64,000 nt of DNA from Terriglobales bacterium (GCA_025934735.1 JAICWP010000014.1:1-64000); one strand, 5' to 3'; shown: positions 1 through 64,000, counted from the first letter of the stretch. A program made the numbers and translations. Notes: generated from the letters alone by a model not told the origin.

Positions 1-82
1 CCCATTGCCGCCGATCAACGTTATCGGCGTGTCATCGCGTGCAAACGCTTCAGTTCGTCAAAGGACAATGGCTGAGAATAGA

Positions 83-158
<76 letters not shown>

Positions 159-277
159 GGTCGGGAGTTGCTGCGAATGCGGAGAAACGCGGGACTTGTG
201 ATGACCCCAAGCCAGTATAGCAGCGGAACGGCGAGCGGTGAAATGCCGCCCGGCGCCCTAAGCCAAGCCAGTGGCAG

Positions 278-2941
278 TTAAAAGTGTTCCACCATCCAGG
301 CGTTGACATCTATGCTGGGCGCAGCTATGGCCAAGTGGCGGCCGTCACGCGAGGGTATGGCCCAACTGCTCCCATTGGTGCTGACACTCTGAAGCGGGTG
401 GACCGCGCCTTGTAAGTTCACGTAAAGCAGGGTTTCTTGCCGTCCGGTGGGGTTGCTGGAAACAAACAAAGCTTTGGAATCAGCCGCCCAGTCCACGGAT
501 ATGAAGCTGGACCAGCTCTTGATATCAAGGACCCGCTCGGCGCCACCGGCAACCGGGAAAAGGCGTATGCGGCCGCCGCCATTAGCGTCCACCAGCGCCA
601 GCCAGGCGCCGTCGGGAGAAAGACTCCAGTTGTATAGTCCGCCCTGCTCCAGAGTGCGAAGGGGCCGGGGATTCCCGGAAAGCGGGTCAAAACGCGAAAG
701 CATGAAACGGCCCCCTTGCTGCTGGCTCATGACGCAAACCTTGGCGGGGGAGCGGGAACATTGGAAATTACTGATGGAGGGACCTTCCAGCAGCAGGTGC
801 GTCGGTCCCCCGGTCAGAGGAATCCGCAGCAGCCGGATGGGGGCGGAAAAATCTCCCGGCCCGGAGGTGTACAGCAATTGCGTTCCTTCGGGATTCAGGC
901 GGCAGACCAGCTTCGGGTCCGTGCCCAGGGAGAGCATTTCCGCAGTGGCTTTATCGAGCTCCTGGCGGAAGATGTTGCGGGCGCCCGTACGATCGGAGAT
1001 GAAGAGCACGGCTTTGCTGTCGGGTGTCCAATCAAAGGGAAAATCGTTGGCGTCGTCCAGAGTCAGGCGCCGGGGCGTAACTAGCCGCGGCGCGGAGGCG
1101 GTAAAGGACGCGACGTACACATCGGCCTCCCCCTCGGCGCGCAAAATGACCAGGTGCTGGTTGTCAGCCGTCCTACTGAACTGAATCACGTACCCCGGCC
1201 CGCTGGTCAGGCGCGTGAGCGTTCCCTGGCCGCGCCCGGTGCGCAAGTCTACCGGCAGCGCCCACATATTCGATCCTGGGGGGCTGGTAGAGGGTTCGTC
1301 TTTGGCGATGATAAGGCGTCCATCGGCCAGCCACAGCAGGCCGTTATCCAGGGCGGGATCCGTGAGCAGGGTAGAGGTGCGGCCATGTTCCCAATCCAAA
1401 ACTTCCAGCCTGGCGGCAGAATTCACTGCCGCCATGCTGAACCTGGTGTACGCAATCCACTTGCCGTCGGGCGACCATACCGGATTGACTAGCAGTTCAT
1501 CGCCGGAGGAAACCAGTTTTCGCTGATCGGCGCCGTTGCCGCTTACCAGCCACAGTTCCTTCCCCGAGCCGAAAGGGCCCTCCCCTTTGAGAAAAGCAAT
1601 GCGCGCGCCATCGGGGGAAACGGAGCCCACCGAACCCTGGTCGCTGATCTGGCGCGCGCCGCCCAGCAGCGAGATCACCCACAATCCCGAGCTGGCGCCG
1701 GTAGATGTTGTCCACGAGGTCAGCACACTGGCGCTGTCAGGAAACCATGCCAGAAACGTTACTCCGTTCTTAACCGGGACCGATAAAGGGTGAATCTCGC
1801 CGGTGGCGATGGTGCGCACATACACGCCGCTGGAATCGGAAAGAGCCAGATACTTGCCGTCGGGAGAAATGGCCGCGGCCGAGAGCGGATTGGCAGTCGA
1901 GTTGGTGGTCAGGCGCTGTTCTTTCGCCAGCGGGGAGGCAGTGGCCGGGGCCGCTTGCCGTCGCGAAAGCAGCCATCCCACTCCGCCAGCCAGCAACACG
2001 ATGATCACAGCTGCCATGCCCAACTGCCATGCTTTAAATCGCGGCCGGCGGCTTGCGGCTTGGGCAACGCTCCGTCCGCTTTCGCTGTCGCGCTTCAGCC
2101 GTTTCAGGTCTGCCCTTATCTCCGCCGCTGATTGGTAACGAACCTCACGGTCCTTCTCCAGGGCCTTATGGATGATTTCTTCTAGACGCGGCGGGATGGC
2201 CGGATTCATGCGCACCGGCGGCACAGGCTCGCGATTAAGAATCGCGTCAAAGATTACTCCCGAAGTATCGCCTCCGAAGGGCAGATTGCCGGTGCACATC
2301 TCATAGAGCACCGCTCCGAAAGAAAACAGGTCGGTTCGCCCATCCAGTTCCTGGCCCCGTACCTGCTCCGGGGACATGTAGGCCACCGTTCCCACCGTCG
2401 AACCTGGGCTGGTAAGATGCGCCTCGCTCGCCGTCATGGTAGGAGCCGCAGAAACCACCGGCTGGAGCTTGGTGGAAACCTTCGCCAATCCAAAGTCAAG
2501 TATTTTGGCTTGATTTCGACCGGTCACGAAAATGTTTGCCGGCTTGATGTCCCGATGGACGATGCCCTTACCATGAGCCGCGTCCAGCCCGTCCGTAATC
2601 TGCAGACCCAGGCCCAGAACGGTTTCCCTGTCCAGTGGCTTGCCCGCAATCTTCTGCCGCAGCGTTATCCCGTCCAGGTACTCCATGACGATGAACCAGC
2701 GATCGTCATTCCTGCCGATTTCGTATATGGTGCAAATGTTGGGATGGTTTAGCGCCGAGGCGGAACGGGCTTCGCGCCGAAAACGTTCCAGGGCCTGCGC
2801 ATCCCGCTCCAGGTCCTCGGGCAGGAATTTAAGAGCAACAAAACGTCCCAGTTCAATGTCTTCGGCCTTGTAGACCACACCCATCCCGCCGCCACCGAGC
2901 TTCTCCACAATGCGGTAATGCGAGATGGTCTGGTTGAGCAC
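278..2941 (-). CDS. Membrane-spanning serine/threonine protein kinase with beta-propeller (WD40-like/PD40) sensor half
   Basis: The product is 887 residues. The N-terminal 270 residues are a Hanks-type kinase: Gly loop GGGGMG (16-21), catalytic Lys38 in VALK, HRD at 129-131 with DIKPAN, DFG at 149-151, and an SPEQV activation segment. A hydrophobic segment near 305-325 is followed by about 550 residues with repeated SPDGxx[12 protein letters not shown]-type motifs, typical of PD40 propeller blades. The kinase is therefore probably cytoplasmic and the propeller periplasmic. This architecture is common in Acidobacteriota. The substrate is unknown. It stands alone, divergent from the GH3 gene. 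The start [15 protein letters not shown] fits the kinase fold beginning. All catalytic residues I looked for are present, so it should be active. Confidence 0.9.
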
Positions 2942-3098
2942 AGCTGGGCCCTTGGAGCGGGATGTTAAACTCCGGGCCGACCCCGGTCAACGCACATTCC
3001 ACCACCAAGGTGAACCCAAATACTCGCACCGCCCTCCTCCGGGCTTTCCTGCTATCCTCGAAGGTCGCATCCCGACAATCTCCTCCCGGGAGGCCGCC

Positions 3099-5390
3099 AT
3101 GATTTGTTTCTCATTCCGCCGGACCGCAGTCGCTGTAATGCTGCTGGCCGCCTGCGCTGCACTCGCGGCGCCGCAACCGCCAAACAACCAGGAAATCGAG
3201 CGCCGCATAGACGCGCTGCTGCGGCAAATGACGCTGCAGGAGAAGATCGGCCAATTGGTGCAGTACAACGGCGACACCCCCGAAGCGGCCGCCCAGGCCA
3301 AAGCGGGCCGGGTGGGCTCGCTGCTGAACGCGACCGGCGCCGACAGAATCACCGAACTGCAGCGCGCGGCGGAGCAGTCGCGCCTCAAAATCCCGCTGAT
3401 TTTCGGGTACGACGTAATACATGGCTACCGCACCATCTTCCCTGTCCCACTGGCGGGCGCGGCCAGTTTCGACCCCACACTGGTGGAGCAGTCGGAGCGG
3501 GTGGCAGCCAAGGAAGCCACAGCTGCGGGCGTGAAGTGGACCTTCGCCCCCATGGTAGATATTGCGCGCGACCCCCGCTGGGGGCGCATAGTGGAAGGGG
3601 CGGGTGAAGATCCCTATCTGGGCTCGGCGATGGCGGCGGCGCGGGTACGCGGCTTCCAGGGTACCAACATGGCTGATCCACAGAGCCTGGTGGCCTGTGC
3701 CAAGCACTTTGTGGGCTATGGCGCGGCCGAGGGCGGGCGCGACTACAACAGCACCGAAATTCCCGAGGACACGCTGCGCGAGATTTACCTGCCCCCCTTC
3801 CATGCGGCGGTGCAGGCGGGCGCAGGCACGCTGATGTCGGGGTTCCAGGATCTGAATGATGTGCCGGCTTCCGCCAACTATCACACCTTAACCGAAATTT
3901 TACGGAAGGAATGGCACTTCGACGGCTTTGTGGTCAGCGATTACGATTCCATCCATGAACTGGTGCCGCACGGCATCGCGGCGGACGATCAGCAGGCCGC
4001 GCTGCAAGCGCTGACCGCCGGAGTGGAAATGGATATGGCCGACGGCCTTTATGAAAAATATCTGGCCGAACTGGTGCAGTCGCGCAAGCTGCCCATGAGC
4101 ACGGTGGATGAGGCGGTGCGGCGTGTGCTGCGCATCAAGTTCCGTGCCGGATTGTTCGAACGGCCCTTCTACACCAATGCGGCGCGGGAGCGCAGCGACA
4201 TTCTGACTCCAGAGAACCGGCAGGTCGCACGCCGCCTGGCGGAGGAGTCGCTGGTGTTGCTGAAGAATGACAACCACCTGCTGCCCTTGCCCAAGAACGG
4301 AAAGAGGATTGCGGTCATCGGACCGTTGGCAAGCGATCAAGCTAACCAGCTAGGCTCCTGGGTAGGCCGAGGCCAGGCCGCCGACGTCATTTCGCCACTG
4401 CAGGGAATAGAGGCCCAGATGCCGCAAGGATCGGTGCTGCACGCCCGCGGGGTGGACATCAGCTCACTGCAGGCGCAGGAGGTCTCGGGAGCAACGGGGG
4501 CGGCGCCCGCTCCCACTGGCGCCACCGGCGCAGCCGCTGCTGAGCGGGAGAACGGGCCAGCCACCATCGAAGGTGCGGTGCAGGTGGCACAGCAGGCAGA
4601 CGTAGTGGTGATGTTCTTAGGCGAGCCCGCCGGCATGACCGGCGAGGCCAGCTCGCGCGCCTTCCTCGATTTCCCCGGAAAACAGGAGCAACTGCTGGAG
4701 GCGGTAGTGGCCACCGGCAAGCCCGTGGTGCTGGTGTTGGAGAGCGGACGTCCTCTGGACATCCGCTGGGCCGCCGAGCACGTCCCGGCTATCATCCAGG
4801 CGTGGTACCCCGGAACGGAGGCGGGCAATGCCATCGCCGACGTGCTATTCGGCGATGCGTCTCCCAGCGGCCGCATGCCTATCAGCTGGCCGCGCAGCGT
4901 AGGCCAAATTCCGGTTTATTACAACCACAAGAGCACGGGGCGACCGAGTTCGAACGACCGCTGGCACACCGGCTACCTCGACGAAAGCAAGGAGCCGCTG
5001 TTCGCCTTCGGCTTCGGCCTGAGCTACACCACGTTCAGCTACAGCAACCTCCGCGTGCTCTCGCCCCAGGTCACAGCCGCGGGAACACTGCGGGTTGAGG
5101 CCACAGTGCAGAACACGGGCCAGCTGGCCGGAACGGAAGTCGCGCAGCTCTATGTCCACGACCGGGTTGCGCCCAGGTCGCCACGAGTACGGGAGCTTCA
5201 AGGCTTTCAGCGGGTCACGCTGCAGCCGGGAGAGAGCAAGAGCGTGGATTTCACCGTCAATGCGCATGACCTGGGCTCGTTTGACACAAACATGAGGTGG
5301 GTGGTGCCGCCGGGCACATTTGACGTGTGGATAACGCCCAACGCCGCCGCCGAGGGAGCTGCCGGCACTTTCCAGGTCGTAGCCAAGTAG
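3099..5390 (+). CDS. Glycoside hydrolase family 3 beta-glucosidase (BglX-like), secreted
   Basis: From the ATG at 3099 the protein has 763 residues with a signal peptide (about 1-24, hydrophobic core then ALAA). The reading frame stays open upstream to 2925, but GGGAGG lies seven bases before 3099 and the signal peptide begins there. The GH3 TIM barrel carries the conserved KH pair (about 202-203) and the nucleophile motif GFVVSDYDS (Asp about 281). The second alpha/beta domain follows and a C-terminal fibronectin-III-like domain ends the protein, as in BglX. It should hydrolyse beta-linked oligosaccharides in the periplasm. The exact sugar specificity cannot be read from the sequence. It is followed after 77 bp by the lactate dehydrogenase gene on the same strand. 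Confidence 0.92.
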   Translation: MICFSFRRTAVAVMLLAACAALAAPQPPNNQEIERRIDALLRQMTLQEKIGQLVQYNGDTPEAAAQAKAGRVGSLLNATGADRITELQRAAEQSRLKIPLIFGYDVIHGYRTIFPVPLAGAASFDPTLVEQSERVAAKEATAAGVKWTFAPMVDIARDPRWGRIVEGAGEDPYLGSAMAAARVRGFQGTNMADPQSLVACAKHFVGYGAAEGGRDYNSTEIPEDTLREIYLPPFHAAVQAGAGTLMSGFQDLNDVPASANYHTLTEILRKEWHFDGFVVSDYDSIHELVPHGIAADDQQAALQALTAGVEMDMADGLYEKYLAELVQSRKLPMSTVDEAVRRVLRIKFRAGLFERPFYTNAARERSDILTPENRQVARRLAEESLVLLKNDNHLLPLPKNGKRIAVIGPLASDQANQLGSWVGRGQAADVISPLQGIEAQMPQGSVLHARGVDISSLQAQEVSGATGAAPAPTGATGAAAAERENGPATIEGAVQVAQQADVVVMFLGEPAGMTGEASSRAFLDFPGKQEQLLEAVVATGKPVVLVLESGRPLDIRWAAEHVPAIIQAWYPGTEAGNAIADVLFGDASPSGRMPISWPRSVGQIPVYYNHKSTGRPSSNDRWHTGYLDESKEPLFAFGFGLSYTTFSYSNLRVLSPQVTAAGTLRVEATVQNTGQLAGTEVAQLYVHDRVAPRSPRVRELQGFQRVTLQPGESKSVDFTVNAHDLGSFDTNMRWVVPPGTFDVWITPNAAAEGAAGTFQVVAK

Positions 5391-5467
5391 ATGGTGTGAA
5401 TGCTGGAATTCACTCCCGCGCGGAGCTCCGGTCCCCGCACGGGCTTTCTGTTTGCTAGCATCTAGCG

Positions 5468-6442
5468 ATGACCGAAGGAAGCAACTCCTCTCAGCACCCT
5501 CTGCGGGTAGCGGTGGTAGGAACGGGCAGCGTAGGTGCGACCTTCGCATACGCCCTCCTCTTAAGTGGCCTGGCGGCGGAAATCGTCCTGATTGATAAGA
5601 ATCACCGCAAGGCTGAGGGCGAAGCCATGGACCTGAACCACGCCATCCCTTTTGCCCATGCCACGCGGGTCTGGGCTGGAGACTACCCCGATTGCGCCGG
5701 CGCTTCGGTCACCGTCTTGGCCGCCGGCGCCAGCCAGGCCCCCGGCGAAACCCGTCTCGACCTGCTGCAGCGAAATGCCGCCATCTTCGCTGAAATCGTG
5801 CCCCAGGTGGCACGGCACAATCCTGAAGGCATTCTGCTTATCGCCACAAATCCGGTGGACGTTCTGACCTACGCCACCCTGAAGGTTTCGGGCCTCCCCT
5901 TGGCGCGGGTGATGGGTTCGGGCACCATTCTGGACACGGCGCGCTTTCGTTACCTGCTGAGCCAACACTTTGGAGTAGACGCGCGCAGCGTGCACGCCTT
6001 CATCATCGGCGAGCACGGCGACAGCGAGGTGCCGGTGTGGTCGCTGGCCAACATAGCCGGCATGCGGCTGCCTGAGTTCTGCCGCGCTCACGGAGTTGCC
6101 CTCGACCGCACCGCCATGGACGACATTTTTCGCCAGACCCGCGATGCCGCTTACCACATCATTGCCCGCAAGGGCGCGACATATTACGCGGTGGCCGTCG
6201 GCCTTATGCGTATTGTGGAAGCCATCCTGCGCAACCAGAGCACCGTGCTGTCAGTTTCACATCTGGTGCAGGATTATTACGCCATCAGCGATGTGTGCCT
6301 GAGCCTGCCCGCGCTGATCAACCGCGGCGGAGTACAGAAGTTGTTGCGGATTGAGCTGAGCGAGTCGGAAGTGGAGCAGTTGCGCCACTCCGCCGACGTG
6401 CTCAAGCGCACCATTGCCAAGCTGGAGTTGACTGCCGCCTGA
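5468..6442 (+). CDS. ldh: L-lactate dehydrogenase
   Basis: The 324-residue protein matches the LDH/MDH family over its length. It has Rossmann motif GTGSVG (18-23), a substrate loop with GASQAPGETR, the catalytic loop NPVDV, and the active-site motif GEHGDSEVPVWS with His183. The residue that separates lactate from malate dehydrogenases is Gln90 (Gln102 in standard LDH numbering), where malate enzymes have Arg, so it should interconvert pyruvate and L-lactate using NAD(H). Arg96 and Arg159 match the substrate-binding arginines. The start follows a short gap after the GH3 gene, possibly co-transcribed, and no strong Shine-Dalgarno sequence is visible. Confidence 0.93.
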   Translation: MTEGSNSSQHPLRVAVVGTGSVGATFAYALLLSGLAAEIVLIDKNHRKAEGEAMDLNHAIPFAHATRVWAGDYPDCAGASVTVLAAGASQAPGETRLDLLQRNAAIFAEIVPQVARHNPEGILLIATNPVDVLTYATLKVSGLPLARVMGSGTILDTARFRYLLSQHFGVDARSVHAFIIGEHGDSEVPVWSLANIAGMRLPEFCRAHGVALDRTAMDDIFRQTRDAAYHIIARKGATYYAVAVGLMRIVEAILRNQSTVLSVSHLVQDYYAISDVCLSLPALINRGGVQKLLRIELSESEVEQLRHSADVLKRTIAKLELTAA

Positions 6443-6443
6443 G

Positions 6444-6466
6444 GCGCCGCGGCGCGAATTCGCGCC
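6444..6466. repeat. Overlapping perfect palindromes after ldh
   Basis: Directly after the ldh stop codon lie GCGCCGCGGCGC (6444-6455) and GGCGCGAATTCGCGCC (6451-6466), two overlapping perfect palindromes. No T-tract follows, so this is not a typical intrinsic terminator. It could be a terminator-like hairpin or a protein-binding palindrome. Confidence 0.5.
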
Positions 6467-6549
6467 CCGGCTCGCCGGTGTGCGTGCTCCCGTCTGTCCC
6501 CCCGCGACATCTTTACCCCGGATTGGTAAACTGTAGCCATCATCGGTGC

Positions 6550-6626
6550 GCGCCCGTAGCTCAATTGGATAGAGCGCCAGCCTCCGGAGCTGTAGGTTGG
6601 GGGTTCGAGTCCCTCCGGGCGCGCCA
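6550..6626 (+). tRNA. tRNA-Arg (CCG anticodon)
   Basis: A 77-nt tRNA with a perfect acceptor stem GCGCCCG/CGGGCGC, discriminator G and encoded CCA. The D arm is GCTC..GAGC. The anticodon loop CTCCGGA gives anticodon CCG, decoding CGG. The T loop is TTCGAGT. Confidence 0.95.
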
Positions 6627-6688
6627 TTGCTTCCTCGATATTCGCGTTTCCTTCTCTAGGGATTTAACTTTCTGCTCCAGTGTGGTAA

Positions 6689-7621
6689 ATGCAGCGCATG
6701 CTGGCCACTGCTGCATTCGTCGCCGCGCTTGCTTACGTGGTTCGCGACCCTTCCTGGGTGCACGATCCGTTCCTGCAGCTTTTGAATGATCCCCTGGTAT
6801 GGGGACCGGTGGGAGCAGTGCTGGGAGCGTATGGATTTTTTCGAGGATTCTCGCTGCTCAAACGCAAGCGCCTCTTGCAGGACACGCCGCGCTCTACGGT
6901 TCGGGCAGCGGCGCTGGGCCCGGTGGAAATCAGCGGCCAGGCGACCGGTCCCTATACTCTGGTTTCGCCGCTCTCCACCACTGATTGCTACTACTATCGC
7001 CTGGTTACGACCATTCTCCAGGGCAGCCGGAAGAAAACCTGCTCCATCGAAGAATGCGCTCCGCTGTTTCTGAATGACGGTACCGGCAACGTAATGGTGG
7101 ATCCTCGGGGCGCGGAAATTCAGTTTTCCGCCTTGGGCAGCTTGGATGCCGGGTCCCTGCCCGATTACCTGCGTCATTTTCTGAACCAGCACGGCATTCC
7201 TGCCGACCTGGTCGCCACGGTGCAGGAGTTCTGCATTCGTCCCGGCGACCCGATCGTGGTCTTCGGCAGCTTGCAGGAAAATCCCTGGTCGAAACCACAA
7301 CCGCAAGAACTGGCGGGCCGAATCGGGCCGGGGTTTTTGAGTGAAGCCGCCGCCGACGTGCAGCGGCGCCGAGCTTTTGCATCTTTAAATCCGGACACCC
7401 CTTCGGGTGACCTCGCCGCTTCGGCATGTCAGTTTGATCTCTATCCTCCCGTCCTGTTGACGAAGGGGTCCTCGCCGTTCTTCATCTCCAATGCCAGCCA
7501 GCAGGAACTCACCGAATCGCTGAGTTTCCAGTCTGCTGTGTACATTTGGGGAGGACCGGCGCTGGCAGTATTCTGCACCTATTTCCTCCTGCAGCGCGTG
7601 GCTCGGCTGTGGCCGCGGTAA
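6689..7621 (+). CDS. GIDE-domain (MUL1/MULAN-like) membrane protein without RING finger
   Basis: The product is 310 residues. A hydrophobic segment near 35-53 precedes a domain resembling the GIDE/BAM domain of mitochondrial MUL1 and its bacterial relatives. Supporting sequence includes TPRSTVRAAALGPVEISG, then the characteristic PLSTTDCYYYRL and LFLNDGTGNVMVDPRGAE segments. A second membrane segment lies near 283-305 at the C-terminus, giving a two-TM protein with an intervening soluble domain. No RING zinc motif is present, so ubiquitin-ligase activity is not implied. Function in bacteria is unknown to me. The start is uncertain (6689 or the ATG at 6698) and no clear Shine-Dalgarno sequence is visible. 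Confidence 0.7.
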   Translation: MQRMLATAAFVAALAYVVRDPSWVHDPFLQLLNDPLVWGPVGAVLGAYGFFRGFSLLKRKRLLQDTPRSTVRAAALGPVEISGQATGPYTLVSPLSTTDCYYYRLVTTILQGSRKKTCSIEECAPLFLNDGTGNVMVDPRGAEIQFSALGSLDAGSLPDYLRHFLNQHGIPADLVATVQEFCIRPGDPIVVFGSLQENPWSKPQPQELAGRIGPGFLSEAAADVQRRRAFASLNPDTPSGDLAASACQFDLYPPVLLTKGSSPFFISNASQQELTESLSFQSAVYIWGGPALAVFCTYFLLQRVARLWPR

Positions 7622-7849
7622 TTTGCTTCGCTCGTCCGGATTGGAACGGAAAAATCTTCTGCGAGGCCCCGCGAGGCCACTCCCGCAAGTGCACAATAAG
7701 ATAGTTCTCTCATTGCGCCGCCCGGTTCAGGGGAGTAAACTTTGTGGAATTTCTCTTCACCTGGACGGCAGCGACACGGTTCGCTCGCGGAGAACGCGTA
7801 TCGCCAAGACACCGCCCAGGCACTCTTCCCAGCCTTTTGAGGACCAGGG

Positions 7850-9160
7850 ATGGCTAACCGCGGCCCGATACCACAACCGTTACCCAGCCTCCGGAAACAG
7901 AATTCCGCGCGCGGGGCGGTGCGTCCGGTCTCGCAGGAACAGGCCGCGGCAGCGGAAGCGCTGGAAAGTCACCTTCACCAACTGGCGGATGAAATCCTGC
8001 TATCGGCCGGCGCCGATGGCGTGCCTATCGCCCTGGCTGAAAACGGGGAGTTGCGCTGCCGCGCCTCCAGTGGCATTGCGCCGCCGCGGGGGACGCAGAT
8101 TGATTCGCGCTCCGGCCTGACCGGAGCCTGCCTGAGCACCGGCACGGTGCTGCGCTGCGACGACACCGAACAGGATCTGCGGGTGGACCAGCAGGTTTGC
8201 CGGGCGATTGGCATTCGCGCCATCGTCTGCGTGCCGGTAAGCGCCGGCCACGAAGTGGTGGGCATCTTCGAGATTTTTTCCAGCCGCCCGGGCGCGTTCC
8301 GCGAAATTGATATTGATGGACTGCGGGCGATTGCAGACGAAATTGCCCACTGCTTCGAAGCCGAAGAAGCGCTGACCCGGGCCGCGGTGGCTGCCGTTGC
8401 TGATTTGGGGGCCGCGGGCGAACTGCCGCCGGGATGGATACCGGTATCGGCTGCGGTCCGGCCGCGCCGGCCCATGAGCCCAGTCGCACTCAAGAAATGG
8501 CGGACGGTGCTGGGGGTCTTGGTGCTGGCCGTGGGCTTGTTCCTGTTGCTGCGAGCTCTTCGCAGTCCGCGGGCACCGCTGGCTCAAGCTGCGCCCACCG
8601 TGGAGTCGGTCGCGGCAGACCAGCCAGCCGATAACTCCCAACTGGAAGCGCGGAAGAACCGGTCTTTGCGACGGCGCATTACCGCCCCGCATGGCGAAGC
8701 CAGGGCCGAAGCTTCGGATACAGAACCAATTTCGGTCGTCGCCGGCGCCGCGCCGAAGCGAGCAGACTCATCCTTGCCCAATCCGCCTGTCCTCGGTTCT
8801 GCCCAGATTGCGAGCGATCCTTTGCGCCAGCTGGTCAGTTCCCTGCCCACTGCACAACCATCTTTGCCGGCCAATCTCCACGTCTCACGTGGGATCCCGC
8901 AGCCAATATTGGTGCACCAGGTGGCGCCTATCTATCCCGCCTTGGCTAAGCAGGATGGAATCGAGGGCACGGTCGTGCTCGACGTTCTCGTGGAAAAAGA
9001 CGGCAAAGTGGCCAGCCTGCGAGTGGTCAGCGGGAATTCCCTGTTAGCCACCGCCGCCGTGCGCGCCGTGCGCCAATGGCGTTATCAGCCCTCCCAGCTC
9101 AACGGGCAGAGCATCGCGGTCCCGATCAAGATCACACTCAACTTTGATCTGAGACAATAA
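7850..9160 (+). CDS. GAF domain - transmembrane helix - TonB C-terminal domain fusion
   Basis: The 436-residue protein has three recognisable parts. Residues about 40-172 form a GAF-like small-molecule sensing domain (IRAIVCVPVSAGHEVVGIFE is a typical GAF strand pair). Residues about 218-236 are a single membrane helix. After a low-complexity linker, residues about 347-432 are a TonB C-terminal domain, with QVAPIYPALAKQDGIEGTVV, the VSGNSLL segment and AVRQWRYQPSQLNG. The orientation implied is GAF in the cytoplasm and TonB_C in the periplasm. TonB normally contacts outer-membrane transporters, but no ExbB, ExbD or receptor gene is adjacent. Similar energiser-like proteins with odd N-terminal domains are known in Acidobacteriota. 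Confidence 0.82.
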   Translation: MANRGPIPQPLPSLRKQNSARGAVRPVSQEQAAAAEALESHLHQLADEILLSAGADGVPIALAENGELRCRASSGIAPPRGTQIDSRSGLTGACLSTGTVLRCDDTEQDLRVDQQVCRAIGIRAIVCVPVSAGHEVVGIFEIFSSRPGAFREIDIDGLRAIADEIAHCFEAEEALTRAAVAAVADLGAAGELPPGWIPVSAAVRPRRPMSPVALKKWRTVLGVLVLAVGLFLLLRALRSPRAPLAQAAPTVESVAADQPADNSQLEARKNRSLRRRITAPHGEARAEASDTEPISVVAGAAPKRADSSLPNPPVLGSAQIASDPLRQLVSSLPTAQPSLPANLHVSRGIPQPILVHQVAPIYPALAKQDGIEGTVVLDVLVEKDGKVASLRVVSGNSLLATAAVRAVRQWRYQPSQLNGQSIAVPIKITLNFDLRQ

Positions 9161-9234
9161 TGCCTCAACAAGCAGCTCCGCTTGCGGTCCCGCAGGCGCG
9201 CGTGTCAATTCCCAGGCGAACGAGGGTGCGCACT

Positions 9235-9609
9235 CTAAGCCGCATTGCGCTTGCCTTCCCCACTCAGCAGCCGTCGGATCTCTGCCACCAGGGCTTCCGG
9301 CTCCTGCGGTTTGGCCAGGAGCAGATCGGCAAATTCCACCGCTTGCGCAGCCTCCGGATCTCCGGAAAATACCACCACCGGCAACCTGGGCCGGAGTCGT
9401 TTCAGGGCCGGGCCCAGTTCGCTCCCGCTGCCCGGCAGGTTGTAATCCGTAATCACCAGGTCAACCGGCTTCGTTTGAACCAGTTGCAGCGCGCTGCTGG
9501 CGCTGCTGGCGCCCAGCACGGAGTAGCCGTGCTGCTCCAGAATGCGCGTCAGGGTAAGCAGCATGAGAGCGTTGTCGTCCACGATTAGAATGCAGTGTGC
9601 GGCTGGCAC
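9235..9609 (-). CDS. Stand-alone response-regulator receiver (CheY-like)
   Basis: The 124-residue protein is a single REC domain: acidic pair Asp11-Asp12, phosphoacceptor Asp55 in LVITDYNLPG, Ser82 in VVFSGD and Lys100. It has no output domain, so it should act by protein-protein contact or as a phosphorelay intermediate. It lies 270 bp downstream of phoU on the same strand but is convergent with the GAF-TonB gene, so a functional link to either is only a possibility. It is not PhoB, which would need a DNA-binding domain. Confidence 0.88.
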   Translation of the reverse strand: MPAAHCILIVDDNALMLLTLTRILEQHGYSVLGASSASSALQLVQTKPVDLVITDYNLPGSGSELGPALKRLRPRLPVVVFSGDPEAAQAVEFADLLLAKPQEPEALVAEIRRLLSGEGKRNAA

Positions 9610-9879
9610 GAAGGACCCCTCTTCCGAACGCCGGCTGAGCGGCTGCGTAAGACAGCGTTGGGCGGATTTTTATTAAGGAGTGGGAAGCGAACGCGGGCCA
9701 CGGGGTTGCAGTGAGATATCTCCTGATATCAAACGCCATCCAGAACGGCACCGGAACTTCCCTCAAAAATAGCTGGCGGTCGATCCTGTTTAGCCATGTG
9801 GGAGAACGATGCCCCGCCGCCAGCCTGGGATATGGGCCGGCAGCTAATTATTAGGGTTGAGGGATGACTCTCAGGATCC

Positions 9880-10563
9880 TTAGCTGGCCCCGCCGAGGGT
9901 GGACTGGATGCCGAAGGAGTGACGCACGTCGGCGCCACGCACCCAGAAAATCACGTCCTCGGCGATGTTGGTGGCGTGGTCGGCTACCCTCTCCAGGTTA
10001 CGGGCAATCAGCAGAGCATCGAGAGCCTGCCGGGTCACAGCAGGATTCTGGTTCATAGTGCGCACAAGGGAGATGAAGGCCTCATCCCGCATGCGGTCCA
10101 CCACGTTGTCCATCTCCAGCACCGCCTGAGCCAGTTCGGCTTTTCCCTCGATGAACGATTCCAGGGCGCGCTGCACCATGGCCGAAGCCGCTGAAGCCAT
10201 GCGCGGCACATCCACCGGCAGCTCGGCCGGGGGAAGTTCCATCATGTCCATCACGCGCTCGGCGATGTTCACCGCCTGGTCTCCCACCCGCTCCAGGTCG
10301 GCGTTGATCTTCACCACCGCGAGGATGAAGCGCAGGTCAATGGCCATGGGCTGCTGCATGGCCAACAGGTCGAGGGCGACGCCGTCAATATCGCGCTCCG
10401 CGGCGTTAATCTGCGATTCGTTTTCCAGCACGCGGTGGCAGAGCGAAAGATCGCGCTCGCGGTAGGCCTGGCAGGCGCGGTCCACCGCCTGCTCTGCCAT
10501 GCCTCCCATTTTGAGCAGCTTTTCCCGGAGTTCGTCTAGGCCTTGTTGAAATCGTGTGCGCAT
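9880..10563 (-). CDS. phoU: Phosphate transport system regulator PhoU
   Basis: The 227-residue all-helical protein has the two-fold PhoU repeat: a first copy with RAYRERDLSLCHRVLENESQ and DLLAMQQPMAIDLRFIL, and a second with VRTMNQNPAVTRQALDALLIARNLERVADHATNIAEDV. The acidic ExxxD metal-binding signature ERVGDQAVNIAE occurs in repeat one. It normally links the PstSCAB transporter to the PhoR kinase and represses the Pho response when phosphate is plentiful. Its start codon overlaps the pstB stop at 10563, and it is the last gene of the pstC-pstA-pstB-phoU unit. Confidence 0.95.
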   Translation of the reverse strand: MRTRFQQGLDELREKLLKMGGMAEQAVDRACQAYRERDLSLCHRVLENESQINAAERDIDGVALDLLAMQQPMAIDLRFILAVVKINADLERVGDQAVNIAERVMDMMELPPAELPVDVPRMASAASAMVQRALESFIEGKAELAQAVLEMDNVVDRMRDEAFISLVRTMNQNPAVTRQALDALLIARNLERVADHATNIAEDVIFWVRGADVRHSFGIQSTLGGAS

Positions 10564-11324
10564 CAGCCAAACCTGCCTGTAATGTAGTCTTCTGTACGCT
10601 TGTCCGAGGGATTGGTAAAGATTTTTTCAGTTTTGGCGAATTCAATTAACCGGCCCAGCAGAAAAAATCCCGTAAACTCCGCCACCCGCGCCGCCTGCTG
10701 CATGTTATGGGTGACGATCACAATGGTGTAATTCTCTTTCAGCTGAAAAATCAGGTCCTCGATTTTTCCCGTGGAAATCGGATCCAGGGCGGAGGCTGGC
10801 TCATCCATCAGCAGGACGTTGGGTTCCACCGCCAGGGCGCGTGCGATGCACAGCCGCTGCTGCTGCCCGCCGGAAAGGCTGGCGCCTGACTTCTTCTTTA
10901 GCGCGTCCTTCACCTCGTCCCACAGCGCGGCCATGCGCAGCGAGCGCTCCACGATTTCGTCGAGTTTGCGCCGATCGCGAAAACCGTTCAGCTTCAGGCC
11001 CGCAGCCACGTTGTCGTAAATGGACATGGCGGGAAAGGGATTAGGCTTTTGGAACACCATTCCCACTTGCCGGCGCACCAGCACCGCCGGGGTGCCGTCG
11101 CCGTACACTTCCATCTCGCCAATGCGTACCTTGCCGGTTACGCGCGTCTCCGGCAAGGTCTCATGCATGCGGTTCAAACAGCGCACGAAGGTGGATTTTC
11201 CGCAGCCGGATGGGCCGATGATGGCAGTGGCGTGGTTGGGCGCGATGCGCATGCCGATGTCCTGCAGCGCCTGGGTGGCTCCAAACCAGGCATTCAGGCT
11301 TTCGACTTCGATGCCCACGCCCAT
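10563..11324 (-). CDS. pstB: Phosphate ABC transporter ATP-binding protein PstB
   Basis: The protein is 253 residues, the usual size. Walker A is GPSGCGKST (37-45), the Q loop is [10 protein letters not shown], which is characteristic of PstB, the ABC signature is LSGGQQQR (150-157) and Walker B is [13 protein letters not shown]. It hydrolyses ATP to drive phosphate import through PstC and PstA. The stop is immediately followed by phoU, and one base separates its start from the end of pstA, indicating translational coupling. Confidence 0.97.
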
Positions 11325-11325
11325 G

Positions 11326-12222
11326 CTAAGTCGTCCCCTTCATCATGCCCCGGCTGGCGATCAGGCGCACCACGGCAATGGTGCCCACGATGAGCGCAAT
11401 CAGCACCAGGGCTCCCGCCCACGCCTGGCGGTGCCACTCGTCATAGGGGGAAATGGCATAAACGAAAATCTGCAGCGGCAGGGCGGCGATCGGCTGGTTG
11501 ATATTGGTGCTCCAGAACTGGCTGCCGAAGGCGGTAAACAGCAAAGGAGCGGTTTCGCCCGCGACCCGGGCAAAGGCCAGCATAATTCCCGTAATGATGC
11601 CGGCGGCGGAGGTGCGCAGCGTCACCGAGACGGTAGTCCGCCAGCGCGAGATGCCCAGCCCCAGCGCCGCCTCGCGGACCGACACCGGCACCAGCAGCAG
11701 CATTTCTTCGGTGGCCCGGGTGATGGTGGGAATCATCATGATGCCCAGGGCCACGCCGCCGGCCAGCGCTGAAAAATGTCTCTGGCGCAGCACCACCAGC
11801 GAGTAAGCCACGATGCCGATCACAATGGACGGCACTCCGTTGAGCACATCGGCGGTAAAACGGATGACGTCGCCGAAGCGGTTACGCCCGTACTCGGAAA
11901 GAAACACTCCGGACCCGATGCCCAGCGGCACGCCGATGGCGGTGGCAATGCCCAGGATCACTCCCGAACCCAGAATGGCGTTGGCCATGCCGCCGCCAGG
12001 CACGCCCACCGGTGCGGGCGTCCTGGTCAGAAAGGCCCAGTTGATGGAACCGATTCCGCGCTCTAACAAGTCGGCGAAAATCGCCGCCAGAGGCAGCAGC
12101 ACGAGCAAGAGGGCGGCCACCGCCAGCGCGGTGAACAGATGGTCCCCGAAACGCCGGGACCACGAAATCTGCTCTGACCTCGCTCCCGCTTTATTGCGCA
12201 TGGACCCTCGCTGGAAGGCCAC
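11326..12222 (-). CDS. pstA: Phosphate ABC transporter permease PstA
   Basis: The 298-residue inner-membrane protein has about six hydrophobic helices. It carries the BPD-transport EAA loop [25 protein letters not shown], which contacts PstB, and a typical PstA sequence [16 protein letters not shown]. The reading frame starts with GTG at 12222, preceded by GGAG. An ATG at 12201, preceded closely by GAGGG, is an alternative that would shorten it by seven residues. Either start overlaps the end of pstC (stop at 12191). Confidence 0.94.
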
Positions 12223-13237
12223 GAGTCACACTCCACACCAGCAAACGGGCGAGCGCGTTGACTACAATGGTCACCAGGAACAAAGCGAGGCCGATCTCCA
12301 CCAGCGCGCTCAGGTAGAGACGGCCCGTGGCCTCGGTGAATTCGTTGGCTATCACGCTGGCCATGGTGTAACCCGGGGCCAGCAGCGATTTGGCGATTTC
12401 CGGGCGGTTGCCGATCACCATGGTGACCGCCATGGTTTCGCCCAGCGCTCGCCCCAATCCCAGGATGACGGCGCCCAGAATGCCTGCCCGCGCGTTGCGC
12501 AACACGCCGATGCGAATCATTTCCCACCGGGTAGAGCCCAGGGCCAGCGCCGCCTCACGCTGGTTCCGAGGCACCGCGCTCAGTACCTCCCGAGTCAGCG
12601 AGGAAATGATGGGAACCACCATGATTGCGAGCACTATCCCGGCGGCCAGCATCCCGATCCCGTATGGCGGCCCTTCGAACAGCCCCGTCCACCCAAAATA
12701 GCGCATCAGCCCGGGCTCGATGTACAGGCGCAGGATCGGCACCAGCACGAAGATCGCCCACAGGCCATAAATCACGCTGGGGATGGCCGCCAGCAGTTCG
12801 GTGGAAAAGGAAAGTATCCCGCGCAGCCTCTGGGGGCACATCTCGGTGATGAAGAGGGCTACACCCACCCCCAGCGGAACCGCCAGCACCAGGGCCACGA
12901 TCGAAGACACGATTGTTCCATAAATAAACGGCAGGGCGCCAAATTGATCCTTGACCGGGTCCCAAGTCTGGCTTATGAAAAACCTCCAGCCAAACTGATG
13001 TAAGGAAAGGCTGGAATTGACTACCAGTTCATACAAGATCAGCCCCAGCACCACTGCCACGCTCAGGCCGCAGGCGATCATGGCATACCGAAAAGTCTCG
13101 TCCGGAAGCCGGCTGCCTGTTCGCATACGAAAGCGCGCCAACTCAGGGGCACGCTGAGGCGGTGGAGGTGGCGGCCCCCCCATCGGCATGGCTTTCCGGG
13201 GCTGTGGCGGATGCGGCGTTAGCCGTGGAATGCCCAT
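12191..13237 (-). CDS. pstC: Phosphate ABC transporter permease PstC
   Basis: The 348-residue protein has a proline-rich cytoplasmic N-terminus (PPPPPPQ near 22-28) and six membrane helices. The PstC-type signature AAIPSVIYGLWAIFVLVPILR is present (interrupted only by normal variation), as is the EAA loop with PRNQREAALALGSTRWEM. It forms the phosphate channel with PstA. It is the first gene of pstC-pstA-pstB-phoU. A Pho-box-like repeat sits 31-48 bp upstream of its start. The gene is separated from pstS by the porin gene and a terminator, which is not the common pstSCAB order. Confidence 0.94.
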   Translation of the reverse strand: MGIPRLTPHPPQPRKAMPMGGPPPPPPQRAPELARFRMRTGSRLPDETFRYAMIACGLSVAVVLGLILYELVVNSSLSLHQFGWRFFISQTWDPVKDQFGALPFIYGTIVSSIVALVLAVPLGVGVALFITEMCPQRLRGILSFSTELLAAIPSVIYGLWAIFVLVPILRLYIEPGLMRYFGWTGLFEGPPYGIGMLAAGIVLAIMVVPIISSLTREVLSAVPRNQREAALALGSTRWEMIRIGVLRNARAGILGAVILGLGRALGETMAVTMVIGNRPEIAKSLLAPGYTMASVIANEFTEATGRLYLSALVEIGLALFLVTIVVNALARLLVWSVTRGLPARVHAQ

Positions 13238-13267
13238 GGATTCCCAATCTCAACCTAACAAAGTTTT

Positions 13268-13285
13268 GTTACAGGAGTGTTACAG
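13268..13285 (-). promoter_or_regulatory. Pho-box-like direct repeat upstream of pstC
   Basis: On the minus strand the site reads CTGTAACACTCCTGTAAC: two perfect CTGTAAC heptamers separated by four bases, an 11-bp period. This is exactly the layout of the PhoB-binding Pho box (CTGTCAT-N4-CTGTCAT in E. coli). It ends 31 bp before the pstC start codon, in the right place for activation. Assignment to a PhoB orthologue is inference; no phoB gene lies in the window. Confidence 0.8.
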
Positions 13286-13407
13286 GATCAGGAGTCGTTA
13301 TTAGGAGTCAGGCTTCCTTCAAGAGTAGGTCGCCGTTATTAACGGGTGCTGGTGGCTGCCACAGCCCGAATCACCCTCCGACTAGCAACTATTAACTCCT
13401 GACCTGT

Positions 13408-13447
13408 GAAATAAAACAGGCGCCGGTTGGTTGGCCAGGCGCCTGTT
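13408..13447 (-). terminator. Intrinsic terminator after the porin gene
   Basis: A perfect 10-bp stem AACAGGCGCC/GGCGCCTGTT (13415-13424 with 13438-13447) has a 13-nt loop. On the minus strand it is followed by TTTTATTT. It lies 12 bp past the porin stop codon and separates the porin transcript from pstC. Confidence 0.88.
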
Positions 13448-13458
13448 CTTGCTCCGCG

Positions 13459-15159
13459 TTAAAACGAGAATTCCATGTTGAGGAAAATGGCTTGCACGTC
13501 CGGCGGGACTGCGTTGGCAATGCCGGTTGGGTTGGCCTTCGCCAGTTTCGAGTTGAACTGGGCCAGGTCACTGGCCGGGTAGGTGAATTGGCTATGCCGG
13601 TAGAACACGTTCTGGCTGTCCAGGGCAAAGCGCAAATGCTTGCTGTAACGGTAGTTGATGCCGGCGATCAAGCGATGAAAATCAATCGGATCGCTTGGAA
13701 TGTTGGTGTTGGGCTGAAACAGTTCCCACATCCCGAACAGTGTGAATTTTGTGGTTGGGATGTCGGCGTGACCGAACACGTCAAACCCCTTCTGCCGGGT
13801 ATGCGTGCCCGACAGGATGGCACTGGCCAGGTCGGTTAGCCCGGCATACTGAGTTGTACCCAAGCCAAATGCGTCCTGCGGCCCGGCCCCGGAGAACAAA
13901 TTCCCCAGGCTGAAGGCGTTGCGTCCGAAATCATACTCCGCAGCCAACTGATAGCCATTGTGGGGAGTAGTGTAGTGAATCAGTCCAGCCATACGCTCTA
14001 CCACGTGGTTGGAGGTATCAGGCGCAACATTGCCGTACCCGTAGTCCACGAAGCCGGTTATCCCAAGGCCATCGTATTTGGACTTTGCGCCGAAGGGATA
14101 AAACGAGACCCGGGCCATCCCGGTCTTCGTCTCTGACTGGTTGAACTGGTGAAAATTGGCGTCGTTGGAGATGCCAATCTGATAATCAATGTACTGCTTG
14201 CCATTCACCTTGATAGGACCATTCAGCGAGGCGCCGGTGTACGTGGAACTCAAGCTAAGGTAGTTCCAGGGAACCAGGTTAACGAAGCGAAAGCCATACA
14301 GGCCTTCTTGCCAGTCCACCAGCGGGTTCATCTGCTGGCCGAAGCGGATGTTATCATCGTGGAAAGCCTCGCTGCTTCGGAACGCGTTTAATTCAGCGTA
14401 GCCGTACTTGAGCCGGAACGTCAGGTTGCCATCCGCGGAAGCCGGCACCGCGCCCACTTTACCGACTTTGTCGCTGCTGGCGCTTGCGAACTGGCGATAG
14501 ACATTGGGAACTATCCTGAAGCTCAGAACATCATTGGGGCTGTACACGAAATTAAGGTAGGTCCGGTTAACTTCGAAGGCGCTGTAGTTGTCATTACCCG
14601 CGCCGGCGAAGTTGGTCTGCGTCAAGAACTGCGGTCCGAAGCCAGTCTTGTAGTAATACGCATAGTCCGCATACGCCAGGGCCCCGATTTTTATTTTCCC
14701 GTTGGCCAGCACCAGCGAGTCGCTGGCTTGCTGGTTCTGGCCGTTCCCCGCCGCCTGCCCCTCCGAGACCTCGGCGATCTTCGGAACCGCGGAAGTCGAG
14801 GCTGCTGCCCCCGCCGGAATCATCGGCGTGGTGCTGGCCACTTCTCCCAGATTGGGCGCCTGCCGCAGCGCCTGGCTGGCAGCCTGCTTCTGCGCAGCAG
14901 CCTGGCTGCTGCTCGGGTTCTTCTCCAGTTTTTGGCTCAGCCGCTCCAGCATCTGCTGCTGCTTGATCTGCTGCTGTTGTGCCGCAATCTGCTGTTGCTG
15001 CGCGGCCATCGCCTCACGCAGTTCCTTCACATCTTGCTCGGTAATTGGAGCCGGCGTTTTGCTGGTGTCGGGTGCCGGTCCGGCCGAACTGTTGCTCTGC
15101 GCGAACATCAGCACGCACAACAGCGGTACTACTGCGCACCACCTCAGAACGGGCTTCAT
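13459..15159 (-). CDS. Outer-membrane porin, probably phosphate-related (OprO/P-type architecture)
   Basis: The 566-residue protein begins with a signal peptide (about 1-20). A glutamine-rich coiled coil (about 41-80, with repeated AQQQQI) follows, and then about 400 residues of alternating beta-strand pattern ending in LNMEFSF, a C-terminal aromatic typical of outer-membrane beta-barrels. Periplasmic N-terminal coiled coils are seen in trimeric porins. Its place between pstS and pstC, and its own Pho-box-like array, suggest uptake of phosphate or an organophosphate. This specificity is inferred from context, not from residues. Confidence 0.75.
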   Translation of the reverse strand: MKPVLRWCAVVPLLCVLMFAQSNSSAGPAPDTSKTPAPITEQDVKELREAMAAQQQQIAAQQQQIKQQQMLERLSQKLEKNPSSSQAAAQKQAASQALRQAPNLGEVASTTPMIPAGAAASTSAVPKIAEVSEGQAAGNGQNQQASDSLVLANGKIKIGALAYADYAYYYKTGFGPQFLTQTNFAGAGNDNYSAFEVNRTYLNFVYSPNDVLSFRIVPNVYRQFASASSDKVGKVGAVPASADGNLTFRLKYGYAELNAFRSSEAFHDDNIRFGQQMNPLVDWQEGLYGFRFVNLVPWNYLSLSSTYTGASLNGPIKVNGKQYIDYQIGISNDANFHQFNQSETKTGMARVSFYPFGAKSKYDGLGITGFVDYGYGNVAPDTSNHVVERMAGLIHYTTPHNGYQLAAEYDFGRNAFSLGNLFSGAGPQDAFGLGTTQYAGLTDLASAILSGTHTRQKGFDVFGHADIPTTKFTLFGMWELFQPNTNIPSDPIDFHRLIAGINYRYSKHLRFALDSQNVFYRHSQFTYPASDLAQFNSKLAKANPTGIANAVPPDVQAIFLNMEFSF

Positions 15160-15259
15160 ATTTGCTCTTTTTGCTCCTGTGTCATGATTTCTTTGGGCAA
15201 ACTGCCCTGAGTTGAGCCGGTTGTAGTCCTCTCCTCAGCTGCAGTTCTAATTTCGCTCA

Positions 15260-15299
15260 GTTACAGCTGTATTACGGACATATGAATTTTCGGTTACAG
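15260..15299 (-). promoter_or_regulatory. Four-unit Pho-box-like array upstream of the porin gene
   Basis: On the minus strand, heptamers at 11-bp spacing read CTGTAAC, AATTCAT, CCGTAAT and CTGTAAC, so three of four match the half-site found before pstC. The array lies about 100 bp upstream of the porin start and 3' of the pstS terminator. This implies a separate, phosphate-regulated promoter for the porin. Confidence 0.65.
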
Positions 15300-15310
15300 C
15301 TGTGGATGGG

Positions 15311-15342
15311 AAAACCGGCGCCCTATTTGAGCGGAGCGCCGG
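15311..15342 (-). terminator. Putative terminator overlapping the pstS stop codon
   Basis: A 7-bp inverted repeat, CCGGCGC (15315-15321) with GCGCCGG (15336-15342), encloses the pstS stop codon. On the minus strand it is followed by TTTTCCC. The T-tract is short, so termination may be partial. Confidence 0.5.
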
Positions 15343-16393
15343 CGGCCGTCAACTGCGAAAGCATGGTCTGGTCCAGCGAGGAAATCGAAGAGGGCAGAGG
15401 AGCGTAGTCCAGTCCCTGCGACAGTTGCTGGCCATCGGTCACGACGTACTGCACGAATTCCTTTAAAGCCTGCCTCTTGGCACGGTCCGTGCCGTCTTTC
15501 GGAATGATCAGAAAGGTAAGACCGCTGATGGGGTAGGCCTCGGGTGCGGAGTCCGGCGGGTCCACGATGGGCTTGCGCACGTCCTGCGCCAGTTCGGTTT
15601 TGAAAGCATCAATGGCCGCGGTGGTTCCGGCCGCGCTGGGGGGTACGAACTTCCCGGCTTTATTTTCCACCGAAGCCACTGGCAGGTGATTCTGTGTCGC
15701 GTAGGATAGTTCCACGTAGCCGATCGCTCCCGGCGTTTGCTTCACCACTCCGGTAACCCCTTCGCTTCCCTTGCCGCCCAGCCCCACCGGCCAGTTCACG
15801 GAAATGCTGGCGCCCACCTTTTTCGCCCATTCCGGATTCACCGCGGCGAGATAGGTTGTGAAAATTCCGGTGGTGCCGCTGCCGTCGGAACGGTGTACCA
15901 CCGCGATGACGGTAGCCGGCAGCTTTACTCCGGGATTGGCTTTGACGATGGTGGGATCGTGCCAATTCTTGATGGTGCCCAGATAAATGCCGGAGAGCGT
16001 CGCCGAGGTCAGCTTCAGCGGTTCTTTCAAATCCGGCAGGTTGTAGGTGATGCACACCGGGCCGGCGCTTTCCGGAACCTGAATGACCGGCGGCATGTCC
16101 TTAAGTTTTTCATCGTTCAAAGCCACGTCGCTAGCGCCAAAGTCCACCGTTCCGGCCTTCACCTGCTGAATGCCGGCGCCGCTGCCAATGGACTGGTAAT
16201 TGATCTGCACATTGTTCTGGGCCTGCTGAAAATTCGCGGTCCAGCGAGTCATGATGGGATTCACGAAGGTGCTGCCCGCTCCCACAAGGCTGACGGTTTC
16301 CTTGGCGCCGCCCGGCCCTGATTTCGAGCATCCGACGTCGAATACCGCCAGGGCTGCAACCACAATCCAAAAAAGAGTGGATTTCAATTTCAT
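15323..16393 (-). CDS. pstS: Phosphate-binding lipoprotein PstS
   Basis: The 356-residue protein has a lipoprotein signal peptide with Cys22 in the sequence DVGCSK. The typical PstS phosphate-binding segments follow: VGAGSTFVNPIM, YQSIGSGAGIQQ, TVDFGASD and VHRSDGSGTTGIF. It captures phosphate in the periplasm and delivers it to PstC/PstA. The length is usual for the family. It is the promoter-proximal gene of the locus, with its own Pho-box-like array about 100-145 bp upstream. It is separated from the permease genes by the porin. Confidence 0.95.
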   Translation of the reverse strand: MKLKSTLFWIVVAALAVFDVGCSKSGPGGAKETVSLVGAGSTFVNPIMTRWTANFQQAQNNVQINYQSIGSGAGIQQVKAGTVDFGASDVALNDEKLKDMPPVIQVPESAGPVCITYNLPDLKEPLKLTSATLSGIYLGTIKNWHDPTIVKANPGVKLPATVIAVVHRSDGSGTTGIFTTYLAAVNPEWAKKVGASISVNWPVGLGGKGSEGVTGVVKQTPGAIGYVELSYATQNHLPVASVENKAGKFVPPSAAGTTAAIDAFKTELAQDVRKPIVDPPDSAPEAYPISGLTFLIIPKDGTDRAKRQALKEFVQYVVTDGQQLSQGLDYAPLPSSISSLDQTMLSQLTAAGAPLK

Positions 16394-16496
16394 TCTTTAG
16401 CTCTCCTGAAAATTGCTTTTCGCTTCCCGTCTGACCAGCCCAAACTCTAGAAGCCACTACAGTTCTGCTGTGACAGCTGCAATTTAGAAGAGGCAG

Positions 16497-16536
16497 ATTA
16501 CGGGACTGTAAACGTCAGGTTAAAAGTTGGTTACAA
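16497..16536 (-). promoter_or_regulatory. Four-unit Pho-box-like array upstream of pstS
   Basis: Reading the minus strand, heptamers with exact 11-bp phasing are TTGTAAC, TTTTAAC, CGTTTAC and CCGTAAT. CCGTAAT also occurs in the porin array, and both arrays are 40 bp long. Each unit is a weaker match than the pstC box, but phasing and position support the same regulator. Confidence 0.6.
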
Positions 16537-16710
16537 ACTGCAAAGCAAGAGCCGTCCCGAACTGGGAATTATGTGCAAAAGCTGAACATTCAGGGTTTGC
16601 CGGGCCGCCGCGGCGCACGGGGAAGCACATCCTAAGTACAATCGTTACCCGCACTTGCAGATATCCATCTTGGCGGCTCCTCACGGCCCTGCTCCTGCAG
16701 AGGTCGAAGC

Positions 16711-17268
16711 GTGCGCGTGTACGCCGCTAACATCCCGCTGGGGCGAGCCCTGGGTATGGGAATACTACTGATCTGCCTTGGTCCGGCCTATGCGGCCAAG
16801 AATTCCCCGCCGGCACAGGTCACGATGGTGGCCACCATGCCAGCGACTTTCTCTTTGCAGGCGGGGCAGGCCGCGATCATCGCCGGTACCGGAACGGTGC
16901 AGGTACAACGCACAGGCCACGGCGTCCTGCTGGTGCGCGGCCAGCTGCTTAACAAGGGCGGCCGCGCCATCTTGCACATCCCGCTGGCTCTGGCGGCCAA
17001 TACTCGCAGCTTCGTTGTGCAGGCGAACATGCAGGACGGAAACGGCCGCGGCACAGCTTATTTAATGGCCCCTGGATTGATGGGGCGCCGCATGCCCATG
17101 CGAGGGCAAACATTCTTAGCCATGGCGGTGGCAAGAAATCACGGGCGTGAGTTCTTTGCGCTCGACCATCCGCTACCGTCCACGCTGGAAATCGTATTTC
17201 CAGAATTACCATCTACTCAGAGCGGGAAATTCAGCCTCACTCTCAACATGCGCGAGTTAGGCTATTAA
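16711..17268 (+). CDS. Secreted protein of unknown function
   Basis: The 185-residue protein starts with GTG at 16711, preceded at seven bases by AGAGG. It has an N-terminal signal sequence ending near AYA/AK (about 28). The rest is rich in alternating hydrophobic residues, suggesting a beta-sandwich, and contains a methionine-rich stretch MAPGLMGRRMPMRGQ. I recognise no family. It converges on the usher-like gene with a 3-bp gap, so an association with the chaperone-usher-like cluster is possible but unproven. Confidence 0.6.
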   Translation: MRVYAANIPLGRALGMGILLICLGPAYAAKNSPPAQVTMVATMPATFSLQAGQAAIIAGTGTVQVQRTGHGVLLVRGQLLNKGGRAILHIPLALAANTRSFVVQANMQDGNGRGTAYLMAPGLMGRRMPMRGQTFLAMAVARNHGREFFALDHPLPSTLEIVFPELPSTQSGKFSLTLNMRELGY

Positions 17269-17271
17269 CCG

Positions 17272-18918
17272 CTACTTCGACAGAACTTCCCCGGCCCGGC
17301 GCAGCGTAATCAACAACGCAGTTGCCACTTCTTCGCGCATGGCGCTTGCCGCCGCCGGGCAGGAGACTACCTCGTAGGGCAGCGGGTTCACAAAATCGCT
17401 GAACGAAACCTCAATAGGGTAGGAGCCGGGCCGCTTTTTGCGCACAAGAAATTCGCCCGCTGAGTTGCTCAACAGCACCTGCCCGTCCACGCGCACGGCA
17501 GCGCCGGCAATAGCATTGCCGTGCTCATCCACAACCCGCCCGCGGATCACGTACTTGGGCAGGCGGTAGCCGCTGGACCCGTTCACGCCGAAGAAGCGCG
17601 ACGCGCCCACCAACATGCTGCTGCCGGAAGCCGTGTATTTGGTCTTGCCGTCCGGCCCGAGGAAGCTCTGGGCGTCGAGTTCGATGCCACCGAAGGGCCG
17701 CAGCTGCAGAGTTACGCCGATTCCCTGTTTGAATGGTTTCACCAGAAAAGGAACGTACACCGTCTGGTAGTCCACTCCCACGGTGAAGTGATTGGAAAAG
17801 TAGTTCCCGCCGAAGGCCACCGTGGTCTGCCCCTGGGAGGAACTGATCACCTGCAGCAGGCTGAGCCGAGGCGAGATGGTCTGGCGCAGAATGCCGGAAA
17901 GCATGCTGGAGACCTGACTATCAGCCTGGGAGCGGCTGCGAAAGTAGTTCACCCCGGTTTCCAGCCAATGTGTAACCGGCCGCTGAGCCCACAACGCTTC
18001 TCCGGTGGTTCGATTCCCTGCCAGAAAAGATTGGAACAGGCCGCCGCCCCAGTGGAATTGGCGAAACTCGAAGGCGCCTTGGAACTGGTTGACGGTGGGG
18101 CGCAGGAAAGGCTGGTTGGATTTGAATTGGGGCTGCAGCAGGTTCTGGTGGCCGGCCACGAACACCAAGCTCCGGCGCGGCTTGATAGTGGCCAGAAGGT
18201 TGGGCCCGGTGTACTCGGAGTTGAGAGGCTGCTGCACCGTTACGCGGCGAAAACGGTCGCCGGCTCCGATGTAAGCCGCCTTCAGTTCCAGCCAATCGAA
18301 CTTCATATCCAGGCTGCTGGCTGCGTAGGGCTGGTTGGAACCGGCGCCACCGGCAGCGCCCAGCACAATTCCTGGGCGCAACCGCCAGCTGAACCCGTTG
18401 ATGGAAGTCTGCTGGCTGGAAAACACTTCGCGGGAATAGAAGTGCACATCTTCGGAGACCGCCTTGTCCAGAAAGAGAATGCCCGCGGGCGTCTCCGCGG
18501 AAGCCGCCTGAAAAAAGGGAGTGCCCCCACTCAGGGCTGTGGCGCCGCCGAAGAACATCAGGTCGTAGCCCTGGCGGTGCGTGCTGAACGAAGCTCCACG
18601 CGCCAGCAAGAACTGGTCGCTGTTGAAAACGTCGGTGGGCAGGTCGAGGGTAATAGGTTCGTCACCCAGGCTCACAGTTCCCGCATGTAGTTTGGCCGAG
18701 GCGCGAGTTCCCAGGAGAAAATTTCCTCCCAGAGCTCCCGCGCCCAAGTAGCCTTGATAATTGCCGCTCTGCAACTGGATGGAGGCGCCGTTGGCATCGT
18801 ACAGGTCAGAAGATCCGCCGCCCACCGTGACCAACTGGGCCGGACAAAATGCGGCGCAGCCCAGCCACAACAGCCAGGTGCCGGCGGCGACGGCGAACGA
18901 GGTAGAAAGCTTGGCCAT
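17272..18918 (-). CDS. Outer-membrane beta-barrel with C-terminal carboxypeptidase-regulatory-like domain (usher-like)
   Basis: The 548-residue protein has a signal peptide (about 1-27), then about 420 residues with many alternating strands and aromatic residues as in outer-membrane barrels. From about residue 450 a transthyretin/CarboxypepD_reg-like domain follows (VIRGRVVDEHGNAIAGAAV, NSAGEFLVRKKRPGSY). Ushers of chaperone-usher systems also end in small beta-sandwich domains that follow the barrel. The gene directly follows a chaperone-like gene and a pilin-like gene. At 548 residues it is much shorter than FimD-type ushers (about 800 or more), so usher function is a hypothesis; it could equally be a carbohydrate or peptide porin. 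Confidence 0.6.
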   Translation of the reverse strand: MAKLSTSFAVAAGTWLLWLGCAAFCPAQLVTVGGGSSDLYDANGASIQLQSGNYQGYLGAGALGGNFLLGTRASAKLHAGTVSLGDEPITLDLPTDVFNSDQFLLARGASFSTHRQGYDLMFFGGATALSGGTPFFQAASAETPAGILFLDKAVSEDVHFYSREVFSSQQTSINGFSWRLRPGIVLGAAGGAGSNQPYAASSLDMKFDWLELKAAYIGAGDRFRRVTVQQPLNSEYTGPNLLATIKPRRSLVFVAGHQNLLQPQFKSNQPFLRPTVNQFQGAFEFRQFHWGGGLFQSFLAGNRTTGEALWAQRPVTHWLETGVNYFRSRSQADSQVSSMLSGILRQTISPRLSLLQVISSSQGQTTVAFGGNYFSNHFTVGVDYQTVYVPFLVKPFKQGIGVTLQLRPFGGIELDAQSFLGPDGKTKYTASGSSMLVGASRFFGVNGSSGYRLPKYVIRGRVVDEHGNAIAGAAVRVDGQVLLSNSAGEFLVRKKRPGSYPIEVSFSDFVNPLPYEVVSCPAAASAMREEVATALLITLRRAGEVLSK

Positions 18919-18932
18919 TTTCTGTCACAACA

Positions 18933-19685
18933 TCACCGGGGAGAGTCCTGAACCTTGGTTTCCATGGTGAAGCGCTCGAAACGCAGCACAACCTTGCTGG
19001 GTACGCCGGCCGCCTGCCAGGGAATTTCTACCTGACGCTCGCTGCTCGGGAACAACGGAAAGCCACCTTGGGACGCCTTGGTTTTCGTGCCCTGCACATC
19101 GGCCTCCAGCACGCGCCCGAATGCATCACCGGAGTTGGCCACGCGAACCACCACTTTTTGCGTTTGCGGCAGGTACTCCGCGCGCACAATGCTGAGTTCC
19201 GCCTTCTGCAGGCGGCGCTTGGGAAGCAGGTAGATGGTGTGCGGCAGCTGCACCTGGATCACGAAGCCTTCGGGGGTGCGCTGGCGAAAGCCGGAAAATG
19301 CCGCATAAAGCACGCACCAGGCGGGCAGCTTCTCCGCCCACGCCTGATAGAACACGTAATGGCTCTGCCGCGGCGGAATGCGGAAGGACATCTCTGAAAG
19401 CTTGAGGTGAACGTCGGCCTCCAGCGGGCGGTAGGAGATCTCACCCGTCGGCGAAACGGTGAAGCTCTTCGCTTCCAGGGTGACGTTCAGGGGCTGCAGC
19501 GAATCGTTGTAGTACTCGATTTTGCCGCTGGCCTTCTTCCCTGCCGCTTTGACCACGTTCTCGTCTATCAGCGGCCGCACTGTTTGGGCTGCCGCCGCCG
19601 TGATCAGGAGACTTGCCAAAGACAAAGCGACCATCCACCTCAGGGCTGCCGATTGCCAGCTCTTTGCTGGGCGTCGCGGAATCAT
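18933..19685 (-). CDS. Periplasmic pili-assembly chaperone-like protein (PapD-type fold)
   Basis: The reading frame is open from a GTG at 19724, which overlaps the previous stop. The ATG at 19685, with GGGAGAG nine bases before it, is a plausible start and gives 250 residues with a signal peptide ending AAAAQ. Two immunoglobulin-like halves can be seen. The first contains SGKIEYYNDSLQPLNVTLEA and the FRIPPRQSHYVFYQ region, comparable to the chaperone strand that primes subunits. The second contains VVVRVANSGDAFGRV. The family match is weak by eye, but position between a pilin-like and an OM-barrel gene supports it. Confidence 0.6.
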   Translation of the reverse strand: MIPRRPAKSWQSAALRWMVALSLASLLITAAAAQTVRPLIDENVVKAAGKKASGKIEYYNDSLQPLNVTLEAKSFTVSPTGEISYRPLEADVHLKLSEMSFRIPPRQSHYVFYQAWAEKLPAWCVLYAAFSGFRQRTPEGFVIQVQLPHTIYLLPKRRLQKAELSIVRAEYLPQTQKVVVRVANSGDAFGRVLEADVQGTKTKASQGGFPLFPSSERQVEIPWQAAGVPSKVVLRFERFTMETKVQDSPR

Positions 19686-19720
19686 TTTTAAGCGCTCTCC
19701 CATTGCCTTTCTTAATCGGA

Positions 19721-20305
19721 TCACGGAGTCGCCTGGGCCTGAATGTTGAGCACACCGGTATAAGTGTCAGCCGGAAGCTGCGGCACCACCGTGGTGTCAA
19801 TCTGATAATCCAGAGTATCGGTGCGTGTGCCCGTGGTGTTGGTGTTGCCAACGATACTGGTGGTCCCGAGCTGTAGCCCCGAGGCGGCGGCATTGAACGG
19901 GCTCACGTTGCCGCAGGGGTTGAAGGCGCCGGCTCCGTTGACTTGAATTTTCACGGCCGAAGAAGGAATGGTGACCGCGTTACCGGCAGTGAGGGGATTC
20001 AGGGCAGCCGTGGCGCTGGTGAAGTACGCCCAGATGACAATGCTGCTTCTCCCCGGCTTTAGCGACCAGGAAGTAGTCAGCGTCGAGGTACCGCTGCCGC
20101 TATTCCCCGCTGTGTTAGGCGCCAGGGTGAAGTTAATGCTGGTCCCCGACGTAAGGGTCACGGTGAGCGACTCGTTCAACGTCGCATTCAGCGTGACCGT
20201 GCCAATATTGGAGTTGACGGGAGCAGCTGCCGCATGCCCAACGGCCAATGCGACCAGAAATGTAGCCACAATACCAAATGCAAGCTTCCGCATCTGCGTT
20301 CTCAT
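19721..20305 (-). CDS. Secreted pilin-like / spore-coat-U-like beta-sandwich protein
   Basis: The 194-residue protein begins with a clear signal peptide (about 1-27, ending HAAAA) and is rich in Thr, Ser, Asn and Gly with alternating strands (GTVTLNATLNESLTVTL). It ends with a strand LPADTYTGVLNIQAQA, the terminal pattern DTYTGxLxIxxxA seen in SCPU-type and other chaperone-usher subunits. AAGGAAAG lies four bases before the start. It is the first gene of the three-gene minus-strand unit and its stop overlaps the next frame. A tandem palindromic site lies 47-80 bp upstream. Confidence 0.65.
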   Translation of the reverse strand: MRTQMRKLAFGIVATFLVALAVGHAAAAPVNSNIGTVTLNATLNESLTVTLTSGTSINFTLAPNTAGNSGSGTSTLTTSWSLKPGRSSIVIWAYFTSATAALNPLTAGNAVTIPSSAVKIQVNGAGAFNPCGNVSPFNAAASGLQLGTTSIVGNTNTTGTRTDTLDYQIDTTVVPQLPADTYTGVLNIQAQATP

Positions 20306-20687
20306 TTATCTTTCCTTGTCTGTAATGGCGAATGATGGATTCGCCTGGGTCGTCCAATCCTGGGACAAACGTCCAAATGTGGGACGCGGAGCTAGTATTC
20401 GCAGCCGCTCGGTAATCCGTCGAGATTACCAACGTCATCTGGGAAGGCGTTTGTCACTAGTTCGGCACTGGTGGACCAGGGGGAAACGCGCCCGCAGGTT
20501 CGCAGAATCGTCGCCCCGTATTGTGATTCGGTAGCTTTTCTCGGGCGGGGACCGGCGCCAAGCTCGATCTCACATAAAGGAGCTCGCCTTGGTTCAGATG
20601 ATCGGCCGCGTGGCCATTGTCCTGTTCGCTGTTTGACTGCTGCTGTGCTCCAGGGGTGGAGCATTTGTCTTGTTTCTCGGGGTGGTG
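20306..20687. other. Intergenic region, no gene seen, carries tandem operator
   Basis: About 380 bp between the pilin-like gene and tRNA-Lys. The only structure found is the tandem GTCCAA-N3-TGGGAC site at 20352-20385. The remainder shows no convincing coding or RNA signal. Confidence 0.6.
20352..20385. promoter_or_regulatory. Tandem partially palindromic operator-like site GTCCAA-N3-TGGGAC
   Basis: Two 15-bp units, GTCCAATCCTGGGAC (20352-20366) and GTCCAAATGTGGGAC (20371-20385), are spaced 19 bp start to start. Each has inverted arms GTCC/GGAC. They lie 47-80 bp upstream of the pilin-like gene's start, a usual place for activator or repressor binding. The regulator is unknown. Confidence 0.55.
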
Positions 20688-20763
20688 TGGTGAGCGCGGC
20701 AGGACTCGAACCTGCGACCCATGCCTTAAAAGGGCATTGCTCTACCAACTGAGCTACGCGCCC
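20688..20763 (-). tRNA. tRNA-Lys (UUU anticodon)
   Basis: On the minus strand there is a 76-nt cloverleaf with acceptor GGGCGCG/CGCGCTC, anticodon stem ATGCC/GGCAT around loop CTTTTAA (anticodon TTT), T loop TTCGAGT, discriminator A and encoded CCA. It decodes AAA and AAG. Confidence 0.95.
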
Positions 20764-20951
20764 ACTGCATTGATTCTACCGCACAGGCCGAAAGATCATA
20801 CCAGCCTCGGCCAGCCTACGGAGCTTAGGCGGAATGGAGGGATAGGCTGAACGGAACGGCATTCTCTCAAGGCCGGAAATCGGGGTTCTTCCATCGCCGC
20901 CGCCGGTGCCCTGCAGCACTCACCAGGGACAAGGAGGCAGGGCGGCCGCTG

Positions 20952-22835
20952 TCAGTCATCATCGTCGCTGGTCTCTTCTTTGCCGTCTATCACGCGGGGC
21001 TGGCTCTGGAGTTGTAACGGTTGTGGTGTGAGAATACGTGCGGGCGCGGACGGCGCGCTGGTCAGCAGATCACTCAGATCGTTTACCGTGAAGCCGCAAT
21101 CCGTCAGCAGGCACGGCAGGCGAAAGATATTCTCGATGGTCTTGTTAATCGAGTCAAAGCTGTAAAGCTTGTGTCCGATGTAGCCTGATTTGGCGAATGG
21201 GGAGATAGCCAACAAAGGCACGCGGATGCCGTAGCCAAAGAAGTCCACGTTGGGCGGCGCAACGTGGTCATAAAATCCGCCCCAATCGTCCCAGGTCAGG
21301 AGGATCAGAGTCGAGGACCAGTAGGGCGAGTTCATGACGCAATTCACCTGTTGCACCGTCCAGGTCTCGCCATTGGTGATGGAGGCGGTAGGGTGCTCGC
21401 TCGCGCTCGAAGGGGGCGTAATCCAGGTCACCTGAGGCAAATTTCCACTGGCCACGTCGGAACAGAAATTCCCCACGGGAACATCTTTGGAGCGGTCGGC
21501 TCCATGCCATAAGTTCTGGTAATAACTGCCAAAGTTCCACTGGTAGGCATACTCGCCCGGCTGGGGGGAATAAATGCCCCAAGTGACGCCAGCGGCATCC
21601 AGGGCTTCTCCCATGGTGGGCAGGGTAAAACAGGGCGGTTGATAGTATTGCAGGCCCGTGCTGGGGTTCAGGGAGCGTACCGTCGCGCCCGCCGCCGCAG
21701 CATCGCAACCCCATCCATCCTGCTGTACGTTTGGCACGTTGATAGGAACCGCCACTGCATCGTTGGATGATTCTGAGAACAGATAAGCGTGAGTGGGGAA
21801 GCTCGGGCCCCTGTTCTGCGCGAACATGTTGTCGGCCAGCGCGTACGTGTGCGCGTACGCCCAATAATTGGGGATCAATGTCGAGGACGCCTGCACATAG
21901 GCCTGCAGGTGGGCACACGTCTTGTCAAATCCGTTCATTAGGCCGCGGTTGATGTCGGCCTCGGCGGCTCCCCAGTCGTGTCCACAATCAGCCGGATTCG
22001 CCGACATCGCCGCCAGTGGAATCGTTGTCCCAGTTGATGTCTGGCCGGTGGTGGCGCCGTCGGCTCCCGGAAACTGGCCAAAGTAGTTGTCGAACGAGTG
22101 GTTCTCTTTCACGATCACGATGATGTGCTGAATCGCGGGAGGTTTCGAAAGAACTGCGAATTGAAGAGCATTGGACGCGCCGCCGCCGGGCGCGGGATTC
22201 ATGACACTAACGGGAAAATTGCCCGCTGTGGTCAAGTCGTTGGCTGCAATAGCCACGCTGAGCTGCGTTCCGCTGATGTAGGTGGTTGCGCCGTTCATGT
22301 TGTTGAAGAGCGCTACCGAGCCGCTGACAAAGTTCCGTCCCGTCACGCTGAGGTTGAAAGCAGATGCTCCGGCAACCGCACTAGCAGGGGAAACAGAGGT
22401 AATTTGCGGCACAGGGTTCCCATTCCCGGTCGAATTCGACAGCACGGTAAATTGCAGCGCATTGGACGCGCCGCCACCAGGTGCTGGATTGATGACCATG
22501 ATGGGAAAAACGCCGGTCGTCATCAGTTCGCTTGCCAGGATGGCCACCTTTAGCTGCGTACTGCTGACGTAGGTGGCGGTGCGATTCGCGCCATTGAAGA
22601 ACACGCCAGCGCCGAATACGAATTTAGCTCCATTCAAGGTCAAGGTGAGCGCGCCGCTGCCCGCGACCTCGCTGCCGGGCGAAACCGATGCGAGTGTCGG
22701 GACCGGGTTCAGAACGGTGGGTGTTATTACGTTCGACGAGGGCGCTATCGAGGCTCCGCCTCCGCACCCTAAGCTCCCGAGGAGCGCGACTAAGGTGCCT
22801 GCAAAAGAACACCGCCAGGGGCTGTGTCTCGCCAT
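20952..22835 (-). CDS. Phospholipase C / acid phosphatase-like phosphoesterase lipoprotein with two IPT-like repeats
   Basis: The start at 22835 has AGGAG seven bases upstream and gives 627 residues; the frame is open to 22901. A lipoprotein signal ends at about Cys24 (SLGCGGG). Two near-identical beta-domains of about 90 residues follow, each ending [13 protein letters not shown], resembling IPT/TIG immunoglobulin-like repeats. The catalytic part starts at [20 protein letters not shown], the PF04185 (PLC/AcpA) signature, with later motifs [26 protein letters not shown] and [18 protein letters not shown]. It should cleave phosphate esters or phospholipid headgroups outside the cytoplasm. It belongs to the alkaline-phosphatase clan, like three other hydrolases in the window. 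Confidence 0.85.
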
Positions 22836-23484
22836 CTGACAACTCCTGCCCAACTCTGCGAGAAATTGGCGCTTGTGAGAAGGTGGGCAGCCGCGCTTCA
22901 CGCGGAAATTTGGAGCTCACTCCCAGTCTTTAATTACTCTCGGATGTCGTGGCCCAGATCACGTCTCGGAGCTTAACAGCCCGTCCAGAACTATCAGTCC
23001 CGGGACGCTCAAAAACCGGAACAGCCGCGAGCGAATGCGCCAGGAATCCGCGGGGCATCAGCATACACCCGAAAGAAGCGCATGCCGACAATAATTTTCC
23101 GAGTTCGGAACAAATGCACGATTCTGCGCATTCCCCGCAAACACTTTCTAGGACTATGACATCGGCTTCGGTTCGGTTAGTATTCCCGCGCGCAGGTCAC
23201 CGGCCGGTTTCGCAGGGTTGACACCTATGGTGCTTTTTTCGCCGGTATTTGGTGGATGAAGGATGAGGGAAGCGCCGGAAATCCATGAAAAACAATGGTC
23301 CAGGCCACGCGCTCCAACCTAGCCCACAACGATGTATAGAGTTGACACCCACCCGCGTCCGCTACATAATCCGCCCAGCTTTGTACCTCGCAAGGGTTCT
23401 CCCCCTTCAGCTCCAGATTTTATTCGGCCCTGTTACATAAATTGAGGGATTCCAATGCGAATCGCTCCCGATGGAGGCCTCTAC
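22836..23484. other. Divergent intergenic region, no gene seen
   Basis: About 650 bp between the divergent phosphoesterase and secreted-protein genes. A consensus-like promoter is found at 23342-23370. Short open frames here show no ribosome-binding site or recognisable protein character. Confidence 0.6.
23342..23370 (+). promoter_or_regulatory. Sigma-70-type promoter for the secreted-protein pair
   Basis: TTGACA (23342-23347), a 17-bp spacer, and CATAAT (23365-23370) match the housekeeping promoter consensus at 11 of 12 bases. It lies about 115 bp upstream of the start at 23485. Confidence 0.75.
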
Positions 23485-24657
23485 ATGCGGCGCCCCTCTC
23501 TGCCCTCGTTTCTGCTTCCGGCAATTCTCCTGAGCATGTTAACCGCAGGCTTGGCGCAATCGGTGCGGCCAGCCACCGGCACCCACCGCAAAGGCAGGTC
23601 GGTGGTGCGGCCGCTGAAGAACCCCCGCGCTCTGATGCCAGCAATCGGGGCACAGTCCGCGGTGGGAACCACCATTCCTTTGTGGAACTACTCCGTGGTT
23701 TCGCCGGCAGACAACCTATCCTATTCAGGCTCCATGGTCGGCCGCAGCCCCTTCTTTCACGGCTACCGTTCCACCAGCGTGCAGGCCTACCTGATCCCGG
23801 TAATCATGACATTTTCCGACGGGACGAAGCTCGATCCCACCGCGCCCGATTCTTGCCTGAATAACATGAACGTCGCCAACGTAACGGCCAATTCTCCCAT
23901 TTTCCAGAATGCGGCCTTCACCCTGAACGGAGCGAACGTGGGACCCACTCAGTATATTGACGCCTTCCAGCGCGCCAACTTCTGGAGCAAGGTGGCGGCT
24001 ACTGCGAATCGCTACCACACGCTCCTCAATCTGACCACGCTTCCGGCGGTGAATGTCAGTGTGCCAGCGATTGACGGGGGCGCCACAAACCTTGGGATCA
24101 TTTTTTGCACCTGGGGCGACGTTGATATCAATTGGTTCGACGCCTACATACAAAACACTCTGCTTCCCACCCTGGCCGCGCAGGGCGTCGCGCCTAACAC
24201 CCTCCCTATCTTTCTTTTTGACAGCATCAACCTGTGTGATCCCTACGACCCCAACAACATTCCTTGTGGCATTCTCGGCTACCACAGCGCCTACACGCCC
24301 TCCACGTTGCTGCAGACTTACGTAGTCAGTGATTTCGATACTTCGGGTATATACGCGGGTGACGTCTCGGTCTTGAGCCACGAGATCGGCGAATGGATGG
24401 ACGACCCCATGGGCACCAATCCCACTCCCCTGTGGGGCAATACGGGGCAGGTGGCCGGCTGTCAGGACAACCTCGAGGTGGGCGATCCGCTGACCGGTAC
24501 TATCCTCCTTCCCCAGATCACCATGAACAATTTCACTTACGGCCTGCAGGAGCTCGCCTATTTCTCCTGGTTCTACCGGCTCAATCCGTCTCTTTCCGCG
24601 GGCGGCGCGTATTCCGATGGCGGAACATTTACCACGGGCGCTGGACCTATCTGTTGA
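23485..24657 (+). CDS. Secreted protein with HExxE motif, possible metallohydrolase
   Basis: The start at 23485 has GGAGG seven bases upstream and is followed by a signal peptide (LLPAILLSMLTAGLAQS), giving 390 residues; the frame is open 10 codons further. The mature protein has conserved-looking segments such as VQAYLIPVIMTFSDG and LPIFLFDSINLCDP. At about 299-303 it has SHEIGEWMDDPMG, an HExxE motif preceded by Val-Leu-Ser, as in some secreted zinc-dependent or exordium-like proteins with SHExxE motifs. Several cysteines suggest disulfides. No full family match is claimed. The next gene begins within 54 bp and may be co-expressed. Confidence 0.65.
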   Translation: MRRPSLPSFLLPAILLSMLTAGLAQSVRPATGTHRKGRSVVRPLKNPRALMPAIGAQSAVGTTIPLWNYSVVSPADNLSYSGSMVGRSPFFHGYRSTSVQAYLIPVIMTFSDGTKLDPTAPDSCLNNMNVANVTANSPIFQNAAFTLNGANVGPTQYIDAFQRANFWSKVAATANRYHTLLNLTTLPAVNVSVPAIDGGATNLGIIFCTWGDVDINWFDAYIQNTLLPTLAAQGVAPNTLPIFLFDSINLCDPYDPNNIPCGILGYHSAYTPSTLLQTYVVSDFDTSGIYAGDVSVLSHEIGEWMDDPMGTNPTPLWGNTGQVAGCQDNLEVGDPLTGTILLPQITMNNFTYGLQELAYFSWFYRLNPSLSAGGAYSDGGTFTTGAGPIC

Positions 24658-24710
24658 GGTTAGTGATGAGCTGGAACGATGCCCATGCGAGCTTTGATTG
24701 GAGGCCGAAA

Positions 24711-26858
24711 ATGCTGCGCCCCACGTCTGCTATCCGCCTGTGTACTTTGCTTGCGCTTCTGCTGGCCACGGCCGCCCTTTGGGGTGACAGCCTCGTGGTT
24801 GTGACCAGCCCGGCGGCTCAGGGCGCCAATGATTCCCTGGCTTGGGCGCAACTAGGCGGGGACGCGACCACTCTCTCTTCTGCCTTCGTCGCCACTTCGT
24901 CCTTAGGGCTGGGGACCAGCGTGGGATTAGCGGCAGCCAACAGCCTCACCGCCGTCGTTTGCACCGCAACTCCCTGCAGCTGGACTGGAGCTGGATTCGC
25001 CGCAGCGGACACCCTGATCTGGACCTCCGATGCTGGCAATGGTGGCAATGGCCCGCTTACCATCACCTTTGCTCATGGCGTATCCGGCGCCGGCGCTTTG
25101 ATTCAGGCGGATGGGCCAGGTCCGTTCACCGCTCAAGTCCAGGCCTTTAACGGAGCCACGCTGCTGGGCTCGTTCACAGTCACCAGCAATTCCAATGGGG
25201 ACGCCACCTACATCGGCGTTAGTGATCAGACCGGGCCCAATATCACGGCTGTGATTTTCAGTCTCACCAACTGCAATGGCCTGTGCACGGATTTCGCGGT
25301 GGACACGGTTGCTATCAGCAGCGGGCCGGTGTTTCCTTTGACTGTGAACCTAGCGGGCACGGGCAGCGGCACAGTGACCAGCAACCCCTCGTCAATCAAC
25401 TGCCCAACTGTGTGTTCCGCCAACTTTGCCAGCGGTACTTCCGTGACCCTTACTGCTACTCCCGCCAATGGCTCCAGTTTTGCCGGCTGGAGCGGCGCCT
25501 GCTCCGGTACGGGCACTTGCACAGTGTCCATGACCTCCAGCCAATCGGTCACGGCTACCTTTACCGCAGTCGGCGGCGCCCCAACAGTGAGCTTGTCTGT
25601 GGCCAGCCTCACCTTTGGTGGGCAGTTAATTGGCACTACCAGCGGCTTGAAGACTGTGACTCTGACGAATACGGGCACTGCCGGCTTGCTGCTCTCACCC
25701 ATTGCGAGCAGCGGCGATTATGGGGAAAGCGACAACTGTCCTGTGAGCCCGTCCACCCTCGCCGCCGGTGCTCATTGCACCATCACGGCGACCTTTAGTC
25801 CCACCGTGCCAGGAAGCATCCCGGGTGAAATTACCATTGCCGACAATGCGGCCAATTCTCCGCAAATGGTAAACCTCTCCGGCACCGGCCTGGCGCCGCT
25901 TTCGCTTTCGCCGACCAGCCTCTCCTTCGGCACTGTGACCGTGGGCGCCACAACCTTGGGCAAAACCGCCACGCTCATCAACAACACCAGCGGCCCCCTG
26001 AGCATCGCCTATGCGCCCAGTGCCGACTACACCGCTGTGCCCGGCAGCACCAACCCCTGCGGCAGCAGCCTGGCCGCCAGAGCCAAATGCACTCTGACAG
26101 TAACCTTCACGCCCCTTCAGAATGGCGCCACTAAGGGTGCGGTCACGGTCAGCTACGGCAGCACTTTCAGTCCCCTGGAGCTTGCTCTTTCCGGAAGCGG
26201 CACGGGGGGTGCAACCTTCCCGCTCAGCTTCTCTCCCGCGAGCTTGAGCTTTTCGGCGCAACTGCTGGGCACCACCACTTCGAAGCCGGTTACGGTGACG
26301 AATAACAGCGCCTCGCCTGTCACAATCAGCACCACCGGCTTGGCAACCACCGGCAACTACTCGGTTCAGGGGAGCGGTGCCACGCCCTGTCCGGGTGCGA
26401 CCCTGGCCGCTGTCGGCGGAAAATGCACGTTTACCGTGAGCTTTGTGCCCACCATCAGTGGTGCGATCAACGGCGCTGTGAGCATCACCGACAACGCGTC
26501 GGTAACCACCCAGGTGTACAACCTCGCGGGCGCCGGCGCCCTGCCTCTCACCTTTTATCCCGCCAGCCTCACCTTTGCCGCCCAGACCGTGGGCACAACC
26601 AGTGGAACAAAGACCGTTACCGTGACGAATCATCTGAGCAGCGCGGTTAGCATCTCTTTGGTTCCGAGCGGGGACTTTGCCGTCACCACCAACATCACTA
26701 ACGGCTGCGGCAGCACGCTCAATGCTCTGGCCAAGTGCGCCTTCGCGGTGAGTTTTACGCCCAGCAAAACCGGAACCGTCCTCGGGGTTGTGACCGTCAC
26801 TTACAGCGGCAGCAGCTTCAGTCCGCAGGTGCTCAAAGTGACCGGCACCGGGCAGTAG
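24711..26858 (+). CDS. Secreted choice-of-anchor-D / ASPM-SPD-2-Hydin repeat protein
   Basis: The start ATG at 24711 has GGAGG six bases before it and is followed by a signal peptide (LCTLLALLLATAALWG), giving 715 residues; an upstream ATG at 24666 has GAGG and is possible. After a 180-residue N-terminal domain there is a bacterial-repeat-like domain (VTLTATPANGSSFAGWSGAC). Then come about five tandem copies of roughly 105 residues with the pattern PxSLxFGxQxxGTTSxxKTVTVTN ... LAAGAxCTxxVxFxP ... GAVTxxDNA, the Hydin/choice-of-anchor-D fold. It is probably a surface or extracellular adhesive or scaffold protein. It follows the HExxE protein on the same strand. Confidence 0.85.
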   Translation: MLRPTSAIRLCTLLALLLATAALWGDSLVVVTSPAAQGANDSLAWAQLGGDATTLSSAFVATSSLGLGTSVGLAAANSLTAVVCTATPCSWTGAGFAAADTLIWTSDAGNGGNGPLTITFAHGVSGAGALIQADGPGPFTAQVQAFNGATLLGSFTVTSNSNGDATYIGVSDQTGPNITAVIFSLTNCNGLCTDFAVDTVAISSGPVFPLTVNLAGTGSGTVTSNPSSINCPTVCSANFASGTSVTLTATPANGSSFAGWSGACSGTGTCTVSMTSSQSVTATFTAVGGAPTVSLSVASLTFGGQLIGTTSGLKTVTLTNTGTAGLLLSPIASSGDYGESDNCPVSPSTLAAGAHCTITATFSPTVPGSIPGEITIADNAANSPQMVNLSGTGLAPLSLSPTSLSFGTVTVGATTLGKTATLINNTSGPLSIAYAPSADYTAVPGSTNPCGSSLAARAKCTLTVTFTPLQNGATKGAVTVSYGSTFSPLELALSGSGTGGATFPLSFSPASLSFSAQLLGTTTSKPVTVTNNSASPVTISTTGLATTGNYSVQGSGATPCPGATLAAVGGKCTFTVSFVPTISGAINGAVSITDNASVTTQVYNLAGAGALPLTFYPASLTFAAQTVGTTSGTKTVTVTNHLSSAVSISLVPSGDFAVTTNITNGCGSTLNALAKCAFAVSFTPSKTGTVLGVVTVTYSGSSFSPQVLKVTGTGQ

Positions 26859-26866
26859 TGTGGCGA

Positions 26867-29800
26867 CTATTCCGCTAGAGCCAGCGGCGGGATCAGCCGA
26901 TAGCGGCGGCGGGTCTGGTAGCGTCGCAAGTAGCTGCGATAGGCCGCCGTGCTGTGCGCCGTACCCGCATAGGGATAACGGCGCATGGCCGCGAAGGGCA
27001 GCGGGCCCGTGCTGTCCCCGGCTAGCGTATTCGGTTCGTTGTCCTTGGCCCAACCCGCCAGATAGAGGAAAAAGTCCCGCTGCCAGCCCAGATGTGGCGC
27101 CGGAAAGGCGTGCGCATCGAATGCCAAGCTCAGTTCATCGCCAGGCCCCATCACTACCACCTGGTCGTCGCGGCGCTCCACCACGGGCCGGACATCGCCG
27201 TACCGCGTGTAGATTCCCGGGGCCGGGTCCCACGGCGCGTTGTCGTCCAACTCTGCGTAATTAACTTCGTCTGGCTTTATCTGCGCCGGATCGGAATGGG
27301 GTGTGCTGAACCCGCGATAATGCAAATTGGCGCTGAGACCTGCTGCCTCGCTGCTCGGCCGCAACCGCCGCTCATTCATGGTAAAGAAGATCCGGTCCCA
27401 ATAAACACACAGGTTGGTAACTATGCGCACGTGGTGGTCAGCGGAAAGAAATTTGCCCGTCAAGTCTACGCGCATGGTGCGACTGGTGCCGCTGGGCAGG
27501 CCCATGTCAGGGACCACCGTCACCCATTTGCCATCTCCGTCACGCACCTGCAGATATGGGCCGACCATCTGAGTTTTCTGCGAAGTCAGCGCCCGGGCGC
27601 TGTTCGAATCCGGCCATAAGACCCAGCCTTGGAGCCAGAGGGCGATGTGTTGCGATTCCGGCAGTGACCCCAAATCGAGAGTCAGCGTGTGCAGATTCCC
27701 CAGCCCCGGGATGCGCTGCCGTTGAAAACCCGCAACGTACTGGCTGTCGTCCTTTTCCAGCAAGGGCAACACGTTGTGCCCGTAATCATCCACTGCCGAC
27801 GCCGGTGCATGCTCGCCGCGAACGGCGTATAGAGCGGGAATCTGAGGCGTGGAACTATAGATCTCATTGGCATAAATCTTTTCTTCCGCAGGATGGTCCA
27901 CCGCCAGCAGTTTCACCTGGTCGAAGTAATCCACCTCGCGCATTTCGTCCGTAAAGCGCACCAGGTAACGCCCATTCTGCGGCGCGAACGCGTGCGGCAG
28001 GCGCACGAATTCCTGCGGGTTGGCTTGCGCCAGCGAACCGTCGGGCTGCAGTTCGCCCAGAGGCGCCGCTCCCAGTACATCAGTGACGAAGGCAAATCTC
28101 TGCCCGTCCCAGACATACACGAAGGGGCAGGAACTCGCCAATCGTTCCGATTCGCGAACCCGCACGGTCTTCTCCGTTGCCACATTCAGCGCGTTCTGCA
28201 CGATAGCGTTGGGCCAAGTAACCCGCACCACATCCACCCGCGGCAGATTGCCGGTAAAGACGCGTACCGGCGAGCGCTCCACCTGTACCTTGTGATAGAA
28301 GTTTCCCGCCTTCACTTCCACCACCGCGCCAATTCCCTTCTGGTTGCTCTTCTCCCCAGCCAACGCAATTTCCACCCAAGTCGGCCTGGGACTCTGTCTG
28401 TGCCGCACCTCGAGTCCGTCGCCGGCTGCCGTGGCCAGCAGATCGAGTTCACCGGGATTACGCAGCCAGGCGGGCACGATGCTGGAGTAAGGCGTTACCG
28501 CGACACTCAGGTTGACGGGCACTGCACGAAATATGCCGCCTCGGTTGAGCAGCAGGCGCAATTTCCCTTGTGCATCCAGGGCCAGCAGGTCGTCGAAGCC
28601 GTCGCCATCGAAGTCGGCTACTGCGCCGCGGCCGGCAAAACTCCCAGGCGGAGGGTCAATCGCCGGCACACCCCTGAGCGCGACAAAACTCGCGTTGCCA
28701 CGGTTCAGCAGCACCCGCGGACCAGACGTTGTCCACAGCACCAGGTCGAAGTTGCCGTCGTGGTTGAAATCGGCAACCTGAGCCTGGGTTGCGGCAACTC
28801 GCAAGCTAGTCTCGGCGCGCGCGCTGAAGCGGGCGCCACCACGATTGATGTAGAGCAATGGCGGGCCGTCATCGCGCAGAACCAGCAGATCGGTGAAGGC
28901 ATCCTCGGTGAAATTGGCAAACAGCGCGCCCCTTGCGCGTCCAGCCAAGGCTAATCCGGCGGCTTTCGTAATGTCGGTAAACGTCCCATCTCCGTTGTTG
29001 CGATAGAGATGGCTGGAGGCGCCGGCAAAATCCTGAGGAAAGCGGAAGCTAGCCTTCCGCGGCGCATGCGCCAGATCGGTGTACACGCTGACGAATAAGT
29101 CGAGCAGTCCGTCATTGTCGGCATCGAAGAACAGCGCCTGTGTAGCCAGTTCCCCGCCTGTTCCCTCCAGATGAGCGGCAGCAGTCTTGTCCGTGAATGT
29201 ACCGTTCCCCTGATTCTGATAAACCCGCACGCCGCCCAGGCCCGCAACCATCAGACTCAAGCGGCCGCTGTTGTCATAGTCGGCGAACGTCGCCGAGATA
29301 CTGCCGCCCGGCCCAGCCACGCCCGCCTTATCGGTAACGTCGGTAAAGCTTCCGTCCGCCTCCTGGTGGAGCAGGCGGTTGCTGCCGGCAGGATTCACAA
29401 TGTAGAGGTCAGGCCGCCCATCGCCGTCATAGTCCCCCACCGCCACTGACGTTCCAAACAGAGGCAGCAGGCGCTGGCGTGCATACTCGAGGTTATAGTC
29501 GGAAGCGGCTATGGCCGCCGGCGGTTCGGGCAACGGTTGCAGCCGCGCTTGTCCGATCTCGCTAGCAGACGCGAAAACCACCTTCGGCCACGACGCATTC
29601 TGCCCGGCTTGCAAGGAAGGCGGTAGCACCAGCGCGGTCCCGTACTTCCCTGCTTCCAGCGCAGTTGCCTGCACGGAGATGCCGGGCACGCGCCCGCGAT
29701 ACTTCTGGTGCAGAACCAGATATTTTTGCGCTTCCGGCGGGCGCTTCAGCCGCTCCAGCACCGTGAAGGTGCGGAACAATGCTGCGACGTAGAAATTCTG

Positions 29801-30349
29801 CCCGCGCGCGAAGCCCATATTGTCCACGTGCTGAAAGGCATCGAGCGCCGGTTCCAGCTTGTGCTGGTTCATCTCCACCGCGCCCAGGTTGAACCACGCC
29901 GCCGGATCGCCCGGGTCCGTGGCCGTCACCTCCCTCAGAGCCGCTTCTGCATCGGGATCGCGCCCTTCGCGCTTGTACAGAATTCCCAGGTTGTATTTCA
30001 CCGCGGTGAGCTTCGGGTCCATTTGCCGGGCCGTGGTGAAGGAGCCCAGCGCCTGGTCATAGCGGCCAAGTTGCATCTGCGCCAGCCCCAAGTCGAGATA
30101 ATCGGTGGCCAGTGCGTGACCGGAAGCCACAATCTTGGCGAACTTATCCTGCGCCTGGGCGTATTGCCCCTGCTCGTAGTAGGCCTTGCCCAGGTTGCGC
30201 TCGCTTTGCAAAGCCACCGAGCCGGAATCCGGCACGGCAGCCCCGCGTTCGACCGCGTGCGGATGGTTTGTTGTGTTTTGAGAACCGGCTGGCAACAGCA
30301 TGGCGGTTGCGATGACTACCGCCGCCATGATGCTAGCGATTCGTTTCAC
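26867..30349 (-). CDS. Large TPR - FG-GAP/VCBS propeller - UnbV protein with novel C-terminal region
   Basis: The GTG at 30349 has GAGAGGG five bases upstream and gives about 1160 residues with a signal sequence. The frame is open to 30436, and an ATG at 30328 lacks a Shine-Dalgarno sequence. The order is: TPR repeats (EGQYAQAQDKF-like and EPALDAFQHV-type helices) in the first 220 residues; then six or seven FG-GAP/VCBS blades with DYDGDGRPDLYIVN, DADNDGLLDLFVS and DFDGDGFDDLLALD, calcium-binding DxDxDGxxD loops; an UnbV-like domain (VEVKAGNFYHKVQVERSPV); and about 400 C-terminal residues beginning FVYVWDGQRFAFVTDVLG that I cannot assign. It is the last gene of a four-gene operon, overlapping the previous one by 17 bp. 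It is predicted to be extracytoplasmic. Confidence 0.85.
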   Translation of the reverse strand: MKRIASIMAAVVIATAMLLPAGSQNTTNHPHAVERGAAVPDSGSVALQSERNLGKAYYEQGQYAQAQDKFAKIVASGHALATDYLDLGLAQMQLGRYDQALGSFTTARQMDPKLTAVKYNLGILYKREGRDPDAEAALREVTATDPGDPAAWFNLGAVEMNQHKLEPALDAFQHVDNMGFARGQNFYVAALFRTFTVLERLKRPPEAQKYLVLHQKYRGRVPGISVQATALEAGKYGTALVLPPSLQAGQNASWPKVVFASASEIGQARLQPLPEPPAAIAASDYNLEYARQRLLPLFGTSVAVGDYDGDGRPDLYIVNPAGSNRLLHQEADGSFTDVTDKAGVAGPGGSISATFADYDNSGRLSLMVAGLGGVRVYQNQGNGTFTDKTAAAHLEGTGGELATQALFFDADNDGLLDLFVSVYTDLAHAPRKASFRFPQDFAGASSHLYRNNGDGTFTDITKAAGLALAGRARGALFANFTEDAFTDLLVLRDDGPPLLYINRGGARFSARAETSLRVAATQAQVADFNHDGNFDLVLWTTSGPRVLLNRGNASFVALRGVPAIDPPPGSFAGRGAVADFDGDGFDDLLALDAQGKLRLLLNRGGIFRAVPVNLSVAVTPYSSIVPAWLRNPGELDLLATAAGDGLEVRHRQSPRPTWVEIALAGEKSNQKGIGAVVEVKAGNFYHKVQVERSPVRVFTGNLPRVDVVRVTWPNAIVQNALNVATEKTVRVRESERLASSCPFVYVWDGQRFAFVTDVLGAAPLGELQPDGSLAQANPQEFVRLPHAFAPQNGRYLVRFTDEMREVDYFDQVKLLAVDHPAEEKIYANEIYSSTPQIPALYAVRGEHAPASAVDDYGHNVLPLLEKDDSQYVAGFQRQRIPGLGNLHTLTLDLGSLPESQHIALWLQGWVLWPDSNSARALTSQKTQMVGPYLQVRDGDGKWVTVVPDMGLPSGTSRTMRVDLTGKFLSADHHVRIVTNLCVYWDRIFFTMNERRLRPSSEAAGLSANLHYRGFSTPHSDPAQIKPDEVNYAELDDNAPWDPAPGIYTRYGDVRPVVERRDDQVVVMGPGDELSLAFDAHAFPAPHLGWQRDFFLYLAGWAKDNEPNTLAGDSTGPLPFAAMRRYPYAGTAHSTAAYRSYLRRYQTRRRYRLIPPLALAE

Positions 30350-32399
30350 TACCACCCTCTCGCATTTTGTGCAGCGGCGCGGCTGAGACCGACTGCGCCT
30401 GCCCGCGCGTGCTGAGTCGGAACAGGCCTCCCGCACTGAGCCCGCCCGGCAGCGGCCCGGAGCTCAAATATACCTCGCGCCAACCATCGTTGCCGGCCGG
30501 ACCGACCGCCGCCCACAGATAATTGGCCGGCCCTGGCCTCGGCAGGTCAGCCCAAGGCACGAATTTGCCGCGGCGATTGCGAAGCAACACGCTCGGCCCG
30601 AGTTGCTGCGCATCCAGCCCCCCGCTCACCAGCAGCAGATCGGACCAGCCATCCCCGTCGAAGTCGGCAGCCACCGCCTGCACGGTGCCGTAACATCCGC
30701 TCAGACCCGCCTCGCGCGTGACCTCGCGAAAAGTGCCGTCTCCTTGATTACGAAAGAGGCGCGCCGTGGAACATTTCGTACCCGTCTCCGGCTGCAGCAA
30801 CCAGCGCGCCTCCTGCTCCAGCATGGCCTGTGATGTCACCAGCAAATCGGGCCGGACATCGCGATCATAATCGAAGAAAATGGAACTGTATCCCTGGGCG
30901 CCCAGCCCGGCCAAACCAGCGCGCTGGGTGACATCCTCAAAGTTGCCCCCGCCTTGATTGCGAAAGAGACGCGCCGGGCGTCGCCAAAACTGTACGAAAA
31001 GGTCGGGCTTGCCGTCGCCATCATAATCGGCCACGGCGCAGTCCACCGCCGCAATCGTGCTTGCCAGGCCTGATGAGGCAGTTATGTCTACGAATCGGCT
31101 TCCCGTGTTGCGAAACAGGCGCACGGAACTGTCATTCTCCGCTGTGCCGACCTCCAGCAAATCGAGCTTTCCGCGCCCGGTGAAATTGCCGAAGCAGGCG
31201 CGCGTGGTCGAGCGCTTGCCCGCCAGCCCCGTTGCCGCGGTCACGTCGCGAAAGGTGCCGTCACCCTGATTACGGTAGAGCAGATTCTGCCTGCCGCCGC
31301 TGAGCCCTGGCCGCACAAGATACAAATCGGGGCTGCCATTGCCGCGCAGGTCCACCCAGTACGGCTCCCCGACGTCGTGAAGCCCAGCCAGCCCGGCAGC
31401 GCGGGTCACATCCGCATATTTGCCGTCCTGCCAGCGATAGAGAACGAAATCCACGCCCCCAACTGCCAGGCCGGAATGGCCGTCGCCGGCGAAGCCGGCC
31501 CAGGCGGCCCGCCCGCCTGCACGCACACCAGTCTCCACTTTCATCTGCACCTGGGGCTTGTCTGGCACTTGCTCGTGCACCCTCAACAGGCCAGCGTCGG
31601 CGCCCAGGCCTTCCCGTCGACGCTTGTTCCAATAGGACAACAGCATGGATTTCAGCGCCGCCCGCTGCAGCGCGGTCAGCGGTTTATCCGGGTCGGGCAG
31701 AACGTCGCCCTCGGAAAGCACTCCCTTGGTGGTCAGCTTGCCATCTGCCCGGTACTTGGCCAGAACCTTATCGAAGCAGCGTGCCGCTTCCGCCGAGCGT
31801 CCTTCCAGAAAGAACGTGTAGCCGAGCAGAAACTCGGCCTCTGCCGAGCCCAGCCTGGTGGCCAATTGAAAATCCTGCTCCGCTCGCGCCAGGTTTCCCT
31901 GGTTCAGTTCCAGGCCACCCAGCTCCAGCAGTGGTCCTGCCTGCTCGGTGTAAATCTGCAGCTCGCGCTCGAATGCCTGCTGCGCCGCCGGCAAGTCATG
32001 CGGCGCTCCCGGCGATGCCACCGAGAGCAGTCTGCCCAGTTGTCCATAGGCGCGTCCACTTTCCGGATCCAGCGCGATCAGGCTGCGCAGTTGCTGTTCC
32101 GCTTCTGCATACTCTCCCAGCTCATACAGACTGCTCCCCAGGTAGTACAGCGAGTCCTCATGGCTGGGATTAAGTTGGAGGGCTTCGCGATAGAGTTCAG
32201 CCGCCCGCTCAAACTCGCCCTTACTACGCAGCGCGCCGGCCTGGTCATACGTCGCCCAGAAAGTCGCTACCCGGTCCCGCTCCGCCTGGGTTACTCCCCT
32301 GCTGGCTTGCGCTCCTGCTGCGGAACGAAACCTCGCCACAGTGATAAGAGCCACGCAGACTAGGAACACCGCCGCCAGCCAGGCAGCCGTCCGCTTCAT
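30333..32399 (-). CDS. TPR - FG-GAP/VCBS propeller protein
   Basis: The 688-residue protein has a membrane anchor or signal segment (about 5-25). TPR repeats follow (FERAAELYREALQLNPSHED, YAEAEQQL, LARAEQDFQLATRLG), and then a seven-bladed-type FG-GAP propeller with DYDGDGKPDLFVQF, DYDRDVRPDLLVTS and DFDGDGWSDLLLV. It lacks the C-terminal UnbV domain of its neighbours. Its start overlaps the upstream gene's stop by four bases (ATGA) and its end overlaps the next gene by 17 bp. All this indicates obligatory co-expression. Likely located in the periplasm or on the cell surface. Confidence 0.85.
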   Translation of the reverse strand: MKRTAAWLAAVFLVCVALITVARFRSAAGAQASRGVTQAERDRVATFWATYDQAGALRSKGEFERAAELYREALQLNPSHEDSLYYLGSSLYELGEYAEAEQQLRSLIALDPESGRAYGQLGRLLSVASPGAPHDLPAAQQAFERELQIYTEQAGPLLELGGLELNQGNLARAEQDFQLATRLGSAEAEFLLGYTFFLEGRSAEAARCFDKVLAKYRADGKLTTKGVLSEGDVLPDPDKPLTALQRAALKSMLLSYWNKRRREGLGADAGLLRVHEQVPDKPQVQMKVETGVRAGGRAAWAGFAGDGHSGLAVGGVDFVLYRWQDGKYADVTRAAGLAGLHDVGEPYWVDLRGNGSPDLYLVRPGLSGGRQNLLYRNQGDGTFRDVTAATGLAGKRSTTRACFGNFTGRGKLDLLEVGTAENDSSVRLFRNTGSRFVDITASSGLASTIAAVDCAVADYDGDGKPDLFVQFWRRPARLFRNQGGGNFEDVTQRAGLAGLGAQGYSSIFFDYDRDVRPDLLVTSQAMLEQEARWLLQPETGTKCSTARLFRNQGDGTFREVTREAGLSGCYGTVQAVAADFDGDGWSDLLLVSGGLDAQQLGPSVLLRNRRGKFVPWADLPRPGPANYLWAAVGPAGNDGWREVYLSSGPLPGGLSAGGLFRLSTRGQAQSVSAAPLHKMREGGSETNR

Positions 32400-34186
32400 C
32401 GCGGCTCCTCCTCCACCGTCACCGTCTGGTTGGCGGGCACGTGTTCCAGCACGCGCACTATGCCGCTGGGAAAGGTCACCTGGATGCGCTGCACTTCTTT
32501 TTCGTGATTCAGCCCGAAATGCGCCTCCTGGAAATTCTGCGACAGGTACGACGCCTGACCGCCGATCTGGTCATACTGCTTCTGCCCAGCGGCTACGATC
32601 TCAATCTTCGTACCAAACCCGGTACGATTGCTCCGGGTGCACTTCACCCGCACCTTGATCCAGTTCTTCTTGTTGCCGCCGTCATTGCGCAGCAGCATCG
32701 GCCGGCCTTCCTGGTTGACGATAAACACGTCCATGTCGCCATCGTTGTCGTAATCGGCGAACGCCGCGCCTCGCCCCACATGCAACTGCTGAAACACCGA
32801 TCCGCTGACCGCCCCTACCTCAAAAAAACCGTCCTCGGGGCTTTTCTGCCAGAACAGAACATTCTTCATGGGCACGAGGTGACGCGGGTCCTTGTCGTCC
32901 TGAAAGGTGCTGCCATTTACCACCATCAGGTCGAGTTGGCCGTCATTGTCGTAATCAAAAAACGAGGTGCCCCAGCCAATGGAGTTGAGCGAAATCTGCC
33001 CCAAGCCCACCGTATCGGCCACATCCTCGAAGCGCAGCGGCCCGCGTTTGCCCGCGCCTCCGCGGGTGAAGCGCAGGTTGTCAAACAGCGCGTTCTGCTG
33101 CGCGATCCAGTGAGTGATGAAAATGTCTGGGTCGCCATCCCGGTCCCAGTCGCCCACCGCCAGCCCCATGGCGCCGCGGTAGTCGGAAACCCATGCCTCG
33201 TGCGCAATCGCCTTGAACTTCCCATTGTGCAAATTCAGGTACATTGCACTTTCCGAAACATCGTTGGCTACGTAAAGGTCAGGCCAACCGTCGCCGCTAA
33301 AGTCGTACCACACTGCCGAAAGGCTGCGCCCTTTCACGTCTTCTACGCCCGCCTGCTTCCCTACTTCGGTGAACGTTCCATTCCCGCCGTTATGAAACAG
33401 CAAATTGCGCTCCGGCGGGTAGGAGGATGGATTGAGGGTGAACGGCACCAGCGTGGTGTACTGCATGGACGACTTGCTCAGGTCTTCTGAGCGAAAACCA
33501 TATTTCACGTATCCGCAAACATACAGGTCTACTTTGCCATCGCGGTCGTAGTCGCCCCAGGCCACCCCCGTCCAGAAGCCGCGGAATTTATCCAGCCCCG
33601 CTTTCTTGCTGACGTCGGTAAAGGTGCCGTCGCCATTGTTGTGATAAAGGATGATGCGGTCGTAGCTGCTGACCACCAGGTCGAGGCGCCCGTCGTTGTC
33701 GTAGTCGGCCCAGGCGGCGCCCATGCCGATTCCCTTGAAGCCAACGCCCGCACGCTCGGTCACGTCGGTGAAGGTGCCGTCGTGGTTGTTGTGGTAAAGC
33801 CGGTTGCCGCCCGGCGAGTGCGCCATCTGCTCCGGCGTGTAGCTCAGCGGCCCGGCAATATCCACCACGTACAGGTCGGGCCAGCCGTCGCCGTCATAGT
33901 CGCCCCAAGCCGCGCCCGAACCCATGTCTTCCGGCAATTGCGTGCTGCGCGTGAAGGCAAAGTGCGTGAAGTGGATACCCGCCTGCTCCGTCACGTCCGT
34001 AAAACGCACCCGCGGATAGTCAGGCGGCAGCGAACGCGAAAGGTCTTGCGTGATTCCTTCCACCTGCTGTCCCGGCACATAGGGCCGCCGATGCCGGTGG
34101 GCCAGCAGCAGCGTACTGCCCGCCACCAGCACCACCCCGCAGCAGGCCACGGTGTACTTCCACATCAGCTGTTTGCGGCGGCTCAC
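32396..34186 (-). CDS. FG-GAP/ASPIC-UnbV (CRTAC1-like) propeller protein
   Basis: The 596-residue protein starts with a single membrane anchor (about 8-26). It then has repeated propeller blades with DYDGDGWPDLYVVD, DYDNDGRLDLVVSS, DYDRDGKVDLYVCG, DWDRDGDPDIFITH and DYDNDGDMDVFIV. The last about 100 residues are an ASPIC/UnbV domain, with RSNRTGFGTKIEIVAAG, QASYLSQNFQEAHFGL and VQRIQVTFPSGIVRVLEHV. Such proteins are abundant in Acidobacteriota and Planctomycetota but their role is not established. It lies 4 bp downstream of the multihaem cytochrome gene and overlaps the next gene by 4 bp. Confidence 0.9.
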   Translation of the reverse strand: MSRRKQLMWKYTVACCGVVLVAGSTLLLAHRHRRPYVPGQQVEGITQDLSRSLPPDYPRVRFTDVTEQAGIHFTHFAFTRSTQLPEDMGSGAAWGDYDGDGWPDLYVVDIAGPLSYTPEQMAHSPGGNRLYHNNHDGTFTDVTERAGVGFKGIGMGAAWADYDNDGRLDLVVSSYDRIILYHNNGDGTFTDVSKKAGLDKFRGFWTGVAWGDYDRDGKVDLYVCGYVKYGFRSEDLSKSSMQYTTLVPFTLNPSSYPPERNLLFHNGGNGTFTEVGKQAGVEDVKGRSLSAVWYDFSGDGWPDLYVANDVSESAMYLNLHNGKFKAIAHEAWVSDYRGAMGLAVGDWDRDGDPDIFITHWIAQQNALFDNLRFTRGGAGKRGPLRFEDVADTVGLGQISLNSIGWGTSFFDYDNDGQLDLMVVNGSTFQDDKDPRHLVPMKNVLFWQKSPEDGFFEVGAVSGSVFQQLHVGRGAAFADYDNDGDMDVFIVNQEGRPMLLRNDGGNKKNWIKVRVKCTRSNRTGFGTKIEIVAAGQKQYDQIGGQASYLSQNFQEAHFGLNHEKEVQRIQVTFPSGIVRVLEHVPANQTVTVEEEPR

Positions 34187-34190
34187 CCGC

Positions 34191-36365
34191 TCACCTGCCC
34201 GCGCCGGCGCTGGTGTTCGTACGCGGGCCCGCCGCGGCGCGATGCCGGACTGCCCCGCTCTCCACCGGGATGGTGCGCGTAACCGTGGTCATGTCGGTGA
34301 TGGGCGCTGTCAACCCCGATTTCTCTCCGAAAATAAAGTTGAGCAGGAACTGGTCCGCCTTGCGATAGCGCAGCCGCGCTTCCACCAGCACCGTGCCAGG
34401 AGGCGCTTTCTTGACTTGTCTGCCGGTAGCCGCCGCACTGTGCACTCCAGCTTTCGCGGGCAATCCAGTGTAGGCAAAGCTGTACTCCGCCGTGTCTGAA
34501 AATCCCGGGAACAGCGAACGCCGGTAGCGCACCCCCACCATTTCCCACAGGTTGTGCCGGTCAATCAGGTTGCCGTTCTGGTCCACCGGCTCTGCTTTGA
34601 ACATGAATGTGCCCGGCTGGATAAACCCACGTGGGTCGACGGCCCCGTTGGTGTACAGCGTGCGCCCCTGCTCGTCCACTACCTCCAGTTCCACCCATGC
34701 CTGGATGATGTCGAGGGGGCCGGTGGGAAAGTCATGACCAACCTTGTTGGAAGTGATCACCAGCTTCACCGGCACTTTTTCTCCGACGTGAATCGTTGCC
34801 GGCAAGTTCAGGTCTATTCCAACCGCCGGCCCCTTGCTCCATTTGCTGGCAATCTCCGGGATCACGTATTTGCCCTGCAGCCATTCCTTTGTCAGCTCCA
34901 CCTGCTTTTGCCAGCCCGGAAGCTTGAGCAGCGCCGGGATCATCAGGTTGGACGCGATGAAGCGGTGACTGCGCACTTTGCCGTCCCTCGCCGTGCGGTT
35001 GTAATCGAAATCGTCGCCCGCCGCCGGGTCTTGCGAAGCGACCAGCGGCATGTGGCACTCGCGGCACTCGATGGTGGTGCGCGCGTTGCCGGGATGGTTC
35101 CACCGGCTCTCCCGCCAATTGTCATACTGGTTTTGCAACTGCACCCAGCCCACGTTGTTGATCTCCTGGTCCACGAACTGCTTGTGGCAGGCGGCGCAGT
35201 ACTCGGGCGTCTTAAACAGCCGTTTGCTCAAGTCTGCCACATGCTGCCGGGGGTAAGCGCGGATCAGAAAATCGCGGGAAAAGCGGTTGGCCTGCGTGGG
35301 GTGCCGGTTGTACTCGAGTTCGAACATGTAGCGCGCCGGCTGCGCAATTACGTAGTTGGCGTTGCCTTTCAGGTCCACCTTGCGCAGCGAGTGGCAGGAC
35401 AGGCAGGAAACGCCCTCCTGGAACCCTTCCAGCGCGGTCAGCTTCTCATTGGGAATAAAAAGGTTCTTGGTGCCGGAGAACAGCGAGATAGGATCGTGGC
35501 AACCGCCGCAGTAACGCGTGGATTCCGGCCCGTTCTGCCTGGCCATGTTCGTCTGCACCGCCTGAAATGCCGGGTCCATGGCTGAATAACGGTGCGCGCT
35601 CGACTCCCACTCCTGCACAATCTCTTCATGACACCCTGAGGTGCCGCAGGAGCGCGAGCCGGAGAGTTCGGCGACGTCCATTGCACCGCCAGTTGAAGTG
35701 CGCGCCAGGCTGGGCGCAAAGGGCCGATCTTTGCCGTACTTGAAGCTGTAGTCGGTGGGAAAAATGTTGTGCAGGCGTGCCGGGGTGTAGGCATAGGCAG
35801 CCAGCGCCACCCCCGCCAGGCATGCCGCCGTGAACAGGAGAGCGGCTTTGCCGAAATGCCCGGCGGCCGCTGAAGTTACCGTGCTCTCCGCCGCTGCTTT
35901 TTTTCGTGCGAGCGAGAAGCTGAGCCACACGTGGGTGGCAACGAACCCCAGAATCGCGAACGTTGTGATGATGTGCACCGCATCCCAGCCGTAGCTCAGC
36001 CGGGTGCCGGCAATTCCATTCCAGGTCACCACGCCGCCGGAGATCAGGCACAGCAGCACCGCCGCGCCTCCCAGGTAGCCCAGGATCTGGATGTGACTCA
36101 GGGGGCTGTTCCAGTACCGCGCCAGATGCCGGAGGGTGTACCACAGGCATGGAACCACAAAAAGGATACCGATAAAGGTGTGCAGCAGGACCGTGACCTG
36201 CACCGGCTGGCTGAAAGGCAACAGCCATATGGCCAGCCCGCTGAGCGCGCCAAAGGCGAGAAAACCGGCGGTCATTATGGCCAGCCGCGCGCGCCATTGC
36301 CGCGCCTGTTCAGCGGCGCGAACAAGGTTGGAGCCCACACCCTGGTTTCCGACATGCTCCTGCAT
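34191..36365 (-). CDS. Membrane cytochrome b-like domain fused to multihaem cytochrome c
   Basis: The 724-residue protein has about five membrane helices in its first 195 residues. His62, His80, His131 and His145 lie in or near them. His131 and His145 are 14 apart in one helix, as in haem-b proteins that bind two haems. The extracytoplasmic part has haem-c motifs CGGCH (286), CLSCH (321), CAACH (390) and CRECH (434), plus an atypical CX4CH site CGTSGCH (240-246). A C-terminal region of about 220 residues is beta-rich (FPTGPLDIIQAWVELEVVDEQ broken by normal loops). It probably moves electrons across or out of the inner membrane. It is the first gene of the four-gene propeller operon. Confidence 0.85.
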   Translation of the reverse strand: MQEHVGNQGVGSNLVRAAEQARQWRARLAIMTAGFLAFGALSGLAIWLLPFSQPVQVTVLLHTFIGILFVVPCLWYTLRHLARYWNSPLSHIQILGYLGGAAVLLCLISGGVVTWNGIAGTRLSYGWDAVHIITTFAILGFVATHVWLSFSLARKKAAAESTVTSAAAGHFGKAALLFTAACLAGVALAAYAYTPARLHNIFPTDYSFKYGKDRPFAPSLARTSTGGAMDVAELSGSRSCGTSGCHEEIVQEWESSAHRYSAMDPAFQAVQTNMARQNGPESTRYCGGCHDPISLFSGTKNLFIPNEKLTALEGFQEGVSCLSCHSLRKVDLKGNANYVIAQPARYMFELEYNRHPTQANRFSRDFLIRAYPRQHVADLSKRLFKTPEYCAACHKQFVDQEINNVGWVQLQNQYDNWRESRWNHPGNARTTIECRECHMPLVASQDPAAGDDFDYNRTARDGKVRSHRFIASNLMIPALLKLPGWQKQVELTKEWLQGKYVIPEIASKWSKGPAVGIDLNLPATIHVGEKVPVKLVITSNKVGHDFPTGPLDIIQAWVELEVVDEQGRTLYTNGAVDPRGFIQPGTFMFKAEPVDQNGNLIDRHNLWEMVGVRYRRSLFPGFSDTAEYSFAYTGLPAKAGVHSAAATGRQVKKAPPGTVLVEARLRYRKADQFLLNFIFGEKSGLTAPITDMTTVTRTIPVESGAVRHRAAAGPRTNTSAGAGR

Positions 36366-36622
36366 GGCACTCCTCCATGATTAGTGCTGAGCAGGACGCG
36401 GTGGGCCTGGCCGCCCCAGCAGGTCCCCACCCGCCGCGCGGCCACACGTGCCTGGTTCTCGATGCTTTTTATCAAACCTGAGCACAGCAGGAAGTGACCC
36501 ATGTCACACGTTACTGTGAGGTGGTGGCGTGGAGGAAGAGGTAGTGGTGCCGGCGACCCCACCCGCGAACCACCGCGCCGGGCGAAGCTTCATTCTCTGC
36601 CAACCTTTCACCCCCCTCGCAC

Positions 36623-36628
36623 TATAAT
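36623..36628 (+). promoter_or_regulatory. Minus-10 hexamer just upstream of a possibly leaderless gene
   Basis: A perfect TATAAT ends 8 bp before the ATG at 36637, so transcription would begin at or next to the start codon. No good -35 box or Shine-Dalgarno sequence is visible. This suggests a leaderless mRNA. Confidence 0.4.
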
Positions 36629-36636
36629 CAGCCCCC

Positions 36637-37143
36637 ATGAGTCGCCCGGCATCAGCGTATGGTTCTGGAGCGACAGCATCGCCTGCCGCTGCAACCTCAC
36701 CCTCGACAACCTCGTTCAGCATCGCAATCTGTTCTCTGGTCATTATCGTTGCTTTGGTGCTCGGTGTCGGCCTGGCAAGCAATTTACTGATACGTCACCT
36801 GGTTCAGACACTGCCGCTTTGGGCCGGCGTTGCGCTGGGTTTTCGTCGTTCCCGCGCAACCTCCTGGGTGGGACTCCCTTTATTTCTATTCTGGCTTTTG
36901 TTGATGGCCGTGATCTGGGCGTACCTGCTCGGCATATCCCATCTCCTGAGCGGGCATTTCTCGGCCATTGAGATTGCCATGACGATTGTGGTTGGAGCGG
37001 CGTCCCTAATCGGGGTTGCAAGCTGCATCCGATTCCGGTCTTCTCTATCGCCAGCACGTAAGGCAGGCTTTTTCGTGCTTCTGGCAGCAATTCAGTGGAT
37101 ATGTTTTCGACTTAGCTTCCTGCCCGCAGTTGCGCATCGCTAG
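36637..37143 (+). CDS. Small integral membrane protein of unknown function
   Basis: The 168-residue product has a Ser/Ala/Thr-rich N-terminus and four clear hydrophobic segments (about 28-50, 58-85, 105-125 and 140-160). No family is recognised. It is isolated between two minus-strand transcription units. The start is supported only by a TATAAT box just upstream. It could be a spurious frame, but the sustained hydrophobic pattern argues for a real membrane protein. Confidence 0.55.
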   Translation: MSRPASAYGSGATASPAAATSPSTTSFSIAICSLVIIVALVLGVGLASNLLIRHLVQTLPLWAGVALGFRRSRATSWVGLPLFLFWLLLMAVIWAYLLGISHLLSGHFSAIEIAMTIVVGAASLIGVASCIRFRSSLSPARKAGFFVLLAAIQWICFRLSFLPAVAHR

Positions 37144-37167
37144 CCCGGCAAGCATCCGGCCTGAGCG

Positions 37168-38910
37168 TCACTTCCGCAGTTGCCCCGCCCGCTCCTGCTC
37201 CCGTTTTGCGTCAGCCGCACGTCCCAGGTGCTGGTAGGCCTCGGCCAGCGTGGCATGCGCCTCCGCCATCTCCGGCAGGCGCGCCACCGCGATTTCCAGG
37301 TGCGTGGCCGCGCCCTTCCAATCTCCGGTGTGGGCCAGCGCCTCGCCCATTTCGTAGTAGGCCCAGGCGGCCTGCGGTTGGAGCTCGATCGCTTTCCGCA
37401 AAAACGGAGCAGCCTGAGCGTATTGCCGCTGCTGCATCGCTGCCATTCCCGCCGCGAACTGCGCCAGGAACATCCCCGGATGGCCCTTCACCACCGCCTG
37501 CAACGCGGCGCTCGCCCTTTGCGCCTTGCCATCCTCGATTTCCAACATGGCGCCTTCCACTTTGTTGGCCAGCGCGATCTCGTCTTTGGGATCGGTGCCC
37601 GTGACCGCCGTCTCATTCGGCGAAACCGATTTCTGCAATCCGACGTAGCCCAGCGACGCCAATTTCTGCAGCTCGCTGGAACTCAACTGAGCGCTGCCGC
37701 TCGCCTTGCCCGTCATACGGCTATCGAAAGCCAGCAACTGCGTCGCCATCGTGCCGGCGGTGGCTTGCGAATTGCCTGCCAGGTTGTGCGAGCAACCGGG
37801 ATCGGCTTCCACGTCGTACAGTTCAGCCTTGGGAGCTCGGATGTATAGATACTTTCCCGCCCGCCACGACTCCAGCCGGCTCCAGCCGAATGCATCCCGC
37901 GAATACTCCGAGCGTGCGTAAGCCGCCTCGCCCGTGCCCGCCTGCCGCATTGCCCGCAGCAGCGACTGGCCCTGCATTTGCGGCGGCACTGGCAGGCCGG
38001 CCAATTCCAGCATCGTGGGTGCAACGTCCACCAGGCGCACGTGCGGCGCCGGCTTTCCCGCACGGTTTTGCGGCAATTTCACCAGCAGCGGCACGCGGAC
38101 GGTATCGTCATACAGAAAAACGCCGTGCGTCTCCTCGCCGTGGGCTCCCAGCGATTCGCCGTGGTCACCGGCCACCACGATCAGCGCGCCGTCATAGACC
38201 TTGCGCGCCCGCAGCGCCGTCAATAACTTGCCCACCTGTGCGTCCGCGTACTTGATCTCGCCGTTGTAAGCCGAGCCCGCGCGCGCGTAGCCGGCCGGCG
38301 GCTGGTAGGGCGCATGTGGATCGTTCAACTCCAGCCAAAGAAAGAAGGGACCCTTCCCCGGTCGCTGCAGCCAGGTCACGGCACGCGCCGCCACTTCACC
38401 GCCTCTTCGTTCTACCGTGCCATAGCGGCTTTCACCCGCTTGCGGCAGGCGAAATCCTGCGTCGTACGTTTCAAAACCGCGGTCAAAGCCGGGCGCAAAA
38501 CCATCGCGCGGATCGAGCGCGATCGTGCCCACAAACGCCGCCGTGCGGTATCCCGCCCCGTGCAGCAAGTCCGGCAGGTAGGGCAGTGAGTCTGCCAGCC
38601 CCGCGCCAAATTCACTCACGTGGTTATAAGGAGGATAGGTGCCAGTCAACAGCGCGGCGTGCGAAGCCAGCGTGCGCGGCGACTGCGCGTAGGCGTGCTC
38701 GAAGGCGACACTCTGCTTCGCCAGCGCGTCCAGGTTCGGCGTCAGCCTTGCCTTGGATCCCAGAAAGCCCATGCGGTCGGCACGGGTCGAGTCCAGCGTT
38801 ATAAGAACGATGTTGGGCTTTTGCGCGGCAAACAGGCTGGCCGAAATCATCAGCAGCACAGCCAGAGTGCACCCGCGCATGAATCTTGTCGTCGGGCGGC
38901 ACATTCTCAC
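37168..38910 (-). CDS. Sulfatase-like (alkaline phosphatase superfamily) hydrolase with C-terminal TPR repeats
   Basis: The 580-residue protein has a signal peptide ending about SLFAAQ. A sulfatase-fold catalytic domain follows: IVLITLDSTRADRMG metal-binding Asp, and later VVAGDHGESLGAHGEETHG. At the place of the sulfatase formylglycine Cys/Ser (C-x-P-S-R) this protein has TLASHAALLTG, with Thr80 as the likely nucleophile. It may therefore be a phosphatase, phosphodiesterase or phosphotransferase rather than a sulfatase. After a linker containing LGYVGL, three to four TPR repeats end the protein. It starts 6 bp after the aminotransferase gene stop. Confidence 0.85.
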   Translation of the reverse strand: MRMCRPTTRFMRGCTLAVLLMISASLFAAQKPNIVLITLDSTRADRMGFLGSKARLTPNLDALAKQSVAFEHAYAQSPRTLASHAALLTGTYPPYNHVSEFGAGLADSLPYLPDLLHGAGYRTAAFVGTIALDPRDGFAPGFDRGFETYDAGFRLPQAGESRYGTVERRGGEVAARAVTWLQRPGKGPFFLWLELNDPHAPYQPPAGYARAGSAYNGEIKYADAQVGKLLTALRARKVYDGALIVVAGDHGESLGAHGEETHGVFLYDDTVRVPLLVKLPQNRAGKPAPHVRLVDVAPTMLELAGLPVPPQMQGQSLLRAMRQAGTGEAAYARSEYSRDAFGWSRLESWRAGKYLYIRAPKAELYDVEADPGCSHNLAGNSQATAGTMATQLLAFDSRMTGKASGSAQLSSSELQKLASLGYVGLQKSVSPNETAVTGTDPKDEIALANKVEGAMLEIEDGKAQRASAALQAVVKGHPGMFLAQFAAGMAAMQQRQYAQAAPFLRKAIELQPQAAWAYYEMGEALAHTGDWKGAATHLEIAVARLPEMAEAHATLAEAYQHLGRAADAKREQERAGQLRK

Positions 38911-38916
38911 GTTGAT

Positions 38917-40074
38917 TTAAGCCTTGTACCCTTCCGCTGCCAAAGCGCGCCCGAACTCGCGCAGCAGGAACTGCACATTTTCTTCGGTCGCCAGCGGGCC
39001 CATGATGCCGATGCGGAATATCTTTCCGGCCAGCGGCCCAAACCCGCTCTGGATCTCGATGCCCTGCTCCTCCAGCAGCCGTTTCCGCACCTTGCCATCG
39101 TCCACGCCTGCCGGCACGCACACCGTATTGAGGGTGGGAATTCGCTGTCCTGCCGGCACATGGAAGCGCAGGCCCATGCCTTCAATGCCCTTAACAAACA
39201 TCTCGTGGCAGCGCCGATGCCGCTCCCAGCGTTTCTCCACTCCTTCTTCGGCGATGAGCACCAAGGCCTCTCGCAAGCCATAGAACATCGAGATCGGCGC
39301 CGTGTGATGGTAGCGGTGCGAAACTGTCGAATAGTCGTAAATCAGCTTCAGGTCGAAATACCAGCTGCGCACCGGGGTGGAGCGCTGTCCCAGCCAGTCC
39401 ATCGCGCGCTTGGAAAGCGCCATGGGCGCCAGCCCTGGCGGGCAGCTCAGGCCTTTTTGCGTGCAGCTATAGCCGACGTCAATTCCGGTCTTGTCCAGCT
39501 CCACCGGCAAGCCGCCCAGCGAGGTCACACAATCGGCGATCACCAGCGCTCCAGCCTCATGCGCGGCCGCACAAATTGCCTTCCCCGGCTGCAGAGCCCC
39601 CGTTGAAGTCTCGGCCTGCACGTAGGCCACCACCTGCGGCTTCTCCCGGCGAATAAACTCTCTTGCCTCATCGTCGGTGAAAGTACCGCCCCACGGCTTT
39701 TCCAGGCGAACCACGTTCGCCCCATTGCGCTTTGCCATCTCCGTAATGCGGTCGCAGAAGAACCCGTTGGCAAAGACGGCGCACTTCACTGCCGGCTCCA
39801 CGAAGTTGGAGACGGCCGCCTCCATGCCCCCGCTGCCCGTGCCCGAAACCGCCAGCGTGACGCCCTGCTCGGCGCCAAAAACCATCTTCAACAGGCGCTG
39901 CACGTCATCCATTACATTGAAGAAGAACGGGTCAACGTGGCTGACGATCGGCTTGGCTAAAGCTTCGTACACGCGCGGATGGACTTGGGTTGGCCCGGGA
40001 CCAAACAGGTAGCGTTTAGGTGGTTCCAACGGGGAGAATTTCTGTGCGCTGATGCTTTCGGTGGTAGTTGCCAT
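38917..40074 (-). CDS. Class V aminotransferase (serine-pyruvate / alanine-glyoxylate type)
   Basis: From the ATG at 40074 (AAAGGAAAG upstream) the protein has 385 residues; the frame is open to 40209, but the family begins near FGPGPTQVHPRV. It has the class V features: GSGTGSGGME-like glycine-rich PLP phosphate-binding turn, Asp181 in ADCVTSLGGLPVE, and the PLP Lys207 in GYSCTQKGLSCPPG. The members of this type transfer the amino group of serine or alanine to glyoxylate or pyruvate. The exact substrate pair is not determined. It precedes the sulfatase-like gene by 6 bp on the same strand. Confidence 0.9.
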   Translation of the reverse strand: MATTTESISAQKFSPLEPPKRYLFGPGPTQVHPRVYEALAKPIVSHVDPFFFNVMDDVQRLLKMVFGAEQGVTLAVSGTGSGGMEAAVSNFVEPAVKCAVFANGFFCDRITEMAKRNGANVVRLEKPWGGTFTDDEAREFIRREKPQVVAYVQAETSTGALQPGKAICAAAHEAGALVIADCVTSLGGLPVELDKTGIDVGYSCTQKGLSCPPGLAPMALSKRAMDWLGQRSTPVRSWYFDLKLIYDYSTVSHRYHHTAPISMFYGLREALVLIAEEGVEKRWERHRRCHEMFVKGIEGMGLRFHVPAGQRIPTLNTVCVPAGVDDGKVRKRLLEEQGIEIQSGFGPLAGKIFRIGIMGPLATEENVQFLLREFGRALAAEGYKA

Positions 40075-40457
40075 TCTTTCCTTTCCCTGGCTCAGCCCTG
40101 TACGCTTCTCTAAAATGATGCCGTGCGACACGGGCCGCAGCCCGTTGTCGGTGGCAACTCGCTTGCGGTGAATCTCTCCATTCTGCGGTTCGACGCGCCA
40201 TACGGTCAAATCGTCGAAACGACCAATCCCGATATGACTCCCGGTGAGGCGCTCACCGTCATGTTAAAACGCTCCTTCCGCCATCTTGCTGCCACGCTCC
40301 TGCCCCGCCTTGACTTTGGGTGCGCTTTGCACTAAAAGCTAAGCATCTCGGAATTCCAGCATTTCAACCCAAAAGCACGCGTGTTGTCGCCCGTCCATCA
40401 GTTCGCCCCCTGCCGCACGATTCGGTTCCGGCCCTTTCGTAAAGGTGGAGCCCGGCC
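40075..40457. other. Divergent intergenic region, no gene seen
   Basis: About 380 bp between the aminotransferase and the phosphohydrolase operon. A weak candidate promoter TTGACT (40310) - 17 bp - TAAAAG (40333) points to the plus-strand operon. Nothing else is supported. Confidence 0.5.
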
Positions 40458-42473
40458 ATGAGCAAATCTAAATGGCTCCTGGTCGCTGCGGTCATCTGCT
40501 TCGCTGCCGGCCTTCTCTACTCCCAACTGCCCGGGCGCAACCGCTATCGCGGCGACCACAAGCTCATCATTCTGGGCATTGACGGTATGGATCCCCAGCT
40601 GCTGGAACGATTCATGGCGGAAGGCAAGATGCCCAACTTCGCGGCCCTGGCGCGCCAAGGCTCCTTTCGCCGACTCACTACCAGCACGCCTCCGCAGAGC
40701 CCCGTAGCCTGGTCTAACCTGATCACGGGCCTCGACCCTGGTGGCCACGGCATTTTTGACTTTATCCACCGCGACCCAGCCACCATGGAGCCTTATCTTT
40801 CCACCTCCAGGGTTGAGCCGCCAAAACACAACCTGCACCTGGGTTCCTGGGTCATTCCCCTGGGCGGCGGCACCGCCGAACTGCTGCGCCACGGCGCACC
40901 CTTCTGGAACATTCTGGAAGACCACGGCATCCCCACCAGCGTCTTCCATATGCCCGCCAACTTCCCGCCCAGCGCCTCCAAGGCCCGCACCCTGGCCGGC
41001 ATGGGAACCCCTGACTTGCGCGGCGGCTACGGCACTTTCAGCTTCTATACCGATGATCCGACGGTTCAGGCTGGCGAAGTCGAAGGCGGCGAAATTATTC
41101 CTGTCATGGTGCAGAACTGGCGCGTTTCCGCCAACCTGGAAGGCCCGAAGAACAGCTTTCGTAAGGACTGGCCCCCGGCTCTGGTTCCATTCACCGTGTC
41201 GGTTGATCCGGTTTCGCCGGTGGCGAAAATTTCCATCCAGGACCGGGAGTTTGTGCTGCGCGAGGGCGAATGGAGCGACTGGGTGCAGGTGGACTTTTCC
41301 CTTATCCCCGGCCTGGAAAGCGTCAGCGGCATCTGCCGCTTCTTCCTCAAGCAGGTGCACCCGCGCTTTCAGCTCTATATTTCCCCGGTCAACATTGACC
41401 CCGCCAATCCCGCGCTGCCCCTCTCAACCCCGGCCAGCCTCTCCCGCGATTTGTGGCGCCAAGTAGGCGACTTTTACACCCAGGGCATCGCGGAAGACAC
41501 AAAGGCCCTTTCCGATGGCGTACTCGATGATGGCGAATACCTGCAGCAAGCGCGCGAGGTGGCGGCCGAACAGCGCCGTATCTTCGACGCCGAGTTCCCC
41601 AAGTTTCACCGCGGCGTCTTCTTCTTTTATTTCTCCAGCCTCGACCTGAACGGCCACATGATGTGGCGGCTCATGGACTCGCATCATCCTGCCTACGATC
41701 CGACGCTGGCCGCACAGTACGGAAACGCACTGGAGAGCTTCTACCAGCAGATTGACGGCGTGCTGGGCGAAGTTTTGCGCACGCTCGATTCCAACACCAC
41801 CCTGCTGGTTCTTTCCGACCACGGCTTTGCTCCTTTTTACCGCTCCTTCAACCTGAACACTTGGCTGCTTGATAACGGCTATCTCGCCCTTAAGCCCGGC
41901 GCCAATCAGGAGGAAGGACAGTACTTCACGAATGTGGACTGGAGCCGCACCCGCGCCTATGGTTTGGGTTTGAACGGCCTCTATCTGAACTTGAAAGGAC
42001 GCGAAAAGGACGGCATTGTGCAGCCCGGCCGCGAAGCCAACGCCTTGCTCGATGAACTCGGCGCAAAGCTGCTGTCGGTGCGTGACCCAGCCAACGGCGT
42101 GCCGGCAATCACGCGCATGAGCCGCACGGCGGAGGTTTACCACGGCGCCTATGCCAAGGATGCCCCTGACTTCATCGTGGGCTACAACCGAGGCTACCGG
42201 GCCGGGTGGAAAACTATTTTGGGCGCCTTTCCCCGCCAGCTTTTCGAGGACAACACCTACGCCTGGAGCGGCGACCACTGCATGGACTACAGCCTGGTGC
42301 CGGGCGTGCTGCTCAGCAACCGCAAAATTGACGCCCAGTCGCCCGCCCTCACCGACATCGCCCCTACCATTCTGGCGGAGTTTGGAATCGCTAACGGGCA
42401 CGGTATGATGGGCCATTCGGTCTTCCAGCCTCCAGCCGCGTCCCGTTCCCAAACCGCGTCGCTAGGCCGTTAA
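40458..42473 (+). CDS. Type I phosphodiesterase/nucleotide pyrophosphatase-like hydrolase, periplasmic face
   Basis: The 671-residue protein has a single N-terminal membrane anchor (about 6-22) preceded by positive charges, so the catalytic part faces the periplasm. The AP-superfamily motifs are LIILGIDGMDP (metal Asp42), PPQSPVAWSNLITGLDPGGHGIFDF (split by normal residues; Ser81 takes the nucleophile place), VLSDHGFAPF, and WSGDHCMD with the last metal His. GGTGGAG lies seven bases before the start. It is about 40 percent similar by eye to the protein encoded at 43643. Substrate unknown: phosphate diesters, phosphoglycans or phospho-head groups are possible. Confidence 0.85.
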   Translation: MSKSKWLLVAAVICFAAGLLYSQLPGRNRYRGDHKLIILGIDGMDPQLLERFMAEGKMPNFAALARQGSFRRLTTSTPPQSPVAWSNLITGLDPGGHGIFDFIHRDPATMEPYLSTSRVEPPKHNLHLGSWVIPLGGGTAELLRHGAPFWNILEDHGIPTSVFHMPANFPPSASKARTLAGMGTPDLRGGYGTFSFYTDDPTVQAGEVEGGEIIPVMVQNWRVSANLEGPKNSFRKDWPPALVPFTVSVDPVSPVAKISIQDREFVLREGEWSDWVQVDFSLIPGLESVSGICRFFLKQVHPRFQLYISPVNIDPANPALPLSTPASLSRDLWRQVGDFYTQGIAEDTKALSDGVLDDGEYLQQAREVAAEQRRIFDAEFPKFHRGVFFFYFSSLDLNGHMMWRLMDSHHPAYDPTLAAQYGNALESFYQQIDGVLGEVLRTLDSNTTLLVLSDHGFAPFYRSFNLNTWLLDNGYLALKPGANQEEGQYFTNVDWSRTRAYGLGLNGLYLNLKGREKDGIVQPGREANALLDELGAKLLSVRDPANGVPAITRMSRTAEVYHGAYAKDAPDFIVGYNRGYRAGWKTILGAFPRQLFEDNTYAWSGDHCMDYSLVPGVLLSNRKIDAQSPALTDIAPTILAEFGIANGHGMMGHSVFQPPAASRSQTASLGR

Positions 42474-42485
42474 AGGAGAGCACTC

Positions 42486-42689
42486 ATGTTTGGCTACAAA
42501 CTTAAGATTGAAGACGACTTGCTGGAGAGGCTAAAGAAGTGTTCCGAGATGGCCGGCTACGCCTCCGTGGATGAATTTATTGTTCATGCGCTGGAGAAGG
42601 AAGCAACCGCAATTCTAGGCGCCGAAAGCAGTTCCGCCTCCGAAGAGGAAATCAAAAAGCGCCTGCGCGGCCTAGGCTACATCGAGTAG
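42486..42689 (+). CDS. 67-residue ribbon-helix-helix-like protein
   Basis: A start with the strong Shine-Dalgarno AAAGGAGAG five bases before it lies 12 bp after the phosphohydrolase stop. The sequence has the shape of a ribbon-helix-helix monomer: strand YKLKIED, helix DLLERLKKCSEMAGY, helix SVDEFIVHALEKEA. A tail ends RLRGLGYIE, a motif that resembles the LRxLGYxx tails of AP-superfamily hydrolases. It may be a DNA-binding regulator of this operon or a small partner of the enzyme. Neither is proven. Confidence 0.7.
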   Translation: MFGYKLKIEDDLLERLKKCSEMAGYASVDEFIVHALEKEATAILGAESSSASEEEIKKRLRGLGYIE

Positions 42690-42713
42690 CACTGCTAATA
42701 GTCGCTGTTCCCA

Positions 42714-42794
42714 GCCGCGTAGCGGCGCAGGGATCTAGCTGCGGGCGTAAGCCCGGGGAAGGCAAACCGTAACGAACAAGAGCCCCAGCGGGGC
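42714..42794. repeat. Intergenic hairpin triad, copy 1
   Basis: Three short perfect hairpins: GCCGC-GTA-GCGGC (42714-42726), CGGGC-GTAA-GCCCG (42742-42755) and GCCCC-AGC-GGGGC (42782-42794). Similar sets occur at 49061 and 56847, suggesting a dispersed repeat family. Confidence 0.6.
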
Positions 42795-42839
42795 GAAACA
42801 GTACCTAGCTGTTTGCGCCTGTGAGGCATTACCGAACGC

Positions 42840-43646
42840 ATGGCTTTGGGCACCCCAACATCGAGCTTCCTTGTTCTCCCAATCGCGTCCAACCACGCCC
42901 TCATCTTCCTTTTTGTTCTTTCCATCATCACCGGCCTGGTGATGATTGTCCTCTTCGGCTACCTTTCCGACCAAAACGCGGTGCGCCGCGCCAAGGACCA
43001 GCTCCGCGCCCAACTTCTGGCCGTGCGCCTCTTCCAGGACCAGCCCCAGGTTGTGCTCCGCGCCTACGGCCGCATCCTGACCGGCACTGGCCGGTACTTG
43101 CGCGTTTCTTTCAAGCCGCTGGCCATCATCATCGTGCCCATGCTTGCCCTCCTCATCTACTGCGACCGCTACATGGGCTCGCTGCCTTTTCAGGCCAATC
43201 AGCCCATTCTGCTCACCGCGCGGCTGGACAAACCAGAGGCTCTCGACAACATTTCCCTTCGCCTGCCGCAAGGATTGACCGAATCTGCTCCGGCGGTGCA
43301 CATAGCAGAGGACAACGAAGTAGCCTGGCGTCTGGTCGCTTCCGGCGAAGGCAATTACACGGTGAATGTTCTGGCCGGCGGCCAGGAACTCGGCAAACAG
43401 GTGGTGGTCTCAAACAATCTGGCGCACTTGTCGGAGTGCCGCTTGCGTGGGCACCTGTGGCAGCGCTTGCTTGAGTGTGCCGAGCCTGCCCTGCCCGCCA
43501 ATGCTCCCGTACGACTACTGGCAGTGGCATACCCGGCGCGCGACATAGACCTCGGCCCCTGGACCACCAACTGGCTGGTCGTCTATTTCGTGGTTTCGCT
43601 CGCCTCTGCCCTGCTCTTTAAATTTATTCTGGGAATCGAAATATGA
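42840..43646 (+). CDS. Three-TM membrane protein with periplasmic insert, Oxa1/DUF106-like topology
   Basis: The 268-residue protein has TM1 (about 20-42), a positively charged helical cytoplasmic stretch (RRAKDQLRAQLLAVRLFQDQ), TM2 (about 95-113), a periplasmic beta-rich region of about 125 residues with two cysteines, and TM3 near the end (NWLVVYFVVSLASALLFKFILGI). The TM-coiled helix-TM-TM arrangement and the last helix resemble archaeal DUF106/EMC3-type Oxa1-superfamily proteins. The match is by eye and speculative. Its stop overlaps the next start as ATGA, so it is coupled to the second phosphohydrolase. Confidence 0.7.
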   Translation: MALGTPTSSFLVLPIASNHALIFLFVLSIITGLVMIVLFGYLSDQNAVRRAKDQLRAQLLAVRLFQDQPQVVLRAYGRILTGTGRYLRVSFKPLAIIIVPMLALLIYCDRYMGSLPFQANQPILLTARLDKPEALDNISLRLPQGLTESAPAVHIAEDNEVAWRLVASGEGNYTVNVLAGGQELGKQVVVSNNLAHLSECRLRGHLWQRLLECAEPALPANAPVRLLAVAYPARDIDLGPWTTNWLVVYFVVSLASALLFKFILGIEI

Positions 43647-45847
43647 GGGTTGCTCGCACCAACTCGCATCTTGGTCGCGCCGCCGTCCGGCCGGCTGTCG
43701 TGAGGGCGTCTCGCCCTCGCCCGCGGCGTTTGACTTTGCTGCTGTGGCTTCTTCCCCTCATCCTCTTCATTCCTCACCCCGCCCAGGCTTACGTCGGCCC
43801 CGGCGCCGGTTTCGCGGTCCTCTCCTCGTTCTGGACGCTTTTCATTGCCTTCTTCTACTCGCTCTACGCCTTCGTCACCTGGCCGCTCCGCCAGTTGTTC
43901 CGTTTTCTGCGCCACCGCAAGGCCTACGGCAAAGCCGGCGCCAAGCGCGTGGTCATCCTTGGCTTCGACGGCATGGACCCCAAGCTGGCGGAACGCTACA
44001 TGGCGGAAGGCAAGCTGCCTCATCTTTCCCGCCTGCGCGACAGCGGCACTTTCCAGCGGCTGCAAACCACGTTTCCGCCCATTTCGCCGGTGGCCTGGTC
44101 AACTTTCCAGACTGGCTCCAATCCCGGCAAGCACAATATTTACGATTTCCTCGCGCGCGACATGGGCACCTATCTGCCCTTCCTCTCCTCCGCCCAGATC
44201 AGCGGCCCCAAGCGCCACCTGCGCCTGGGCAAGTATTCGATTCCCCTGGGAAAACCGCAAATCAAGCAACTCCGCCGTTCCAAGCCTTTCTGGCATTGGC
44301 TGAGCGAGGCTGGGGTATTCTGCTCCATCCTGCGCGTGCCCGTCACCTTTCCTCCGGAGAAATTCTCCGGTGTGCTGCTCTCCGGCATGTGTGTTCCAGA
44401 TTTGAAAGGAAGCCAGGGCACCTTCTGTTTTTGCACCACGCGCTCCGATGTAAATAAATTTGAAGAAGGCGGCGTGCGCATCCCCATGGAGCGCCGCAAT
44501 GGCGCATTCCGCTCCCATATTCCCGGGCCCGACGATCCTCTAAGCGAGCAGCCGGGCAAGGAACTGCGCGCGGAATTCAAACTGCGCGCCTTCCCCGAGC
44601 GCGGCGAAGCTCGCATCGAGCTCGATACCGAGCGCCTCACCCTCAAGCTCGGCCAGTATTCCGAATGGGTTTCCGTGCAGTTCAAGGCCGGCTTCGGCCT
44701 CACCGCTCATGGCATCTGCCGCTTCTATCTCAAGCAGCTTGCGCCCGAAGTCGAGCTCTACGTCACCCCCGTCAACATTGACCCCGGGCGGCCCGACCTG
44801 CCCATCTCCCATCCCCTCACCTACTCCATGTATCTGGCGCGGCTGTTCGGACCCTACGCGACACTGGGTCTGGCCGAAGACACCTGGGCGCTTAACGAGC
44901 AGGTGCTCGACGATGACGCCTTCCTGGTGCAGGCGTACGGCAACCACGAAGACCGCGAGCGCATGCTGTTTGACGCACTGGAGAAAACGCCACGCGGCGT
45001 CTGCGTCAGTGTGTTCGACACGACTGACCGCGTGCAGCACATGTTCTGGCGCTATCTTGAGGACTCACACCCCGCACAGCGGCAGCATCCGCGCCAGGAG
45101 CGCCATACCAAGGTCATCGAGGAGCTTTATCAGCGCGTGGACCACGTGGTCGGCCAGGTTATGCAGCAACTGGACGACGATTCCCTGCTGCTGGTCATCT
45201 CCGACCACGGTTTTCAGAATTTCGCCCGCGGTGTCAACCTGAATACATGGCTTTTGCAGAATGGCTATCTCGCGCTGAAACCCGGCGCCAAGGGTAACGG
45301 CGAATGGTTCCATGACGTGGATTGGTCTCGCACTCGCGCTTACAACTTCGGGCTGAATGGCTTGTTTCTGAACGTGCGCGGGCGCGAGCGCAACGGCATT
45401 GTCGAGCCCGGCGAGGCCGCCACGCTGAAAAAAGAACTGCGCCAGAAGCTGGATGGCTTGGCCGATCCCCTCTCCGGCAAAGTCGCTATCACCGGCATTT
45501 GGGAGAACGATTCCGTCTATGCCGGCCCGTACGTGGGCACCTCGCCCGACCTGATCGTCGGCTATGGCGACGGCTACCGCGCCTCTTGGGATGCGGTTAC
45601 CGGCAAGGTTTCAGAAGGGATTTTTGAAGATAACACCAAGGCTTGGAGCGGCGACCATTGCGTGGACCCGCGGCTGGTTCCGGGAGTTTTGTTTTCAAAT
45701 AGGAAAATTGCGGATGCCCAGCCTGCGATTGCCGATGTCGCCCCCACCATTCTTCGCCTGTTCGGCCTGCCCACTCCCACCCACATGGACGGCAAGTGCT
45801 GGACCTGGTCGGCTCCTGCTGCTGCGAGTGCCACCGGCGCCGATTAA
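43643..45847 (+). CDS. Second type I phosphodiesterase/nucleotide pyrophosphatase-like hydrolase, signal-anchored
   Basis: The 734-residue protein has a hydrophobic segment (about 30-44) ending HPAQA, the motif AYVGPGAGF, a second TM (about 57-80) and then a basic stretch LRQLFRFLRHRKAYGK. Positive-inside reasoning places the catalytic domain in the cytoplasm, opposite to its paralogue at 40458. The catalytic motifs are VVILGFDGMDP (Asp109), PPISPVAWSTF (Ser148 as nucleophile), VISDHGFQNF and WSGDHCVDPRLVPG. It starts inside the stop of the membrane-protein gene. Substrate unknown. Confidence 0.85.
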   Translation: MRVARTNSHLGRAAVRPAVVRASRPRPRRLTLLLWLLPLILFIPHPAQAYVGPGAGFAVLSSFWTLFIAFFYSLYAFVTWPLRQLFRFLRHRKAYGKAGAKRVVILGFDGMDPKLAERYMAEGKLPHLSRLRDSGTFQRLQTTFPPISPVAWSTFQTGSNPGKHNIYDFLARDMGTYLPFLSSAQISGPKRHLRLGKYSIPLGKPQIKQLRRSKPFWHWLSEAGVFCSILRVPVTFPPEKFSGVLLSGMCVPDLKGSQGTFCFCTTRSDVNKFEEGGVRIPMERRNGAFRSHIPGPDDPLSEQPGKELRAEFKLRAFPERGEARIELDTERLTLKLGQYSEWVSVQFKAGFGLTAHGICRFYLKQLAPEVELYVTPVNIDPGRPDLPISHPLTYSMYLARLFGPYATLGLAEDTWALNEQVLDDDAFLVQAYGNHEDRERMLFDALEKTPRGVCVSVFDTTDRVQHMFWRYLEDSHPAQRQHPRQERHTKVIEELYQRVDHVVGQVMQQLDDDSLLLVISDHGFQNFARGVNLNTWLLQNGYLALKPGAKGNGEWFHDVDWSRTRAYNFGLNGLFLNVRGRERNGIVEPGEAATLKKELRQKLDGLADPLSGKVAITGIWENDSVYAGPYVGTSPDLIVGYGDGYRASWDAVTGKVSEGIFEDNTKAWSGDHCVDPRLVPGVLFSNRKIADAQPAIADVAPTILRLFGLPTPTHMDGKCWTWSAPAAASATGAD

Positions 45848-45911
45848 TACCGCAGGTAGTGCTTTGTGGCGCGAGCGTCCTCACCCGCGGCTGGATACTA
45901 GGCCCGGAGTG

Positions 45912-46340
45912 TTAGCAACTGAATACCGTGCTATCGGCCACGGCGCACTCTGCCTGCGCTTCTTCGCCGAGATATTCCTGAATCGCTACTGCTACTCCCG
46001 TGGCTGCGCCCGGCAAACTCGGTTCGACCCGCACTACTCTGCACCGGCAGCGCACTGCCAGGCTCGGGTCTGCCAGCGACGGCCGAATCATCACCTCTAT
46101 GTGACTGCCCACCGACGGGGTGAGGCTGCAATAAAAAAACATCCCAGTCTGGCTGATGTCGCGCAGCAGGCCCACATTTTCCTGCTCCTCTGCCCGCACT
46201 ACCACCGGCAGCACGGCCAGTCCTCTCGGCTCCAGTCGCTGGTTAGGGCAACTGCCGTAGAGCACGTCATTGCGCCGCGCCACGGTCGAATCGCTGACCG
46301 GGTAAGTGTCAACAGTGTAGATTTGTCCTGAGGTCGCCAT
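45912..46340 (-). CDS. PilZ-domain protein (c-di-GMP effector candidate)
   Basis: From the ATG at 46340 (GAGGG just upstream) the protein has 142 residues; the frame is open five codons further. It has a PilZ-like core: RLEPRGLAVLPVVVRAEEQENVG is followed by DISQTGMFFYCSLTPSVGSHIEV, where the (D/N)xSxxG motif (DISQTG) binds c-di-GMP. The upstream RxxxR arm is less clear (PNQRLEPRG). It probably adjusts motility or envelope functions. It lies alone, minus strand, between the phosphohydrolase operon and the antiporter gene. Confidence 0.75.
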   Translation of the reverse strand: MATSGQIYTVDTYPVSDSTVARRNDVLYGSCPNQRLEPRGLAVLPVVVRAEEQENVGLLRDISQTGMFFYCSLTPSVGSHIEVMIRPSLADPSLAVRCRCRVVRVEPSLPGAATGVAVAIQEYLGEEAQAECAVADSTVFSC

Positions 46341-46584
46341 CGTGCCCTCTAACATGCACGTCCGGTGCCGTTTCGGGGGATGCTGAAATCACGCCACTTG
46401 CATCACCCCGGCCTCAAGTAACCGTGTAACTGTTTCGACGTGACCCTTATTTTCCCAGGTTACCGGCGCACCTTATTCGGGGTTACTTTTGCCCTGCTGG
46501 CAGTCCGTGCCGGTCCTGAGCTGCCGGCTGTTTTAGTCGGCAACTTGCTTCGTGAATACCCCATCCAATTAGCTTCGGCCCACC

Positions 46585-47895
46585 ATGACCACCGCTGAAT
46601 TCGGCTCCTTCACCCTAGTCCTATTGCTTATCCTGGCCGCCGCTCATCTGTTTGGCTACATTTTTCAGCGGCTGCGCCAGCCCCGCGTGGTGGGCGAAAT
46701 TGTCGCCGGAATTCTGATCGGGCCCTCGGTGCTCGGCCACTTCGCGCCCCGGTTCAGCGCCTCCGTTTTTGGCGGTTCCGGATCAAGCTCCAGCTTCCAT
46801 GTGGTCTTATTCTTTCTCTACAACCTGGGCCTGCTGCTGCTGATGTTTCACTCCGGCGCGGAAACCCGCAATCTGTTCGGCCGCGGCGATCGCAAGGAAA
46901 CCAGTTGGCTGGCGGGAGTCGGCACCGGACTACCCTTTATCCTGGGCTTGATGGCCGCGCCCTGGCTACCTTTGGACTGGCTGATGGGACCGGCGCACCA
47001 GCACAGTTCGCTGGTGCTGGTAATCGGCATCGCCATCGCCGTCACCTCCATTCCAGTGATTTCGAGGATTTTTTACGACCTCAGAATCCTGCACACCCGT
47101 TTCGCGCGCCTGGTACTGGGCGTGGCCGTGCTGGAAGATATTGTTCTATGGGCGGTGCTGGGGATTGCCACCGCTCTCGCCAAATCCGGCGTGATTCCCC
47201 GCCGTGAAATCGTTAACCACGTGGCCGCCACCATTGCGTTTTTCGTTGTCGGCCTGGTGCTTATGCCCCGGCTGCTGCGCCGCATCAACACCGCGCGCTG
47301 GAACATCATCTTCACCGCATCGCCTGCCGGCTATCTTGTGGTCGTGCTTTTCCTCTACTCGGCCGTTGCCTCGGCCTTCGACGTCAGCCTGGTCTTTGCC
47401 GCGTTCCTGGCAGGTTTTGCCATAAGCGCGGACCAGCTTCTTCCCGCTGACTCTCTCGCTTCCCTGGGCCGCGTCTCGTTCGCGGTGTTCATCCCGATTT
47501 ATTTCGCCATCGTGGGCTATCGGCTGGACCTGGGCAAAACCTTTTCCCTCTCGATGCTGGCTCTGTTTGTGATTGGCGGCTGCGTGGTGAAACTGATTGC
47601 GGCGGGAATGGGGGCGCGCCTGGCGCGCTTCCGTGGCCTGGACGCCATCAATCTGGCGGTGGCGCTCAACGCGCGTGGCGGCCCTGGCATTGTGCTGGCC
47701 AGCGTGGCCTATGACGCCGGCATCATCAACGGCGCCTTCTTCACCACCCTGGTGCTGATGGCCATCATCACGTCGCAGGCAGCCGGCGCCTGGCTGGAAT
47801 ACGTGTTGCGCAAGGGCTGGCCGCTGCTTAGCGGACATCCAGAAGAAGTGGCTCTCGCACCCGAGACCATCTCGCCCAAGCAACTGGCTGCCTGA
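46585..47895 (+). CDS. Kef-type cation/proton antiporter (CPA2 family)
   Basis: The 436-residue protein has about 12 hydrophobic segments. It begins with the CPA2 signature RLRQPRVVGEIVAGILIGPSVLG, and later has VLEDIVLWAVLG, whose LED-type acidic pair corresponds to the ion-binding residues, and NARGGPGIVLASVAYDAG. There is no TrkA-N cytoplasmic regulatory domain, so it is a short form. It exchanges Na+ or K+ for H+ at the inner membrane; the ion is not determined. It converges with the DapA-family gene with a 39-bp gap. Confidence 0.88.
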   Translation: MTTAEFGSFTLVLLLILAAAHLFGYIFQRLRQPRVVGEIVAGILIGPSVLGHFAPRFSASVFGGSGSSSSFHVVLFFLYNLGLLLLMFHSGAETRNLFGRGDRKETSWLAGVGTGLPFILGLMAAPWLPLDWLMGPAHQHSSLVLVIGIAIAVTSIPVISRIFYDLRILHTRFARLVLGVAVLEDIVLWAVLGIATALAKSGVIPRREIVNHVAATIAFFVVGLVLMPRLLRRINTARWNIIFTASPAGYLVVVLFLYSAVASAFDVSLVFAAFLAGFAISADQLLPADSLASLGRVSFAVFIPIYFAIVGYRLDLGKTFSLSMLALFVIGGCVVKLIAAGMGARLARFRGLDAINLAVALNARGGPGIVLASVAYDAGIINGAFFTTLVLMAIITSQAAGAWLEYVLRKGWPLLSGHPEEVALAPETISPKQLAA

Positions 47896-47934
47896 GAATG
47901 GATTGATGTGAAGTTCGCCCGAGCTGGCGGACCG

Positions 47935-48984
47935 CTAATTCCTGCTTCCTGCCATCAGGCGCTCAACTTCAGACTTCTGCTCCGCATTGAGCGGAAGCAG
48001 CGGCAGGCGCACCGGTCCGCCAAAGTAGCCGTTCAGGTCCATGGCATGCTTCACGCCAGAAATACCCAAATCGCCCACCACTCGTTTGGCGGCCTCCCCA
48101 ATGCGCTGCTGCTTCTCCTTAGCCAGGTCCTGGTCGCCTTCTTTGAACGCGGCATAGATCTCAAAGCAGGCGGTCGGCGCCGGACAGGCGAAGGCGAGGA
48201 TGGCTCCAACTGCCCCCAGTTGCAGCGAAGGTTCCAGCTGGTGCGCCGCCCCTACCATCACCTGGAATCCCACTTCCTTGCTGCGGGTCTTGAACTTGGG
48301 CGGAGCTTGCACGGCCGTAGCAGCGCCTCCCAAAGCCCCCACCGGCACCACATCGCCGTTAGTGGCAACCGGCTCCATTGCCAACATGCGTCCGGTCACC
48401 GCGGCGAACACCTCGGTCACCGTGGCCGTGCGCTTCACGTGGCGCGTGCCTTCGACCATGCGCGCCACCTTTTCCAGATTGCCGCCCGATTCCTTGATTC
48501 CGATGATATTGGGATGATTCGCCAGCTCGATGACCACTTCCGCCGGCATGTCATAGCCGGTCGCCTGGGGAAAGTTATAGATAATAACCGGCAGTGGCGA
48601 GCGGTCAGCCACAGTGCGGAAGAAGGTCGCCATATTGAGCGGGTGCATCTGCGCCTTATAGTAGTGCGGCGTGCGCACCATGGCCGCATCATAGCCCAGG
48701 CTGGCCGCGTATTCGGTCAGGCGCAGGGTTTCGATGGCGGACTCGATGCCGGTGCCGGCAATCAGTACCTTGTGCGGCACCGTCGCTTCGCGCGCCGCCT
48801 TGAAGACGTCACGCCGCTCCTGGTCGGAGAGCAGGATGGCCTCGCCGGTTGAGCCCTGCACTACAATGCCCGCCACCGGCGTCTTGGAATACTGCGCCAC
48901 GTTGGCTTCCAGCTTCTTGTAGTACACGCTGCCATCGGGATAAAACGGCGTCGTAATGGGTGGGAAAATGCCATGCAGGAGCAT
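47935..48984 (-). CDS. Dihydrodipicolinate synthase/N-acetylneuraminate lyase family protein
   Basis: The 349-residue TIM-barrel protein has the family residues: GSTGE (44-48), Tyr136 in IIYNFP and the Schiff-base Lys164 in GIKES. It is 45-55 residues longer than standard DapA. An extra segment (about 185-235, with TVTEVFAAVTGRM, NGDVVPVGALGG and PPKFKTRSKEVG) lies after the catalytic lysine, before a standard ending. It may be DapA, a sugar-acid lyase or a 4-hydroxy-2-oxoglutarate aldolase-like enzyme. The genomic neighbours give no pathway hint. Confidence 0.85.
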   Translation of the reverse strand: MLLHGIFPPITTPFYPDGSVYYKKLEANVAQYSKTPVAGIVVQGSTGEAILLSDQERRDVFKAAREATVPHKVLIAGTGIESAIETLRLTEYAASLGYDAAMVRTPHYYKAQMHPLNMATFFRTVADRSPLPVIIYNFPQATGYDMPAEVVIELANHPNIIGIKESGGNLEKVARMVEGTRHVKRTATVTEVFAAVTGRMLAMEPVATNGDVVPVGALGGAATAVQAPPKFKTRSKEVGFQVMVGAAHQLEPSLQLGAVGAILAFACPAPTACFEIYAAFKEGDQDLAKEKQQRIGEAAKRVVGDLGISGVKHAMDLNGYFGGPVRLPLLPLNAEQKSEVERLMAGSRN

Positions 48985-49060
48985 GGCCCTATTGTAGTTT
49001 TAGGCTTGGGAAAATGAAAACTGCTGTGCGCTGGGTTCCGAAGGGCGACATTCTTCCAGC

Positions 49061-49112
49061 CCAGGACGTAAGCCCTGGATTCGTTCGCCAACAAGTCACA
49101 GCCCTTCAGGGC
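49061..49112. repeat. Intergenic hairpin set, copy 2
   Basis: Imperfect stem CCAGGAC-GTAA-GCCCTGG (49061-49078) with a GTAA loop like that in copy 1, and GCCC-TTCA-GGGC (49101-49112). It sits between the DapA-family gene and carB. Confidence 0.5.
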
Positions 49113-49172
49113 CCACTGGTTGCCGGTTTTCTGATCAAACCTTCTGGGCCTTGTGGTATCTCGGCGCGGAAA

Positions 49173-52493
<3,321 letters not shown>

Positions 52494-52508
52494 GAATTTA
52501 GGTTTTGC

Positions 52509-53648
52509 CTACTGACTCCCGCCCCTCCACTCCTCCATCATCTTCACAAAATCCTTGAACAAATAATGGCTATCGTGCGGACCAGGAGAAGCTTCTGGGT
52601 GGTACTGCACGCTGAACAGCGGCAGGTTGCGGTGCCGCAAGCCTTCCAGCGTGTTGTCGTTCAAATCCATGTGCGTGAGCTCGACTTCGCTCTGCGGCAG
52701 CGAATCCGGATCCACGGCGAAGTTGTGGTTGTGCGCGGTGATCTCCACCTTGCCGCTCTTGAGCTGCTTCACGGGATGATTGCCGCCGTGGTGCCCAAAC
52801 TTCAACTTGTAGGTCTTGCCGCCCAGCGCCAGCCCGATCAACTGGTGGCCCAGGCAGATTCCAAAGATGGGCACACGCCCCATCAGCCGACGAATGTTTT
52901 CCTGGGCGTAACGGCAAGGCTCCGGGTCGCCTGGCCCGTTGGAGAGAAAAATCCCATCCGGCTTCAGCGCCAGAACTTCTTCCGAACTGGTCTCCGCCGG
53001 CACCACCGTCACCCGGCATCCATCAGCTCGCAACTTGCGTAAAATGTTGTGCTTGATGCCGTAATCGTAAGCCACCACTTCAAAGCGTGGCGGGGCATCC
53101 TTTACACCGACAACTTCGGTGGGCTCATGCGAGCGCTCACCCACATCCCAGATGTAGCGCTGCTTGGTGGTGACTACTTTGGCCAGGTCGGTGCCGTCCA
53201 TTTTGGGAATGGCACGAGCCTTGGCCACTAGCTTTTCCGTGTCGCTCTCCAGCGACGAAATTACGCCTCGCATCACCCCGTGGTCGCGGAGGTGGCGCAC
53301 CAGCGCCCGGCTGTCAATGTCGGAGATAACCGGAATTTTGAAGCGTTCCAGGTATTCCTCGGCCACTTCCTGCGAGCGCCAGTTGGAGGCCACGCGCGAA
53401 AACTCGCGCACCACCAGGCCCTCAATATAGGGGCGATTCGCCTCAATATCTTCAGGATTGGTTCCGTAATTGCCGATTTCCGGGTTGGTGAGGACGACTA
53501 TCTGCCCGGCATAGGAAGGGTCGGTGAAAATTTCCTGATAACCGGTAATGGAAGTATTGAAAACGACTTCGCCGTAGCACTCGGCTTTCGCACCGTAACC
53601 TTTGCCCCGGAAGATGCGCCCATCTTCCAGCGCCAGGATTGTTTGCAT
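52509..53648 (-). CDS. carA: Carbamoyl-phosphate synthase small chain (glutaminase)
   Basis: The 379-residue protein has an N-terminal CPSase_sm_chain domain ([36 protein letters not shown]) and a C-terminal class-I glutamine amidotransferase domain with the nucleophile in [16 protein letters not shown] and the His/Glu pair in [13 protein letters not shown]. It hydrolyses glutamine and passes ammonia to CarB. The length is usual. GGAG lies before the start, and TAAAAT-like -10 elements lie about 20-30 bp further upstream. Confidence 0.97.
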
Positions 53649-53738
53649 TCTGACTCCGGCGGGTGGATTTTATCTATTTTATCAGCCGCGGACGCGGCGA
53701 GAAAGAGCACTGGCTGTGGATTTCCGCGATTTTTTCCC

Positions 53739-54338
53739 CTAGCGAACGCTTCCCATTTTGTCTATGGGCCAGTAGCCGAACACCGCCTTGCCGTAAATAT
53801 AGCGTTCCTGCACGGGGCCAAAATCGCGGCTGTCGTCGGACATGGTGCGATGGTCCCCCAGCAGGAAGTAATGATGCGGCGGCACAACTACCTCGGGGTA
53901 GGAACGCTGGTCGGCATACAGGCTGGGCACATACGGCTCGTACAAACGCCGGCCGTTCACGTAAACCCTGCCGTCATCAATGCGTACGTGGTCGCCGGCC
54001 AGCCCGATCACCCGCTTGATATAGCTTTTGGAGGGATCGCGAGGATAGCGGAAAACCACGATGTCGTCGCGCGCGATGGGCTCCAGGTGATAGACGAATT
54101 TGTTGATGAAGATGCGCTCCTGGTCGTCCAGGCCGGGCATCATGCTGGTGCCCTCCACCTTCACTGGTTGGTAGAGGAAGATGATGATGAAGGCGGAAAT
54201 GGCCAGGGAAATCACCAGATCCCGCACCCAGGCCGAAAGTAGCGGCAGACTGCGGGGACGCTCCGGGCCGGGGCCGGCGGGCCCCAGATCCGGCGGGATG
54301 GCGCGCTCGTTTTGCAGACTCGGGAGCTCAGCAGGCAT
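53739..54338 (-). CDS. lepB: Type I signal peptidase
   Basis: The 199-residue protein has one N-terminal membrane helix (about 39-57). The catalytic dyad is Ser65 in VEGTSMMPGL and Lys108 in YIKRVIGLAGD, with the later LGDHRTMSDDSRDFGPV box. It cleaves signal peptides of exported proteins, of which this window encodes many. The N-terminal proline-rich extension is cytoplasmic. It is divergent from the CYC-motif gene by 140 bp. Confidence 0.95.
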   Translation of the reverse strand: MPAELPSLQNERAIPPDLGPAGPGPERPRSLPLLSAWVRDLVISLAISAFIIIFLYQPVKVEGTSMMPGLDDQERIFINKFVYHLEPIARDDIVVFRYPRDPSKSYIKRVIGLAGDHVRIDDGRVYVNGRRLYEPYVPSLYADQRSYPEVVVPPHHYFLLGDHRTMSDDSRDFGPVQERYIYGKAVFGYWPIDKMGSVR

Positions 54339-54478
54339 GACCGGATTTCTATTCTAGTACGGATTGGGATGCGCCATGGCAAGCTCGCTTTTTTAGTTCC
54401 GCACCGCAAGGATGCGCACCGGGGTGTGTTTTCCTCAGCCCAAAAACACGGTAAAATGTGCCCCTTAAGGCGGTACGT

Positions 54479-54943
54479 ATGCGCAAACAAGTGTTGCTGT
54501 CGCTCTTTCTGGTGCTGGTGGCCCTTAGCCTTTCCGCAGAATGGAATTATCAGGAATCAGGGGACCAGCCGGGCCGCGTTCCGGCTTACAACCCTCTTCC
54601 TCCCAAGAAGGGTCAGAAACTGCCCCCGCTGTTGCCGAAGGAAGCGTTGCTGGGGCCGGAATACCAATATCCATTTCAGGCCCATGCCTACGAATTGGCG
54701 GCCAAGATCCCGAACATCATCTACCAGCAGCCCTGTTACTGCTACTGCGACCGCATGGGCCACAAGAGCCTGCACAGCTGTTACGAAGGCACCCATGCCG
54801 CCGAGTGCGGGGCATGCCTGAAAGAGCTCTATTACAGCTACTCAATGCATAAAAAAGGCAAAACCGCGAAACAGATCCGTAAAGGCATCATTGCGGGGGA
54901 GTGGAAACAGGTGAACCTGCAAACCGCGTCCTCCATCAACTGA
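54479..54943 (+). CDS. Secreted CYC-motif (PCYCGC-like) cysteine-rich protein
   Basis: From the ATG at 54479 (AAGG eight bases before) the protein has 154 residues with a signal sequence (LLSLFLVLVALSLSAEW). The core QQPCYCYCDRMGHKSLHSCY resembles the PCYCGC-motif family of exported proteins. A further CGACL adds two cysteines, giving seven in this region. It may bind a metal (Cu or Fe) or a cofactor, or act in thiol chemistry; none of this is shown. It may be co-transcribed with the following TPR gene 127 bp downstream. Confidence 0.7.
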   Translation: MRKQVLLSLFLVLVALSLSAEWNYQESGDQPGRVPAYNPLPPKKGQKLPPLLPKEALLGPEYQYPFQAHAYELAAKIPNIIYQQPCYCYCDRMGHKSLHSCYEGTHAAECGACLKELYYSYSMHKKGKTAKQIRKGIIAGEWKQVNLQTASSIN

Positions 54944-55070
54944 GTGACTGTGGGCTTGCGTCACCAACCGTTCATGTTGACGGATAACGCGGTTGTGGAT
55001 AACCTGCTGCCATCGCTGGTAGTGTTTTTTTGCTGCCGGGAGGCGCCCCCCACCTCACCCCGGGCGTGCG

Positions 55071-55742
55071 ATGGTGGCCCTGATGAAGAAGAAACCGGTG
55101 GACAAGATCAAGGGTGGCAACTCTAACTCGCAGAAAAAGCAGGCTGTTCCAGGTAATTCAGGACGAGTCTTGCATATGACGCCCCCAGCTCAGCCCAAAC
55201 GCTCTCTTTCCGAAGATCCTCGTTTTGTCCAGGGTGTGCAAAACTACGAAGCAGGCTTGCGTGCCCTGCAAGAACGTAAGTTTGAGAAAGCAAAAGGTTT
55301 ATTTCAGAAGGCTGTGGGCAGCGGCAGCCGCGAACTGGCCGACCGCGCGGGAGTGCACCTGAACACCTGCAACCAGCACCTGGAACGCACGGCAAATACA
55401 AGCTTTAAGACCACTGAGGAGCACTTCGATTACGCCATTTCCCTATTGAATCTGGGCGACTACATCGCTGCTCGTGAGCACCTGGACAAGTTGGCGAAAC
55501 AGGCGCCGCAGGCGGACTATGTTCACTATGGGCTCGCGGCCCTGGCTTGCCTGACGGCGCGTTTTGAGGACTCCCTTCGCCATTTGGTGGATGCTATTCG
55601 CCTGAATCCCAATTTGCGGTATCAGGCGCGCAACGACTCCGATTTCCAGAATCTCGCCGAAGACCCCCGCTTCACCGAGTTACTCTATCCGGAGACCGGC
55701 ACGGAACCCTCCCCTTCCCCCACAACTTCAGAAAGAGACTGA
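55071..55742 (+). CDS. TPR-like soluble protein of unknown function
   Basis: The 223-residue protein begins with a basic, Lys-rich tail (MKKKPVDKIKG) and contains three helical repeats: VQNYEAGLRALQERKFEKAKGLFQ, FDYAISLLNLGDYIAAREHL and VHYGLAALACLTARFEDSLRHL, typical of TPRs. The start may also be the ATG at 55083. No enzyme motif is seen. Its stop is 8 bp before the YvcK-family gene, suggesting co-expression. Confidence 0.7.
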   Translation: MVALMKKKPVDKIKGGNSNSQKKQAVPGNSGRVLHMTPPAQPKRSLSEDPRFVQGVQNYEAGLRALQERKFEKAKGLFQKAVGSGSRELADRAGVHLNTCNQHLERTANTSFKTTEEHFDYAISLLNLGDYIAAREHLDKLAKQAPQADYVHYGLAALACLTARFEDSLRHLVDAIRLNPNLRYQARNDSDFQNLAEDPRFTELLYPETGTEPSPSPTTSERD

Positions 55743-55749
55743 GGAGCAA

Positions 55750-56808
55750 ATGAAATCACCAGGATTGCAGTCTGCAGCCGGTTACCCACCGGTGGGCGGG
55801 GGACCTCGCCCGCTGCGGGTGGTGGCCATGGGGGGCGGCACCGGACTTTCCACTCTGCTGAAGGGCCTAAAGCGGTACGTTTCAGGAGATGAGCCGGGAC
55901 CGGGCGGGCGGTCCGTGGGCGAGCTTTGCGCCGTGGTAACGGTAACTGACGATGGCGGCTCCAGCGGCAGGCTGCGCAAGGAATTCAACGTACTGCCGCC
56001 GGGTGACATTCGCAACTGCATTGCCGCCCTGTCGGAAGATGAAGCCCTGCTCTCGCGCCTGTTTCAGCACCGCTTTCATACCGGCGCTGGACTGAACGGC
56101 CACAGCTTTGGCAATCTGTTCCTGACCGCGCTTACCGCCATAACCGGCGACTTCGCCGAAGCGGTAAAGCGGTCCTCCGAAATTCTAGCCACCCGCGGAC
56201 ACATCTATCCCTCCACTACTTCGGACGTGCAATTGGAGGCGGTGATGGCGGATGGCACGCGTGTGGCGGGAGAGACTAACATTACCGCCAGCACGGAGCG
56301 GATCGTCGAGATTCATCTCCGTCCGGCCGACGTACAACCGCTGCCCCAAACCCTGGAGGCCATTGTGCAGGCCGACCTGATCACCATCGGCCCAGGCTCG
56401 CTGTTCACCAGCCTGGTACCCAACCTGCTGGTGCGTGGTATTCCCGAAGCGGTAGCAGCTTCGCGCGCGGTGAAGGTCTTTGTCTGCAACCTGATGACAG
56501 AGGCCAATGAAAGCCTGGGATTAAGCGCCGCCGACCACATCCGGGTGCTGCACGAGCATGCGCGGCTGCGCGTAGTGGATTACGCCATGGTGAACCGCAC
56601 GCCGGTTCCTTCAGACCTCAAGGCCAAGTATGCCGCTGAAGGCGGCAGCCAGATTGAGGTGGATGTTGCCGCTATCGAGAAACTGGGAGCCAAGGTCATC
56701 CTGGGAGACTACCTGGAGACAGCTGAGGGGGTGGCGCGGCATGCCACGGATCGCTTGGCCCACGACCTGTTACGGCTGGCGTCTCAGGCAGCAGCTGCGG
56801 GTCGTTAA
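55750..56808 (+). CDS. YvcK/CofD-like gluconeogenesis factor (UPF0052)
   Basis: The 352-residue protein has the YvcK family hallmarks: VVAMGGGTGLSTLLKGLK near the N-terminus, VTVTDDGGSSGRLRKEF, the PPGDIRNC segment, and HSFGNLFLTAL. In other bacteria YvcK binds UDP-sugars and supports growth on gluconeogenic carbon and cell-wall synthesis. GAGGAG lies four bases before the start. glmU, which makes UDP-GlcNAc, follows 167 bp downstream, a sensible partner. Confidence 0.93.
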   Translation: MKSPGLQSAAGYPPVGGGPRPLRVVAMGGGTGLSTLLKGLKRYVSGDEPGPGGRSVGELCAVVTVTDDGGSSGRLRKEFNVLPPGDIRNCIAALSEDEALLSRLFQHRFHTGAGLNGHSFGNLFLTALTAITGDFAEAVKRSSEILATRGHIYPSTTSDVQLEAVMADGTRVAGETNITASTERIVEIHLRPADVQPLPQTLEAIVQADLITIGPGSLFTSLVPNLLVRGIPEAVAASRAVKVFVCNLMTEANESLGLSAADHIRVLHEHARLRVVDYAMVNRTPVPSDLKAKYAAEGGSQIEVDVAAIEKLGAKVILGDYLETAEGVARHATDRLAHDLLRLASQAAAAGR

Positions 56809-56846
56809 TCTTCAACCCGAGGCGTTCGAGAAGGTACTTTTCTCCT

Positions 56847-56912
56847 GCCCCACCGGGCTGGCTTCTGTTCCCCACGCCCGGGGCTAAATTCTTGCTTGTG
56901 CCGCTTCGCGGC
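56847..56912. repeat. Intergenic hairpin triad, copy 3
   Basis: GCCC-CACC-GGGC (56847-56858), CCCC-N6-GGGG (56870-56883) and GCCGC-TTC-GCGGC (56900-56912) lie between the YvcK-family gene and glmU. This resembles copies 1 and 2 in stem content and spacing. Confidence 0.55.
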
Positions 56913-56975
56913 TAACGGAATTCCTCTCCCGGTCGTGTTCTCGTCGCGAAATAAAACAGGTATATTGAGGCCTAA

Positions 56976-58433
56976 ATGCCGAAAACAAGGAATTCACAGG
57001 CTCAACCGGGGGCTGCGGCAGCATCCCGCGGCCAAGGAAGCTTCGCGGTCGCAATCATGGCGGCGGGCAAGGGCACGCGCCTCAAGTCGCGCTATCCCAA
57101 GGTGCTGCACCATGTAGGCGGCAAATCGCTGCTGGCGCACGTAGTGGCGGCCGCCACTCGGGTTTGCCCTGCGCAGGATGTTTACGCCATTGTCGGCCAC
57201 GACGCGGAGCGCGTGAAAGAAGCCATGGCGGGCAGCGGCATCGGCTTCATTCTTCAGAAAGAGCAGCGCGGCACCGGGCACGCGGTGATGGTGGGCGAAG
57301 ACATACTCAAGCAATACGAGCACGTATTGGTGCTTACGGGAGATGCACCCCTCATCTCGCCGCTAACCATCGAAAAGCTGCGCGACTTTCACTTGCAGCA
57401 GGGCGCGGCCATGACCCTGCTGAGCGCGGTTCTGGAGCGCCCTTATGGTTACGGGCGAATCATCTTCCGCGGCAAAGAGCGGGAAGTGGAGTCGATTGTC
57501 GAAGAAAAATCCCTCAGCGAGAGCCAGCGTGGGCTAAAGGAAATCAACGCTGGTTTCTACGCTTTCGCTACCAAGCCGCTGTTCGAGAACATTCACGATC
57601 TGGGCACCGAGAACAAACACCACGAGTACTACCTGACCGACTTAGCCGCCATTTTGGCGAAGGCCGGAGAAAAGGTCGTGGCCCTGCAGGCGGCTGAACC
57701 GCATGAAGTGCTGGGTTGCAACACGCGGCGCGAGCTGGCGGAAGTGGACGCGGAGCTGCGAACCAAGAAATGCCTGCAGTTGATGGAGGATGGAGCGACC
57801 ATTTATCTGCCGCAGACGTGCGTGATTGATTGCGAGGTGACGGTGGGGCCGGACACAGTGATTGAGCCCTTTGTTCACCTCCTGGGCGCGACTCACATCG
57901 GCTCCGAATGCCGAATTCGATCCTTTAGCGTGATCATCAACTGCGAAATCGGCGATGGCGTGTTGATCCGCAACGGCTGCGTCATGGATGAAAGCCGCAT
58001 CGGCGCGCGCGCCATGCTTGGCCCCTACACTCATCTGCGAGCGGGCTGCGACATAGCCGAAGGCGCACACATGGGCAATTTTGTGGAAGGCAAGAAGCTG
58101 AAGCTGGGCAAGGGTTCCAAGGCGCAGCACCTCAGCTACCTGGGCGACGCTGAAGTGGGGGAAAGCGTGAATGTGGGTGCGGGCACCATCACCTGCAACT
58201 ACGATGGGTTTGGCAAATATCCTACGGTGATTGGCGATGGCGCCTTCATCGGCAGCGATGCCACGCTGGTGGCGCCGGTCAAGGTGGGAAAAGGCGCGTA
58301 CGTGGGGGCAGCTTCCTGCATCATCGAAGATGTACCCCAGGACGCGCTAGCCATCGGCCGAGGTCGCCAGGTCAACAAAGAAGGCTGGGCGCGCCAGAAG
58401 CGGGAAGCGCGCGCGGCGGGGAAAAAGTCGTAA
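56976..58433 (+). CDS. glmU: Bifunctional GlmU (N-acetylglucosamine-1-P uridyltransferase / glucosamine-1-P acetyltransferase)
   Basis: The 485-residue protein has the nucleotidyltransferase motif AIMAAGKGTRLKSRYPKVLH after a 27-residue extension, the UTP/Mg site LTGDAPL, and a left-handed beta-helix with hexapeptide repeats (GARAMLGPYTHLRAGCDIA, VNVGAGTITCNYDG). It forms UDP-GlcNAc from GlcN-1-P, acetyl-CoA and UTP for peptidoglycan and LPS. GAGG lies five bases before the start. Length fits the family apart from the N-terminal extension. Confidence 0.96.
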   Translation: MPKTRNSQAQPGAAAASRGQGSFAVAIMAAGKGTRLKSRYPKVLHHVGGKSLLAHVVAAATRVCPAQDVYAIVGHDAERVKEAMAGSGIGFILQKEQRGTGHAVMVGEDILKQYEHVLVLTGDAPLISPLTIEKLRDFHLQQGAAMTLLSAVLERPYGYGRIIFRGKEREVESIVEEKSLSESQRGLKEINAGFYAFATKPLFENIHDLGTENKHHEYYLTDLAAILAKAGEKVVALQAAEPHEVLGCNTRRELAEVDAELRTKKCLQLMEDGATIYLPQTCVIDCEVTVGPDTVIEPFVHLLGATHIGSECRIRSFSVIINCEIGDGVLIRNGCVMDESRIGARAMLGPYTHLRAGCDIAEGAHMGNFVEGKKLKLGKGSKAQHLSYLGDAEVGESVNVGAGTITCNYDGFGKYPTVIGDGAFIGSDATLVAPVKVGKGAYVGAASCIIEDVPQDALAIGRGRQVNKEGWARQKREARAAGKKS

Positions 58434-58529
58434 TCCAATACTGACTCCGTACCTGCTCTACTTCAGGCATCGCTCTCCGCCGACGTTCCCATCTAACTTC
58501 GGTAGTCATCCCAAAATGGAGGAAAGGAC

Positions 58530-58736
58530 ATGGCAGAGGAGAGCAAGAGCGGAAACAAGACCTTCAAGTGCTCGGATATGGGCCACAAGGACTGCAGCTG
58601 GGAAGTCAGCGGCCGCTCGGAAGATGAGTTGATGCCGCAGATCGAGCGCCACGGGCGCGAGCGCCATGGCATGAATAGCCTCGATGAGGACAGCCGCCGG
58701 CGGGTGCGCGACAATATCCGCGACCGGGCCGCGTAG
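58530..58736 (+). CDS. DUF1059 small protein
   Basis: The 68-residue protein contains FKCSDMGHKDCSWEVSGRSEDEL and HGRERHGM-type motifs of DUF1059, with conserved Cys and His residues. GGAGG lies seven bases before the start. Function unknown; the Cys/His pattern suggests metal binding. It ends before a strong terminator. Confidence 0.85.
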   Translation: MAEESKSGNKTFKCSDMGHKDCSWEVSGRSEDELMPQIERHGRERHGMNSLDEDSRRRVRDNIRDRAA

Positions 58737-58757
58737 CGCTGCTAAGCCAAAGAAAAC

Positions 58758-58786
58758 AGGGCGGCCGCCCAGCCGCCCTATTTTTG
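58758..58786 (+). terminator. Intrinsic terminator after the DUF1059 gene
   Basis: Perfect 8-bp stem AGGGCGGC/GCCGCCCT with a 6-nt loop, followed by ATTTTTG. It lies 21 bp past the stop codon. Confidence 0.92.
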
Positions 58787-58967
58787 TCACCGGGACGGAC
58801 CTTAGTTCGAGGGCGGAATTTTTAAAAGATAAAACGCCGCGAGCGAAACCATGTTAAACTCCACCACAATTTCCGCTACGTCCCGAGCAGTTTGGGACAC
58901 GCGCGCCCTTCTTCGCCGAGAGATCGAATAACTCAGGGACCCATTCCCCTTCGGTTGGGAGGTCAGT

Positions 58968-59144
58968 ATGTCTGTCAGGCTTCTTCTTGAAACAATCGCC
59001 GTGGCCGGCGCGTTTGCATGCTTTGCCAGCATGGCGAATGCGATGAGGAAAATCCGGTGGATGGACGAGGCTGCGAAGCAGAGACATCAAGCGCTACCCA
59101 CGCCCCAGACAAAAGCAGTAAAGCCGATGCGGCGCGCCAGCTAG
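58968..59144 (+). CDS. 58-residue membrane-anchored small protein
   Basis: ATG at 58968 is preceded by GGGAGG with a five-base gap, a strong ribosome-binding site. The 58 residues start with one hydrophobic helix (VRLLLETIAVAGAFACFASM), then a basic tail (MRKIRWMDEAAKQRHQ..MRRAS). No family is recognised. It is short, but the ribosome-binding site and TM support a real gene. Confidence 0.55.
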   Translation: MSVRLLLETIAVAGAFACFASMANAMRKIRWMDEAAKQRHQALPTPQTKAVKPMRRAS

Positions 59145-59211
59145 TGCTGACGTGATCCCTCTGATCGGCTCAAGCCCTTTGTGAATCACAGTCAGGACGA
59201 TAAAGAACAGT

Positions 59212-60705
59212 TCAGTTAGTCAACGGCAAGATGTCCATGTTGCTCCACTGGTCGCCTTCGAGCCAACTGGCGTCAGTGTCAGGCATGTGGAGCATGCCAT
59301 GGCCTTGCGCGCACACCAGTTCGGTGGCCGCCCAGCAATCCAGCAGGGTGTAGCCGGGACACCCTACGTGCACCGAGAGCCCCAGCCGCCGCAGGCAAAT
59401 GCGGCAGCGCCGCCGCTGGTCGTATATGGTCCAGGACAAAGCGGCGCTGGCCAGCAACAGGAACACCCACATGGAAGCGATGTCGGACATGGGTTGCACC
59501 GTACCGGTCAGCAGCACGGAAAAGTAGCGGGTGAGTTCGAGCGCGGCAACAAAAGCAATCATCAGCGATAACAGCGCCTTGCTCGCGAAAAATCCCCACC
59601 AGCGATACTTATTTCCGGTCGCCGGGGAGGCAACATGCCCGCGCGCTCCCGCCACCCAGGCCACCAGAAGAGCGCCCAGCACTACCAGCAGCAGGAACAG
59701 CAGATAAGAATCCAGGTCCTGGCGGGCCTGCTTTTTCAACGAAACCACCTGCAGGCTGGTGTTCACGAAGTGATACCCGGCATTGTCGGTGACGCGCTGC
59801 AACTCACGCGTGGCTTGCTCCTCGGTGATGGGACCGGCGAACCGCGCCACCGCGCCCATTCTGTCCACCAGGTTCGCCACCGAAGCATCGGAAGGTTGCA
59901 GCAATGACCACACTGCGATTCTCGGGGACAGGAACGAGAACTGCCGGGGCAGAACTCCAATCACGGTCAGCGGCTGGCCGTCCAGCTTCACCTGTTTGCC
60001 CACGATCCGCGGATCGCTGTGGAAATTCCCAATCCAGGCTGGCCAGCTCAGCACGGCGCACTGTTTGCAATCCTGCAGGTCGGAAGCTAGGAATGTCCGC
60101 CCGCGCGCCGCGCGCACTCCCAACACATCGAAAAAATTAGACGCTATCTGCCCCGTGAAGGCGTGGTCTTCACCTTGGGCGGCGGTGATAATGCCGCGGC
60201 GAAAAGAATAAGCCGCTATGCTCCTCACTTGCGGGCTCCTGCTCCAGGCTCCGGTCACCCGCTGCAACTGGTCAGAGCGGAACCACATAAAACGCCCCGC
60301 AGGCCGCACCGCAAATAGGGTGCCCGGGTCGGAATACGGGGAGCGCACCATGGAACGCAGGGTTGGAGCGAAACCCGTGAGCAGTACGATCGCCAGCAGC
60401 ACGCTGGTGAGAACACCCAGGCAAAAGGCCGGTGCGCGCAACGTGGCATCTATTCGCCGCAGAGTGCGCTCGCGGTCAAACCTCTGCCATAAGGCTTCCG
60501 GGAATGCGCTCCAGCAGTGCCGCAAAACCTCCACCCGGCTTTGTGGAGTCAGCCGGTCGGATTCGGCCAGAAAATGGATCCAGTGCCAGACTTCCGTGTC
60601 CTGCCTGGTGTGCCACTCCGGACGCCCCTCTGCCGGCACCAGCCAGCTGGCTAGCCACAGCAGCCCGCGGCAGGAGTACAGCAGCATGGTGGGCGGGCGT
60701 TTCAT
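59212..60705 (-). CDS. Half-length MacB/ADOP-like ABC permease, orphan
   Basis: The 497-residue protein has a cytoplasmic N-terminal region, a first TM about 135-155, and a MacB periplasmic-core-like domain (TGQIASNFFDVLGVRAARGRTF, VKLDGQPLTVIGVLPRQF). Three to four further hydrophobic segments lie between 340 and 440, and a Cys/Trp-containing tail ends it. ADOP permeases of Acidobacteriota are about 800 residues with two such halves. This one has a single half and an unusual tail (QRRRCRICLRRLGLSVHVG). No ATPase gene is adjacent. Its start overlaps the PadR gene stop by 4 bp. Confidence 0.7.
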   Translation of the reverse strand: MKRPPTMLLYSCRGLLWLASWLVPAEGRPEWHTRQDTEVWHWIHFLAESDRLTPQSRVEVLRHCWSAFPEALWQRFDRERTLRRIDATLRAPAFCLGVLTSVLLAIVLLTGFAPTLRSMVRSPYSDPGTLFAVRPAGRFMWFRSDQLQRVTGAWSRSPQVRSIAAYSFRRGIITAAQGEDHAFTGQIASNFFDVLGVRAARGRTFLASDLQDCKQCAVLSWPAWIGNFHSDPRIVGKQVKLDGQPLTVIGVLPRQFSFLSPRIAVWSLLQPSDASVANLVDRMGAVARFAGPITEEQATRELQRVTDNAGYHFVNTSLQVVSLKKQARQDLDSYLLFLLLVVLGALLVAWVAGARGHVASPATGNKYRWWGFFASKALLSLMIAFVAALELTRYFSVLLTGTVQPMSDIASMWVFLLLASAALSWTIYDQRRRCRICLRRLGLSVHVGCPGYTLLDCWAATELVCAQGHGMLHMPDTDASWLEGDQWSNMDILPLTN

Positions 60706-61031
60706 GCCGGCACCCCTTTGCGGCGCGCGGGTTTTTCATGCCCGGCGAAGTGGCGGAGCAGCGGATAACGTTCTCGGAGGTCTTGCAGGGCGGTGGTGCC
60801 TGCCCGGGTCAGCTTGTAGTAGCGTCGTGCTGGCCGTGGCTGCGCTGCTGCCAGTTGTTCCCAGCGGGAGATAATAAGGCGATCGCGCTCCAGGCGGCGC
60901 AAGGCCGGGTAGACCGTGCCGCTGGGCAGCCCTGTCACCTCCATTACGTCGAAGCCGTAATGGTGGGCCGCACCTACGCTCTGCAGGATCAATGCAGAAG
61001 TGTGCGAGAGCCGCACCGACTCACTCATCAA
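60702..61031 (-). CDS. PadR-family transcriptional regulator
   Basis: The 109-residue winged-helix protein has the PadR signature YGFDVMEVTGLPSGTVYPALRRLERDRLI and RRYYKLTRAG. Such regulators usually repress the adjacent transporter genes. In Acidobacteriota PadR genes sit before ADOP permeases, as here, with an ATGA overlap. It probably binds DNA near its own promoter and senses an unknown drug or metabolite. Confidence 0.92.
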   Translation of the reverse strand: MMSESVRLSHTSALILQSVGAAHHYGFDVMEVTGLPSGTVYPALRRLERDRLIISRWEQLAAAQPRPARRYYKLTRAGTTALQDLRERYPLLRHFAGHEKPARRKGVPA

Positions 61032-61181
61032 AGCACCCCAGCTATGTAGGATTCTACACCTGTTGGGTTGGAAGGCGGCGCATTACTTGAGGATGCTAAC
61101 CCCTTAGTGCAATTGAGCTTCCTCCTTCAATCCTAGTCAACCCAAGGCCGAATGCTAGAATCCCGCTCTGAGGAGAATCTT

Positions 61182-61550
61182 TTGGACAGAGCCAATGGCC
61201 GGCACACGGCAGAACAGCACTTTCTTGCTGCCCTGGAGCTGTTTGCCGCAGGCGAGGAGCAGCGCACCATTGCCGAGTACCAGCTCTGCCTGGCGGCTGA
61301 TCCCGGCTTCACGGACGCCATGCACGGCCTGGTCCGCATCTACCAGGACCTGGAGCAACTCGACGAGGCTGTAGCGATAGCCCGGCGCATCCCGGAAGCC
61401 GACCCGGAAGACGTGCTCGCGCATACCAGCCTGTCTATCCTCTATCAGAAGAAGGGCATGGTTCCGGAAGCAGAAGCCGAGGCCAACAAGGCCCGCATCC
61501 TGGGGTGGAAGCACCAGCTGAGGGAGCAGAAAAAGCGGCAGTCTGGCTGA
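61182..61550 (+). CDS. Small TPR protein
   Basis: TTG at 61182 has a strong Shine-Dalgarno GAGGAG six bases before it and gives 122 residues; an in-frame ATG at 61152 with only a weak site is the alternative (132 residues). The sequence AAGEEQRTIAEYQLCLAADPGFTDAM and VLAHTSLSILYQKKGMVPEAEAE shows three TPR helices pairs. No signal peptide is seen, so it is cytoplasmic. Role unknown. Confidence 0.65.
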   Translation: MDRANGRHTAEQHFLAALELFAAGEEQRTIAEYQLCLAADPGFTDAMHGLVRIYQDLEQLDEAVAIARRIPEADPEDVLAHTSLSILYQKKGMVPEAEAEANKARILGWKHQLREQKKRQSG

Positions 61551-61808
61551 CTAGCTGGCGCTGCCTCAGGAAATCAAGCTGACTGGCTGACTAGCTGTCT
61601 GGCTGGCAACAGCCGCCCTGATGGAACGGCCCATGTCATCAGCTTGGTCCGCAATCAGCTCCGGTCTGCAAATAGCGAGTGCTTCGTGGAGGTGTGTCCA
61701 ACAAACCAACACCTTCCCATAATAGGGATCGAGAGCAAGAAACCGCGCGACACAGGCGGGCTGAGTTCCAGGAAGGAGGCAGCCAATCAGCTAGTCAGCT
61801 AGCCAGCT
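61543..61808. repeat. Repeat-bounded intergenic segment with inverted 12-mer
   Basis: CTGGCTGACTAGCTG occurs twice (61543-61557, 61583-61597). An inverted partner CAGCTAGTCAGC lies at 61788-61799. The pair encloses about 190 bp without a gene. Confidence 0.55.
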
Positions 61809-61814
61809 ATTCAG

Positions 61815-63230
61815 CTAGATGTCGTACTTCTTCATCAGGTGGCGGAAGGAGCGGTAGGAAAGCTTGAGCATCTCAGCGGCGCGGGTCTGCACGCCATTGG
61901 ACTGGCGCAAGGCCGACTGCAATAGCGTGCGCTCGATATCGGCCACGTAATTCTCCATATCCAGGCCATCCGCCGGCAAAGAATCAGCGTACCCGTTGCC
62001 ACCGCTAGCGGCGATGGTGGTGCTGAAGCCCGCTCCCGCCGCGGCGGCCACGGCGCGCGCCTTGGGACGCTCCACCGGCAGCTCCACCCGCAGCTCGTTG
62101 CCGGTTTCCAGCGCCACGGCGCGCTCAATGGCATTCTCCAGCTGGCGCACGTTGCCCGGCCATTCATAACCGGCCAGCGCCTCCAGCGACTGGGAATTAA
62201 TCCGCAAAATGCTCTTCCCTGCCGCCGGCGAATATTTCTTGAGGAAATGATTGGCCAGCAGCGGAATGTCTTCCGGGCGCTCGCGCAAGGGCGGCACCCG
62301 CACCGGAATAACACTCAGCCGGTAGTAAAGGTCCTCGCGAAAGGCATTTTCGCTCACCAGCTTGTCCAGGTCGCGGTTGGTGGCGGAAACGACGCGCACG
62401 TCAAAGGGAATTTCGTTGGTGCCGCCCACCGGCCGTATGGTGCGCTCCTGCAGGACGCGGAGCAGCTTGACTTGCATGGCCACGGTCATTTCGCTGATTT
62501 CATCGAGGAAGATGGTGCCCCCGTCGGCCACCTCGAAGAGCCCGCGCTTGTTCTGAGCCGCGCCGGTGAAGGCGCCTTTGACATAGCCGAAAAGCTCGCT
62601 CTCCAGCAGGGTTTCAGGAAACGCGCCGCAGTTCACGGATACGAAGGGTTCGCCGGCGCGGGGGGAGCACACGTGGGCGGCGCGCGCCACCAGTTCCTTG
62701 CCCGTGCCGCTCTCGCCGTGGATGAGGATGCTGCTGCTGGTGGAGGCCACCGTGCGGATGGTCTGTTTCAGCTTCTCCATCGCCGGGCTGACTCCAACGA
62801 TGTTGTCCAACGAGTTGCGGGCAGCGGCATCGCGGCGGTAAGCAAAGTTCTGCCGGCGCAGCGAGACCTGCTGCAGCGCCTGGGCAATGGCCAGCCGCAC
62901 TTCGTCCATCAGCCCGGGCCCTTTGCGAATGTAGTCGAATGCGCCCCCGGCCTTCACTGCCTGGATGGCGGCTTCGAAATCGTCCACCGCGGTGATGAGA
63001 ATGACGGCCGAATCCGGCGACACGCGGTGAGCATGGCGCAGCACCTCGATGCCGTCAATGTTGGGCATCTTGATGTCGGTGACCACCACGTCGTAGAGCG
63101 CGCCGTCAATCTTTTTCTGGGCGGCTTCGCCGGAGTTTACCGTCTCCACCCGGTGGCCTTCGCGGCGCAGCGCGATGTCCAGCACTTCACAGATGGAGCG
63201 TTCGTCGTCGCAAACCAGGATGTTACCCAC
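61815..63230 (-). CDS. NtrC-family sigma-54-dependent response regulator
   Basis: The start is GTG at 63230: GGAGGAGGG lies seven bases before it, and the receiver domain begins there (MGNILVCDDERS), giving 471 residues; the frame is open to 63329. The receiver has acceptor Asp52 in VVVTDIKMPN and Lys103. The AAA+ domain has Walker A GESGTGKE (172-179), GAFTGA (219-224) for sigma-54 contact and FLDE Walker B. A Fis-type helix-turn-helix ends it (LLQSALRQSNGVQTRAAEML). It overlaps the histidine kinase gene stop by 8 bp, forming a two-component pair. Confidence 0.93.
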   Translation of the reverse strand: MGNILVCDDERSICEVLDIALRREGHRVETVNSGEAAQKKIDGALYDVVVTDIKMPNIDGIEVLRHAHRVSPDSAVILITAVDDFEAAIQAVKAGGAFDYIRKGPGLMDEVRLAIAQALQQVSLRRQNFAYRRDAAARNSLDNIVGVSPAMEKLKQTIRTVASTSSSILIHGESGTGKELVARAAHVCSPRAGEPFVSVNCGAFPETLLESELFGYVKGAFTGAAQNKRGLFEVADGGTIFLDEISEMTVAMQVKLLRVLQERTIRPVGGTNEIPFDVRVVSATNRDLDKLVSENAFREDLYYRLSVIPVRVPPLRERPEDIPLLANHFLKKYSPAAGKSILRINSQSLEALAGYEWPGNVRQLENAIERAVALETGNELRVELPVERPKARAVAAAAGAGFSTTIAASGGNGYADSLPADGLDMENYVADIERTLLQSALRQSNGVQTRAAEMLKLSYRSFRHLMKKYDI

Positions 63231-64000
63231 GGCTCGGCCCTCCTCCGGCGCCCACTGCCAGAGCCGCCGACCGCTCCGAGTCCGCGGTTCCCCTCTGCGT
63301 CTCCAACTCCGCCCCTTCCGCTTCCCCATCCGGGCGCCGCAATTGCAGGGAGAACACCGATCCCTGGCCGGGCACCGAGCGCACCATGATCTTGCCCTCG
63401 TGCGCCTGCACGATCTGGTAGACGATGGCCAGCCCCAACCCCGTCCCTCCCTCGAAGTGTCCCTGGAAAGGCTCGAAAATCTTTTCCATTTGCTGCTGGC
63501 TCAGGCCATGCCCGCTATCGGCAAAACTGATGACCCAGTATTCGCCAACTCCGCGCAGCGAAACGTGCAGCGACCCGCCCTCGCGCATGGCCCGCAAGGC
63601 GTTGCTGCACAGGTTCCAGAACACCTGCTTGATCTTGTCGCCATCCACCAGGGCCGGGGCCCGTTCCACCTCCAGGCGGCGGACAATCTGCACCCGAACC
63701 CCCTCGGTGGGCGTGCTGCTCTCCAGCAGGGTGAGCGTGTCCTCGAGAAGCGGAATCAGGTCCTGCTGCTGGAACCCGTAGCGCTTCTCCCGGGCGTAGG
63801 CCAGGAAGTCGGAGATGATGTTTTCCAGGCGCTCCGATTCGCGAGTGACGATCTGTACCAGAGCCCGCTGTTCTTCGGTGAGATTGGAAATGCCCTCCAG
63901 CACGCTCACCGAGCCGGCGATAGAGGAAAGCGGATTGCGGATCTCGTGGGCAATAGCCGCCGCCAGCCGGCCCACAGCCGCCAGCCGGTCGCGCAGGCGC
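63223..64000 (-). CDS. Sensor histidine kinase, partial (5' end beyond the window)
   Basis: About 258 residues are visible. They contain the H box with phosphoacceptor in AIAHEIRNPLSSI, the N box FWNLCSNALRAM, the G1 box FADSGHGLS and the G2 box GGTGLGLAI. The reading frame continues through the window end as RLRDRLAAVGRLAAAIAHE, so the internal GTG at 63975 is not the true start; the sensor part is missing. It should phosphorylate the NtrC-type regulator whose gene overlaps its stop. Confidence 0.93.
   Translation of the reverse strand, partial: RLRDRLAAVGRLAAAIAHEIRNPLSSIAGSVSVLEGISNLTEEQRALVQIVTRESERLENIISDFLAYAREKRYGFQQQDLIPLLEDTLTLLESSTPTEGVRVQIVRRLEVERAPALVDGDKIKQVFWNLCSNALRAMREGGSLHVSLRGVGEYWVISFADSGHGLSQQQMEKIFEPFQGHFEGGTGLGLAIVYQIVQAHEGKIMVRSVPGQGSVFSLQLRRPDGEAEGAELETQRGTADSERSAALAVGAGGGPSRG

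Follow-up and report, generated by a model that had tools for sequence, protein, structure and literature searches.

A four-gene operon joining a di-haem b/penta-haem c cytochrome to CRTAC1-type propeller proteins belongs to a gene set found in at least 14 bacterial phyla and probably encodes an undescribed low-oxygen electron-transfer complex

The 64,000-nucleotide stretch of Terriglobales DNA analysed here (the window) carries four adjacent ORFs on the minus strand, running from 36365 to 26867. A sequence-only reading had described an operon of four genes with spacings of +4, -4 and -17 bp, and translation recovered all four ORFs at that place, with the spacings holding when the start of gene 4 is taken to be the GTG at 30349, which immediately precedes its signal-peptide-like segment (the longest ORF begins at 30436). 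Gene 1 (34191..36365) encodes a 724 aa protein that, by translation, structural model and fold match, combines a five-TM di-haem b domain, a penta-haem c domain and an Ig-like domain. Gene 2 (32396..34186, 596 aa) encodes a membrane-anchored CRTAC1-type propeller (FG-GAP and UnbV/ASPIC) as judged by Pfam and synteny, and gene 3 (30333..32399, 688 aa) encodes a protein with an N-terminal anchor, a TPR domain and an FG-GAP propeller. Gene 4 (26867..30349) encodes a signal peptide, TPR, an FG-GAP propeller, a UnbV-like region and a conserved C-terminal domain (26867..28156) that belongs to no named family and whose middle part resembles a jelly roll of the carbohydrate-binding-module kind. A ribosome-binding-like GGAGGAG lies 5' of the gene 1 ATG, and a Crp/Fnr-type operator, TGTGACATGGGTCACT (36493..36508, minus strand), is located some 128 bp upstream of where gene 1 starts with its ATG; scans for sigma-70 promoters and terminators gave matches not above chance. 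About 800 bp upstream of the operon, at 37168-38910 of the window and on the same strand, is a gene for a sulfatase fused to TPR repeats.

The predicted structure of the gene 1 product (mean pLDDT 73) begins with five long membrane helices (residues 10-48, 53-84, 91-119, 125-160 and 166-192), continues into the haem domain and ends in an Ig-like beta sandwich (~511-703). Four membrane histidines, His62, His80, His131 and His145, are invariant in 61/61 sequences and form two pairs on two of the helices, spaced for two stacked b haems at these predicted sites. The earlier proposal of a di-haem b domain had placed His131 and His145 in one helix, as the model does, but had overlooked the partner residues, His62 and His80, which lie in a second helix. 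If the N-terminus is inside, the His62/His131 pair would be the nearer to the periplasm. When eight cytochrome members were compared with profiles, DUF4405 matched only one (E 4e-6) and cytochrome b561 likewise matched one. The five c-haem sites that had been counted are present as one CX4CH (240-246) and four CXXCH motifs (286-290, 321-325, 390-394 and 434-438), and all of their cysteines and histidines are invariant in the 61 sequences, which come from 14 phylum-level groups. At least five further histidines (258, 375, 467, 544 and 604) are invariant in the same set and could be the distal ligands of all five haems, which would make electron transfer likelier than catalysis.

The c-haem part of gene 1 together with the Ig-like domain has the arrangement of the penta-haem cytochrome c552 of Thermochromatium tepidum (PDB entry 5ze8), with five c haems and an Ig-like domain. 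Foldseek retrieved this structure at E 5e-10, and superposition gave Z 21.9 at 3.7 A over a common fold of 338 of 385 residues, with all other rows at Z <10; a sequence profile comparison also matched (E 7e-6). Nothing in the solved chain (435 residues) corresponds to the five-helix membrane domain of gene 1. To our knowledge, this cytochrome c552 has no known function.

Two known inner-membrane systems resemble gene 1 more broadly. The CbcL/MtrH/MtoC proteins likewise join a di-haem b membrane domain to a multihaem c domain and link the quinone pool to the periplasm, according to the consulted portion of PMC6295460. However, CbcL carries nine c haems in its N-terminal half and six helices in its C-terminal half (PMC6295460, same portion), whereas gene 1 has the reverse order, with five helices first in the model and then five c haems and the Ig domain. 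As such, gene 1 lacks the N-terminal c haems and C-terminal six-helix HydC/FdnI-like b domain by which that group is recognised. Also unlike CbcL as it is described there, relatives of gene 1 are adjoined by a CRTAC1 propeller gene wherever the contig reaches far enough (among the best 80 of 374 relatives). ImcH, like gene 1, has membrane helices at its N-terminus and a multihaem c domain after them, but it has three helices and seven CX2CH motifs, against the five helices and five c-haem sites of gene 1, and the consulted portion of PMC6295460 mentions neither a di-haem b domain nor a propeller partner for it. Our best reading of this comparison, as far as that portion describes the two systems, is that gene 1 may work like CbcL or ImcH at the inner membrane while being a member of neither.

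The sequence-only reading had assigned TPR and UnbV domains to all three downstream propeller proteins. FG-GAP repeats are indeed present in the products of genes 2-4, but the remaining domains are distributed unevenly. Gene 2 matches FG-GAP (PF13517) and UnbV (PF07593), both over cut-off, and has no TPR match in Pfam; it thus shares the propeller-plus-UnbV composition of the CRTAC1/ASPIC-UnbV family (e.g., human CRTAC1, 9etn), differing from the human protein in its membrane anchor and in belonging to a subfamily that is linked to the cytochrome and has invariant residues of its own (e.g., His359-Trp360 and Gln363). Pfam finds TPR and FG-GAP in gene 3 with no UnbV match, and in gene 4 it finds TPR and FG-GAP, with UnbV sub-threshold in the window copy and above threshold in one homologue. 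The region of about 400 residues that had been singled out as matching no recognised family is the C-terminal ~420 residues of gene 4. In the window copy these residues match nothing in Pfam at E<1; 12 relatives gave no convincing Pfam match, and no PDB sequence matched. Fold comparison gave a middling jelly-roll likeness, with a best Z of 9.3 over 122 residues.

All three of these proteins carry N-terminal export or anchor signals. In genes 2 and 3 a hydrophobic segment is followed by basic residues and a clear cleavage site is absent; a strong N-terminal hydrophobic segment recurs in 59/67 gene-2 homologues, and some gene 3 and gene 4 homologues have a lipoprotein-like look. The uncleaved-looking anchors of genes 2 and 3 point to the periplasmic face of the inner membrane. 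This bears on the original suggestion of a surface or extracellular propeller scaffold, and on the reading built on it, in which the cytochrome feeds electrons to the surface for extracellular transfer. Such a role would accord with the likeness of the inner-membrane step to CbcL and ImcH and with the occurrence of CbcL in many phyla (PMC6295460, in the portion consulted). Nevertheless, the host genome (99.8% complete) has no PF11854 match and thus no recognisable MtrB/PioB outer-membrane porin, no outer-membrane cytochrome or porin recurs beside the operon in the relatives' loci, and genes 2 and 3 look anchored to the inner membrane. We therefore set the surface scaffold aside and regard extracellular electron transfer as improbable; judged from the sequences, these proteins more plausibly form a membrane-bound assembly in the periplasm.

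A scan of genome contigs yielded 374 relatives of the cytochrome, the best 80 of which were analysed (51-67% identity, nearly full length). In 77 of these 80, a gene-2 homologue lies directly downstream on the same strand, and in the other three (L083, L133 and L153) the contig ends at that point. The distances among gene 1 and among gene 2 sequences are strongly correlated: Mantel r is 0.91, while permutations reached at most 0.22. Of the tree rows, 57 could be classified, and these belong to 14 phylum-level groups; in this quick tree the window sits among Acidobacteriota and branching mostly follows phyla, so that old inheritance explains more than transfer. The module also occurs on a contig titled Akkermansia muciniphila (L154), possibly a mislabelled or contaminated bin.

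The TPR partner is encoded separately in 22 loci, is fused to gene 2 in 27 and is fused to FG-GAP, as in the window, in 7, a further 14 loci being truncated or uncalled. The complete same-strand order of genes 1-2-3-4 was found in one other acidobacterium (L097, whose gene 4 domain is 48% identical) and in seven Bacteroidota loci where gene 3 has TPR only (L109, L111, L116, L122, L127, L128 and L157), making the four-gene form rarer than the two- or three-gene core. The conserved order anticipated for relatives of this operon thus extends beyond Acidobacteriota for genes 1 and 2 but is less common for the full set, and no known respiratory complex appears as a partner within the operon.

The cytochrome relatives divide into two families, a short form of the window type with all four membrane histidines and a long form (about 810-1030 aa) in which only His62 and His131 are retained and which in most cases has the TPR domain fused to its own C-terminus. 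The host genome encodes one of each. Its long-form cytochrome, which also carries the TPR fusion and retains one of the two b-haem histidine pairs, lies in a second operon (L041, G000:C38:14500-34000) with three propeller genes, whose products include CRTAC1 and gene-4-like proteins. Inside the window's own family the short form is rare; it occurs in 17 of 297 genomes of the host phylum, and the gene 4 domain accompanies it in 17/17. A profile search from the mixed alignment (A2) was dominated by TPR matches. Across the 297 genomes, with kinship ignored, 73 have both a cytochrome and the gene 4 domain, 14 the cytochrome alone and 29 the gene 4 domain alone (odds 33). Ten host proteins match UnbV, and six of them are encoded outside both cytochrome operons, at five loci, with no haem-motif genes nearby, so that the cytochrome pairing is specific to one CRTAC1 subfamily. 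The host's other CRTAC1/UnbV genes (L161, L162, L163, L164 and L165) adjoin genes for very large exported proteins, roughly 1215-1430 aa, that by eye look like TonB-dependent, Oar-type receptors.

A literature search for CRTAC1 or UnbV proteins with multihaem cytochromes found PMC12758564 alone, which describes HZS-like clusters in which an FG-GAP CRTAC1 gene neighbours multihaem redox proteins of the c554 type. Those clusters share with our operon CRTAC1 and a general c554-type haem domain, and we saw no further gene in common; their redox partners are different, being hydrazine-synthase-like alpha and beta-gamma proteins. In one Marinimicrobia locus (L130:18458-19891) further CRTAC1 genes and one for a hydrazine-synthase-alpha-like protein come after the module, an arrangement that recalls these clusters.

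The operator upstream of gene 1 is the sole TGTGA-N6-TCACW site in the window, where 0.07 were expected. The TGAY-N4-RTCA core is found upstream in 17/67 loci, compared with 1.6 expected from Markov shuffles and 2.9 from density, at the N4 spacing only, and it is present in 16/66 cytochrome promoters versus 10/178 control promoters of the same loci (p 1e-4, kinship ignored). Several of these sites are textbook FNR/DNR boxes, e.g., TTGACTTAGGTCAA. Since the test was prompted by the window's own site, we treat this enrichment as supportive but short of decisive. Crp/Fnr-type genes adjoin five loci of the wider cytochrome family (one confirmed), the iron-sulfur repair protein RIC (YtfE) is encoded near L082, L146 and L152, and L170 has a RIC-like motif; NarK and hemN genes each lie near single loci. 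NosZ accompanies the short-form cytochrome in 7/17 genomes versus 27/280 (p 0.001, kinship ignored), with no enrichment for the remaining cytochrome family; it is absent from the host genome, and we rejected it as an obligate partner for that reason. About seven Bacteroidota loci (e.g., L109:7505-9788) have asparagine-synthase-like and radical SAM (RaSEA-like) genes upstream of the cytochrome, and amidase/permease genes lie beside long-family cytochromes; because both sets of neighbours are clade-limited, we did not use them for function.

The RIC genes near three loci, together with the Crp/Fnr-type operators, would suit a redox stress defence or cofactor repair system responding to nitric oxide or oxygen rather than conserving energy. 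We consider this very doubtful, given that RIC accompanies few loci and that gene 1 appears to have enough conserved ligands for six-coordinate haems, which would argue against direct NO or peroxide chemistry. A respiratory role also has to be placed beside the rest of the host's machinery. Because the host genome encodes cytochrome b, NrfD-type proteins and several haem-copper oxidases, the module is not the host's main route of respiration, and the presence of the cytochrome b and NrfD families led us to reject its use as a substitute for cytochrome bc1 or alternative complex III.

With its di-haem b and five-haem c domains and its coupling to propeller proteins, gene 1 bears out the earlier view of an electron-transfer protein in an undescribed role. 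Building on this architecture and on the conservation, co-inheritance and domain fusions seen in the sequences and the model, we put forward, with about even confidence, a quinone-linked inner-membrane bc complex of its own architecture that would pass electrons to the periplasm with anchored propeller/TPR partners and be expressed at low oxygen. Gene 1 would oxidise quinol in the membrane and relay the electrons by way of the b haems and then the penta-haem head to an acceptor in the periplasm. Gene 2, as the anchored CRTAC1 propeller, and gene 3, as the TPR protein, may bind that head and hold the acceptor or bring it into position, and gene 4, with its propeller, TPR and jelly-roll-like domain, may be an accessory partner. 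Crp/Fnr-family regulators would probably turn the operon on under low-oxygen or nitrosative conditions. This is favoured by the invariant haem ligands, the c552 fold match, gene 2 co-inheritance, the TPR fusions, the co-occurrence of the gene 4 domain, the N4-only operator enrichment, the RIC, NarK and hemN neighbours in some loci and the single-relative matches to DUF4405 and cytochrome b561; we count against it that the operator covers about a quarter of loci and that RIC, NarK and hemN neighbours are few.

Electrons could also run the other way, the propeller/TPR partners bringing an oxidisable periplasmic substrate or donor and the cytochrome feeding the quinone pool. The architecture is neutral as to direction, Fe(III) reducers and Fe(II) oxidisers alike have homologues of CymA and CbcL/MtrH/MtoC (PMC6295460, in the portion consulted), and the jelly-roll-like domain of gene 4 could bind a ligand. 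We nevertheless think this direction unlikely, since Fnr-type operators and NarK and hemN neighbours fit acceptor-side respiration better and Pfam found no dehydrogenase-like fold in genes 2-4.

Each domain type in this quinol-oxidising bc complex, as we prefer to read it, is already known, and their combination did not turn up in the literature searched; the cytochrome itself arranges familiar domains in an order that the portion of the source consulted does not give for CbcL or ImcH. There is a fair chance that it represents a distinct class of respiratory complex. More tentatively, and at somewhat short of even confidence, that class would be a widespread quinone-linked one, anaerobic or low-oxygen, in at least 14 phyla, with the calcium-propeller/TPR protein as an obligate periplasmic subunit of the di-haem b/penta-haem c cytochrome. 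CRTAC1-type proteins range from bacteria to humans, and we found no well-defined bacterial function for them in the literature searched; for one CRTAC1 subfamily there is now a firm partner in the form of an electron-transfer cytochrome, together with a context that can be tested. That cytochrome and propeller are paired almost constantly in 14 phylum-level groups suggests that annotation has overlooked a complex with a respiratory or redox role.
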